Shown: in pieces, positions 1 through 64,000 of the stretch
How positions within the stretch are numbered: position 1 is the stretch's first letter
How the letters are laid out: the number at the start of each line of letters is the position of its first letter
From: Zingiber officinale
Lineage: Eukaryota; Streptophyta; Magnoliopsida; Zingiberales; Zingiberaceae
Length of the DNA stretch: 64,000 bases
Assembly: GCF_018446385.1 (NCBI RefSeq)
Contig: NC_055986.1
Span: 27,266,302-27,330,301 of the forward strand
Direction: 5' to 3'
The notes under the pieces: model-generated
Told to the model about the DNA's origin: nothing
The model's input: only the letters and a program-made list of their open reading frames with translations
Database searches by the model: none
Program-made: the position numbers and the translations under genes

Positions 1-811
1 TCGGAAGAAAGCAGCTCAACAGGGGAGCATCAGAAGTGACAAGGTAAGTCAGGTACGATCTCTACCACCTGACCAAATATTTAAATTTGTTAAATTATTA
101 ATTAAAGATTGTTGCATGCTAAAAAAAGAAAATAAAAAGCGTTTAATTGTTGCATGCTAAAAAAAGAAAATTATTAACTAAATATTATTAACTAAAGAAG
201 TGGTTGATGATCTAATAACCAAGAAGATTTAGTGTCTCGCCATAGTCTGGAAGCCAAATATTGAAATAAAGTGTTTAATTGACTAATTGATAAAGCATTA
301 AATTGAAATTAGATAATGCTTTAAAGGGTTACTCAATTTTCTTTGAAAATTCTCAAAAATATTTTTGCTTGCAAATTTCTTTTAATTAGAAAATTTTCAC
401 AAAAATACTTTTGCTTTAAATAAATTATTCAAACAATTTTTGGAAATTACTCAATTTTTTTTTTTGCAAAGTTCTCTAAACTTAGAAATTTCTTTTGTAA
501 AGTTTTTAACTTAGAAATTTCATTTCTGCTTGAATTTTACTTAGAATTTTTTCAAAGTTTAAAAGTTTCTAAAATTATTGCAAATTCTTTTTGATGATAT
601 CAAAAATAATCTTCAAAATTTTCAAAGTTATAACCCTTTGACTTGTTATGATACCCCATTTTTTTATGTGATCAAAGGAGGAGAAGGAAAATATTAAGTC
701 TAGGGGGAGGTAGATCAAATTTTTGCACTTTTATGCAAAATTTATTACTCTTGATTTATGTTGGTTTACCCTAACTTAATTTGGGTTGCTCACATCAAAA
801 AAGGGGGAGAT
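1..811 (+). mobile_element. 3' internal region of an LTR retroelement (copia/SIRE-like, gag-type non-autonomous kin)
   Basis: AT-rich DNA ending in a purine-rich tract (about 797-811) directly before an LTR that begins TGTTGGAACC. The layout mirrors the inverted, complete relative at 55542-59228, where the same kind of tract adjoins the LTR. The 5' part of this element lies outside the window. No pol domain is visible in the part present. It is treated as a fossil. Confidence 0.7.
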
Positions 812-1848
812 TGTTGGAACCCCAAGATTGTTTTGATGTGATCAACCAAGTTAGGTTAGGTCCTGTGGTGTTTTGACCCTGTGTCTAAGTGTGCAGGAAC
901 TTAGGAGCACAGGAAGTCGAGCGGAAGACGCGGCTAGCGAGAAGGACGACATGGGAGAGAGAGTCAACGGGCTCGGTACGTATGAGGAAGGAGGTGCTAC
1001 GGAAGAGTACATCGGCGGACGAGAAGGGAGCGTACGGTATTTCCAAGGGACGAGAAGCCGGAGTGAAATATTGCTCGAGGAGTAAGAGACGTAGTAAGCG
1101 AGAAGGTCTACATGAGAGAGAATCGATGGGCTCGGTGCGTCTGAGGGACGAAGAGTTGCGGATGAGTATGCTAGCGGACGAGAAGGAAGCACGCGACGAT
1201 TCCGAGGGACAAGAAGTCAGAGCGGAAGCCTGCTCGAGAAGACCGAAAGTTGGGTTTGGGTGAGCCCTATTCCGGATGGTCGAGATCACCCAAGCGAGCG
1301 GAGCCGAAGATGGAGGCCCGGAGAAAAGTCAACAAAATGTTGACTTTTTCATTCCGGGCGCCCGGAACCGTTCTGGTCCTAGCGCCCGGAGCGATTTCGG
1401 GCGCCCGGAACCCTATTTTTATCCACAATGACGTGGATTTTAACCGTTCATCGGGGATAACTTTTTATCCCACTTCAGGCACCTGGAACCCTTCCAGGCG
1501 CCCCGACCAATTCTATAAATACAACCTTGGTCTAGAAGCTTTAAATAAGAACAAGCAACTGCATATTCTACACTTGTGCGCTTCTCTTGTCTAGTTTAGC
1601 TTCTCATTTTTGTACGTCATTGTTGTAAGAGGCTTCTCCGCATGAAGGAGGTCTTTAGTGTGTGATTCAATCCTTGGATTAACAACCTCCCCGGTTTTAA
1701 CCAAGTCAAAACCATGAGCCTCGTCTTTTCAGTTTCGTTCTTTATTTAATTATTTACGTAAGTGTTTCTTTAAAGTTCGAGAAGGGTGTTTTTATTTTTG
1801 TAGGGCTATTCAACTCCTTCGATAGCCGTCCACCAACGACCCCCAACA
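812..1848 (+). repeat. LTR (3' LTR of the element entering from the left)
   Basis: This 1037-bp LTR begins TGTTGG and ends CCAACA. It resembles, in opposite orientation, the LTRs at 55542-56577 and 58200-59228 and the solo LTR at 47842-48699. A TATA-like CTATAAATA sits near 1512. GC-rich palindromic modules of the type GGGCGCCCGGAA recur around 1355-1500. The open frames at 851-1594 on both strands come from this repeat and are not genes. Confidence 0.8.
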
Positions 1849-2974
1849 GCTTTCTGCTGCTGCTCTACTACGATGCTGCTACGCCCGACTACTGCTGAGG
1901 AGCCACCTGGCACCAAGCCTAAGCTGATCATCTACTAAGAGTGTTGGGTAACGATTACTTAATTTCTACAAATGGAAAGTGTAGCTTGTTACGCTCTTTC
2001 GATTTTTTTCTAGTACTCGATCCCCTCTTCCAATGATTTCGGAGGAGGTATTTTAGTGGATTACCCGTCAATAGGTCCACGGGACCTAAATCTTGGAGTA
2101 AGAGTCACCGAAAGCTCCCAGCCAAGTAAAACTGAATCGTGTCCTTTACTTGCTTTTTCTTTTGTGTTTTCTTTCCTCTATGTACTTATTTCAAAAAGCA
2201 AAAAGTTTTTCAAAACCACGTGATTCACCCTCTTCTCTCACGTGTGTCTCAATCCAATAAGAACTTCTTGTCAGATCTCAACCAATCTGAACTTCAGCTA
2301 GTTGTCAACCTAACTGGACTTCCTTCTGCTAGATCTCAGTCAATCTAGATTTCCTGTCATCTATCAACTTAGCTGAAATTTAGCTTGGTGTTTCAGTCCT
2401 CTAAACTCATCAAGTCCTGCACACTTGGTAAAAGGTTAGACAAATAACACATCTAACTTTAACCTATTTGTCATATATCAAAATTTGATTATTAGTGCAA
2501 TATGCACCAACAGACTAGAGGCGCCCTCAACGCTCCATAAAAGTCTTGTTCAACCATCCATCTACACAAAACTCCAAGAAACACAATTCCAATGATTTAC
2601 TCTCTTGCGCACTACTCCAAAGACGACTCGATGATGCTGTAACATTTCTCCGATGACCGAAAGCACGAATCTAGGAATCTTTAATTGTCGGTATAATTTC
2701 ATTTATAGCACTTAAACTATTATCACTTTGTACTTGTAGTTATTCGGAATTATTAGTGGATTTGCCAATGAAAATAATCGACGATTGCAGGCATTGGAGT
2801 AAGAGTCACCACCGGCTCCGAACCAAGTACAAAAAACAACGTGTTAGCTTTGTCCCTATTGATTCTTTTTTAAAATTCTTTCTTTCCGTTGCGTATACTA
2901 TTGATTTACGAAAAACGTGAAAAATCTACAAGTACTATTCACCTCTCTCCCCTCTAACGTTTTTCGATCCTACA
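1849..2974. repeat. Mosaic of LTR fragments from at least three insertions
   Basis: 1849 to about 2258 looks like the right part of a plus-oriented LTR (the phrase 'ggagtaagagtcacc', then a CACGTG-type end). About 2259-2512 matches the right end of the LTR family seen at 7815-8874, in minus orientation, ending GCACCAACA. 2513-2974 is another plus-oriented LTR tail ending GATCCTACA, where host-like sequence resumes. Internal boundaries are approximate and no TSD was secured. Confidence 0.55.
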
Positions 2975-2975
2975 C

Positions 2976-3476
2976 CCACTACTTCTTCACCCTCCTCATC
3001 TTTATGTATCTCCTCGACAATTTCCAATGCTTTAATACCACCAAACTCATCCCTTTGGCTACCAAGACACAATCTTTTCTCCTCGTCCGGCTCATCGAAC
3101 CCATAGCCTCCGAATCAATACTCGCCTTTGGGAAATCAACATCCTTTCCCTTTGTGTTCGAGTCGGCCCAACTAGGATTTTTTGAATCGTCCATCGTCGC
3201 CGCTTCAACCATCTCCTCATCATAGCCATTTCCATCAAAGGAGGCTCCTTTACGATGCTCCTCGTGCGAATCTAACATAAAGTAGTCGAGCATGATGGCT
3301 CCGTTGTCAGAGTCGTGCTCCTACGAGGGTTTTCAATCGTCCTCACCGACGTCAGGGCCCATCAATATCTTTTAGTCATGGAACTCGAGATGGTCTTCCA
3401 TAGCGGACACACCGCTCAAGAGTAGAAAGATGAGGAGGTAAAGAGGGAGGAGATCGAGAAGAGAACGGGGCAACAT
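2976..3476 (-). pseudogene. Remnant of a host gene for a signal-peptide, acidic protein; not identified
   Basis: Read on the minus strand from an ATG at 3476-3474, the product starts MLPRSLLDLLPLYLLIFLLL and continues SGVSAMEDHLEFHD, a good signal peptide or anchor: a leucine-rich core followed by small residues. The same frame then runs for about 165 codons with no frameshift but three internal stops (one each of TAA, TGA and TAG) between 3375 and 3310. It is rich in Asp, Glu, Ser and Lys (DSHEEHRKG, GNGYDEEMVEAA) and ends at 2979, next to a retroelement border at 2974. Each stop is one C-to-T change from a Gln or Arg codon, as methylated-cytosine decay would give. I do not recognise the family. 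It could also be a chance frame, but the signal peptide and unbroken phase argue for a decayed gene. Its 5' end faces the YSL6 promoter about 1.6 kb away. Confidence 0.4.
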
Positions 3477-3479
3477 GGT

Positions 3480-5062
3480 ATTGTGATGTTGATTTTCAGA
3501 TAAACAATAATAGAGGAGGGACTAGGGAGGAGGATATTATGGAAAATGAACTCAACCAGGCTGAAATGGGATAACCATAAAATCATGTATGTGTTTTGGT
3601 AAATTGTTGTATGTTCTAGATTGTGTATGTTTGTATAGTTGAGATATAAATTTAAAGATCGGATGTTTATTAAGATCCAAACGTATGTTTAGATATGTGA
3701 TACCCTAACTAATAGTATATTTCTTCTAAATGTATTAATGCATGTTACTTAGGATAATATTATTGTTGACTCCTAGATTAGTTTACTAATTAAAATATAT
3801 TATAAAATAACTTCTTAAGATATATATAATAAAATAATAATAATTGAATTAGGATTGAGTCGGTATACAGAGACCTTTTATTATCATTGGGCAAACGTAT
3901 CCAATTTCTTAAACACAAATAAAAAAAACAAAGGCATACCATTTTTTTTCAAAATTAAAGGGCGACAAAAAGGACGGTTCACTTCCCTAGCAACATATGC
4001 ACAACTATTTATTTATATTTAATATAATATTCTCATATTATTATCTCTTACCATCTAATCGCATTAGAATATAATATTCTCATATTATTATCTCCTACTA
4101 TTTAATCTCATTAGCTATTTTTACATCTAATCGCATTAGAATATAATATTCTCATATTATTATCTCCTACTATTTAATCTCATTAGCTACTTGTATAAAT
4201 AAGATAAGCCTATATTAGAACAGCTATAATAGGTAACTATTATAATTATCATAAAAGCTATTAATTATAATTACTATAATATAAATATTATTGAATAAAA
4301 TAAATCTATATTATAGCTATTATAAAATTATAACTAACTACACTATAAATATAATTGAATAATATAAATATGTGTTGCTTGTTTAGTTATAAAATTATAA
4401 TTACTATAATATTGTACGATTTTATAGCTTATTATAATGTTAATATTATTAAACATGTCAAATTTATCGGAAACTGTATTTAGTAATGGAGGATAATAAT
4501 ATTAGATAATGTTAGACACGAGCCTCTGATTTATTTGATGGGTTAAATAATTAGTCTCGTCTAGTTGATCATATGATCGTTCAGTACATGAAGTTCTCAT
4601 TATAGGAAGTTCTTGTTATATGGAGTTTTGAAGAAAAATCTATTATACATAATTTTATCTTATTTTTTATAAAAAATTATTTTTAAAATTTAAATCCATG
4701 AACTTTTAATCATCTAATAATAATTTTATTGTTGTGTCAAAATTCCTCTTTTTTCCAACAAATATATCCGAAATGAAAATGATCTCCTTGAATTGATAAC
4801 CCACAATAATTATACGGTATCGTTACCGGGCAAGTCACGACACCTTCCAACTACCGGTCAGAAAGCGCATGGTAAACGGAACGGAGCGCTAGGTTGATCC
4901 ATAACGTCACCGCCAAGCGAAGCCATTCCGATCTCCTTTCTCTGTCCTCTCCGCTGCGCTCGCTCTGCCTTCTCCCTCATCCCCACGATCCGTAACTCCT
5001 TTCCCATAGAAATCCTTGCTTCTCACCTTCGGCCTCGATCGGAGACTGGCCTCGGCGCTGCA
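3480..5062. other. Intergenic region upstream of YSL6, AT-rich, with a small tandem repeat
   Basis: Most of this stretch is AT-rich without coding signal. At about 4019-4192 a block containing 'attctcatattattatctc' recurs three times with a spacing near 70 bp. About 200 bp before the YSL6 start codon the composition turns GC-rich, as expected for a plant core promoter and 5' leader. I could not place a convincing TATA box or transcription start. Confidence 0.5.
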
Positions 5063-8000
5063 ATGGGCACGGAGGTGACCTCCGCGGCGGAGATTTCGAA
5101 GCCGCTCTTGTCGGCGGAGAATGCCGAAGAAAAGATCCCACCGTGGAAGGAGCAAATTACCGTCAGGGGCTTGCTGGTCAGCGCGCTCTTGGGTTCTCTT
5201 TTCTGCATCATCACGCACAAACTCAACCTTACCGTCGGGGTGATTCCGTCCCTCAACGTGGCCGCTGGGCTTCTGGGTTTCTTCTTCGTCAAGAGTTGGA
5301 CCGAACTCGCGTCTCGGATCGGTTTGTGGTCGAAGCCGTTCACCAGGCAGGAGAACACTGTGATCCAGACGTGCGTGGTGGCGTGCTATGGACTGGCATT
5401 CAGTGGTACTTGCCTTCTTCCCGATGATTGTTTGTTTGAGCTGTGATTCGTGTTTATGTTTTTATCCAAAAGAATTTACATATAGTATGATATTGTCCAC
5501 TTTGACCTAATCCGCCCTTGTGATTTTGTTTTTTGAGTTCTAGCCAACAAACCTCATATCAATGGAGATAAATTTATCCTTTTAAACCCATGATTATTTC
5601 CATGTTTCCAATATGAACTTTGATTGTATTCTCAACAATCCTCTCCTCAAACGAAGGACCACCATACTTTCATAGTCCGGCCCTCCCCACAAATATCTGG
5701 CCACTCTTGACTTGTTCCGGACCTCCCCGAAAGCATCTGGTCACCTTGACCTACTCCAGGCCTCCCTGTAAGCATCTGATCACTCTTGACTTGCTCCCCT
5801 CAACTTCGTTCAAGGCCACCCACATGACATCTGGTCTGGATCATGACTTTGATACTATTTGTTGTGTCCAAAAGAATTCAGATACTATCAATAGGATCGC
5901 AATGATTCCTCTACATAATGCTTAGACCCCAACATAGTAAAATAAACCTGAAAAATCGTAACAATTCTATTAGAAAAAAATCGTAACAAAATTCTATTAC
6001 AAAAAAACTTTAAAGGAATTTTTCCTTCCGTGATGTCCCTTGCATTGACCTTCACTCAAATATGAGACATCCGTCAACAATCTCTATCTTAGTGAATATT
6101 CATTCCTTCGAAGAACATGAGTATTTGAGCAAAACTCCACCTAAATCTCTGGATCTGATCTTTCTTCCTCTAGCATCTAGAGATATAGATCAAGTTCAAG
6201 CAATGCTTGAACTTCTTTGCCGTCACTAGGTTTGTCAACATGTCTGCAGCATTGTCTGTAGCATGAACATTCTCAAGTTGAATTCCTGCGGAAGCAATCA
6301 TCTCTTTGATCTTGTGAGACCTCATATTAATGTGCGCTTAATTCTCGCATAATACACCTGATTCTTCACCAGATAGATAGCACTTTGACTATCGCATAAC
6401 AACTTAACCTTACTGAACATCAGTTCTCTAACCAACCTTATAAGCCATAAAGCTTCCTTTGTCACCTGCTGCCATGTATCTCTGTAGACAATGCAACAAT
6501 AGCTTAAATCATAGACTTCCAACAGATAGGTTATCTCGCCACAGTGAAGACGTATCCTGTAGTAGATCTGCTGTCATTTAAATTTCCTGCATAGTCTGTA
6601 TCTACGTACCCAGCAATTAAAGGATCTTCCAGTTATCTACTGAACATGATGTCATAATCAGTTGTATTTTTCAAGTATCTGAAAATCTATTTCACTACAT
6701 CCTAATGCGGTCAACCAGGATTTGAGAGAAATTTGCTCACCATATTAACTACTTGAGCCAAATCTGGTCTCGTGCAAATCATGTCATACATCAGAAAACT
6801 AATTGCACTGGCATAAGGAACCTTTGATATCTCTTGGATTTCCTCATCCGTCTTTGGACACTGTGTACTCGATAACTTAAAGTAATGCGCCAAGGGTGTG
6901 CTCACCGACTTTGCATTCTTCATGTTGAACCTATCCAACACTTTCTCCATAACTCTACGTTAAGATAACCATAATTCCCCTACAGCTCTATCCCTGTGAA
7001 TCTTCCATCCTATGAATCTTCTTGACATCTCCCAAATCTTTCATATCAAATTTCTTGCTCAAGCCTCTTTAATTTATCGACCTCTTTCATATTCTTCGCA
7101 ACAATGAGCATGTTATCCACGTGTAGTAGTAAGAAAATCAATGATTCATTTTCAAAACTCTTCACATATATGCAACAATCATACATCTCCTATATCCGTT
7201 ATGAATCATGTATGAATCAAAATGTTTGTATCATTGCCTAGGAGATTGTTTTAATCCATAGAGTGATTTCTTCAACTTGCAAACCAACCATTCTTATCCG
7301 AGCTGACTAAATCCTTTAGGTTGTGACATAAAAATCTGCTCTTCCAAATTTCCATGAAGAAATGTCGTCTTCACATCTATTTGCTTCAGCTACAAATCGT
7401 AATGTGTCATCAAAACACTGCTCTAATTGACGTATGTCTTACCACTGGAGAGAAAAATCTCTTCATAGTCAATTCCCTTTCTTTGAATACCCCTTTGCTA
7501 CCAATCAAACCTTGAACTTTAATTCTTCGTTCTCTGTCATTGCTTCCTTTTTCTTAGATACCCACTTGCACCCTATAACTCACTTTCCTTTAGGAAGTTC
7601 TACTAGATCCCACGTTTAGTTCTTATGCAATGACTCCATCTCCTCTGCCATAACACACATCCACTTGTCCTTCTTAGAGTTGTGTACCACCTTCTGGAAA
7701 GATGTAGGGTTTTTGCTACTAGTGATAAGCACATAAGATACCAAGTCTTCAAAACCGTATCTAGTGGGGTGGCTTTATGACTCGTCTCGTCTTGCCTCCG
7801 GCTATAGTGTGATGTGTAAGACCGTTAGATTCGATAGAGGGGGGGGTGAATATCGATTCGAAAATCTCGAAGTTAAAACGCAGCGGAAAAGTAAAGAAGT
7901 AAAGAGATGACACTGTTGATTTTTACTTCGTTCGGAGCCTGTGACGACTCCTACTCGAAGGCCCGTACTCCTTGAGTACTTTCGTTGGGCAATTCACTAG

Positions 8001-11000
8001 CAATTCGGATAATTACAATTTACGTACAAATATTGCTAATGAAAAAGAAAGAAAACAAAGCTAACCGACAAACAATGAATTAAAAAGAGAGCCGGAGTGA
8101 GTCGTCGGAGCTTTGTGAACGTTGTTGGGCCTTGAGCGCAGAGCGGTGATTGGACTCGAGTTCTCGCAGACTTGTATATGAAGCTCCGCACAGGCTTCTT
8201 TTATATCTTTGCTCGGGCGCTGGATCCCTTCCAGGCGCTGAATGACGAACACTCCCAACCAAGATGCTCCAGTGTCAACGTCGTCACGGGATAAAACTTG
8301 CCTCCGGCGCCGGATCCCGGCTCGGATTCAGCGCCGGAGCCATTCCGGCCCGGACCTCATTCCTACCTACAAAACGGTGTTAGTCCAATAATAAATGCAA
8401 CACAGTTTGTTAGCACATTTTTACAGATACGCTAAGTAATAAAAATTAACATCAAGAGTATGACTTAGATTCGTCTTTCCGAGGGACCGGAATCTAGTCA
8501 CGATCTCGACTTAGATATCGAAATGGATCTGCCGGATCGGCCTAATGTTCCTTCGAACGCGTCCTCACCATCACTTCCCTCCGGTGACTTACCTTACTTA
8601 CCGCAGACGTCTCACACCGTCGACCCGTCTGGACTTCTTCGCTGCGTCCGGCCACCGTCGACCCGGACTTCGCCACTATCCGGCCACCGTCGACTGGACT
8701 TCTCGCCAGCGTCCGGTCAGCCCGTCGGACCGGGACTTCTCCGGGGCGTGACACCGTCGACCTAGCTAGACTTCTGCCAGACATTATAAAGTGTCAGACA
8801 ACAACACAACTAACTTAACCCATTTGTCATTCATCAAAACCTGGGTTAGACCGTTAGTGCTACCCGCACCAACAATCTCCCCCTTTTTGATGGAATGACA
8901 ACCTGGTTAAGTTAGTGAAAGCATATATACGAAACAACATGCATTTGTGTGGTTTTAAAGTTAGTTTGAGTTTTCAAATTGGTTTAGCTAACTTAACCAC
9001 CTAACCCTCCTCCCCCTTTGGCATTCATCAAAAAAGAACAAGGGTAAATAAGCATACTGTTTAAGTTACCTAATCATGAAAAAATAACTGAGTTTGGTTC
9101 AAAATTCAAGGATAAAAGTACACTCTTTAAATCCAAGAAAAATCAATTTGACTTTGGGGGAGCTTAAAAAACTTGTTTAACGCATTTGTTCTTTAGCTTT
9201 TGAAAATTTGCTAAGTGTAGATTGTCTAATTTTCAATCATAAGTGTATAAGGTCTAATGTTTCAAACTAAATTTCCAAAACAAGTTTGAGAAAATATATT
9301 TTTCAAAACTGATTTATTTTTCAACACTAAGTTTGTAAAAGATTCAATTTTCAAAATCAAAGAAAATGATTTTGAGAAGCTTAGTTTGTAAAATTTAGCT
9401 TTGAAATTAAGATCATATTTTTAGAATGTGTTTGTAAAATTTGTTTTCTAAAATCAAAATTTTCAAAGTGTAAAAGTGTTAAACCCATGGTTTAAAATAC
9501 TTGAAAAGGTCAGTTTTCAAAGACTAGGAAAAATGGATAATAAGTTTGTGAGGTAAAAGAATTTCACAATTTTAAACAAGTTGTTTTTAACCTTTGATTT
9601 TCAAGATTAAGTTTAAATTCAATTTGGAAAACCAAAGTAGTTTTATTTCTCCCCCTGAAATTGATACTTAACTCTAACCAGCTGTCTAACCAATTAGGTA
9701 CTAACTAACTATCAGAAGATAGTAGCTTTCTCTAGGTTAGTCAGATTAAGGAAATTATAATCAGTCAATGTTTGACTTGACTGATGAACTTTAATCTGAT
9801 TAATATCTGAATTGTATTTAACGTCCAAACTTATGTTGATGCATTGAAATAAGCATCTTAAGTCCAGACAGTTGGCCTATGCATCTCACCCCTTTCTATG
9901 TTTGTCAAACACAAGCAAGGTAACCCTAGGGTGTTGGTGAGATGCTCAAAAACTAGTCCTATGGGTACATGCTTTCTAAGGATGTAAACCTAGTCTAAGG
10001 CCAAAACTGTTTTTGAAAATCTAAAAATGGAAAGTTTTGAAAGCAAACAAGTTTAACCTATAATTTGATAAAATCATTTTTGAAAGTATTTTTTGAAATT
10101 TCCTAGTCTATTAAGATAGAACATATTCAATGTAAGTTTGAAATGCCACTAGATAAATCCAAAATATTTTGCAAATAGTGTAGCTACAGAAGTAGGTCAT
10201 CACTAAAGCTACTGAGATGATGAAGGGGTGGTCCGGATCCCGAGGATCGAAGAAGTGCCATCAGCTCAGTGTGGCGGGTGTCAGAAACCTCTCGTCGTAT
10301 GTCCCGATGAAAGTCGGAGTTCTCCTGCTGGAGACTCGCCATGGCTCTCTAGTCCGGTCACTCGGTCGGCTAGAGTGCGGGGAGCGGGTGGTGGTGGTGG
10401 AGCCGGTGCGGCTTCCTCCGGAAATAGTGCGAGCGTGAACTCGTCCATCTGTGCGTCTGGACCGGGCTGGTGCTGTGCCCCCCTCCGCCAAGTCATAGTC
10501 CCATCATCTCTATCTACCTGGATGCCGGCTAGGGAAAAGTTCCGAGAGGATATAACATCGAACTCGGTCGTATGGGCAACGTCTCCTCTAGTGACATCAA
10601 TGTGCGGACGTATAGTCGCCGAATGTGACGAATGACGTATGGACTCATCGTCACCACGATCCGGTGAGTAAATGATGGTGGAAAGATATGAGGCTAATGT
10701 CGATCTCAACCTATGAATCGGGCGTAAAGTAGGAATGAATGGAATGGGCGATCACGATGTCCCGGTGGTCAAAAATCAAAGAACTATGACCTATAAAGGC
10801 GTAGTCCCGGACTCAAGTTCTCGACTTAAAGCGTGTCATGGGATCTCTCTCCCCAAAAAAAATACATCGTATCGAGAGTAATATGTGAGTAGGGATCGTC
10901 GAACGGTAGATCCCTCGGAGGATAGCATAAAAAGGAGCAAGTAGAAGGACGCAACTCTAAAAACTCTCGGATAGTCGTAGGGGAAAATACGATATCAGTG

Positions 11001-14000
11001 CCTGCCGCCCTAGTGGTATAGGTGAAGTCGTCTACTTTTACTAGGTTATTGCAAAATTCGGCACATAGACTTATGTTTATTGGACTAGTACATTCGACAA
11101 GGTTCCTTAAATTGTAGTGGCCTATAACCTCTAAGGCAGAGGGACATGACCTTAGGAAGAACGCTCTATCTATGCAAGTAGTCCTAATGGCCTTATAAAT
11201 GGTGGACTCAAATTTAATCCTAAGTTCGTCTGTGGGAAACCTAGGGTCTGTACTAGCATTGGAGGGTCCAGCACCAGTATTTGTTCTACTTTATGTGAGT
11301 AGGGATCGTATAGTTTGAACCTTCTGGCAGGAAGGTTTACTTTCGCACTGAGGTTCAAACTATCGTAGGGTCCGGGCGCCCGCCCCTGGTTTTGGATTTT
11401 TTTTTTTTTTTTGAAATTAATTTAAGTTAAAGTTTTGAAAATAATTTTTAAGTTAAAATTTTGAAAATAATTTTTAAGTTTTTAAAAAAATTTTAAGTTA
11501 AAATTTTGAAAATAATTTTTAAGTTTAAAATTAAAGTTTTTAAGTTAAAATTTTGAAAATGATTTTTAAGTTTAAAATTAAAGTTTTTAAGTTAAAATTT
11601 TGAAAATAATTTTTAAGTTTAAAATTTTGAAAATAATTTTTAAGTTTAAAATTTAAGTTAAAATTTTGAAAATAATTTTTAAGTTAAAAATTAAAGTTTT
11701 TAAGTTAAAATTTTAAGTTAAAAATTTTGAAGATAATTTTTAAGTTAAAATTTTGAAAATAATTTTTAAGTTTAAAATTAAAGTTTTTAAGTTAAAATTT
11801 TGAAAATGATTTTTAAGTTTAAAATTTTGAAAATAATTTTTAAGTTAAAATTTTGAAAATAATTTTTAAGTTTAAAATTTTGAAAATAATTTTTAAGTTT
11901 AAAAATTAAAGATTAAATTTTGAAATTAATTTAAGTTTAAAATTAAATTTTGAAATTAATTTTAAGTTTAAAATTAAATTTTGAAATTAATTTTAAGTTT
12001 AAAATTAAATTTTGAAATTAATTTTAAGTTTTAAAATTAAATTTTGAAATTAATTTTAAGTTTTAAAATTAAATTTTGAAATTAATTTAAGTTTTAAAAT
12101 TAAATTTTGAAATTAATTTTAAGTTTAAAATTAAATTTTGAAATTAATTTTAAGTTTAAAATTAAATTTTGAAATTAATTTTAAGTTTTAAAATTAAATT
12201 TTGAAATTAATTTTAAGTTTTAAAATTAAATTTTGAAATTAATTTAAGTTTTAAAATTTAAAATTTTGAAATTAATTTAAAGATTAAAATTAAATTTAAA
12301 TAATTTTTAAGTCTTATTCATCTCACCCGATCTATATTATCAATCAGGGAAACCTATGGTTTTGTGAGATGAAATTGGTTTGATTATAGAGTTTTGGTTT
12401 AACTAGTGTTAGATTCAGACTTAGCTTTGATTTCCACAAATAGGCATTCTTCGGATAAACTTCTAAGCTCGGTGAGTCTCATGGACATCATTAGAAGTAA
12501 CCAACCTTTCGAAGTTTTCCGAATAGTCCTATCCACGGAACTTAGTACTAAATCTTGGTCTAACTGGTTAGGATTCGTTTAAGGGTAGCTTCGGTCAGTT
12601 CCACTTGGCCAAATGCACCAGATCGAAGCCATATCTTTCTAGACATGCGATGCCCAAGCTTCCCTAACGTACTATCATCCAAAAACTTCACCAGTTTCAT
12701 GAGTCAAGTTAAACTTGGTCTCTTTTTACTAATCCTAATTACCCTGTCGGGTTAGTTTGTTTTGGGTTACCCTGTCGGGTATGTTAGTTTTGGAGGTGCC
12801 AGCTATTCTGGAGCCTCCCCCTGAATTATTGGCCATTAATTTAGATTTTGGGTTTGTGTCGATTCTTTTTATAGTTATAATCAACTTGGTGATAATCTAA
12901 ATTTTGTTGAGTTTTGAATTTTGATTTTAAGTTAAATTTATATTTTAGTTTTTGATCTGATTTATTCAAGTTTATATAATGTATTTTATCTTTAGGTATA
13001 TAGAATTGATTAAGTCCTACTTGCGTGGTTAAGCACGCTTTCGGGACCCAAGCTTGTTTAGTTGCTTTGTGTTGGGTTAATAATGATTTAAAGGTTTTGT
13101 TTGAGTTTGACTTATATCCAAGTCCGGTTTTATTATAGCATGCCTTTTGGTTATTTAGAATTAAATCTAAATTTTTAGATCTTGTTGTGAATTTTTCCAA
13201 CAATTCTTTTAACTTATTAATTTCATTTTTTAATGATAAATTCTCCTCCTCAAGTGTTCGATCTTGAGTTGGATTCGAATTTTTTAATTGTTCCTTGAGG
13301 TTTTGATTTTCCTCAAGAAGCGATTTATTTTCATTTTCCAACTTAACTACTTTTTTATTTAAACACGAGATAATTCTAAAGAATTTACGATTTAAGTTTA
13401 GGTATACCTCTTCGGAACCTTCGGAAACGAGTGCGGACTCGTGGCTCGATTCGGGTTCGGACCCGCCTTCCGATTCCTCTGATTCGTCTTCTGTTTCAGC
13501 TTCGCGAGCCATCAGCGCGAGGTGACTTTGGTGCTTTTGCCTTTCTCCTTCCGATTCGTCTGAGGAGGAATCGTCCCATGTTGCTTTGAGGGCTTTCTTC
13601 TTTGTTGACTTTGGTTTGTCAAGTTTCAATCTTGGGCATTCGTTCTTGTAGTGCCCCTTTTTGTTACATCCGAAACATGTGACATTTCTTGAGTCGGCTG
13701 GCGAACTGATCTTCTGAAGATCCTGTTTGCTGAAGCTTCTCTTTTTCCTGGTGAACATTTTCCTTACCAGGTTCACCAGGTGTTCTTCGTCTTTAGAGTC
13801 TTGATCGGAATCTTCTTCAGATTCGGGTTTGTTCTTCTTTTCTTTGGAGGAACCTGCAAATAAGGCTACACCTTTCTCGACCCCGGCGTTAGTTTGCTCA
13901 TGAAGTTCTAATTCACAGAAGAGTTCATCCAATTTTAATTTAGATAAATTTTTTGAAATTTTGTAGGCATCTACGATTGATGCCCACAAATTATTTCGCG

Positions 14001-17000
14001 GAAAAGCATTTAACGCGTACCTGATTAAGTCTCGGTTCTCCATTTGGTGGCCTATCGCGTGGAGACCGTTGAGGATATCTTTGACCCTCGCGTGGAGCTG
14101 ACTTGCCGTTTCTCCTTCCTGCATTTTTATATTAAAAATTTTATTTAACAGCAAATCTCTTTTTGTTACCTTGCGTCACTTGTTCCTTCGTGCAGCTCGA
14201 TCGGTTTATCCCAAAGCTCCTTAGCGTTTTCATGTGGTCCGACCCGGTTCAGTTCTTCTCGTGTTCGCAGTGTAGAGTATTGATGGCTTTGTTTCAATTG
14301 ATGCCTTTTTCTTTATATCATTTGTCCATTCTTCATGGTCTACTATTTTCCGGAGTTGTCTCGGAATTTTGTAAGCCTTTGTGATGCACATCCATCTGGT
14401 CGTAGTCTCTTCATAGACCTCCATTCTCCTCTTCCAGTACGAAAAGTCATCCCGTTGAATAGGGGAGAACGTCTTGTCTGAAGCCTTCTTGTTGAGACAT
14501 CTTATCCTGCACACAATTAACGAAAAAAAATCCCAAGACTTCGTCTTGGATTAGCAGTGCGGGAGAAATAGAAACTCTAAGTTGGTGTTGTACCAATTTT
14601 GATTTTAAATGCAACGAAAAAAACTTCCAAAAAGATAATAATATCAGTTTGGAATTTAAAAAAATGATTTCACCCCATCTGTGGGTCCCCCATTCTTACC
14701 GCCGGATCAAACGAGTATAAACGCAGCGAAATAAGAAAATTGAACAATGGATTTACTTCGTTCGGAGCCTGTGACGACTCCTACTCGAAGGCCCGTACTC
14801 CGTGAGTACTTTCGTTGGGTAATTCACTAGCAATTCGGATAATTACAATTTACGTACAAATATTGCTAATGAAAAGAAAGAAAACAAAGCTAATCGACAA
14901 ACAATGAATTAAAAAGAGCCGGAGTGAGTCGTCGGAGCTTTGTGAACGTTGTTGGAGCGCAGTGATTGGACTCGAGTTCTCGCAGACTTGTATATTGAAG
15001 CCCGCCCGCTTCTTTTATACGGCGCTGGATCCTTCCGGCGCTCGAATGTGACGTAACACTCCCAACCAGATGCTCCAAGTGTCAACGTCGTCCGGGATAA
15101 ACTTGCCTCGGCGCCGGATCCTCCGGAGCTATTCCGCGCCCGGACCTCATCCTAAGCGGTGTTAGTCCGAGGCAATAAATCCCGAATAGCACATTTTACG
15201 AATACGCTAAGTAATAAAAATTAGCATCAAGAGTATGACTTAGATTCCGTCTTTACGAGACCGGAATCTAGTCACGATCTCGACTTAGATATCCGAAATG
15301 GATCTAAGCCGGATCGACGCCTAATGTTCCCTTCCCGGGAACGCGTCCTCGCAGTCACTCCCCTCTAGTGACTTACCTTACTTACCTGCCAGACGTCCGG
15401 TCAACCCGTCGACCCGCTTGGACTTCTCGCCAGCTATCCGGTCAGCCCGTCGACCTAGCTGGACTTCTCGCCAAGCGTCCGGTCAGCCCGTCGACCCGCT
15501 TGGACTTCTCGCCAGCTATCCGGTCAGCCCGTCGACCTAGCTGGACTTTTCCTGCACACTTGATAAAAGTGTCAGACAACAACACAACTAACTTAACCCA
15601 TTTGTCATTCATCAAAACCTGGGTTAGACCGTTAGTGCTACCCGCACCAACATGATGTTCTGTGTGTCTGAGTTATCATTATCAGAGTCATGAGTCTCTA
15701 GCTCCACCTGCACAATGTCCTTCTGCTTGTTGCTCTGTGATGTTTCCTTTTTATTTCACCGAGTACTCTATAACATGACCTTCTTGTCAAACACCACATC
15801 ATCACCATCTTATTTGCCTTAGAATTCCAAAACTTGAAGCCTTTAACTTCTTTTTGATATATAAAAAAAATGCATTGCTTTGACTTCGCATCTAGCTTTG
15901 ATCTTCCTCACTAGATATGTTCATGTAGGCTGGATATCCAAAAACTCGAAGATGAGAGTAATCTACTGGATTCCTGTCTATACTTGATTTGATATCATTT
16001 GTTGTGTCCAAAAGAATTCACATATCTCCACAAGGGTATGATATTGTCTACTTTGAGCATAATCCCTTAGTTTTGTTTTTGGGCTCTACTCAAAAGGTTT
16101 TATGTCAATAAAGATATCTTCATTCTTTTAAAGTCATGATCTTTTCAATGTTTTTTCAGTGTGGACTTTGATTATATTAACGTTTGAAATGTCGTTTCGT
16201 GCCGCCCGGCACGAATGGTTTTTACCGTTCCGCCGAGCGGCCGAAACCGGCACGGGAGGCGTCCTCGTCTCAGCGGCGCCGGAGGAGACGCGTGACGCCT
16301 CCGTCGGCGCCGGAGGAGACGCGGGACACCTCCGTCGGCGCCAGAGGAGACGCGGGACGCCTCCGGCGGCGTCCCGCGACGCCTTCAGCACCCAAGGCGT
16401 CGTGCGCGACGCCTTCTGCAGCGCCGAAGGCGTCGCGCACGATGGCTTTTGCGGCGCCGGAAGCGTCCGGCAGGGTCGTCGGACGCTTCCGGCGCCGCGG
16501 GAGGCGTCCGGCGACGCTTCCGGCGTAGCCGGACGCCCCTCGCGGGATCGCGCCGCGATCATCGCAGCGCGATCTCGCGTACTGCCGCGAGTTTTTTTTT
16601 CTGTTTTTAATAATTATTTATTTTATTTAATTAATTTAAAGAATTCCAAGGAGGATGTGCGGAGGATATGTGATATTTCTAGGAGCCTTTTATAAATCCT
16701 AATTAAATTATCCTAATAAAATATATAAAAAATATATTTAAAATTAAAATAAATTAAATAAATTTTATTAATTAATATTCTGAAAAAATAATATTTTAAA
16801 TTTCATTTAAAAATTTTAAAAAATATATAATAATTTTTATTTATATTCTAATATATTTTTTATTATTTTAAATTTCATTTAAATTTTCAAAAAAATCTAA
16901 TAAATTATATTTATATTCTGATATTTTTTTTAAAAAAATTTTACTTGATATTTTTTTACTATTTAAAATATATATTATTTAATTAATAATTAATTAAATG

Positions 17001-20000
17001 AATAAATAGTTAATTTATATAATTATTATTAATATAAAGTAATATCTTGTATTAATTTATATACTTATTATTATTATTATTATTATAAATATTTCCATTT
17101 TAATTTGAATTATTAATATATCAATTCTATTTAAATAATTTTTTTAATTATTTTTTCTAATAATATTAAATTATTTAATAATTGAGAACTTATAATAAAT
17201 CAATATACAACTTATTTTTATATATACAATAAACATATTTATCTTATAATTACTATAGATAAATAAAAAATACCGAAATTGTATCGGCACGGCACGATAC
17301 GATACCGAAAACGTATCGTTCCGGTAAACCGAAACCTCGGCACGAGTCTAAATTTTAAACCTTGGATTATATTCCCAACTGTGTTTATTTTATTTTATTT
17401 TTGGTGAACCATCCTCAATATGTTTCGTAAGTGCCCAAACAGTGCAAAAGTGGAAACAAGGATTAAAAGTGCCTCTTGGCTACGTAGGTTCCAAGTGAGA
17501 CTACTTAAGGTAGAATATAAGTGTAGAGCCTTAGATGCCAGGGAAGTTAAGTTGTTTAAAGAGATAATCAAGTTGTATTCTAACTGACTCACAAACAATA
17601 ATAACAAATCTTAGATTTTCTCTGTTTTTTTTTTCCAAAAAAAGATTTGTCTCTCTGCGATTATGTTTGATCCCTGAGCTTGGCAAGTGAGATATTGATG
17701 GCTGAATGATTGGCTCTTTCTTAATGATTTACTGATGATTTTTTTATTGTTTTAAAATTTTATTCATTGTAGCATTGCATAGGTTCTTTTGATTCCGAGT
17801 TAGCAATTGAACAGCAGAGATGACTGGATGACTGTGATTATGATTCTTTCTGACAGGGGGGTTTGGCTCATACATGCTCTCTATGGATCAAAGGACATAT
17901 GAACTTATAGGAGCTGATTATCCTGGTAACAGAGCAGAGGATGTTAAAAATCCTTCTCTGGGTTGGATGATTGGTTTCATGTTTGTTGTGAGTTTCCTTG
18001 GGCTGTTTAGCCTCGTGACACTACGCAAGGTACCGGATACTAAGAAATCTATCACAATTTAACTTGAGAATTTGTCAACTAAAATAGTAGTTATTATTTG
18101 TTCTATTAAAGTAGAATCATATCATTCTTGTATTGTCAATATTAGTTTGGATATAATGCAATTGTAAACTGCAAGTTAATATGTTTTAACCTGAATATTT
18201 GTAGTAAAAGTTCTTGAAGCTTCCAAAAATAATAATTGTTAGCTATTCAAATACCAATTTGCCAAATGAGGTAGTAATTTGTGGTGTTCAAGGATCTTAA
18301 TAATATTTTTACTTAGCAAGTCTGCCAGATAGTACATAAGTCATTTGAATTTCTAACTTCAGAACTGTTAGCTTACATATAATTGCAGGTGATAAGTCAA
18401 TTTCACATGCTTGGTATAGTTTTGTAAGTTGAATAAGGAAGATATGTTTGTTGGTTAGTGCTTTGAATTTGATTTTCTTTTCACGTTAATTCACGTGCAA
18501 TGGTTAATTTGAATTTTATACATCGCCATATGAAGCACTACTCATCTTTGTTTATTTTGCATCATTGGGTGGAGAGTGGACTAAAAGCTAATCAATTTTT
18601 TTATTTTGGAATATGGTAATTTCTAAGCAGAGTTGTGGAAAACTCTGATTTTCTAGGTTTATAAGCTCACTACTTTTAAAAGGATTGATAATTAGTTTGC
18701 AATTGTTTTACATCTTGAGAAATCTTTCAGTGTATCTTGTACCTTGAAACCAAGTAATTTTAACAAAGATAAGAACTATGATTATCCTGGTGACTTTTGC
18801 AATATGTGAATCAAGCTTAAGCTATTTTTTGTGCATCTATGATGTATTAAAATTTTTGTGCGTCTATCCTGGTGTTATAGTCAATTTCACCTAGTGGGAT
18901 AAAGTTTGGTTGTTGTTTGTTGTTGTTGTATCTTAAGCTGTTTTTTGTGCGTCTATGATATAATACAAAGACATAAATACCTCTTAACCATGATAAAGTA
19001 GATCAATGAACACTCATGCAACATTAACTAAAATATCAGAAGATTTAAACTCTAAACAAATAAGGAATCAATAATATGCCTTATTTGCTTAGAGTTTAAA
19101 TCTTCTGATATTTTAGTTAATGTTGTATTCCATGCATGAGTGTTCATGGAACTACTTTATCATGGTTAAGAGGTATTTATATGTCTTTGTATTATAGTTA
19201 GAGCTGTCAGACGGGTCAACCCGTAGTGGACTGGGTCAGTCCATAGCGGGTCGGCCATTTGGCGGGGCGGAGTAGGTTGATCCATTATTTTGGCAGATTG
19301 GGAAATCTCCAATCCTACCCAAGACGGTTTGTGGGTTAGACAAGCCAACACATGAGCTCACTAAAAAAATAAAAAATATATATATAAAAGATTTAAAAAT
19401 TTAAGTTTGGGTTACAAATTAGGCGAGTTAAACCCACGAGCCCATTGAATTTTCCACTTTAATTTTAAGTTTTGGAGAATTTTTTTGCAACCCACGGACA
19501 AATCCAAGCCTATCATGGGCCGATCCGCATGGATCTACCTTTAAATGGGTTGATAAAATTTCAATTCAACCCGCTTAAATTGTTTGGTGGGCCCAACCCA
19601 ACGAATCCAATCAAAATTAACGACTCTAATTATAGTGGAGCTTATTTTTAGAAGAGGTGAATCAATTAGATAGATAGTGCAAGGATAGAGGAGACCAAAC
19701 AAAATTTTAGTTAATGTAATAAAAAAAACTATTTAATTCATTTGAATATTACTAGTAATAAGCCTTGCATAGAGTTAATGGAAGGATAATATCCATGTAG
19801 TCCATTTCAAATATTTAATGTAAAGATAGATTGATGATTATAATGAGGTATTATGTTGAAGTTTTTTGGTTGGAATATGAAGGTCTATGTTACAAATTAG
19901 AGAAAACTGTTGTCGTCTTCATTAATAACAAGCAAAAATAGCTTGGCTTTACCAACGTCCAACCTAGAGAAGAATATTGTCTCGATGTTGACTTACAAGG

Positions 20001-23000
20001 AAGATGAGCCAAATAAAAGTGACAAAAGAATATATAAATTTCAGCCTAATGTTTTGCAAAGTCTACTCATGCCACGTCCAAATTCTGGATATACAACAAC
20101 AACAACCAAGCTTATCCCACTAGGTAGGGTCGGCTATATGGATCTTTTTACGCCATTGAGCTCTATCTCCTACTATATCATCATCTATACTTAAATAAAT
20201 TTTATCTTGTTTTATTATTGCTAACCAAGTCTTTTTTGGTCTTTCTCGTTTGATATGCATGATTGTCATAATTTCACATCGCCTAACTGAAGCATTTATT
20301 GGTAGTCTAAGTACATACCCGTACCATCTTAAATGTATATCTCGGAGTTTTTCTTCAATAGATGCAATTCCGACTTTCTCTCTAATACTCTCATTTCTTA
20401 TTCTGTCCATTCTCGTATGTCCATACATCCACCTTAACATCCTCATCTCGGCAACTTTCATCCTTTGCTCATTTGCTCGAGTCATAGCCCAACATTCAGC
20501 TCCATATAACATAGCAAGTCTAACTGCGATTTTATAGAATTTCCCTTTAAGTTTACCCTCATGTCCAATTCTGGATATATAAAGAGGAAATAGTGGCATT
20601 TAAAGAAAAGCAAAAAATTTTGATTTAACATTTCATCTATTGTCTTGCTTGAATTTTTCAGGTAATGGTAATCGATTACAAGCTTACATACCCTAGTGGG
20701 ACAGCTACAGCATTGTTAATAAACAGTTTCCACACTAGCACAGGAGCAGAGCTTGCTGAGTAAGATATATAAATTGGCTTATTCACATGTACGGTGCTTA
20801 ACTTTGAAAAATGGTATTCATAACAGGAAAATTAGTTCGTGCAAATTTTTTAACTCAGTGCTAATATTAAATTTTCTCATTTCTAATGAATTGCGTCAGC
20901 TCTGAAATATTCTGGAAGTGCAAAACAGCTAAAACTTATATCGGTAATCAGTGGCCGCTTATTTGATTTCTCCACACTTCTCTTTTCTATTGATTACATG
21001 GTAGTTTGATTAGGGGGGAAAAAAAGAATTCAGTGATGTGAATTGTCATATAATAAGTTATTCATACAGCAAGGACTCCTTTGTTCATGAGATTGTGCAA
21101 CTGAAATACTTTTACTTGTAATAATAGTACTCATGTAAGCTACTGGATGCTGAACCAAAAAAAAGGATGCTAAGATGTCATGCTCTCATTAATGCCCAGT
21201 ATTGATAAAGTGGTGATATGCTTTCACTAATGGTTGGTGAATTGCTGTCTCTGATGATCAAGAGAAATAATTGATTCACAGTTATCTATATTGTTAGTTC
21301 TTGTAGTTTGTTTGAAAAATATGCTGAAACATAATTAAATTCTTTGGCAACATTGAACTACCTAATTTATGCTTCTCTAGAGTTGCTGATTGTTATGCAA
21401 TATACCGCAGGAAACAAGTACGTTGCCTGGGAAAGTATCTAAGCATAAGTTTTTTCTGGAGCTGCTTTAAATGGTTCTTCAGTGGTGTAGGAGATTCATG
21501 TGGGTTTGATAATTTCCCTAGCCTTGGCCTTGTAGCATTTAAGAATACGTAAGTATTTTCTGAAACTACCTTTATGCCTTATGTTTCCATTGGCCAAATT
21601 TAGGTTGATGTGTTTTAGTTAATTTTGTCTGATTGATATTTCTATTATTTGAAAAACCATTTGTTTCTTGTTTCATTTTTTATGAAATCTTGACGAATTT
21701 AGTGTTTTCTGCCTACATACCTATGGTAGGTATCTACCTGTGCGCATGTAAGTGCATGCTAGCCAGCAATAAAATAACAAGTGAGCTACCACCAGATTGC
21801 GGGGGTTGAACCTTTCTTTCCATAAATCTAATCTGCATATACTCTCTGCAAAATTTTACTATCAGCATGTGCCCCTGCAAAGTGACAATTGCATATATCG
21901 ACAGTTGTTTTTCTTTTTTATGTATTTGTTTTTTTTATAAAATTGAAAAAAATGCATCAGGAAAAACTCCCTATACCAGCTTGGGATCACTAATCTTTAT
22001 GCTATCTAATTCTATTTGGCTTACCTGTTTGCAGGTTTTATTTTGATTTTAGCCCTACATATGTTGGATGTGGTCTCATCTGCCCACATATTGTTAATTG
22101 TTCAGTCCTGCTTGGAGCCATTGTATCATGGGGTTTCCTTTGGCCATTCATCTCTACTAAAGCTGGGAATTGGTATCCAGATAACCTTGGAAGTAGTGAT
22201 TTTAAAGGTCTCTATGGTTATAAGGTATTACATAGTTCTAGTGTCAGACGGTTTGCCATCTGGATATTTCTTTGTGTTGAACTTGTAGATATAAGTAGAA
22301 ACCTTGTCCTAAAACAATGAATAATGTAGAAGGTTTTCTAAATTTTGCTACATTAAGATTGCAATCTTAGTAGTAACAAGGTAGTTGATGATTGCAGGAA
22401 ACATTGCACACGCTTAACATTCTAGTTTGAGATGTTATTTTGATGGGATCCATTTATAATTCCCCTTAACAGTTATCACCATATCTTTATGGTTTTCCTT
22501 ATCAAATTAAATATTATATATGGTTCTAGATTTCTAGTTATATGTGGAATTTGACATGATTTAATGCAAGAATTTGCAAGTATTCTCAGAATACTCTTTC
22601 AACATTATGTGACTTTAATAACATGTTGGGAGTGGGAACTAGGAGGTGCTTAGTTTCTTAAACATGATTACCTTTTTGGATATAGGTTTTGAGCGTAATT
22701 TTGATTTTGTGGTTGTGATATTTCAGTTAACAAGATTAAATCTAGTCTAGTACACTTGCTCCAACTTTTAATGTCAGGAGCATCAAAAGTTTGTATGCTA
22801 TATTTAAGTCGCTAATTGGGTTTTTATTGTCCATTCTATCAAGAAACATTAATGATTTTATTAATTCTGTTTATATAATTTTCTGCAACATAATTCACTA
22901 GAGATTACACTGATTTTCATATCCTGAATTTTGTTTTACCATGTCATTGCTTTAGCCATACCCTTTGATCATTTGATAAAACAACTGATGATCCATGGTT

Positions 23001-25378
23001 CTGATGTCTGCCAAAGTTTCTAGGTGGTGTTGCATGCTGATTTTGTTTTGTAGATTTTCTTTCTAGTATTAACTAATCCTCTTAGCTAAATGATTCAAGG
23101 ATCATTAAATGTAGCTGTAATATTTTATACTTTCTAAAGTTACTAAAGTTTATGTTGAGTGTGTTGAGCTTCTCTCGATGTCATAATAATTATGATATAT
23201 TAGTTAATCTAAAAAAAAATATTAATATGAGGCCATGTCAAACAAACAATAAACAAATAAATTCTTGCCTACTTTGGAGGTTCATTACATTCTGTGGATG
23301 TTTGTGGAATTTGTTATTTTCAGTGAAACTGCTAATATGCTTTATCCTTTGTGCATAGGGATTTTGTTTGTCACTCACGTTAAGGTGTTGTATATTCGTG
23401 TTTTATTATGTACCTGATTATTATTCAGAACCTTGGACTCTAATATTTGCTTCATCTTGTACTGATTCTGTTTGTTCTATCTGATTTTTAAGTACTTATT
23501 ACATTAGGATTGTGATTTCATCGAAGTTGTATTTTTAAGTTTTCTGGTTTGTGTAGAATAACTCATAACCAGTCATTATCCGAATTTCTAATTTGCAGTT
23601 GTTAAATTCTATCTGCAGGTTTTCATAGCAATCTCTCTTATCCTAGGCGATGGTCTTTACAACTTGATTAAAATAGTGATAATAACTGTAAAGGAAATTG
23701 TGAATGCTCGCTCAAAGCAGACATCACTTCCACTGGTAGTATCTCCTCAAGGTACCTATTTTTGTTGATATGTTGCCCAGAAAATTACTCATTATTTTTT
23801 CTTTGCAAAAGACAATGATCTAGCCAAGAAGCAATACAGAAATTCACTTGCTCAATATATTTACTAATGTAATTTATGCAGACTGTTTGGTTGAATGACT
23901 GCCATGAACATGGTCGTTCACATGTCTAATCACGGTTCTTTATCCTTCAATGAATACTCTATATAACTCATTTTTCATATTTGAACTAGGGATCTAACAG
24001 ATGATCAATTCTTCACTATAGATGTTGTATGGTACTGTACTTCATGCACATTATTATCTCTATTATTGTTTCATTTTCACTGATATTTTATCGTCATTGA
24101 ATCTGTTTTATCCTCTTACTCCATAATAACAACTTGGCCGTGTCATACTTTGTATTTTGTGATAAAAATGCATATTCATATTAAAAAGGAGTAGCCCAGT
24201 GCACAAAGCTTCTGTCAATACGGGGTCTGGGGAATGGTCGAACTACATTAGGTCTATTGTGTGCAACCTTATCTTGCGTGGCAACCTTACTTTACATTGC
24301 AAGAAGTTGTTTCTGCTACTCAAATCCGTGACTACAAGGTCACATAGTAGCAACTTTGTCATTGCGTTAAGGCTTCCCTTTTCAAAAATGCATATTCATA
24401 TTGAGGGAAAATAAAAATCCAGTTAACTTGTAAACCAACTTGTCTGCAGATGATGCTAGCTCCCATCTTTTAACCGAAGAAAAACTACGAGAAGAAACAT
24501 TTTTAAAGGATAGCATACCATCCTGGTTTGCAGCTTCTGGGTACATTGGTCTTGCTGCTATATCAACTGCAGTGATTCCAAACATCTTTCCTCAGATGAG
24601 ATGGTATCTGGTCCTTGCGTGCTACATTGTTGCGCCTGCACTGGCCTTCTGTAATTCCTATGGTACTGGCCTCACCGATTGGAGCCTTGCCTCAACCTAT
24701 GGGAAGATTGGACTTTTCATCTTTGCTTCATTGATCGGAAGCAAAGGCGGGGTCATTGCCGGCCTAGCTGCATGTGGTGTTATGATGTCCATTGTTTCTA
24801 CTGCTGCTGACCTTATGCAGGACTTCAAGACAGGCTACCTTACCCTATCCTCGCCGAAGTCCATGTTTGTATCCCAGTTGATTGGCACAGCCTTGGGTTG
24901 TGTCATTGCTCCTCTCACCTTCTGGCTCTACTGGACTGCTTTCGACATTGGATCACCTGATGGTGTCTACAAGGCTCCGTATGCAGTCATATATCGCGAA
25001 ATGGCCATCTTAGGCGTTGAAGGCTTCTCTGCGCTGCCAGAGCATTGCCTGGAGCTCTGCTGTGGGTTCTTTGTAGCTGCACTGGCTATCAATCTTCTCA
25101 GGGATGTAACCCCAACGACCGTATCAAAGTACATCCCAATACCAATGGCAATGGCAGTTCCCTTCTACATTGGAGCATATTTTGCAATCGATATGTTCGT
25201 CGGGACAGTGATTTTGTTCGTCTGGGAACGGTTGAACAAGAAGGAAGCTGACGACTATGCTGGAGCAGTTGCATCAGGCTTGATATGTGGCGATGGGATA
25301 TGGACTGTTCCTTCAGCAATCCTCTCAATTTTTAGGATTGATCCACCAATTTGCATGAACTTTGCCCCTAGCAGTTGA
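5063..25378 (+). CDS. YSL6: Metal-nicotianamine transporter, YSL6-type (oligopeptide transporter family), 7 exons, 667 aa
   Basis: Exons: 5063-5405, 17857-18029, 20662-20759, 21411-21548, 22035-22224, 23619-23751 and 24450-25378. All junctions are GT-AG with matching phase; they sum to 2004 nt, a full-length YSL protein. Visible hallmarks are [15 protein letters not shown] near the N terminus, [40 protein letters not shown] across exons 1-2, [16 protein letters not shown] (exon 3), [14 protein letters not shown] (exon 4), [10 protein letters not shown] (exon 6), and [20 protein letters not shown] plus a [13 protein letters not shown] terminus (exon 7). The protein is polytopic. Family members carry metal-nicotianamine chelates across membranes; rice YSL6 is linked to manganese detoxification and Arabidopsis YSL4/6 to vacuolar or plastid iron handling. 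Similarity to rice YSL6 is from memory. Nothing is broken. The oddity is the 12.45-kb first intron, nearly all transposon; without the insertion it would be about 0.5 kb. Confidence 0.95.
10281..11358 (-). other. Accessory coding region of the LTR element (plant-transposon-protein type), fossil
   Basis: Minus-strand peptides such as [12 protein letters not shown] and DDPYSH, plus a Pro-rich stretch followed by [12 protein letters not shown], recall the poorly characterised 'putative plant transposon protein' ORFs that accompany some large plant LTR elements. Recognition is by style only. The region is decayed. Plus-strand open frames over the same DNA are shadows. Confidence 0.4.
11389..12310. 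repeat. AT-rich tandem array (TTAAGTT / AAATTTTGAAA motif)
   Basis: About 920 bp are built almost only from variants of 'aagttaaaattttgaaaat' (left half) and 'aattttgaaattaattttaa' (right half), with a period near 30 bp in the right half. The array is strongly strand-biased in composition and lies between the gag region and the accessory coding region of the LTR element, so it belongs to that element or expanded within it. No coding potential. Confidence 0.85.
12841..14514 (-). other. gag region of the nested LTR element (UBN2-type with CCHC zinc knuckle), fossil
   Basis: Minus-strand translation shows the copia gag pattern: [13 protein letters not shown] upstream, then [18 protein letters not shown], a Lys/Glu-rich linker, the zinc knuckle [14 protein letters not shown], and a C-terminal Glu/Asn-rich coiled-coil-like segment (LKEQLKN, KELLEKF). 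This is the order seen in copia/SIRE gag proteins. It is treated as a fossil of a virus-like element. Confidence 0.75.
16179..17364. mobile_element. Non-autonomous Mutator-like element inside the copia LTR
   Basis: A perfect 9-bp TSD GATTATATT flanks the element (16170-16178 and 17365-17373), the Mutator size. The termini are imperfect inverted repeats: AACGTTTGAAAT on the left, and AAGGTTTAAAAT read from the right on the minus strand, both followed by CGTGCCG-type sequence. Inside, 16195-16600 is very GC-rich and repetitive (ggcgccggaggagacgcg variants, palindromic), and 16600-17270 is extremely AT-rich. The GC block is open in several frames on both strands, which reflects composition. Capture of a gene fragment is possible, but I recognise none. 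Confidence 0.75.
18844..18931 (+). mobile_element. Tiny 3' remnant of an RTE-type LINE in YSL6 intron 2
   Basis: About 88 bp ending in the typical plant RTE tail 'cctagtgggata' plus a (TTG)n-like tract. It is flanked by 28-bp direct repeats at 18816-18843 and 18932-18959 ('cttaagct.ttttttgtgc.tctatgat') that differ at two positions and fit a LINE target-site duplication. The element is almost wholly 5'-truncated. Confidence 0.65.
18960..19196. mobile_element. Foldback MITE in YSL6 intron 2
   Basis: Two arms of roughly 105-115 bp (18960-19066 and 19079-19196) are near-perfect reverse complements: the left begins 'ataatacaaagacata', the right ends 'tatgtctttgtattat'. The loop is about a dozen bases. 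There is no coding content. TA at both ends may be the target duplication. In the YSL6 primary transcript this would fold into a long hairpin. Confidence 0.85.
19199..19628. mobile_element. Non-autonomous hAT element (430 bp)
   Basis: The ends are TAGAGCTGTCA and, read on minus from the right, TAGAGTCGTTA. They are flanked by a perfect 8-bp TSD ATTATAGT (19191-19198 and 19629-19636), the hAT size. The interior is rich in 'gggtcaaccc' and 'gggccgatccgc' motifs and non-coding. It landed at the outer edge of the foldback MITE. Confidence 0.85.
20094..20566 (-). mobile_element. 5'-truncated RTE LINE in YSL6 intron 2
   Basis: In minus orientation it encodes the C terminus of an RTE-type reverse transcriptase ([49 protein letters not shown]). 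It ends with the family tail (tagtgggataagcttgg, then TTG repeats). A perfect 13-bp duplication 'aattctggatata' flanks it (20081-20093, 20567-20579) and can be extended by a few bases with one gap. Only the last fraction of the element was copied, the usual result of incomplete target-primed reverse transcription. Confidence 0.9.
24183..24383 (-). mobile_element. tRNA-derived SINE (Au-like) in YSL6 intron 6
   Basis: On the minus strand it starts near 'aagggaagccttaacgc', contains a GTCACGGATTTGAG box-B-like motif and ends 'gcactgggctactcctt', the layout of the plant Au SINE family as I remember it. A perfect 19-bp TSD 'aaaaatgcatattcatatt' flanks it (24164-24182 and 24384-24402). The small open frame at 24199-24414 is this SINE, not a gene. 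Confidence 0.85.
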
Positions 25379-26199
25379 AATATTTTATGTTTTGGAGATA
25401 TTTGTATAAGTGCAAAATACAGTTGGTCGATTGTTAATGTGAATTCCCTCAACGTTATGCTATGCACATACATTTCTGTTATTTATTACGCTTATGGATT
25501 TTTTTTAAGTGTAATCTGTGCCAAGTATGATCTAACTTAGTCCTAGATAAGTTTAGCCTGGCTTAGGCACTAAACATGCCATAGTGCAAAGTTATTAGTT
25601 TTTTCTTCCCACCTGTTTTTTCAGATGATCATATTGCTCCTAAAATACTAAAGCATAATTTAATTTATAAGGACATCTACTAAAATTTTCTTAAAGATCA
25701 TGTTTACTCGAATTATACTTTATAATAAAGAATAGATATAGAATCTTAGAATTTTCAACGTTCTAATTAGCTTTATATATATATATATATATAAACATGT
25801 AAAACCTCATTCGCTCGTGGACTAGAGAAAATTAGGGTAAAAGGAGAAAATAAAATACTAATAGGTATGGCTAAGAAGTATTAGTTGAAGATAAAATATA
25901 TATAGTAGAAATTTATTAAGGGTGTTTGGACGTGTCCATTATCCAGTTCAACCAAGGCCATCCATGTTCTAGGACTCTATACCTATTATTTATTAATGAA
26001 ATATTCGTCAAATCAAGACAAATATTATGAAGGAAAGAATTAACTTTAAAAGGACCTTCCAAATTAAGTCTTTTAAAACAAATTAAATAGGTATCTCATC
26101 AATAATTTTATTACCAAAGTACTCTTGATCCAATATTATTGTAACAGGTACCGATACCTATTACAATATATAGAAGTTAATAGATTGTTGCTATAACGT
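25379..26199. other. Intergenic, AT-rich, YSL6 3' flank
   Basis: Contains the YSL6 3' UTR (extent unknown) and a (TA)n microsatellite at about 25774-25793. No gene, RNA or transposon boundary was recognised. Confidence 0.5.
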
Positions 26200-26870
26200 G
26201 TAGAAGCTAGTAATCAGTTACTACACGTTGTAGTAGCTACCTGCTTGCTTCTACACAGTCAATCACGATCAAATAATATTCGTTTAAAATGAAATGTGTG
26301 TCATGAAGTTCTCTTAGTTTGATTTGCTCATTGTAGTGTTATTTTAACTAGACTATCACTTTTTAATAAATAAAATCAATATAAGATAATGATATTATTT
26401 GTAGAAGCTAGCAGTCAACTGCTACATCTTGTTGCAGCCACCTGCTAACTTTTACATAGTCGATCTTAATTAAATAATATTCATTTGAAATGTAATAGAT
26501 GTCATAGAGTTCTCTTAGTTATTTTATTTATTGAAATATTATTTTAATTAAATTATCGCTCAATAATAAATAAAATCAACATAAGAGGATATTATTATAG
26601 AAGATAGCAACTAACTGTTATATGTTGTAACAATTACATACTAACTTCTGATCGTGAAAATTCATTTAAAATGTAGCGGGCATCATGAAATCCTCTTAGT
26701 TTATTTTTTTAATAGAAATATTATTTTAAATAGATTATTATTTTCCAATAAAGAAAATTAATATATAATAATCATATTATTATAGGAATTAGTAACCAGT
26801 TGTACGTTATAGTAGTTCACAGCCAATTGCTACACATGGTATAAACTTGTAGCCCGGTGCTATAATCTAA
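26200..26870. repeat. Tandem repeat, unit about 195 bp, 3.4 copies
   Basis: Units start near 26200, 26401, 26597 and 26783. Each begins like 'gtagaagctagcagtcaactg' (the last two with 'ata' for 'gta'), contains 'ttcatttgaaatgta' and ends near 'aataaaatcaatataag'. Copies are clearly diverged from one another, so the array is old. It lies just upstream of the two tRNA genes. Confidence 0.75.
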
Positions 26871-27011
26871 ATGTTAGGAATATTTCAAGTAATTTACTTT
26901 AAATGGGATTGACTTTAATTGGAAAAAGGATCTTTTTGATTTTTGCCCAAATTATTTTCAAAACGTATATATTAGAATATAATAAAATTATTAAAAACAC
27001 TAACATAGCAA

Positions 27012-27083
27012 GCGTTTGTAGTCCAACGGTTAGGATAATTGCCTTCCAAGCAATAGACCCGGGTTCGACTCCCGGCAGACGCA
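27012..27083 (+). tRNA. tRNA-Gly(UCC), nuclear
   Basis: 72 nt, intronless. The acceptor stem GCGTTTG pairs with CAGACGC, including one T-G pair at the fifth position. The anticodon loop is CTTCCAA, giving UCC. The T arm contains GGGTTCGACTCCC, serving as box B. Discriminator base A, no encoded CCA, followed directly by a TTTTT terminator-like run at 27084. Confidence 0.95.
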
Positions 27084-27464
27084 TTTTTCTGAGTGCTTTT
27101 TATTTATAGTTTTAGTTTTTTATTTTCATTTTCCTTTTCACCTCAAATGAGTGTAATCACTTGGCATATACACTTATCTTTAGGTATTCGATCCCGTCAT
27201 AATCTAGCACGCTTAAATTTTCCCAGGCGAACGAAATGAAAATACTGCACCAATAGTTTGTCTGGCTGATTGACTCAATCAGTTCAGTTGCCCAGCTTAA
27301 TTGGACCCGATGATCTGCCCACTTGGTTTGATAAGCTTATCTAGCCTGTCAGATTACTTCATTAGACTAATTTACCTATCATTTGCCTCTAATGTGGAAA
27401 TATTATCTCATCGACACAATTATATTAAACTACTATACTATATATTTTTAACAATAAATCAAAT

Positions 27465-27536
27465 ATCAGAGTGGCGCAGCGGAAGCGTGGTGGGCCCATA
27501 ACCCACAGGTCCCAGGATCGAAACCTGGCTCTGATA
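27465..27536 (+). tRNA. Initiator tRNA-Met(CAU), nuclear
   Basis: 72 nt. The acceptor stem ATCAGAG pairs with CTCTGAT, with the A-U first pair typical of eukaryotic initiators. The anticodon loop CCCATAA gives CAU, beneath three G-C pairs (GGG/CCC). The T loop reads AGGATCGAAACCT, with GATCGAAA instead of GTTCGAAA, an initiator hallmark. Discriminator A; a T-rich run follows at about 27548. Confidence 0.95.
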
Positions 27537-27708
27537 GATTTCGAGCTTTTTTTTCCTTAATTCAACATGGGATTAACAATCAAATCCTTTTTAAAAAAAA
27601 AAATATTTTTATTTTTATTTCCCAAAAACATGGAACTATTTTCTTTTATAATTTTATATCCATTCTAAAATAATAATAATTCCCCCAGCGAAAATAAGGT
27701 AAACAAAC

Positions 27709-30700
27709 ATGCTCTTAGCTGCCTCCCCTTCTCCATTCGTCCTGTTCCTCTCTCACAAGCGAACCCTCCCGGTCGCCGTCCGAATGGCCGCCTCCAATGC
27801 CGAGGCCATCCCTTCTCCTTCATCTTGTCCTCCTCCCAAAATATTGGACTCGCATCTCCACGTATGGGCGTCTCCCAAAGAGGTAAATCCCCCCCATGCC
27901 TTTGAATTGAAAGGTGCTTTCTTTCGACGCTGATGATTCCTCCTTGGCATGTAGGCTGCAGAGAATTACCCTTATTTTCCTGGCCAGGAGCCTTCCGTCC
28001 CTGGGGACGCTGATTTCTTGCTCAAGGTACTTGGATTTTTTTGGATAGGAGTTTCAAATAATCTCTGGGGTTAAGGAAGTCGGTTTGAAGCAATAAGAGG
28101 CGAAGAATTTAGCGGACCTAAGTTGGAGTTCTGTTTTAGGTTAGAACGACGGGTTGTGTGCCTGACATTTGCCGTATGAATCTATGGTCTTTCGCCGACT
28201 ATGTTGGACGTTTGAGATTTGGTCTTTTAGAATTTGATTTCTGGAAATCAGTCATTCCTGTATTGTTCCAAACGCAAACAATCTAACTGTCTCATATTAT
28301 CTATTTATCCTTGTGCACATTATTGGAATTATTGATCCAGTGTCATGGTCGATAATTGGCGGTATAATAGCATTTTATGCATTATTAAAAGGAACTGTAT
28401 TTTGTTGATACTTGTTTGATACTTTGCCTAATAGTAGTGTATCGTTGTTATCTTCACATTCCAATTTTTTCACAGTTAGATTTGCTATATATTCAGTAAA
28501 AGAACTATTTGTAATACTTGTTTAGGACCCCCAGCCTACCAGTAATCGTGAGTTTACTGATACCTTACTTTTTTTGTTTGAGAATGATTGTATATCACAT
28601 TGTGGAGCAATTTATTGAATATACTCTTCATCTTTGCTAAGAATAAGGTGATAGAAGGAAGAACTACCATTTCTTACAATACCATCTGGTGGTCAGACTC
28701 CAAGTTGTCTTGCTGCAATCAATCATATGTGATTTGTTGTAACTTATTTAATGCTCTTAAATGGAAAAAAAAAAAAACCCTGACATATTTGCCTTTTCTT
28801 CCAGTGCATGTCAGAGGCAGGAGTTGATGGTGCCCTTATTGTGCAACCAATAAACCATATGTTTGATCATTCTTTAGTAACTAGGTTGTATTTTTTTTTT
28901 TGCTTTATGTGCAACACAAACAAACTAGTATTCTACTTTGTACATTCATTTGATGAAGTGTAGTTATGTAAACGTTAGGTTAAGATTTTTGGATCAGGAA
29001 AAAAGTTGATTTTCTTTTGTATTTTAATGCAATAGTGTTTTGAGGCGTCATCCATCCAAATTTGTTGGTTGCTGCCTTGCAAATCCTGCAGATGATGGAT
29101 CTGGGATTAGACAACTTGAGGATCTAGTACTGAAGGTTTTTTACTATAGGCTAGTAATTTAATACATGGAGTTATTAACATTAATTGGTGAATCTAACAC
29201 TCTTTCTCATCTTCAAGGATGGATACCGAGCTGTTCGATTCAATCCATATTTGTGGCCTCCTGGTCAAAAGGTATTCCATTATCATTTTTGTTCTTTTAC
29301 TTTCTTGAATCACATTTTATCTTTCAACTACTGCACAATAACATCACACTTGCCATATTTATGATTGCAATATTTTGTAAATATGCTGATTATTCCTTTT
29401 TGTTGCACATATACTAATTGTCTACATCTGAACAGATGACAAATGAAATTGGGAAAGCATTGTTCTCTAAAGCTGGCGAACTAGGAGTTCCAGTTGGATT
29501 TATGTGTATGAAGGTAGATCAATATTTGGTATACGACAATCCTGAGATCAAAATATGCCTTCATTCATTATTAGTTCCCCCCTTAATCCTGTGCTAATGA
29601 CAAAAAAATGCAACATATATTTGTTTCTATTTCTATAGTACTATATACAAGAGTTATTTGTCTCGTATCAAGCATATCATTAGTCGAAAACTAATTAGTC
29701 ATAGCAGTCCTTGATAAGTACCAATTCTATGCCTTCTGCAGGGTCTTAGCCTACACATATCAGAAATAGAGGAGCTCTGTGAAAGTTACTCTTCAACAGT
29801 TGTACTTCTTGACCATATGGGTTTCTGCAAACCTCCATTGTAAGCTAACGTGGCAGATGTGCTCTATAGTAATATTGCGCTTATAGCTGTTCTAACTGTT
29901 TATTATTCTACCAGGACTGATGAGGAACGCTATGCACTCTCTTCGTTGCTAAAGCTGTCCAGATTTCCACAGGTAATTGGTTTATTTTTTTCTGCCTTAG
30001 TACATGTTCAAGGAAAGCTTGTATCTTCTTGTACCTGGCCACTCAGTCACGATTTTGCTGACTTTGTTGTAATGTATTGGGTGTGTTGATGATTTTCATG
30101 CATTATTTATGGAAATAGCCAGCATTCTTTTGACTAATATGATATAGTTCAAGTAGGATAATATAATCCATGCAAGTTAAAACTTTATAATTGTTATACT
30201 AGCCAACCAATGTCCTGTCATTGTTTGCACACAAAGGAGTAATAGAAGCTGCTCAATCCAAAGTAAACAATTGTTAAGTTTTATGGAGACTTTCATCTTG
30301 CACCAGTGTGGTTTTCTTGCTTTCTAATATACAAGGATCTATATCTAATGCAAAAAATTGCAATGTATTCTGATAATTTGAAGGACTTTCATTTATGAAA
30401 AGTTATTTTAATTCAAACATATTACTAGTAAAGAAAATTAGATAAGAAAACCATATTTATAGTGATATTTCTGTACCATATTATTTTATGACTTTGAACT
30501 TGCATTGTCGTAAATACACTGAGATAGATGAGTTTTTCACCCATCAAATTATTAGACCTGCAACCAAAGTTTATATTTAAACTTCAGATAATTATAGTTT
30601 AACTCAATTAAATGTTCATCATTCTGTTTCCTTTCTTTGTTGGTTTGGGATCTGTCAGAGTCTGTGTTACTCTCTGCTTACAGAACTGTTTGGGTTGAAT

Positions 30701-31213
30701 AGGTTTATGTGAAATTTAGTGCACTTTTCCGTCTATCAAGAAACCAGTATCCATATGAAGACACTAGAGACATCCTTTCTAAAGTCATCTCCAGCTTTGG
30801 GGCTAACCATGTCATGTGGGGAAGGTACTTGTTCAAAGTTTTTTCTGTGAGTTGATAACTGGAACTCTTCATCAAAAATAAGATCATTAATTCTCTTGGC
30901 ACTCTATAATATCTGATAATTATACGAGAAGGCTGATGTTTTTTATGCTTCAAAATGATCAGACATTTCACATCATTTGCTGGTGATTATATCTGAGTAT
31001 TTCATGTTGATGTTATGAAAAAGGCTAAGACCTTACAATTGATGAGTCTTATGATGCAGTGACTTCCCATTTGTTGTCAAGGAGTGTGGTTACAGAGAGG
31101 CAAAGGAAGCTGTCCCTCTCATAGCAAACCGTATACCCTTGTCATCGGCCGATATGGAATGGATTATGGGTAGGACGCTTGGGCAACTCTTTCACCGTGA
31201 ATGGCAAGCTTAA
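27709..31213 (+). CDS. Amidohydrolase-2 family metal-dependent hydrolase, 10 exons, 329 aa
   Basis: Exons: 27709-27882, 27955-28026, 28805-28884, 29036-29135, 29218-29271, 29436-29513, 29742-29839, 29915-29972, 30703-30824 and 31060-31213. All are GT-AG with matching phases; total 990 nt. The TIM-barrel amidohydrolase signature is present: DSHLHVW with metal ligands H49 and H51, RFNPYLWP, the LLDHMGF strand around H211, and WGSDFPFVV with the catalytic Asp at about 280, its codons spanning the exon 9-10 junction. Relatives hydrolyse lactones or related cyclic substrates (2-pyrone-4,6-dicarboxylate lactonase type); the substrate of the plant members is not known to me. The first 25 residues are hydroxylated, basic and free of acids, so a plastid transit peptide is possible; an internal ATG at 27784 (MAASNAEA) could give a shorter cytosolic form. 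It looks fully intact. Confidence 0.92.
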
Positions 31214-31610
31214 ACTATTTTAGTTTTTGTATTTGGCATATTTTTAATGCAGATAAGAGTTCCTATCACACAACAAAAGAAAGTGTTTGGGTGTAGCGTT
31301 TTAAAAACTCTTATGGTTCTTAATTTGGTGAGATTTGTTTACTAATATAAGTGGACTCGGTGTTCAAATTAATTGTTTGAATTGATGGATGATAGTGATC
31401 ATGCACTTTTGCCAATGTTCTGCTCAACATCATGCCAAATATTGCAGTTTATTCTGATATCTATCTCTTTCTACCACCCATTTTAAAGATAGCAATAGAA
31501 GTGCACATTTCAATTACAAACCACTTGGATAGTTTATGCAAAACATTTAGTTACAAGTAAAGCACATGGCAGAATTGAACGGCGACGATGCAGGATCATG
31601 CCGCGAGTCA

Positions 31611-34069
31611 CTATGCCGGGACAGCAAAACTCGGCTCCCGCCAACTTGGTGGATCCATAACCAAACACGGGTCTGATTTCTCAAAGTCAGCGACCTGCGA
31701 AACAGGAATTATGTGAGTTGCAACATACAAATACAGTTTATACCGAGGAGCAGGACCGAAATCACAGACAAGCAATGAGTTCAACCTTTTGTCCACAGCT
31801 AGGGCAGTAATGGTACTTGTGCCACAAGCAGTCCATGGATGGGCAAAGGAAGCAAACTCCCAGCATAAATGGCATCATGCAACCAACAGCAGCTGCCAGG
31901 CTCGGTTTTGATCTGTGCCCAATCAAATAAGAGTTTGTGACTTAATTCAACGCCTTATAAATTATTTGCGTGTGATGGATCACAATTCATAAGTTCATAC
32001 TAACATTGAAGGCAAGAAATGGGGGGAAAAAATAGCTAAGACACCACAGCTTCTCAAATTACTTAAATTTATTGTCAAGGCATACTCCGCACGTTGCTAG
32101 TTTACATACAAATTGAGAATGAAACCATAATCAAAAGAATGAGAAGATAACTACGACTGCCTCTCTTATTTTGCTAGTCTTTGATAATCTTTGTGCTTAT
32201 CTAGCTTGATTAGCTTGATTGAGGTGTTCAACGTTGGTTTATATTGATTTTTATATAAGTATATAATTGGAACATCCATCTTTGAAATAAGATCCAGTAT
32301 CAAACTCCAGCAAATGCAATCCTTCACTAGTTCTTGTTTCTTTTGCTAAATCAAAATTACCAAGACTGTTCAAAATAAAAGGATGAAACTAAACTGCAAA
32401 GTATGCATACTTCCTTCTATATATTAACTTCCAAGTGTATGAATAGCTCTACATTTATTTAACCTCGACAAGACGCATCTAATGGCCAAAAGGCATAATT
32501 TGGGCTTACATTAAACAGTTTGGATTCAGGCTCTTCAGCTAGGAAAACCAGTGAGTAGAAACATGCCGACTGATTTAAACGTGACATAAAGAGAATATAT
32601 ACTGAAAAAAATATAGTTAGTCTGTCATCTAAATGAAAAGAAGAGGAAATCAGTAAAATATATAACAGATTTTTACCGTAGCTAAATTTTATAAATATCC
32701 AAATCATGTACCCAATTTTTAAAATGATCAAATCATGTACCCTATACCCATTTTACCCCTCTCATCTACACCCATGCTACAGTAGAGCAGTAAAATGGAT
32801 ATAAGATAGGTGATTTGATCATTTTGGAAGTTAGGTACGTGATTTGAATATTTAGAAAACTTAGCTACGTGGTTAGGTAAAAAACGGAATATATAATGAA
32901 AAGAGCTCCAACAAATGTGTCATGCCTAAGCAACCATTTGAGATCAACCCTCAATTAACATGTATGTATGTTAATTCTATGAAGTTCTACATTGATTATT
33001 TTGTTAACTAGAGTTATCTTGGATATCACTACCGCTACCTTTCAACTCTGTTTAACTCAACTAGTTTAATAAAAAAATCTCAATCGGTAGATATGAATTG
33101 GTTAAAATTTCAAGCACAAAGAAGATAATAGATATATCTCTATATTCTTGTTTAAGGATAAATGGTGGATCAAAGCAACGATGTCCCATTAACAAGGATT
33201 TGTCAAAAATCAAGATCACTTGATTCATGGATATCAACCATCAGTGACACAGAAAATATGGCTGGAGTAAAACTTTCTTATTGTTTTAAACAACGCCGCA
33301 AGAGACAAATTTCAAGGATAGGATGAAGAAAAAGATTGCTATATGAACCCTAGAAACAAGATAGAAAGAAATTCAAAATTTAAATCAAATTCAACCTCGT
33401 CATCGGCCTTCATTTACTGTGATCTGGTCCAGAGAGGGGTGTCATCATTGAACTTGCGATCAAACCCATCGTATATAAACAATTTTACTTTTTAAAATTA
33501 AAAAAACCCTAAATGAAGGGCAAAGCTTCACTTCCTGGATCGTTGATCAATGAAAATTTTAATTTGCAGACAATATTCCATAAAAACATCAAATCTCGGC
33601 ACTCTCCTCGATCTTAAATCTCTTACCTGTTCGATGCTATCAGAAACCACCACAAAAACCATTCGGATCGACAAACAGGAACTGACAGAACCAAGAGGGA
33701 AAAAGTACGATCTTAATAGTAGAAGACGGATCAAGGTACTAAGGACGTATCTTCAGAAGAAAGGGGATAAAAATCGTACTAGGCAAAGGAGAATCGAAAC
33801 CTGATGGTAGTGAGGCCGGAGGACCCGCAATAAACACACTGGAAGGGTGCAGGCGTGTCTCGGAACATCGTCTGCTGTAAGGGAATCCCTTTCGGATCGC
33901 CGTATACCGCATTGGGCGGGATCATCCCCGCCTGGTAAGGGTTCTGACCCACGTAATACACCTGCGGCGGAGGTGGTGGCGGTGGCGGAGGCTGCGACGG
34001 CGGAGCGCCATAAGCGTAGCCATAGGGCACGCCCAGCGCCGGATCTTCTTCCTTTACTTTCGTCGCCAT
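31611..34069 (-). CDS. GILP: LITAF-domain protein (GSH-induced LITAF domain protein-like), 3 exons, 159 aa
   Basis: Exons in transcript order: 34069-33801, 31912-31786 and 31694-31611 (complement), all GT-AG and in phase, 480 nt. The N terminus is Pro-rich, with a run of nine prolines near residues 27-35. The LITAF domain follows: CVYC (C78, C81), then the hydrophobic stretch LAAAVGCMMPFMLGVCFLCP (95-114), and a second knuckle CPSC (C126, C129). The C terminus DFEKSDPCLVMDPPSW is shared with Arabidopsis GILP. LITAF domains bind one zinc and dip into membranes of endosome, lysosome or plasma membrane; GILP is reported to restrain hypersensitive cell death through LSD1. Intron 1 (1.89 kb) carries a foldback MITE. 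Its 3' end faces that of the amidohydrolase gene with 397 bp between stop codons. Confidence 0.92.
32668..32886. mobile_element. Foldback MITE in intron 1 of the LITAF gene
   Basis: Arms of about 100 bp face each other: left 'gtagctaaattttataaata' onward, right ending 'tacgtggttaggtaaa'. The shared core is 'aaaatgatcaaatcat' on the left against 'atttgatcatttt' on the right. A short spacer lies between the 'cattttacccctc' and 'gagcagtaaaatg' ends. Non-coding; no clear TSD. Confidence 0.75.
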
Positions 34070-37000
34070 CTCCTCTCCTCTTCCCTTTCTCTGGAGATGG
34101 ATCGCGATTTATCGTGCTACCCGACGTTGACTGGGCGCCTCGTCGGAAAGCGTGTTTCTTTTACAAAAACATCCCCCATATTTGCAATATCACATGTGGG
34201 AGGTTTCGGGTCAACATTTATATTGACTTGGAATTCAAACATCAACCACTCTAAAATTATTATTATTATTATTATTATTATTAAAATAAACTACTTTTTT
34301 AAAGAAACCTCAGACGGATCATTAATCGGTGGGTATATTTTCCTATTTAATGGAAAAAAATTAATAAAGAAAAAAAATCCAATAACTTCAAACATGACAG
34401 ATTCAATAAATCTCAATATTTTTTATTAAATCAAACAATTTTTTGTTTTTGTTTTTTTTGTTTTTATATTAGAAGTATGAATAACAATAGATGAAAATAT
34501 TTTTAATGGAAAATAAAACAATTTTACATTATCATTTTATTTAAATAAATTTATTTATATTAAATCACAAGTGATGGCAAAACCACATACGCCATTAGGG
34601 GGTCAAAAAATAATCCGACCAATTCAATTCAGAGACTATCTAGAAAAAATTAGATTTGTCGGAGGTTTTTAGATTTGAGTCAAGTTTGGGTTAAAAGGTT
34701 TTCGGGTAGAGATTTTTGAGTCGGACCCAAATTTAAATTTAAGTGTTTTTTGGTATTAAATTAAATTTATTTTAAAAATTAAGATAATTTTATGTATATC
34801 AATATCAATGTTAATACGATAATGATAAAATATTGAGATAAAAATAAAAAATTATAGAAAAAATAATTAAAAAATATTTTTAATCGGGTTATTCATATTT
34901 AGGAGTTTCAAATTCGAATCATCCAAATAAAAAAATTTTATAAATTTTTTCATCCCATCTAAATCTAACCGAATTCATTTCAATTGACACTCAGGTCATG
35001 ATACTGGGATAGGACATTCAAATTGTTATCAAGACACCCACGGTTTAAATCCTATTTACGATATAGTTATAGAATTTTTTAAAAAAATGAAAGACATAAT
35101 CAAAAGATGTTAAATTTTTAGATGGATCATTACATAAGTTTTCTAATTTAACCTGATGGTTTATATGAAAAGTTCAATATCCCATCTCTTTTATTACTAG
35201 AAGAAGTGAAGTGATCACGTTAATAAATTTTGTTAGAGTGACCTAATATATTTTGGAACAGATAAATTATGAAAATTATTTATCCTAGCAGGTCCTTTAT
35301 GTGAGAAGATAAAGCATCCTGTGAAATATTTTCGTATCCGTGGAATTGATTCGAAAATTTATTATAATAAATATAGATATTAATTGTTGTCAATTCGTGA
35401 GAGTGTCACGTCTCTTTTATTGAATACATCCAAAAATTCAAACGCAGGAGGAGGTATTCAGCGGATTAGGTCAAGTTTTAAAATAATAATAAAATAAGGA
35501 TAAAAATTAGAGGGGATTCATCGAATCTTCATATATTTTTTTCCAAATAAATCAAAAAGAACATCTTAATTTATTTTAAGAATATTTTACTTTTAACATT
35601 ATTGTACCCAGTATAGCTACTATTATATGTAACCAGACCCGATTTAAGACATTGGGCATTTTTTTAGGACATCCGTAACGTTTTTGACAATCGAACGCGT
35701 TAATATTTTTATTATGTTTTTTTTTAATCTGTAAATATTAACACGTTCAAAAAATTAAACGTGTTAATACTACCGTAACAATAAAAGTATACCATGTTAA
35801 TATTAACGTTTCACATTAACGCTCATTGCATAAGCAGTTAAGGCCTATCTAAGGTCCCAATAAAATCAGGGAATATTATTCTTAACATTTAGAGCCGCCA
35901 ATATTAACGTTGCCGTTGAATATAAATTAATGAATTCGTTATATCGGCACCCTTGCCCATGTTAAAAAATGTCATGCTATTTCGATTACAATCCAATTCT
36001 TAATTAATTCATGGGCCGATTAAACTTCCCATTTACCCCTTCCACATTAATTGCATTCCCCAATTTTGTATGAAATTCTATTCTAGAAGTACGTATTTAT
36101 TTATTATTACTATTTTGATTTTGTAATTACGCAACACTAGCCAATTTAATTATATATCTTATTTTATAAGACAATCCAAAGTTTTCTTTTTAATATCTTT
36201 AAAAAAAATCCCAGTCATCTATGATCTTATAACTTTTCTCTTTCTCATCAATACTCCGCACCCTTTTCTTTCCTTATCAGCAATTCCATAAGTTTTTATA
36301 TTGTACAGCTACCTTTTCCTCTCTTGCCTGTAAAATTTCTTCATGAATTTTTTACCCACAGCTCCCTTTATAAAATACTATTGACCATATGTATTAGTGT
36401 AGCTTTAAAATTAATAAAGTCTTATTCACTTACAACAATATCTAAAAAAAAATATATAATATAACAATTTTATTCATTGAAACAAAATTATTAAAACTTG
36501 AATATAAAATTTTGATTAATAATTTTACACTAGAAAACTAAATTTTATATAAAAAATATATTTTTAAAATTAATATTTTATTTTTTTTAAAAAAAAATAT
36601 TTATACTTTGTCCAAATGAAAAAGGTTAAGGAAAATTTTTAAAAAAATATTAAAGGCCTAAATTTTCTTTTTACTAAGGTCTCAAGTAACAACTAATACA
36701 ATACCATTGCTCTATTATAGCAGACATTTAGTCATTTTTATACTTATTTTAAAGTAATTTTGATAAATTTAAAAAATTAATTATTTTAATATAATAGAAT
36801 TCAAAATTTAAAATTTAATATTAATTACTTAATAATTTCTACAACTATTTAAAGTAATACTGGTACAGTTTAAATAATTTTAATCAAATTGATAAAAAAA
36901 TAGTATTTTAATACAATAGTTTAAAACTTAAGATTTAAAATTTTAAAGTTTAGTTATAACTGATTTAATAATTTGATAAATTTAAAATAATTTTAATAAA

Positions 37001-37505
37001 ATTTAAATAATTTTGATTAATAAGTATTATAATAATATTTTATATATGATAATATTTATTTAAAAAATAAATAATTTTTCATGTACAGTAACAGTAGCCT
37101 TTGAAAGTAAAAGTATTTTTAAAAAGTAAAGTATTTGTTTTTAAGGAGTGTTCACGTGACGATTTGATAAATCGAAACTACCCTTATTTATTTTTATCTA
37201 TAAATAAATAAAAATATTAAAATTTGAATTTAAATAAAAACGAGTATTCCTAAAATAGCAAGTGCATATAAATTATGTTGAAAATGTATCAAATAACTAA
37301 ATCAGAATGAAGATTAACCCGTTGAAACTACTAAATTATTTTTATTTATTAAAAAAAATCGAAAGCCTCTTGCAACGGAAATTTATCAATGCGCATCTCT
37401 ATTTAGAAAATTCTTAAATCACGTATGTAGAATGACGAAGGATACATTGAAACTTTCCTATTTTATCCCATCGTCAATAATAGCTTTCCCCACGTCTATT
37501 TTATA
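34070..37505. other. Intergenic AT-rich stretch upstream of the LITAF gene
   Basis: Holds the LITAF promoter (short GC-rich leader up to about 34150), a (TTA)n microsatellite at about 34256-34282, and some 3 kb of AT-rich DNA with no gene signal. Fragments at 34600-35010 (phrases such as 'gggttaaaaggttttcgggt') and 35630-35890 (short inverted 'cgttaatatt' motifs) look like transposon debris but have no ends I can define. Confidence 0.5.
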
Positions 37506-37513
37506 TGTAGACC

Positions 37514-38410
37514 CAGGGCTGTCTTAAGATTCACCAAGCCCTAAGCAATAATAATAATAATAATAAAAATCTTTTAATATATTTTTAAATTTTTTACTAA
37601 AGTTTTTTTCATTTTAATTTGGGATTAAGAAGGACCGATTTAAAAAATTTTGATTTATTTTTTAAAAAATAAAATATTATTTTTATATAAAATTTAGTTT
37701 TCTCGTTAATATTTAGATTTTTTTCTTAACATTGTAAAATTATTTAATCTTTTTGAGGCATTGTTGAATGTAAATAAAATTTTATTAATTTTAATTTTGA
37801 TTTTTTTTTTCTGATGAAGCATTTTACTTTACATTATTTGGATAAAAAAAATTTCTAATTCATGTTATTATCGAGGAAGAAAAAGAAAAAGGACAAAGAA
37901 ATATTATCGGCCAGGGAGAAGAAGAGCGTTCTCTAAGAGTATCATAAACTTACAGAATTACTGATGAGAAAAGAAAAAAGATACTAACGAGAACATAACG
38001 TACAAAACTAATGATTAGAAAAGAAATAGGCACGAAGCACTAGTGAGAGAATAATTAGTATTTTTTAGATATATTGAGAAGGAAAGAGTTTATTAGTTTT
38101 ATAAGATATATAATTAAATAGAATAAAATCTTGGCAAGTGCAATTACGAGGAAATAAGATTAAATAAAATAAAATCTTAGCTAATTGTAATGATGAGGAA
38201 ATAAGGATATGTATGAATAGGAATAATAAATTAATTGATAAGATGCAATTAATGAGTTAGCATTATATTTATTAATGTGTATATCATAAATTAATATTAA
38301 TGATCCAATTTAATTTTTTTAATGTCTACTTAATTATTCAATCAATGGGCTCCAATAATATTGACGCCCTAGGCATAAACCTTAATGGCCTATACCTTGA
38401 GCCGGCCCTG
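37514..38410. mobile_element. Non-autonomous hAT element (897 bp) inserted at the left tip of another hAT
   Basis: Termini CAGGGCTG and (read from the right) CAGGGCCGGC are typical hAT ends. A perfect 8-bp TSD TGTAGACC flanks it (37506-37513, 38411-38418). The interior is AT-rich with no transposase. Removing the element rejoins 'tatatgtagacc' to 'caacccgggttggg', which restores the start of the larger hAT that follows. Confidence 0.9.
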
Positions 38411-38895
38411 TGTAGACCCAACCCGGGTTGGGTCTGGCTTGGACTCGACCCGGGTTTATAACCGGGTCAACAGATCAATTGCCCGTTGATTTGATTTACC
38501 GGGTCAAATCGGAACCGGCCTAGCCAATTACTGGGCCGGTTCCGATCGATTCTTTTGGTGCAAAATCGGCGGACCATCGGTTTGGTCCGTCAGTTCAACC
38601 ATTTTATTTTATTTTTTAAACAGCTTGAACCGTCAGTTAATCAACGGTTACTATCCATTGGAACTGCTGGTTAACCGGTGGTTCCTAGCCGTTGGGGGAA
38701 AGTGGGGGGTTTTTTTTATATTTTTTCAACAATTAAGATCATTTAACCATTTTTTTATCAATGGCTATGATTTAGTGTCCGTTACTATTAAAACTCTATA
38801 AATGGAGAACTTATTTCATCATTTTCACACACTTCTTCTCTACTCTTCTCAATTTTGTATTCTCTACACGCTTTCATTTTCAATTTTCAATTACA

Positions 38896-40420
38896 ATGGA
38901 AGGAGGTCGCAGAGGTGCATCATCTCGAGCTCATAAGGGAAAGGAAATAATGAATCCGCGGAGAAGGACCCCAACATTCAATCCACCGATGATGAGATCG
39001 AGCATCTTCCAAATCCAACACCCGAAACACAAGGAAGTACCGATGCAATTACTTCTAAGGTTCGGGAACTTCCTCTTCTAAAATCTTCTATTTTCACTAA
39101 ACATTTTGAGAATGTCACTCTTCCGTTGGGAGAAATGTCTGCAAAATGTAAGCACTACAATGCTTCCTACAAATTCCAAGTCGGCGGCGACTATCGGACA
39201 TTGAAACAACATGTAGAAACGAGCACCCGACGGAATATGGACTAAACTATTCTCAAACACAATTATCAATATTTTCTTCAACTAGCGGTAGTACCGATTC
39301 TGGTTTATTTTTATATTCAGATAATAAATTAAGAAAATCATTAACTAAATTTGTTTCCGTAGAACATTTTTCTTTTAGTTTAGGATCTAAATGCACATTT
39401 GAATATTTTTTTGTAAAGAATCTCTTAATTCATGTGTTAAACGTGTTCCTAAAACTACACTTACTCGTATAATTAAAAAATTACTAAACAAGGAAAAAAG
39501 AATTTAATTGATGAAATTAGTAAATTAGATAATAAAGTTTATTTATGTTCTAATATTTGGAGTGTGACTTGCCATTGGATCGATAATTCTTCGAACTCCA
39601 AAAAAGATTGTTAGCTTATAGAGTTTTTGATGGCTTAACTCATAAAATATTTTCAATATCATTAGATAATACTAGTTCCAATACCGCTTGTATAGATGAT
39701 CTAAAATTTGTTTGTCACCCTATTATTGCCAGTTTATTTTTTTTTCATATTTATTATATATGCCATGTTTGAAATTTATGTGTTTAAGATGGATTTAAAA
39801 TTTTAGAAAGTTATATTAAACCAATTAGAATTGTAATTTCTTATTTATTATATCATCCATCTATATGAAACAATGGGGTAAGTTTTGTAAAACTAATGGA
39901 ATGAAACTTAAAAAATTTTCACGTGATGTACCAACACGTTGGAATTCAATATACCAATTATTACAAGATTCATTTGAATATTAAAAATTATTATGTTCAT
40001 TTTTTTGCATAAAATACTAATACTAATATATATTTTATTTTCACAACAATAGAATATTTGTAGTAGTATTTGTGAAGTTTTAAAAGTATTTAATGATACA
40101 ACCGAACAACTTTCCAGTGTTTATTATCCCACCGCTCAATTAGTTTTAGAAAAATTTTCTAATATAGTATTAGTTTTAAATGAACATATTAATAATGAAT
40201 CTTTATCTCCTTACATTTTAGCTATGAAAACGAAATGGAAAAAATATTTTTATTTTATTCCTGAAATTTATTTAATTATATTTGTTTTAGATCCTAGATT
40301 TAAATTAGAAGTTTTATAAGAAATGTTAACTTTATATTATGACACTTTAATTCCAATTAAAGATCCTTCTTCTCTTGATCCAGTTAATATTATATATAGT
40401 GTTAGAATTTATTTATATGA
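38896..40420 (+). pseudogene. hAT transposase remnant, BED finger and catalytic core (copy 1)
   Basis: Begins MEGGRRGASSRAHKGKEIMN, nearly identical to copy 2 at 54895, but shifts frame within about 30 codons. Pieces of the core remain readable: ISLDNTSSNTACIDDLKF (the DNASSNTA Asp region), VPTRWNSIYQLLQ, and SVYYPTAQLVLEKFSN in altered form. A pseudogene of a plain DNA transposon. Confidence 0.8.
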
Positions 40421-41958
40421 TATTTATATTGGATCGAATGGATGTGATAGGAGGGGGAGGGGGTGAATATCGCGCTTTTAGAACTTTTCTTTTACTCGTT
40501 AAAAGCAAAGTCATGCAGCGGAAATATAAAGAGCAGTTCAGTTACTTGGTTTGGAACCTGAGTTGACTCCTACTCCAAGGCCCGCGATCCTTAACCGCAC
40601 CGATGGGCAATCCACTAATACTCTTCTTTCCGAAAACCTGGGAAAGAAGCAGTGCACACAATATGCAAGATAGTAACACCCTACGATCTTGTAAGATTTT
40701 AAGTACAATGCAAGCTTTTCTAAAATAAAATATACCGACAAAGATTTACGATGAAACTTGGTCGGCCCTTCTGGATGGAGCAGCTTGCGAGTCGTAGACC
40801 AGTAGCAGAAGCTTGCACATAGATGATTTTTGAAGTAGGACAACGTTGTACTCAGCCCCGGACCTCGAGCACTCTTTAATAAGAATCATCGATGTTTGAT
40901 CGACCGATCCCTAGGTTCGGTCGACCGAACCAGCTCCCTTCCTTCCTAGCTGAGATTCGATGTTGATTCGATCTTCGGTAATTAATGATCATTAAGGGTT
41001 CGGTCGACCGATCCCTCTGTTCAGTCGACCAAACATGCTCTTTCCCTGTTCGTCGAAATTTGCCGAGATTCGCATTTACTGTGCCTTTAATGATTAATAG
41101 TTCGGTCAACCGATCCTCTGGTTCGGTCGACCGATCAGTGTACGTAGTTTCCTTCTGTTTCTGATCATTGCTAATTGAATTGACTATGCTGAGTCACCCT
41201 GGTTCGGTCGACTGATCCCTACATTCGGTTGACTGATCAGGTCATAACCTGCCAAACAGTATTAGACAAAGTATCCCTGCAAAACAAAGGTTAGCACAGT
41301 AATATATAATGCATGAGTAATATTAGATAGTAGAACTTGTCTTGATCTCAACTTGGAAACCTTTCCGGTTTCTTCAGTTGGATCAGCGACCTTAAGTTGT
41401 TCCCTTCAGGAAAACGACCTCACTGTCGCTCCTCCAGTTGCTTACCTCAACTTACCTGCCAAACGTTGGTCCTCCAGACTTGTTTGGACTTTCTCTGCTC
41501 AGTGTCTGATCATCTGATCCACTAAGGCCTTTCCTGCAATACTACATTAGCCAGCAACAATAATAGTAATACAGAATACTATGGTAAAAATAAACTTAGA
41601 ATCATCAAGATTCGCTGGTCTGATCGATCGCGCGCGATCGATCGGAAACCATCCGATCAACCTTGCTTGGAGTTCACTCCTCCAAGACTTCTCACTACTT
41701 AAGGTTATCTCCCCTTAGGATTTTCACCATCTGGCTTCACTTATCAGAACCTAAGGGTACTCCCCTAGGGTTTTCTCCACCTGACTTCACTCACCAAGAC
41801 TCAGTATTCGGCTACCCAGGGATCAGGTCCTCCAGACCTATCCACCTGGCTTCCATGATCTACCGAGATTTTCCTTGCGTCAGTATTATGCTTGTTGGTA
41901 CAATCGACCTCTAGGGTTTCGATGTTTGACAATATGACCAAGGGTTGACCCAAACATG

Positions 41959-42327
41959 TGGCAAAAGGCGATTCGCTCGCCCCCAGCGCCCTCGCCAACA
42001 CGGAGGAGGTAAATCACGGGTGGCTACTAGCCATTAGTGCAAATGGCCAAGACATGGGGGAGGTTATGCTCGATCACGCCGAGTTTCGACCCAAGACCTC
42101 ATGTGGCAACACCCCATACCTTAACCATCGCACCGCCCCGAGGGGACAGGGTTGACCCAAACATGTGGCAAAAGGTGATTCGCTCGCCCCCAGCGCCTCC
42201 GCCAACCCGTCCCTAGGCCAGCACGGAGGAAGTAAATCACGGGTGACTACTAACCATTAGTGCAAATGGCCAAGACATGGGGGAGGTCATGCTCGGTCAC
42301 GCCGAGTTTCGACCCCAAGACCTCATG
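41959..42327 (-). mobile_element. Two tRNA-derived SINE copies in tandem, sharing one target repeat
   Basis: Copy 1 is 41959-42147. On minus it begins near 'gtcccctcggggcggtgcga' and has a box-B-like 'gggtcgaaactcggc'. Copy 2 is 42166-42327; it has the same 3' part but lacks the 5' (tRNA box A) segment. The 18-bp sequence 'agggttgacccaaacatg' occurs three times, at 41941-41958, 42148-42165 and 42328-42345 (the last with one change), before, between and after them. Confidence 0.75.
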
Positions 42328-42356
42328 AGGGTTGATCCAAACATGACTTGATGTTC

Positions 42357-42357
<1 letters not shown>

Positions 42358-42400
<43 letters not shown>
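42358..42400. repeat. (GA)n microsatellite
   Basis: About 21 uninterrupted GA units, inside the plus-oriented LTR-like segment. Confidence 0.95.
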
Positions 42401-42403
<3 letters not shown>

Positions 42404-42471
42404 CTAGTCAGGACTAGATGACTAGCAAAGGTAAGTCTCAATCAAAGGTTAGGCAAAGTGGAAGTCCCGGT

Positions 42472-44601
42472 TGTTGGGATCTCTTCGTACGCGGCTAGAG
42501 AGGGGGGGTGTGAATAGCCGCCCCAAATCACTCGTTTCTTCCTACAATTCGTTAGCGCAGCGGAAAAATAAACTAGAAACGAAAGGAAGAATATCAAACC
42601 TTAACACAGCGATGTACGAGGTCCGGAGATGATGCTCCTACTCCTCGGCGTGTCCGTAAGGTGGACGAGCCCTATCAATCCGTCGGTGGATGAGTCCCCG
42701 GAGAACCGGCTAATATAAACTCCTTCGGGGTGGAGAAACCTCACCACAATCTTTGCAACAGCAATAAGGAGTACAAGAAGAACAAGAACACAAGAACAAC
42801 AGAAATGTAAAAACACTTGCTTGCCTCTTGTTGTCGATTGGAACCCAGATGAAACAGCAACTTCTAGGATCCAAACTCAGCTAGAAAACCAGCAGGAAAC
42901 TCACACAGAGCTTCAGCACAATGAGAGCTCAGCAAAGCTCTAATCGCAGTAATCAGGAAGAAGAAGTATTTGCACCAAAGCCTTGATCTCCTTTAATAAC
43001 CTGCGAACCTGCACAGCGAAGACAGAAGCCAGCGGAGAAGACGGAGCGACCCGTTGTGACTCAACGGTCGAATCGTGGACCGATCAGGCTCCACCCTGAT
43101 CGGTCCAGGACCCTTCTGATCGGTCTCGGGGACCGGCTCTGGGCTGATCGGTCCCTAGACCGATCAGAATGCTTCACAGAAAGTTGCCCAACTTCGTTCC
43201 GTTTCTGATCGGTGCATGGACCGATCAGAGACGGATCGGTCCGATCAGGCCACATCCCATCGGTCATGCGTCCCGATCGGTCGTGGAGACCGATCAGCTT
43301 CTCCTGATCGGTCCCCGGACCGATCGGAAGTTCATAGAATCATGATCACATTGTTACTCGATGGGCACCGATCGATGAATAGAGATCGATCCACTGATCG
43401 ATCCCGAGCTTGGTTTTTGCCCAAACCAAGTCCCAAACCTTCCAAACCAATATCCGGTCAACCTTGACCTATTGGTACATCATGCTTAGCATCCGGTCAC
43501 TCCCTTGACCTGCTAAGACTCCCCACCAAGTGTCCGGTCAATCCCTTTGACCCACTTGGACTTTCCTCTTCGTGCCAAGTATCCGGTCACTCCTATGACC
43601 TACTTGGACTTCCCATCACCAGATGTCCGATCACCCTTGATCCATCTGGATTTTCCCTTGCCCGGCTTCACTCACCAGGACTTTCACCTAGCTTCACTCA
43701 TTAGGGTTTTCACACTGCCTAACATCCCAGTTAGGACTTTCTCACTGCCTGGCTTCACTCACCAGGACTTTCCTACTGCCTAACATCCCAGTTAGGACTT
43801 TCCCACTGCCTGGCTTCACTCACCAGCACTCATCCAGGACTTTCACCTGGCTTCACTCACCAGGACTTTCCACACTGCCTAACATCCCAGTTAGGACTTT
43901 TCCGTGCCAAGTTTCCATACTTGGACTTTTCCAGTGTCAAGTCTTCATACTTGGACTTTTCCCGTGCCAAGTCTCCATACTTGGACTTTTCGCGTGCCAA
44001 GCTCCCTGCTTGGACTTTTCCAGTGCCAAGTCTCCATACTTGGACTTTTCTAGTGCCAAGCTCCCTGCTTGGACTTTTCGGTTGCCAAGTCTCCATACTT
44101 GGACTTTTTCCCGAATCAGGTCAACCAGGTCAACCTTAACCTACGGTTGCCCCAATAATCTCCTAAACATCTATTCTTGTCCCATATCAAGAATACAACT
44201 CTTCCACGAGTGTCAAACATCAACATGCAACTCAACTAGGTCAACCTTGACCTAAGGTTGCACCGACAATCTTCCCAAGTCAAACATCAAAATACAACTC
44301 GAGTCAGGTCAACTCGAGTCAGGTCAACCAGGTCAACCTTGACCTAAGGTTGCACCAACAATTGCACCAACAATTGGTATGGTCCTTTGTTTGAGGGGGG
44401 GATTGTTGGGGTTGCAAGGTTGCAAACATAGTCCCATATTGGAAACACATGGGAAAGATCATGGGTTTATAAGAGAAAAAGATATCTCCATTGGTATGAG
44501 GCCTTTTGGGTAAAGCCCAAGAGCAAAACCATGAGGGTTTAGGCCCAAAGTGGACAATATCATGCAATTATGGAGATATCTAAATTCTTTTCGATCCAAC
44601 A
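42472..44601. mobile_element. Nested LTR-type insertion with CCGGT duplication
   Basis: Flanked by CCGGT (42467-42471 and 44602-44606); removal restores 'gaagtcccggtgagtgaag', which fits the surrounding minisatellite. It starts TGTTGGGATC and ends GATCCAACA. The last 198 bp (44404-44601) are a distinct copia-type LTR resembling the short LTRs of the element in YSL6 intron 1, preceded by a G-rich tract. 42472-44360 looks like a different, longer LTR ending GCACCAACA. So the block is itself composite. Confidence 0.65.
43660..44110. repeat. Minisatellite-like repeats within LTR sequence
   Basis: 43660-43905 repeats 'ggcttcactcaccaggactt' and 'cctaacatcccagttagg'. 43905-44110 repeats 'gccaagtctccatacttgga' about every 30 bp, roughly seven times. 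The reverse-complement flavour ('gtgagtgaagctaggtgg') recurs at 44606-44780. Confidence 0.8.
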
Positions 44602-45689
44602 CCGGTGAGTGAAGTCGGACCCTAGTGAGTGAAGTTAGGTGGTGGAAGTCCCGATGAGTGAAGCTAGGTGGAGAAAGTCATGGTGAGTGAAGTAAGGCCA
44701 TAGTGAGTGAAGCTAAGTGGAGGAAGTCATGGTGAGTGAAGCCAGATAATGGAAGTCCTAGTGAGTGAAGTTATGCAACCCTAGGAAGGTAACCCTAGGT
44801 TATACTTGAATTCTGTTAACACTGTTTTTATCTATTGTGCTAACTCAGTGTTGTAGGGAAGTTCAGTTAGGTTGACGGGCTGACCAAGTAGCTGACACGA
44901 AGTCCAGACGGGTCGAAGGGCTGACCGAACGTCTGGCAAGTAAGTTAAGGTAAGTCACTGGAGGAGAGTGACTGTGAGAACGCGTTCCCGGGAAGAGAAC
45001 ATTAGGCGTCGATCCAATTTAGATCCATTTCAGAAATCTAAGTTGAGATCGTGATTAGATTCCGGTCTCGAGGAGACGAAATCTAATTACTGCTTTTAAT
45101 TACTATTATAACTGTACTATGCTAACACTTTATTTTGCAGGGTAGTTTTGCATTTTACCTCGGACTAATGTTTTTGTAGATTGCTAAAAAAACAAAGGTC
45201 CGGGCGCCTCAAAGGGATCTGGACGCCCGGAGGTCCAAGCGTCAAGAAGGGATCCGAGCGCCCGGAATGCAAAGTATATCCTCTTGCCACGTCGCCACGT
45301 GGAGCTTCATGGTTGGCTGAGCTATGTCACACTCCAGGTGCTCGGAGCCTCCTATATAAGGAGGATGCACCCTGGAGCAAAGAATCAACGAACAACAAGA
45401 TCTTCCAACACTTGTTATGTCGTGTTGTGCTCCTGCGACGCTGCGAAGCTCCTCCGACAACGCGCTTTTTTTCATTCCTTATTGTTGTCGGTATTTTTCC
45501 TTTAAAGCAATTGTAATTTCACTTGTAACATTTCAAATTGCTAGTGGATTGCTCAACGAAAGCACTCAACGAGTGCAGGCCTTAGAGTAGGAGTCGACCA
45601 ATGCTCCAAACCAAGTAAAAAATTACTTGTGTTAGCATTGTTCCAATTTGTACTCGATCTTCTTTATGATATTTTTTAAAATCGATATT

Positions 45690-45710
45690 CCCCCCCCCCC
45701 CCCCCCCCCC
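45690..45710. repeat. Poly-C tract (21 nt)
   Basis: 21 consecutive C near the end of a plus-oriented LTR. It corresponds to the G-runs that follow the start of related LTRs at 7815 and 40427. Confidence 0.95.
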
Positions 45711-45982
45711 TCTATCGACTTTCACGATCCAACACGGCTACCTAGGATCAAGTCCTCCAGACCTATTGAATCCACCTGGCTTCCACGATATACTAAGATT
45801 TCCCTTGCCTAGCCTACAACTATGACTTCTCATGCCTAACGGCAGTTAGGGCTAGTCACTTGGTTGACTTCTTACCCTTGCCTAGCCATGACTAAGACTT
45901 CCCATGAACAAGCTTTATTAAACATACTTAAACATATTTGTTGGACATTAAAACCTTGGAGGTCGATTGCACCAACAATTTA

Positions 45983-46490
45983 TAATCAATATTATGCAAA
46001 ATATGGAATATAAATTAATATTTCTGAAATACAACAAACTACTAGTAGTAATTTAAAACTTACAAAAGCACAACTTTTATTAAAAGAACGGACAAAACGT
46101 CCACGAGGATCCTCAAGTTCCACACAAGAACTTGAGAATTATTTTACGACTTCTTTTGATTTTAATAAAGCAGATAGTGAAAATTTCGATATCTTAAAGT
46201 GGTGGTCACAGAAGACTCAAAGCTTTCCTGTCCTCTCCGTGATCGCCAAAGAAATTTTAGCTTATTCAATGTCAACTGTTGCTGTGAAGCAGACGTTCAG
46301 TGCCGACGGCAACATATTAGATGAACGATGATTAACTTTGTCTCCTGACTCATTAGAAGCCTAAGCATTACTGGACGATTGGACTAGAGCGGAGAAAAGA
46401 ATCCAAGGAATACAATTTTCAGATGACAAAATTGAAGATTTTGATATTGAAGGAACAAATATGACAGGAACGGGAAATAGAAGTGAGTGA
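45983..46490 (+). pseudogene. hAT transposase C-terminal (hATC dimerisation) remnant, copy 1
   Basis: Reads YNQYYAKYGI at the resumption, then DILKWWSQKTQSFPVLSVIA and MSTVAVKQTFSADGNILDER, the hATC dimerisation motif (usual form ...STVASEQ.FS..G.I...R). In-frame stops follow the ILDER motif, so it is not functional. Confidence 0.85.
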
Positions 46491-46842
46491 CAATGTAAAA
46501 AAATAAAAATATAAAAGAACTACGTGGGCTTTAATTCCCCTAAGGGGATACGTAGGCAACTTAAATAAGTGCAAGCCCTATTTTCTAATAAATTTTAATT
46601 TATAATTTATAATTTTTAATTTTTAATTTTAATTTTTAATATTTAATTTTTAATATTTAATTTTTATTTTTTTTAACATAATAATCTTGAACCGTGACAA
46701 ACTGTGATGAACCATGAATGGAACTGTGAACAAACAGTTCCGAACCATGGACCTTAACCGTTTTGGCCGGTTAAGGTTAAGGGTCGACCTGCCTGGAATC
46801 GTCGAACTGACCGTTCCGAACCGTGGTCAGGCCTATACATAT

Positions 46843-49386
46843 GAGTCATATTTTCATAAAATTTAATTCCAAAATAATATTCCGAATGCACATGACCTTA
46901 TCATGTCTCTCAGACTCTCTCGTTGACATTAAGACATAATAATAATTATCGTATGAGCTAACGAGAAGTGGAAATGGAGGAGAAGTCAAGAAGAGAAAAC
47001 TGTCATCCTCCATAATTTTTTGGAAAAAAGAAAATTTTATTTAATAACCCTCGAACAGTAAAATACATGTTTACATAGAATTTAACCTTAAAACCCAAAT
47101 AAAGGAAATAAATCATAATATATGGATTACAGTTCCTAAATGGTAAAGTAAAAAAATCTAAAATAAAAAAAAATATAATTATTAAAATATTAAAAATAAT
47201 AATAATAATCTTCGGATACTCCTGCCACATACTTCTTCCTACTATTATAAACACAGCACCATCATGAACAAGACCTAAAATAAGTAATGAAGAATACCGT
47301 TAGACTTCTTACAATTTCATAAACCCATGAGATCTGAAATAGGTCCAATCGGGCCTGTCTAGGTCGATCAGTAGATTTTGGGCAAAATCCACTGATAAAC
47401 TTAGACATGTCTGATTAAATCTATTTCAAGTCTTGTGGGTTTCTGAGACTACAAGAAGTTAATGGTATTCTTCATTACTTATTTTCGTCTCACTGGAAGT
47501 GTTATAATATCATGCTAACTTTTATCTAGAATGTGGTCCTAGTCTCTAGAAAATCAAACTCATGTCGAGCTTGATCTGAATCAGACCAGGCTCAAGGATC
47601 TAAATCAGCACTACCACGAGCCTGATTTGATTCAGATTAGGCTTAAGGCTTAATTTCCCAGAAACTAGGACCACATTCTAGCTGAAAGTTAGCATAGCAT
47701 TATAGCACCTCCGGAGAGTCCAAAAATAAGCAATGGAAGATATCATTGGACTACTTGCAGCCTTAAAAATTGATAAGAACTGAAATGAGTCGAATCAGAC
47801 TTGTTTAGGTCCATCAATGGATTTCGGTTAAAACTCACTCATATTAGTCCCTTGGCGATCAGCTAGAAGGGGATGAATAGTCTGCACAATAAAAACTAAC
47901 AAAGCCCCTTCTCGAACTTTATAGCTTTATTAGTCTAACATTTGCATAAAAAAATAAGAGACTATAAAAGAAGAAGCACAAAAGAGTTACTTGGCTTGCA
48001 ATCAGAGGATTGCTAATCCAAAGAAGTTGAAGTTCACTAAACAATCTCCTTCAGACAAAGAAGTCTCTTACAACAATTGAAGCACTCAATTACAGAACAA
48101 AACTAAAGAGGAATCAATTACAAGTATTTTTTTGATCTTCTGGGACCAGGGTTGTATTTATAGCCCTAACCAGGACGCCGGAAGGGTTCTAGGCACCTAG
48201 AGGGAGATAGAATTTTATCCTCATCGCAACAAATCACGCCACATTACGAAATGATGAAGTTTTGATTCCAGGCGCCCATACCAGTAAAGTCAACTTTTCG
48301 ACTGACTTTTTGGTCTAGGTCTTCCGCTCCGGTTCCGCTTGCTTGGGTTCGGGTCTTCTGCTTTGGTTCCGCTCACTTGGGTGATTTCGACCATCCAGAA
48401 TAGGGTTCACCTAAACCCATTTTTGAGCCTTCTCGAGCAACCTTCCACTCCGGCTTCTCGTCCCTCAGAAATATCGCGCGCCTCCTTCTCGTCCGCCCCG
48501 CGTACTCTTCCATAGCACCTTGCTCCTCGGACCCACTGAGCTCATCGGCTCTCTCCCATGTCGTCCTTCTCACTAGCTGCGTCTTTCGCTCGATTTCCTG
48601 TGCTCCTAAGTTCCTGCACTCTCAGACACAAGGGTTAAATCACAACAGGACTTAACCTGACTTGGTTGATCACATCAAAACTATCTTGGGGTACTAACAA
48701 CTCATGGACCTAGACAGGTTGATTAGATTCATTTCACTATGAGTTTCTAAGGCTGTAAGGAGTCTAAGAGTGTCCTCAATTGCTTATTTCGGTCTTTCCG
48801 AAGGTACTGCAATATTACGCTAACTTTTAGCTAGAACATGGTCCTAGTGTCTGAGAAATCAATTCCACAATGGGCATGATCTAAATTAGATCAGACCCGG
48901 AGGATATAAATGAGCACTACCACAGGTCTGATCTAATTCAAATCAGACTCAACATGAGTTTTTTTTTCTTAGATACTAGGACCATATTTTAGTTGAAAGT
49001 AAGTATCACTTTCGAAAAGACCAAAATAAGTAATAGAAGATATCGTTAGACTCTTTACAACCTTAGAAATTTATAGAATTTGAAATATGTCTAATAAGAC
49101 TTGTCTAGGCCTATGGGTAGATTTTAATCGAAATTCACTATTGACCTTCTGATTGAATCTATTTTAGATGTTGTAAATTTTTGAATTGGTAAAAAGTCTA
49201 ACAATGTTCTTAATTATTTATTTCAGATTTATTCACGATAACATTACATTTATAATAAACAAAGAAGTATGATAATTACGGAGCTCAATGTCGTATAACG
49301 GAAAGAGAGGAGTGAGAAACACAAGGTCATGTGCATCAGAACAATAAAAATTAATTTTGAATTAGATTTTTAAAAAATATGATTCC
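46843..49386. mobile_element. Foldback element: terminal inverted repeats enclosing a tandem array of five hairpins
   Basis: Terminal arms 46843-46965 and 49262-49386 are reverse complements at moderate identity; both hold 'tgcacatgacctt' (minus reading on the right) and outer 'tcatatttt'. Between them are hairpin A1 (47277-47485, perfect 22-bp outer arms), B1 (47492-47714), A2 (about 47725-48795, split by a solo LTR), B2 (about 48795-49015) and A3 (about 49020-49225). A hairpins share 'aataagtaatgaagaata'-type ends; B hairpins share 'gctaacttt' and 'atggtcctagt'. There is no coding capacity, and no convincing TSD. 46965-47270 is AT-rich and has little counterpart on the right. Confidence 0.8.
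47842..48699 (-). repeat. Solo LTR inside the foldback array
   Basis: 858 bp, perfect 5-bp TSD ACTCA (47837-47841, 48700-48704). The left end TATTAGTCCC aligns with TGTAGGACCG of the LTR at 55542; the right end GGGGTACTAACA matches that family. There is no internal region, so it is a solo LTR left by recombination between LTRs. The open frame at 48373-48573 is LTR sequence. Confidence 0.85.
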
Positions 49387-50016
49387 GATGAATTGAAGAT
49401 TGACATGTTTAAAATTAATAGTGGTGAGAGGGAAAGATCAATCCAAATCATTTTTAAAAATTTCAAATAAGCAAGCCTCTTTTTTGTGAATTCGAGAAGA
49501 TCAAAACTCCTAAATTATATTTCATTTAAAAAAAATATTTTAAAAAATCGGAAGCCTCTTACAAACTAAATTTTTGTTGGTACATAAATTACAAAAAACT
49601 AATGAAACGATGAATCCCTGCGTGATCTTGGAGAAGAAGTGTACTTTTATTTTTTTATATATACCGCGGACAAACAGATGGAGACAAAGTGGCCAACACC
49701 CTTCTTGTCTCTATCTCCTTCCGACATCTCCTAAATTAACACCTTCCTCTTACTTTCTTTTGATTTCCTTGTTTTTTTATTGCTTAATCACAAAGCGTCA
49801 GAGTTTGAGATGTTATGCAAAATAATTGGCCAAAGTTTAATTTGGACGAAGGATGTCGTATATATCTTGGGAATGTTGCGTTAACAGTGGCACCTTCAGC
49901 TACTGCTTCCTTCTTCCTTCCATGGATGTTTTCTTTTCCTTCCCAAACCATTCCCAAAGGCTCCTTCCTTAGTTTACTCTGCTTTTCCTCTTTTTTGTCT
50001 CTCGCTTTTTCTCTCG
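49387..50016. other. Intergenic, promoter side of the CFL1-like gene
   Basis: AT-rich to about 49670, then pyrimidine-rich. 'ttttatatataccgc' at about 49650-49667 resembles a TATA region some 350 bp before the start codon, and CT-rich tracts (49905-50010) lie in the likely 5' leader. No other gene seen. Confidence 0.4.
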
Positions 50017-50704
50017 ATGACGGCTCCCAACATTGAGATGATTGCGGCTTTGCTTCGGAGCTGCACGGTGGGGAGGGAGCGAGGTCTACGTTCGCCGGCG
50101 ACACATCTCGTCGGCGGAAGCCCAGAAAGCGTCTCCGTGGAGCTCAACTCGGAGACGGCGCTGCCTTTCCACTGGGAGCAGTGTCTCGACATGCAGGTAG
50201 ACGTCCCCACCTCCTTAAATGCATTCCTTCTTTTCGTCAATCATTGATTATAAATGGAGCGAATCCGTCTCCAAAATCGTGTTTTGGAACCATTTCCGGC
50301 GTCAAAATCGTTCCTTTTGTGCATTATGGCAGACAGGGGAAGTCTACTACTTCAACCGGGAGACCGGAACCAGGACGAGCAAAGACCCCCGAGCCGCCGC
50401 CGCCTACTCGTCGAGCTATCATTCTGAGGAAGACGTCTCCTCGTCCTCCGACGACAGCTTCTCCGGCGTCGCCAGCGGCGGCAGCAGCAGCAGAAACGAC
50501 AACGAGGACAGCAGCGACAGTACCGCCAACTCCTGTCTCACCTCCATCTCCTCCTCCTCCCCTTCCCGGGCGACCGCCGCCGAGCCTCTCGTCTCCGCCG
50601 GATGTCGGTCCTGCTTCATGTACTTCATGGTCCCCAAGAGCGACGACTCCTGCCCCAAGTGCAGCGGCCGCCTCCTCAAGCTCGGCCGCCACGGCAACGT
50701 CTGA
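50017..50704 (+). CDS. CFL1: WW-domain protein, CURLY FLAG LEAF 1-like, 2 exons, 183 aa
   Basis: Exons 50017-50196 and 50333-50704 join in phase 0 with GT-AG borders, interrupting the WW domain after DMQ. The WW-like segment is VELNSETALPFHWEQCLDMQ then TGEVYYFNRETGTRTSKDPR, with W53, the aromatic pair Y65-Y66 and P79. The second Trp of a classical WW domain is absent, which I believe is usual in this family. A long Ser-rich acidic linker (86-145) follows, then a four-Cys module, C151-x2-C154 and C167-x2-C170 (GCRSCFMYFMVPK ... CPKC), typical of CFL1 proteins. Rice and Arabidopsis CFL1 negatively affect cuticle formation through an HD-ZIP IV factor, as known for the family. Exon 2 is GC-rich, so the minus-strand open frames over it are shadows. 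The gene looks intact. Confidence 0.88.
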
Positions 50705-52164
50705 AGCACTCACTACTTCAAACTCCAGTCTCAATTCCTCTTGTACTTTGGATCGATCCAACGAGAAAAAAAGATCCAACTTTTATTCCGTGTTTCTCCA
50801 AATTAAACTGATTTCTGCAACATCTTACGCTTCTTGGAATTCTTTAGAACTTAAAGTCTTAGTTTCATCCTTCCCATCACCTTTATGAGATCACCACGCT
50901 CGGTCGGCATGCAACGACTGTCACTGTTTCTCCTTCAATTACTTTCTTGCGTTAACAGTTTCGCAGAACACATTGAATTGCTGCTGCCTGAGGGCAATTA
51001 ATCGACCAGCAATGGAATTTTTCAAGTCGAGTGGAAGAAGAGGAGGGAATAAAGTGGAATGGTAAAGTTTAAGTGTCTCAGACAAGAACCTCGCCTCGGG
51101 CTGGCTGGCAGAAAGGAATCTACACAGAGCGCAGAAAGTAAACCCTCTTTCTTTCCCTCCTCCTGCACAGCAGAGGAAGAGGGAGAAAAGGTATCAGAAA
51201 TCTACCACATTGTTCCCTTAAACCAATGATCCAGCGGTCTTTACCTCGAGAAACAGAACCACTCATCAAACACATTTTATATGTATATATATATTAAAAA
51301 TTTATACAGCAGCAGCAGTGGCTGTAGCTGCGCAAGTTTTCACCAAACCTTACACTATCCGTGGAGAGTTAGTCAGTTAATCATCAAGTTCTCGAGTAGA
51401 TTGATGAACTCTTTCTTCAGAATGTGGTCATTCCAAAATCCAAATCCAATAGAATGATCATTTGAAACAACTCCAAAATTGCGGTAGAACCAAAACTGTA
51501 ACAGGATCATGTGCAGCTGTTATTTGTTGGCGATATGCGTAAGTAAACATGTAAGACTGAGTGCGAACAGTCGCTGCAAAAATTCCTTTTGTTTTTGTCC
51601 TCCGCGCTCTCATCTGTCATTTTTGTTCTTTTGCTTCCTCTGTGAAATGGCAAAATTGAATTCCTGAAAGTTTTTAGATTCTGGAAACAAATGCTAACTA
51701 ATAATGAGAAGTGAGAAGTGGCATGCTGTTCTTTGTCTTTGTCAATGCAAGGAAATGCAGCACAAACCAGCTGCAAATAAACTCATGCATATTCTATGGC
51801 TCGACTTACCTTTTTACAGCATAGAAATTAAGAATCAGAAGAAGGCTTGTTTTGCTAACTTTGCCCATTTTCTTTGGTGTTTGGGCTGAGGATTCTTCCA
51901 TGTGCTCAAGCTTGACCTGTCACCATCTGAAACTTACTCTTGCATGGCATGGAAAGCTACCGTGGATTATGAGCTTCACATGAGCAGGCTTTAAGTGATT
52001 GGAATTAATGAGAATTTGTTTAATCTTTTGGCATGCCAGTTTAATTTACTTAAGATGATCGTTTCTTAAAGTCAAATAATATAATACATTTTTTATTTTT
52101 TTCTTCAAGTATAGCACAATTTTTTTTTTTATCAAGATTAATTTGAACCTCCTCCCCTTCTCTG
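50705..52164. other. Intergenic 3' of the CFL1-like gene
   Basis: Contains the CFL1 3' UTR and unique-looking DNA with no reading frame or RNA I can support. The short open frames at 51507-51889 show no domain or splice context. Confidence 0.45.
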
Positions 52165-52875
52165 ACTCATAATCAGTATTGCTGAGGAGGTCTCACGGAT
52201 TGACACAAGTGGTACATATATATGTGTTTATTTCAATGGAGTTTGGGATGAATTTCTAATGGATATAAAATGACTTGTTAAGTGTCTGATTTTTCTAATA
52301 TAAAGAGCTGTTGCATTAGGATAAAATGTCCATATGATTTATATGCATATATCTTGTCTTGGGGTTAGCGATACTGAGTCATTTGGGATGAGTAATATCA
52401 TCATTTGCTTTAGTATTGCTTGGGATAGGCCCCCATGGATTGACACAGTTAGTACCTACATGAGTGTTTGCTCTAATAGGTCATGAGATTAATTCCCAGT
52501 AGGTGCAAAATGTTTTTTTAAGTGTTTGACCTACCCCATGCAAAGGGTTGTTGTTATAGGGCAACATGTCCCCTATGATTTATCTACCTGTATCTTGTCA
52601 TGGGTCGTTGATATTAGGCCGCTTGAGGAGAATGATATCACATTTTGCTCTAGTATTACTTAGGAAAGGACCCTTGCGGATTGATGCAATTGGTATCTAT
52701 ATAGGTGGTTGCTCCAATAGATCATGGGGTAAATTTCCAATGGGTACAAAATACCTTACTGGATGCCTAATCTCTCCCATATTAAGGGCCCCTGAGCTTG
52801 GGTAAGATGTCTCCCATGATTTACCTATTTGTATCTTAGCGTGGCACCAATAATACTGGGTTGCTTGGGGTGAAC
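52165..52875. repeat. Tandem repeat, unit about 240 bp, nearly 3 copies
   Basis: The landmark 'ggattgaca' (or 'ggattgatg') recurs at 52197, 52437 and 52678, spacing 240 and 241 bp. Each unit also has an 'aagtgtttgacc'-type phrase, 'atgatttatctacctgtatc' and a closing 'gatattgggt.gcttgggg'. The copies are diverged. The array stops at 52875, at the start of a copia LTR. Confidence 0.85.
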
Positions 52876-54446
52876 TGTTAGAGTGTATACTAAAAGCCTA
52901 GCTTTTTGTAAACATTTATTTTGAAATAAAGAATCATATTGGTCAAATGTCTACATTTATATGCTAAGTGTAGTTGTTCAATTAATTTATATTGTAAATA
53001 ACATGGTGTGTAGTGTGACACATAGAAGATCATATTATAAGTTCCTTATAAGTTATAAAAAGTAGTTCACGACTAAGATGGAAAGAAACAAACCATTGGA
53101 ATAATCGCAGTGTAATTTGGTATTAGTTTATCTTAACTATAAAATTACACTAGTACACTCTGAGTGTATTGAGCGAGATCATTTGAGGTAGTTTCTTTTT
53201 ATACTGACTATATAAAAGAACAATACCTCTGTTATTATGGAAGTGTGTACTCTTAATCATAATATAATAACAAGCACATATACTTAATACTTATTTCTTT
53301 AATTTATCAAAGGGTGCGATTTAGCTCGTTAAATCAATAGGCCCGATAAGTTGAGAAATGATATTATTTGTATGATGTGTTGTTGATTATAGAATAAAAC
53401 TATGTCCTAGTAATCTAGGTTGATGATGCCCCCTTAAGGGCTCATAAGGATTATCATGTAAACCCTGCAGGTGGACTTAGTCCGACATGATGATAAGGTT
53501 GAGTGGTACTACTCTTGGAGCTAGATATTAATTAAGTGAGTTGTCAGTAACTCATTTAATTAGTAGACATTCAATATCTTAAACACAGGGAGAATAACAC
53601 ACTCATGATAAGAATGAGCCCATATAGTAATATGAGATTGGTGCGCTAGTGTAATAATAACTCTTTAGTGGAATAAGATATTATTGATGAACTCGAGTTG
53701 GGTGTTCGGAGCGAACACGGGAAACTCAAGTTCATCGGGAGACCAAAACCAATTCCTCCTCGCGGTCCCTGTCGTAACCTCTTATTTATAAAGTCTTATA
53801 CCCACCTAAACCCACCTTCTTACCCATCCATAGGTGGCCGGCCAAGCCAAGCTTGGAGCCCAAGCAAGGGCCGACCAAGATAAGCCTTGGATGGATCAAG
53901 TGGTGGCCGTCCCTAACTTGGAGCCCAAGCTTAGGGGGTCGGTCACAATAAAAATAAAAAGGATTTTATTTTAAAATCTTTCCTAATGTGGAAGACATGA
54001 TTTTAAAAGAGAGTTTTAAAATTAAATTTTACCTTTTATAGTTTCTACAAATGATTAAGAGAAAGGTTTGATATCTTTCCTTATTTGTAGATTGAAAGGA
54101 AGATTTTAATTTTGGAGAAAACTTTCCTTATTGTAATCATCCACATGTTTTAATAGAGAGATTTTAATTTATAAAAGTTTCTTTTTATAACCAACCATGA
54201 AGAGAATTTTTAAAAGAGAAATTTTTATTTTTAAAAATTCCGGAAACAAATTAGGAAGTTTTAATTTTGTGTTTAAAACTTTCCTATTTTAGAGGATTTG
54301 TAGGGGTCGTCCATTAAAAGAAAAAAAATGCAATTTTAGTTAAAATTTTCTTTTATTCATTGGCAAGGGAAAATAAGGAAGTTTTAATTATGTTTAAAAC
54401 TTTCCTTATTTGCCAAAACTAAGGAATATAAAAGAAAGGGTAGAGG
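52876..54446 (+). repeat. Ty1-copia LTR, split by hAT copy 2
   Basis: Starts TGTTAGAGTGTATACTAAAA, the well-known start of a plant copia LTR family, and continues with typical LTR sequence up to the hAT insertion at 54447. Its remaining part would lie beyond the hAT, outside the window. A gene-like open frame at 53698-53883 is LTR sequence. Confidence 0.75.
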
Positions 54447-54894
54447 TAGACTCAACCCCAGGCCGGGTCTGGCCCGGACCCGACCCGGGCCCATAACCGA
54501 GTCAACGGGTCGGTTGCCTGTTGACCCGGTTCACTGGGTCGAACCGGAACTGACCCGGCAAGTTGCCGGGCTAATTCTGGTTCAGTTGCTGCAAAACCGA
54601 CGAATCGTCAGTTCAGCCCGCCGGTTCAGCCGCAACATTTTTTTTTTGTAACTGCTTGAACCGCCGGTTAACCGGCGGTTCATAGCCGTTGGGGGTATTT
54701 TTTGGATTATTTTTTTCAACGGTTAAGATCATTTGACCATTTTTTGATCAATGGCTATAATTTAGTGTCCGTTACTATCAAAACTCTATAAATAGAGAGC
54801 TCATTTCATCATTTTCACACACATCTTCTCTACTCTTACTCTTAATCTCAATTTTGTATTCTTTACACGCTTTCGTTTCCAATTTTCAATTACA

Positions 54895-55257
54895 ATGGAA
54901 GGAGGCCGCAGAGGTGCATCATCTCGAGCTCGGAAGGGAAAGCAAATAATGAATCCACGGGAGGAGGACCCCAACATTCAATCCACCGATGATGAGATCG
55001 AGCATCTTTCGAATCCGACACCCGAAACACAAGGAAATACCGATGCAATTACTTCTAAGGTTCAGGAACTTCCTCCTCTAAAGTCTTCTATTTTCACTAA
55101 ACATTTTGAGAAGGTCACTCTTCCGTCGGAAGAAATGCATGCAAAATGTAAGCACTGCAATGCTTCCTACAAATTTCAAGCCGGCAGTGGCTATGGGTCG
55201 TTGAAACGACATGTAGAAACGAAGTACCCGACGGAATATGGACTCGACCATTCTTAA
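54895..55257 (+). pseudogene. hAT transposase N-terminus with BED zinc finger (copy 2)
   Basis: About 120 residues: a basic N terminus (MEGGRRGASSRARKGKQIMN), an acidic stretch, then the finger CKHCNASYKFQ ... GSLKRHVETKYP. The first three zinc ligands are visible; the usual final His (TKHP) is Tyr. The frame ends early with TAA where copy 1 reads TCA (S/stop), so this is a truncated transposase. Confidence 0.8.
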
Positions 55258-57013
55258 ACATAATTATCAAGATTTTCTTCAACTAGAGGTACCGATTCCG
55301 GTTTATTTTTATATTCGGATAATAAATTAAGAGGATCATTAGCTAAATTTGTTTTCGTAGAACATCTTTCTTTTAGTTTTGGATCTAAATGCACATTTGA
55401 AGATTTTTGTAATGAATCTCTTACTCCATGTGCTAAACATGTTCCTAGGACTACACTTACTCGTACAATTAAAAAATTAGTAAAACAAGGAAAAAAGAAT
55501 TTAATTGGTGAATTTAGTAAATTAGATAATAAAGTTTATTTTGTAGGACCGTTGGGCCGGCTAGGAGGGGGTTGTTGGATATCCTGCTAACACAAAAAAA
55601 AAAAGAAAACAAGCCCTCCTCGAACTCTTTAGGCTAACACTTGCATAAATAAACTAAGCAGTAAATTAAAAGCATAAAGAAATGCGAGGCACAAAAGATT
55701 TACTTGGTTACAACCGATGTGGTTGTTAATCCAAGGAAGATTAAGATCAATAAAACTCCTTCGGGCGGAGAAGCCTCGTACAGCGTTGAAGTGCAGAAAA
55801 CAGAAGCTTAGACTAAAAGAGAGTGTGCAAGCACTGGATTTACAATCAGTGAGTTCTTTTTAAGCTTCTGGACCAAGGCTATATTTATAGTCTTGGTCCG
55901 GGCGCCTGGAAGGGTTCCGGGCGCCCTGGGGGGGATAAATTTTATCCCCCAACGGTTGGATCGAGTCAAAGCTCGATCCTGTTGAAAAGTCGATTCCGGG
56001 CGTCCGGAAGGGTTCCGGGCGCCCGGAATGGTTCCGGGCGCCCGGAGCCCTAAGGTCAACATAAGTTGACTTTTCGACTCCGGTTCAACTCGTCTCAGTT
56101 CGTCTCGTCTTGGTCCGGGTCTGTTCTCTCCGGCTCCGCTAGCTTGGGTGATGTCTGCCATCCGGAATAAGGCTCACCCGAACCCATCTTCCGGTCTTCT
56201 CGAGCATGCTTCCCTCCGGCTTCTCGTCCCTCGGAATTGTCGCGTGTTCCTTCTCGTCCACCAGGGTACTCATCCGCAGACTTCGTCCCTCGGTCGCACC
56301 CCGTGCCGACCTTCGCGCTAGCTGCGTCTCTTGCTCCCCGAGCAATCTTCCGCTCTGGCTTTCGTACCTCGGAACCACCGCGCGCACTTCCTTCTCGTCC
56401 GCCGGTGTACTCTTCCGCAGCACCTCGTCCCTTGGACTGTCGTCCTTCTCGCTAGCTGCGTCTTCAGCTCGAGTACCTGTGCTCCTAAGCTCCTGCACAC
56501 TTAGACACAAGGCTAGAAACAACGCAGGACCTAACTTAACTTGTTGATTACACCAAAACAACCTTGGGGTTCCAACAATCTCCCCCTTTTTGGTGTGATC
56601 AATCCAAGTTAAGCTAGGGTCAAAAATAGATATGTAATTAAACAATTTATTGCAATAACATGCAACATGATAGAAGTAATTAAATTTCAAACATTCCAAA
56701 TTTTAATTTTCAATTTTCTACCTCCCCCTAGACTTATACTTTCCTTCTCCCCCTTTGATCACAATAAAAATGGGGAACAACTAAAATCTAAGGGTTGACA
56801 TTAAAAAAAAAATTTGAAAATATATTTCAATAATTTTCAGGGAAATATTTCTAAGTCAAGACAAATTTCTAAGTCAAGAAAAAAAATTTCAAGTATTCGT
56901 CATCAATAATTAAACACTTTCTAAGCCGAAAAATTTATGCAAGAAAATTTAAAAAAATTGATAGCATGAATTTTTTTTTTTATGCATTTATTTATTTTAT
57001 ACTGATACTTATA

Positions 57014-57646
57014 TCAACAAGTTTTAAATTTCCATTTCAATTTTTCATAACTTCTCAAATTACACTTTTTCAAAATTAAAGCCACAGATATTAAACATGC
57101 AATAATTTGTATCATGTTAATTTCTATTATTTTTTGAATTGCAACTTCACAAAAATATTCAAATAGCATAGATTCTAACTTGATAAAATTTTTCGACAAT
57201 ATAAAAAATTCTTTCGGCAATGTGCAAAATTCGTTTGAAAGAATATTTTGTAATTTGCCAGAATTCTTTAACAATAAGAATTTGCAGGAATCTATTAATA
57301 ATAGGTTTCTTAATCCGAAAATATTTTTCGATGAATCAATTTCTAATTCATAAAACTTTTTCAATAAAGTAATTTGTAATTCCAAATTTTTAAGACCAGA
57401 AAAAGTTTTCGATAATATTTCTAAGTTGCATAATTCTTTCGAAAAACTTCTTCGTGATTCACAAAAGTTTTTTAGCAAAGTTTCCAACTTGCAAAATTCT
57501 TTTGTTAAGATATTTTGAAATTCGAAGAACTCTTTCGATAATATTTCAAATTTGCAGGATAAGTTTGACAATTGATTTTCTAATATAAAAAACTCTTTCG
57601 ATGATTCGCAAAAATTTTCAGACAATTCTTCGATTGAATCATTCAA
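57014..57646 (-). other. Leu/Phe-rich heptad-like coding segment of the gag-only LTR element
   Basis: About 210 residues with recurring units such as LSKEFFEFQNIL, LTKEFCKLETLL and FSKELCNLEILS, a degenerate repeat of about 11-14 residues suggesting a coiled coil or solenoid. It resembles the C-terminal half of large copia gag proteins in position. No known domain recognised. Confidence 0.5.
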
Positions 57647-57737
57647 TTGATCAGAGGTTCGAGTCCATACCTAACTTACCTTGTCAGTAATTGATTCTCC
57701 CCCTATTGAGTTGCTTTCTTCCGAAGATTCTCCCCCT

Positions 57738-58139
57738 TCATCGATCTCGGGATGTACTGCGGCTGTCGATTTCGGACTCTTCTGTCGGTGGCTCGGTGTC
57801 TATTGAGGTGTCAGCTTCTGAAGGTTCTTCGTAGAGCTGCAAGAACTTTTCCCAAAGTTCTTTTGCGCTTTCATAATCTGCGACCTTTTTGAAATCTTCC
57901 TTTGGTATTACATTCAGAAGATAATATTTTGCCCGCCCATTTGCCATAGACTCCTCACGTTGCTTTTCGTTCCAGAGGCGTAGATCGAGTCCTTCTCCAT
58001 TCGTGTTCTTTGGTTCTTCATAACCAAATTTCATTATTAAAGAAATACCAGAATCTGAGTTAAGGTATACCTCCATGTTTTGTTTCCAGATGGAAAACTC
58101 CCCCTCGAATGCACGTGGGTAGTCGCTAGCTCCGACCAT
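57738..58139 (-). other. gag-like segment (UBN2 type) of the gag-only LTR element
   Basis: About 133 residues starting shortly after the primer-binding site: the YPRAFEGEFSIWKQNMEVYL opening, then NVIPKEDFKKVADYESAKEL, characteristic of copia gag capsid precursors. Likely supplies or mimics capsid for a non-autonomous element. Fossil class. Confidence 0.7.
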
Positions 58140-59327
58140 CGTTTTGTTGCTTCAGACGGCGGTTAGTCCTTCTGAGGCGTACTCGGCTCTGATACCACTT
58201 GTAGGACCGTTGGGCCGGCTAGGAGGGGGTTGTTGGATATCCTGCTAACACAAAAAAAAAAAAAGAAAACAAGCCCTCCTCGAACTCTTTAGGCTAACAC
58301 TTGCATAAATAAACTAAGCAGTAAATTAAAAGCATAAAGAAATGCGATGCACAAAAAATTTACTTGGTTACAACCGATGTGGTTGTTAATCCAAGGAAGA
58401 TTAAGCTCAATAAAACTCCTTCGGGCGGAGAAGCCTCGTACAGCGTTGAAGTGCTTAGACTAAAAGAGTGTGCAACCTTGGATTTACAAGTGAGTTCTTA
58501 AGCTTCCGGACCAAGGCTATATTTATAGTCTTGGTCCGGAGCGCTGAAGGGTTCGGCGCCACAGAGGATAAATTTTATCCCCAGCGGTTGGATCGAGTAA
58601 GCTCGATCCTGTTGTCGATTCGGGCGCTGGAAGGGTTCAGGCGCCTGAATCGGTTCAGGCGCCCGGTCGGTTCGGCGCCGGAATGTTCCGGATTCCGGCG
58701 CCCGGAGCCCTAAGGTTAACATAAGTTGACTTTTCGACTCCGGTTCAACTCGTCTCGATTCGGCTCGGTCCGGGTCTTCCGCTCCGGCTCGCTAGCTTGG
58801 GTGATGTCGCCATCCGAATAGGGCTCACCGAACCCATCTTCCGGTCTTCTCGGGCGTGCTTCCCTCCGGCTTCTCGGATGCAGCGCGTGTTCCTTCTCGT
58901 CCACCAGGGTACTCATCCGCAGACTTCGTCCCTCGGTCGCACTCCGTGCCGACCTTCGCGCTAGCTGCGTCTCTTGCTCCCCGAGCAATCTTCCGCTCTG
59001 GCTTTCGTACCTCGGAATCACCGCGTGCACTTCCTTCTTGTCCGCCGGTGTACTCTTCCGCAGCACCTCATCCCTCGGACGCACAGCGTGCCGTCCTTCT
59101 CGCTAGCTGCGTCTTCCGCTCGAGTACCTGTGCTCCTAAGCTCCTGCACACTTAGACACAAGGTTAGAAACAACGCAGGACCTAACTTAACTTGTTGATT
59201 ACACCAAAACAACCTTGGGGTTCCAACATATTTATGTTCCGATATTTGGAGTGATCATTGGCAAACACATTCGTATATGGGTGTGACTTGTCATTAGATC
59301 GATAACTCTTGGAACCTCCAAAAAAGA

Positions 59328-59741
59328 TTGTTAGCTTATAGAGTTTTTGATGAATCACATAATGCTCATAACATCGCACAATTATTATGTTTAATTTTAG
59401 AAGAATATGACTTAACTCATAAAATATTTTCAATATTATTAGATAATGCTAGTTCCAATACCGCTTGTATAGATGATCTAAAATTTGTTTGTCAACCTAT
59501 TATTGGCGGTTTATTCTTTCATATTTGTTGTGTATGCCATGCTTTAAATTTATGTGTTCAAGATGGTTTAAAAATTTTAGAAAGTTATATTAAACCAATT
59601 AGAATTGCAATTTCTTATTTATGGTCTCATCCATCTATAATGAAACAATGGGGTAGGTTTTGTAAAATTAATGGAATGAGACCTAAAAAATTTCCACGTG
59701 ATGTACCAACACGTTGGAATTCAACATACCAATTATTATAA
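59328..59741 (+). pseudogene. hAT transposase catalytic core segment (copy 2)
   Basis: Reads FSILLDNASSNTACIDDLKF with the core Asp, then HICCVCHALNLCVQDGLKIL and KKFPRDVPTRWNSTYQLL with the conserved Trp, all hAT hallmarks. It ends in TAA where copy 1 keeps CAA (Gln), so the copy is broken here too. Confidence 0.85.
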
Positions 59742-59944
59742 GATTCATTTCAATATAAAGAATTATTATGTTCATTTTTTGCACAAAATACTAATACTAA
59801 TATATATTTATTTTCACAACAATAGAATATTTGTAGTAGTATTTGTGAAATTTTAAAAGTATTTAATGATGCAACCGAACAACTTTTCGGTGTTTATTAC
59901 CCCACTGCTCAATTAGTTTTAGAAAATTTTTCTATTATAGTATT

Positions 59945-60751
59945 TGATCCGGTGGTAAGGACGAAGGACCCGCCCAGGAGGAGGTCAGTAACACGTAGGA
60001 GTCAAATTAAGGTCAAGAGGGTCTACCCTGAAGTCCTGCCGAGCGGAATCTCCTAAGCCGGACAAAAGACAACTCAACCACATGTTGGGTTTTCGACGCA
60101 AGGTAAAGGAATTTCTGGGCCGAGCGGCCAAGCCGCTCGGCTGAGTTGCAGACCAAGGTGGCGTAGTCTCATCCGAGCACATGACCGGGGGCCTTCCCGC
60201 TCGGTCTGATACACTCACATCCTCGCGCGCCTGGAGTGCCGAGCGGCCGGCTCGCCCGACCCAGGGATAGACGAAAGACAGAAAAAGACAAAAGGGGATA
60301 GCTGGGGAGATCAGCCTAGAGACAGCTGCCGCCGACAATCGGCGTGGCCAACGGTCAGGCCGTACACAGAATCGTACGGTAGAAGTTTCCACTGTCCCGA
60401 TAGGAATATGCTCGGACGGTTGCGGAATGGCATCAGGCATGCTTTTTCTGACATCCATGTTGGAGGTATGTTTGGGGAAGCGTGCACGCACCCCCCCCAA
60501 GGTCCTATATAAGGACCCCCAAGCTTCAACGGAGGTATGCAATCATCCACACTGTAGCTACAGTTCTCATTGTCTTGCTCCAGTTTTCTTCTCGCCTGAC
60601 TTGAGCGTCGGAGGGTCGTCGCCGGGAACCCCTTCCCGGCCCGACTTTGTTGCAGGTTTGCTGGAGGTCCATCTCATCCCGCCGTCTACACGAAGCTAGC
60701 AAAGAGCGCCACGCCCCTAGCCTTCATCAACTCATAGTTCGGACAGGATCA
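59945..60751 (+). repeat. 5' LTR of a Ty3-gypsy (Tat-type) element
   Basis: 807 bp beginning TGATCC and ending GGATCA, a 6-bp inverted terminal pair. A TATA box 'cctatataagga' lies near 60504-60515. The hAT sequence stops exactly at the first base. A primer-binding site, ATTGGCGTCGTCTGTGGGAA, follows at about 60753. Confidence 0.9.
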
Positions 60752-63700
60752 AATTGGCGTCGTCTGTGGGAACCCACTTGAATCTGAGCAGAGAAGATGG
60801 AAGAAGCTGGACGCCAACTCATGGTGATGCTCTCTCCCGAAGAACTCGACATGCTCATTCAAGCGCGAGCGTCTAAAATGGTGGAGCAACAGCAGAAGGC
60901 TCAAGCCGAGCGGATAGCACAGCAGGCGACGTCAGCTTCGGGCGGCCGAGCGGCCCCTGAAGACCGACCGGAGCACCTTTCGATATGGGGGCAAAACAAA
61001 GGTCCGACCGGCACTCAAGTGGAAGCACCGTTCGCCCCGATACCGTTCCATCGGACTCTGTTCGAGACACCGTCAGAGGGCGCGCAGGCCAATCTCGACC
61101 GGGGGTCTTCGTCCGACGAGGCACCTATTTATGACATCCGGAAGGGCAAGGCACCTCGAATGGAGTCATCCCCCGAGCGGATCAATCGTCAATTTTCTGA
61201 AGCCATCCTGAGAGACCCACTACTGAGGCACTACACGGCCCCGACGATCGGAGAGTACAACGGGACTAGCGACCCGGATGACCATCTGGGTAAGTTCGAC
61301 ATCACTGCCACGCTACATCAATATACAGATGGTGTAAAGTGCCGAGTGTTCCTCACCACCTTTTCGGGATCGGCGCAACGATGGTTCCGGAGGCTGCCGG
61401 ATGGATCGATCACCAGTTTTAAGGAGTTCCGAATGGCTTTCCTCCATCATTTCACGAGCAATAGGCGATACCAGAAGACCAGGGTTAGTCTGTTCGCCAT
61501 CAAACAAGGCTCGAGGGAGTCACTCCGAACTTACATCCAGCGCTTCAACCAGGTGGTCATGGACATCCCGACGGTCACCTCGGAGACCATGATGAACGCG
61601 TTCATGCAAGGGCTCGTGGACGACGACTTCTTCCGATCGCTCATCCGAAAGCCACCCCGCAGTTACGACCACATGCTGAACAAAGCCAACGAATACATCA
61701 ACATGGAGGAAGCCCAGACGATGAGGAGAAAAGAAGTGTCATCCGAGCCGCTGACAACCGCCGAGCGGAAGACCTCAGCCAGCCACCAACCACCGAGGGG
61801 ACCTCGGGCCGAGGGAGCAAGGCCATACCACGAAACCCGGACGCACTTGGTCCAGCATGTAGCAGCCGATCGGCCTAAACCGAAGGGAAAGATATGGACT
61901 CCCATGTTCTGTTCACTTCATCAGTTAGCCACCCACAACACCCGAGATTGTCGAAGCCTTCCGCAAATCGTTCACCCCACGCCCCGAAGCTATCGCCGTC
62001 GATCCCCTTCACTTGATCGGAGACACCGACACCAGGATACAGAACGGCGCGGGGCTAGGGAGTCGTCCAAGCGAAATCAGCAACCGAGGGTCCATCGCCA
62101 AGCTTCGCAAGAGAGAGCAAGACCTTCCGCTCGGGAGGAAGAGAATAGGAGCAACGTAGCTCGAGGCGAAATCAACATCATCGCCGGTGGCCCCACAGGA
62201 GGAGATTCAAACCGGGCCAGAAAGTCACGCGCTCGGCAGCTCAGGATCCACGCGGTCGGCTGCAGCCAGGAGCAGGCAAGCGGGCCCGAGATCAGCTTCG
62301 GGCCCCGGGACCTCGAGGGAGTCGAAGTCCCCCACGATAACACCCTCATCATCCGAGCGGTAATAGCTAATTACACTATCCACCGCATATTTATTGATAC
62401 AAGCAGCTCGGTCAACATAATTTTCAAGAAGGTGTTCGATCAACTTCAAATTGACCGAGCCGAGCTATTGCCAATGACGACCACGTTATACAGGTTCACG
62501 GGCAATGAGGTCCTCCCGATCGGCCAGACCAGACTGGCTATCTCGCTAGGGGAAGTGCCGCTCAGGAGAACGCGTACCACTAACTTCATTATGGTCGACG
62601 CCCCTTCCGCATACAATGTGATCCTGGGACGGCCGTCTCTCAACGAGTTCCGACCGGTCATCTCAACATTTTGTCAAAAGATAAAATTCCCCGTTGAAGA
62701 TCAAGTGGGGGAAGTCCGAGGAGACCAGCAGGCAGCCCGACGATGTTATGTGGAAATAGTCAGAGTCGAGGCAAAGGCCGCTCGGAAAGCTCCACGGATC
62801 GAGGTAAATGCTATAACTAAAAAGCCACCTTCCTTGGTTTATGAAGAAAAAGAAGAGGTACAGATCCACCCTACCCGACCAGACTCCACTACGTTCATAG
62901 CATCCGACCTGGAGGCGAGCCAAAAGGAGAGGCTGGTCAAATGCCTCCAACAGAACTGCGACGTCTTTGCTTGGTCGACTCACGAGTTGCCGGGAGTCTC
63001 GCCGAGCATAGCGCAGCACGAGCTTCATGTGCGGCCGGACGCTCGGCCGGTGAAACAGAGGAAGAGGGACTTCAGCGCCGAACAGAATGTCATCATCCGA
63101 GCGAAAGTTGAGAAGCTCCTGCAGGCTGGCCATATACGGGAGGTACAATTCCCAAGCTGGCTCGCAAATGTGGTGCTAGTCTCCAAGCCCGGCAACAAAT
63201 GGAGGGTCTGCATCGACTTCCGTGACCTTAATAAAACGTGCCCTTAGAATTTCTACCCTCTACCCCGAATTGACCAACTGATAGATTCTACCACTGGGTG
63301 CGAGCTGATATGCATGTTGGATGCATATCAGGGCTACCACCAAGTGTCGCTCGCCCGGGAAGATCAGGAAAAGGTGAGCTTCGTTACTACGCACGAGACT
63401 TACTGCTACAACGTAATGTCGTTCAGGCTGAAGAACGCCGGAGCTACATACCAAAGGCTAATGAACAAAGTGTTCCGGGAGCAAATCGGGCGCAACCTGG
63501 AGGTATACGTGGATGATATACTTATTAAATATTTCCGGGCAGCAGATCTTTGTGCAGATATATAGGAAACCTGCCGAACGCTGAGGAAGTACGGAGTTAA
63601 CCTGAACCCACAAAAATGTCTGTTCGGGGCAAAAGGTGGACGCTTCCTCGGTTACATTGTGACCGAGCGGGTTATAGAGGCGAACCCTAGCAAGGTAAAA

Positions 63701-64000
63701 GCGCTGCAGGATATGTCGCCTCCCAAAAACCTGAGGGAAGTGCAGCGTCTTACTGGTCGAATAACGGCGTTATCGCGATTCATCTCTAGAACGGCCGACC
63801 GGAGCCTACCTTTCTTCAAGATCCTGCGTAAAGCTGCCAAGTTTCAGTGGGACGGGGAGTGTGATCGGGCGTTTGAAGACTTGAAAGCCTATCTGAATTC
63901 GTTACCTGTACTGGCTAAGCCGAACATAGGCGAGCCTCTCCGTATATACTTGTCATCAACCGAGCATGTTGTTGGCTCGGCGCTGGTGAAAGAGGACGGG
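59945..64000 (+). mobile_element. Ty3-gypsy retrotransposon, Tat-like lineage, running off the window
   Basis: After the LTR and primer-binding site, gag-pol coding starts at 60797. Order of parts: a long N-terminal gag with a capsid-type domain (61330-61700, with GSAQRWFRRLPDG and YIQRFNQVV), an Arg-rich linker, an aspartic protease region (62380-62700, ending ILGRPSLNEFRP), reverse transcriptase (62980-63560, CIDFRDLNK and YVDDILIK) and the start of RNase H (63860 onward). The 3' part and 3' LTR are outside the window, so completeness cannot be judged; what is seen is well preserved and probably recent. It has at least one break in the visible part. Confidence 0.9.

Follow-up and report, generated by a model that had tools for sequence, protein, structure and literature searches.

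A foldback-type element of ginger with an internal array of alternating units, probably of the Mutator superfamily

The element described here is likely to be an old, degenerate, non-autonomous foldback-type DNA transposon of ginger, probably belonging to the Mutator (MULE) superfamily. It lies in a 64,000-nucleotide stretch, hereafter the window (C1:27266302-27330301, in a genome of 3,090,333,446 bases and 211 contigs). A sequence-only reading had proposed a foldback-type mobile element in which hairpins of two types, A and B, follow each other in the order A-B-A-B-A inside terminal inverted repeats (TIRs). This architecture is supported, as the layout of left TIR (T), array and right TIR (T') recurs elsewhere in the genome. 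Two types of junction palindrome are indeed present, but both are made from one ~220-bp unit, U. As an alternating array of any unit gives two junction palindromes, the A and B hairpins are, on sequence comparison, the two junctions of U in alternating orientation.

Structure of the window copy

Unit U was found by cutting the element at the palindrome centres and aligning the pieces, and is represented by a profile of 219 positions. Its copies in the window (Table 1) have the order -, +, -, +, -, +, the terminal ones being half units. With U written as ab and slashes marking the junctions, the plan of the element is T - a'/a b/b' a'/a b/b' a'/a - T', in which the A hairpin is the a'/a junction and the B hairpin the b/b' junction.

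Table 1. Features of the window copy (window positions)
Feature	Position	Strand	Evidence
Left TIR (T), truncated	46835..46933	+	TX positions 196-305 of 340, E 2e-17
Unrelated repeat inside left TIR, limits approximate	46934..47227	.	
Half unit, U positions 1-115, A1 left arm	47265..47380	-	profile E 1.6e-28
A1 palindrome	47277-47485		
U1 (A1 right arm + B1 left arm)	47383..47597	+	profile E 1.5e-56
B1 palindrome	47482-47725		
U2 (B1 right arm + A2 left arm)	47612..47826	-	profile E 2.3e-58
A2 palindrome, interrupted	47723-48789		
TSD ACTCA, left copy	47837..47841		
Putative solo LTR of a retrotransposon family, 858 bp, in A2 loop	47842..48699	-	
TSD ACTCA, right copy	48700..48704		
U3 (A2 right arm + B2 left arm)	48700..48904	+	profile match 48698-48904, E 5.3e-53
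B2 palindrome	48787-49025		
U4 (B2 right arm + A3 left arm)	48918..49125	-	profile E 2.5e-44
A3 palindrome	49023-49226		
Half unit, A3 right arm	49129..49229	+	profile E 1.7e-11
Right TIR (T')	49232..49452	-	T1 49232-49432 E 9.9e-43; TX 49260-49452 E 8.3e-33
Right TIR outer part, end near 49570 inferred	49453..49570	-	outward-flank alignment read by eye, no profile match

Inverted-repeat search and self-alignment placed the A1-B1-A2-B2-A3 series at 47277-49226. The outer arms of A1 form a 26-nt pair (47277-47302 / 47460-47485, 96%), and the perfect 22-bp match earlier reported for them is present in the sequence, while the B1 arms (47482-47557 / 47650-47725) display 80% complementarity over 76 nt. 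Self-alignment of 47385-47824 as reverse complement gave 71% over 449 columns (E 6e-54), and 47228-47814 aligned in the same manner to 49271-48704 at 69% over 596 columns. This is the opposite of arms that pair only in short stretches, the outcome that would have spoken against the original proposal. The long TIRs pair over much of the element, as in foldbacks. The predicted RNA fold of A1+B1 (47277-47725) has an energy of -225 kcal/mol, compared with -99 +/- 5 in shuffles (z -23.9), that of B2+A3 (48787-49226) has a z-score of -13.9, and 0 of 100 shuffles were as stable in either case. The fold z-scores, together with the long reverse-complement alignments, exclude a chance origin of the palindromes. 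The A+B module, thought to be ~460 bp long and present about 2.5 times, is repeated, the B2 and A3 arms also being found, although the measured period is ~446 bp. All five of the consecutive palindromes initially described were recovered, which sets the element apart from a simple single-palindrome MITE, but A2 is not contiguous, as its loop is split by 47842-48699.

Of the 48 matches listed for a whole-element query (best 40 of 20,265 candidates scored), 38 are confined to the interrupting segment. On the reverse strand it opens with TGTTAGTA and closes with TA instead of CA. The sequence GTATCAG(AG), presumably part of the initiator-tRNA-Met primer-binding site (PBS), directly follows the LTR end in four of six relatives (L003, L004, L007 and L008) and is absent in L005 and L006. 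The segment is taken for a solo LTR in view of its 5-bp TSD, its LTR-type start and the PBS-like sequence beside these four relatives. The unrelated repeat within the left TIR was delimited with a query of 46835-47120, for which 38 other places matched, all from query position 91 or higher (best 40 of 182 candidates). A genome search identified C2:31674920-31677477 (L002), with 93% identity over the whole element, nested repeats included, and this locus reads as an allele of the window element. In L002, T resumes past the inserted repeat at 1886-1926, equivalent to about 47228-47268 of the window. Both nested insertions are common to both haplotypes. Copies of the left-TIR insert and the LTR-type repeat also lie near each other at C8:34361202-34362429 and C7:37028874-37029995.

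The TIR was modelled with a profile of 205 positions (T1), which was extended to 340 positions (TX); ~290 of these run inward from the inferred end, CGGAATT. TX positions 1-195 are missing from the left copy (the first 49 lie outside the inferred end), and the truncation is equally present in the C2 allele. The palindromes are thus enclosed by T on both sides, as had been proposed, but the limits suggested for the element, 46843 and 49386, are not its true ends, because the right TIR extends to ~49.57 kb and the left TIR lacks its outer part. Comparison of the T and U consensuses revealed no similarity above shuffles. U therefore cannot be recognised as a copy of this TIR, and an origin of the unit as a duplicated piece of it is not supported. 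Further T matches with no U nearby, at window 37370-37507 (E 1e-14) and, weaker, 32677-32762 (E 4e-4), are probably remnants of related elements.

Several other features were observed in the window. An OPT oligopeptide transporter frame (Pfam PF03169, E 5e-74) at 24434-25378 (+) was the sole clear host-gene match among the 13 frames tested of 25 window ORFs of at least 140 aa, and an 819-residue frame at 60788-63247 (+) contains Retrotrans_gag (PF03732, E 8e-20) with a weaker Ty3_capsid match. A tandem AT-rich array with several periods, the longest 157 bp, occupies 11409-12312. The Rfam search of the window returned two tRNAs and nothing else, tRNA-Gly(TCC) at 27012-27083 and tRNA-Met(CAT) at 27464-27537, both (+); this closely spaced pair might represent an insertion of organelle DNA.

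Alternation, abundance and age of the units

Alternation was evident in 121 of 129 adjacent U pairs from 42 loci (72 A-type and 49 B-type junctions, 5 ++ and 3 --), a set that includes the window and several allelic pairs and is biased in that most of its loci were retrieved with an A+B query. The set was compiled without the LTR loci L003-L008, the left-insert loci L041-L058, overlapping loci and ten MULE loci. One ++ exception is common to the C9 and C10 alleles, and in some same-orientation pairs the two members are pieces of a single unit. Twelve loci (L062-L073) retrieved solely by their right terminal repeat are free of the query bias, and here 28 of 32 adjacent pairs alternate; a thirteenth such locus, L061, coincides with L017 and was counted under that name. 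Every locus in one fetched set of ten from the genome search contains at least two alternating U matches. The longest stretch of alternation at a locus spans between 1 and 10 unit matches, and the internal repeat number is thus variable between copies. End-to-start offsets were 3-5 at 46 of the 72 A junctions and 14-16 at 22 of the 49 B junctions.

These data bear on whether A and B could be two MITE families inserted repeatedly beside or into each other. Each hairpin is palindromic and in this respect resembles a simple MITE. Both, however, are built from halves of one unit, their junctions recur over many loci and the orientation alternates in 121 of 129 pairs, making such an origin very improbable. 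Nor, at the fetched loci, do A and B occur mostly as lone MITEs, which the sequence-only reading had named as a result that would count against it: they are found together at these loci, most of which were identified with the A+B query, and U is present in 13 of 13 loci located by the right terminal repeat alone.

The genome contains 15 right-end matches (15 candidates, all scored). The window and its C2 allele account for two of them, and at all 13 other places U lies within 1.5 kb of the match. The complete arrangement of T, alternating U and T' recurs at C9/C10 and at C7/C8, with a short form at C16 (L072). The family is therefore represented by dispersed multiple copies with common ends, as foldbacks are. 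A genome-wide scan with a 22-base core of U, allowing up to 3 mismatches, yielded 15,309 sites (control 15). The count was 4,841 for the palindromic A centre (control 0) and 28 for a 22-base T motif (control 2). The T motif matched only 3 of 20 tested T- or U-bearing loci, so that T ends are undercounted; even so, U seems to be much commoner than T. Given the disparity between 15,309 and 28 sites, most copies of U probably belong to relatives whose ends are different. Exact 13-base motif pairs with equally wide gaps occurred in opposite orientation across B at 39 sites and in the same orientation, one unit apart, at 8. The 110 same-orientation pairs (58+52) at one-module spacing fit alternation and would suit plain tandem modules as well.

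Larger arrangements of the units were also observed. At C12:14153508-14159829, C15:2671083-2678523 and C7:121611005-121617726, same-direction modules at ~455-470-bp spacing face opposite-direction modules 5-9 kb away, and C17:135813089-135821779 and C16:10886392-10891778 have the same layout. These places are probably long-TIR relatives, their layout resembling that of foldbacks whose long TIRs are repetitive, and are candidates for an autonomous member. A long relative at C3:150586722 to about 150596033 (L094, L015, L019) comprises T and U, ~4 kb of other sequence and U arrays. Its ~4-kb middle, all but 780 bases of which were read, contains proline-rich ORFs, and five ORFs of this copy (L015, L094) had no match in Pfam. 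This relative may have captured host sequence, and C4:130011855-130016650 looks like its allele.

Unit halves have a mean identity of 0.69-0.75 when compared inside one locus and of 0.63-0.70 when taken from different loci. The arms of the same A hairpin exceed other pairs of their locus by a mean of 0.014 (22 loci, 14 positive; Wilcoxon p 0.07), and B arms by 0.021 (18 loci, 10 positive; Wilcoxon p 0.15). Gene conversion of, or selection on, the arms is unsupported by an excess that is slight and not significant, and that would accommodate a weak effect. Likewise, terminal half units were not more alike by position (0.692 vs 0.692), the observed difference being reached in 104 of 200 label shuffles. 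The divergence pattern appears to be old and nearly star-like, without clear arm conversion.

The same measurements speak to the view that the locus is an endogenous hairpin RNA gene, a siRNA or MIRNA-like source maintained for the sake of its transcript, and not what is left of a transposon. The very stable folds (z -23.9 and -13.9) and the slightly greater likeness of same-hairpin arms (A +0.014, p 0.07; B +0.021, p 0.15) are what such a gene would display. The excess is, however, unclear, the element has no Rfam match at gathering score and the window copy is interrupted by two insertions in both haplotypes; we regard a hairpin gene as highly unlikely.

Two arrays differ in character from the window copy. 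L071 (C16:48091571-48094672) consists of four plus eight contiguous alternating units; the a-halves are 85-98% alike in 10 of the 12, two units are divergent, and the b-halves are 51-96% alike. In L078 (C2:9150000-9152100), with ten alternating units, those four apart are 0.85 alike and neighbours 0.74. Judged from these similarities, both loci show later growth in place with alternation preserved. The four-unit period of L078 suggests duplication of four-unit blocks, and the L071 arrays are seemingly young. Near-identical module starts among the 22 matches listed for C1-C4 suggest a younger subfamily.

Ends, superfamily and proposed history

Growth of this kind, the variable unit number and the 15,309 U sites against 28 for T would all be consistent with a dispersed satellite-like array of alternating monomers that spreads autonomously, through extrachromosomal circles or break repair, with the T flanks as hitch-hiking DNA. 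At T-bearing loci, in contrast, the array next to T usually starts or stops with a half unit cut at about U position 103-125, and such fixed ends are unlike a satellite. As two insertions also have TSD-like flanks, autonomous spread of U is considered improbable and a transposon bounded by T is preferred.

The copy at C7/C8 is flanked by GATTTTATAA/GATTTTACAA, which match at 9/10 positions with ends set by eye; 0.4% of random flank pairs reach 9/10. The flanks of the C10 copy, AGATAAATA/AAATAAATA, match at 8/9 (0.9% of random pairs), those of its C9 allele at 7/9 (6%) and those of L072 at 7/10 (14%). L065 and L070 were excluded because their right ends are cut, and the window copy, having no left end, is outside the comparison. 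The C7/C8 and C9/C10 copies represent two independent insertions. Among plant superfamilies, long TIRs combined with 9-10-bp TSDs indicate MULEs. The long TIRs and imperfect 9-10-bp TSDs of the ginger element therefore suggest this assignment. The weakness of the TSDs would also suit a foldback of the proposed architecture from another superfamily, as would the failure to find a transposase: neither T nor U lay within 1.5 kb of any of the ten loci read among those with a MULE transposase match (PF10551; best 150 of 3,530 candidates scored). This alternative is considered unlikely in view of the long TIRs with 9-10-bp TSDs and of PMC4486113, in which a 9-nt TSD is termed typical for MULEs.

For the probable MULE foldback the following history is envisaged. 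Transposase supplied in trans would act on the T ends, with the U array carried along as the body of the element. Some arrays would later have been altered in place by the duplication of unit blocks, retaining alternation. The window copy would then have gained the solo LTR in A2 and the repeat in the left TIR, and its outer left end would have been lost; it is broken and very likely no longer mobile. A bolder scenario, which we consider unlikely, is that the alternating array represents a distinct way of building a foldback transposon: hairpin-primed (fold-back) replication, in the course of transposition or repair, would have copied one non-terminal unit again and again in alternating direction, giving an element that is palindromic at every scale, with many putative transposase-binding sites and thousands of hairpin loci feeding small-RNA silencing.

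Significance and comparison with known foldback systems

U arrays, with 15,309 core motif sites in a crop genome, could easily be recorded in fragments, as MITEs or hairpins with no connection to each other. Should arrays grow by alternating copies, ginger contains both seemingly young (L071) and old (window copy) stages, and the origin of long palindromic foldback arrays becomes testable. The palindromes are also candidate siRNA sources and candidate chromosome-breakage sites. The suggestion that the family may be undescribed is borne out to the extent that a full-text literature search, with much subscription literature outside its scope, returned no description of the ginger family or of an alternating-unit foldback; the element nevertheless belongs to a known kind, the foldbacks.

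The Arabidopsis foldback FARE1 has long palindromic repeats at both ends, and internally repetitive foldbacks are already known in FB4, Galileo, Tetris and MuTAnT, which are the nearest systems by design. FARE1 is classed as a MULE (PMC4486113). MuTAnT, a group of MULE foldbacks from Medicago (PMC4486113), resembles the ginger element in being a mostly non-autonomous plant element with long modular TIRs that form the foldback, and its 9-nt TSD is close in length to the imperfect 9-10-bp duplications in ginger. It is described as a 292-bp element with 218 related copies and TA microsatellite targets, for which the end mask GGGGTTTGCTAGAACA was used in the search and a putative autonomous partner is given; a figure legend mentions four similar segments with orientations. 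By description, the ginger element is set apart from MuTAnT by its five palindromes, its different ends and the fact that no partner was found.

Tetris from Drosophila virilis (PMC4079207) is likewise a non-coding foldback, with a variable count of ~220-bp internal repeats and 8-10-bp TSDs. In Tetris, however, the TIR-220 repeats are in tandem inside each TIR and have 37 bp in common with the outer TIR domain, whereas the ginger unit, compared by description, alternates through the element and has no detectable likeness to T. The fruit fly element Foldback4 (FB4; PMC2955051), likened here by description, has palindromic ends of >400 bp in most copies and a variable number of internal modules. 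Galileo (PMC3688188) shares long, internally repetitive TIRs with the ginger element, but differs in its P-element-related transposase and in having long direct repeats within the TIR. Two internal repeats of Galileo contain additional transposase-binding sites (PMC3688188) and, by analogy, it is possible that the U repeats provide extra binding sites for the transposase of the ginger element.
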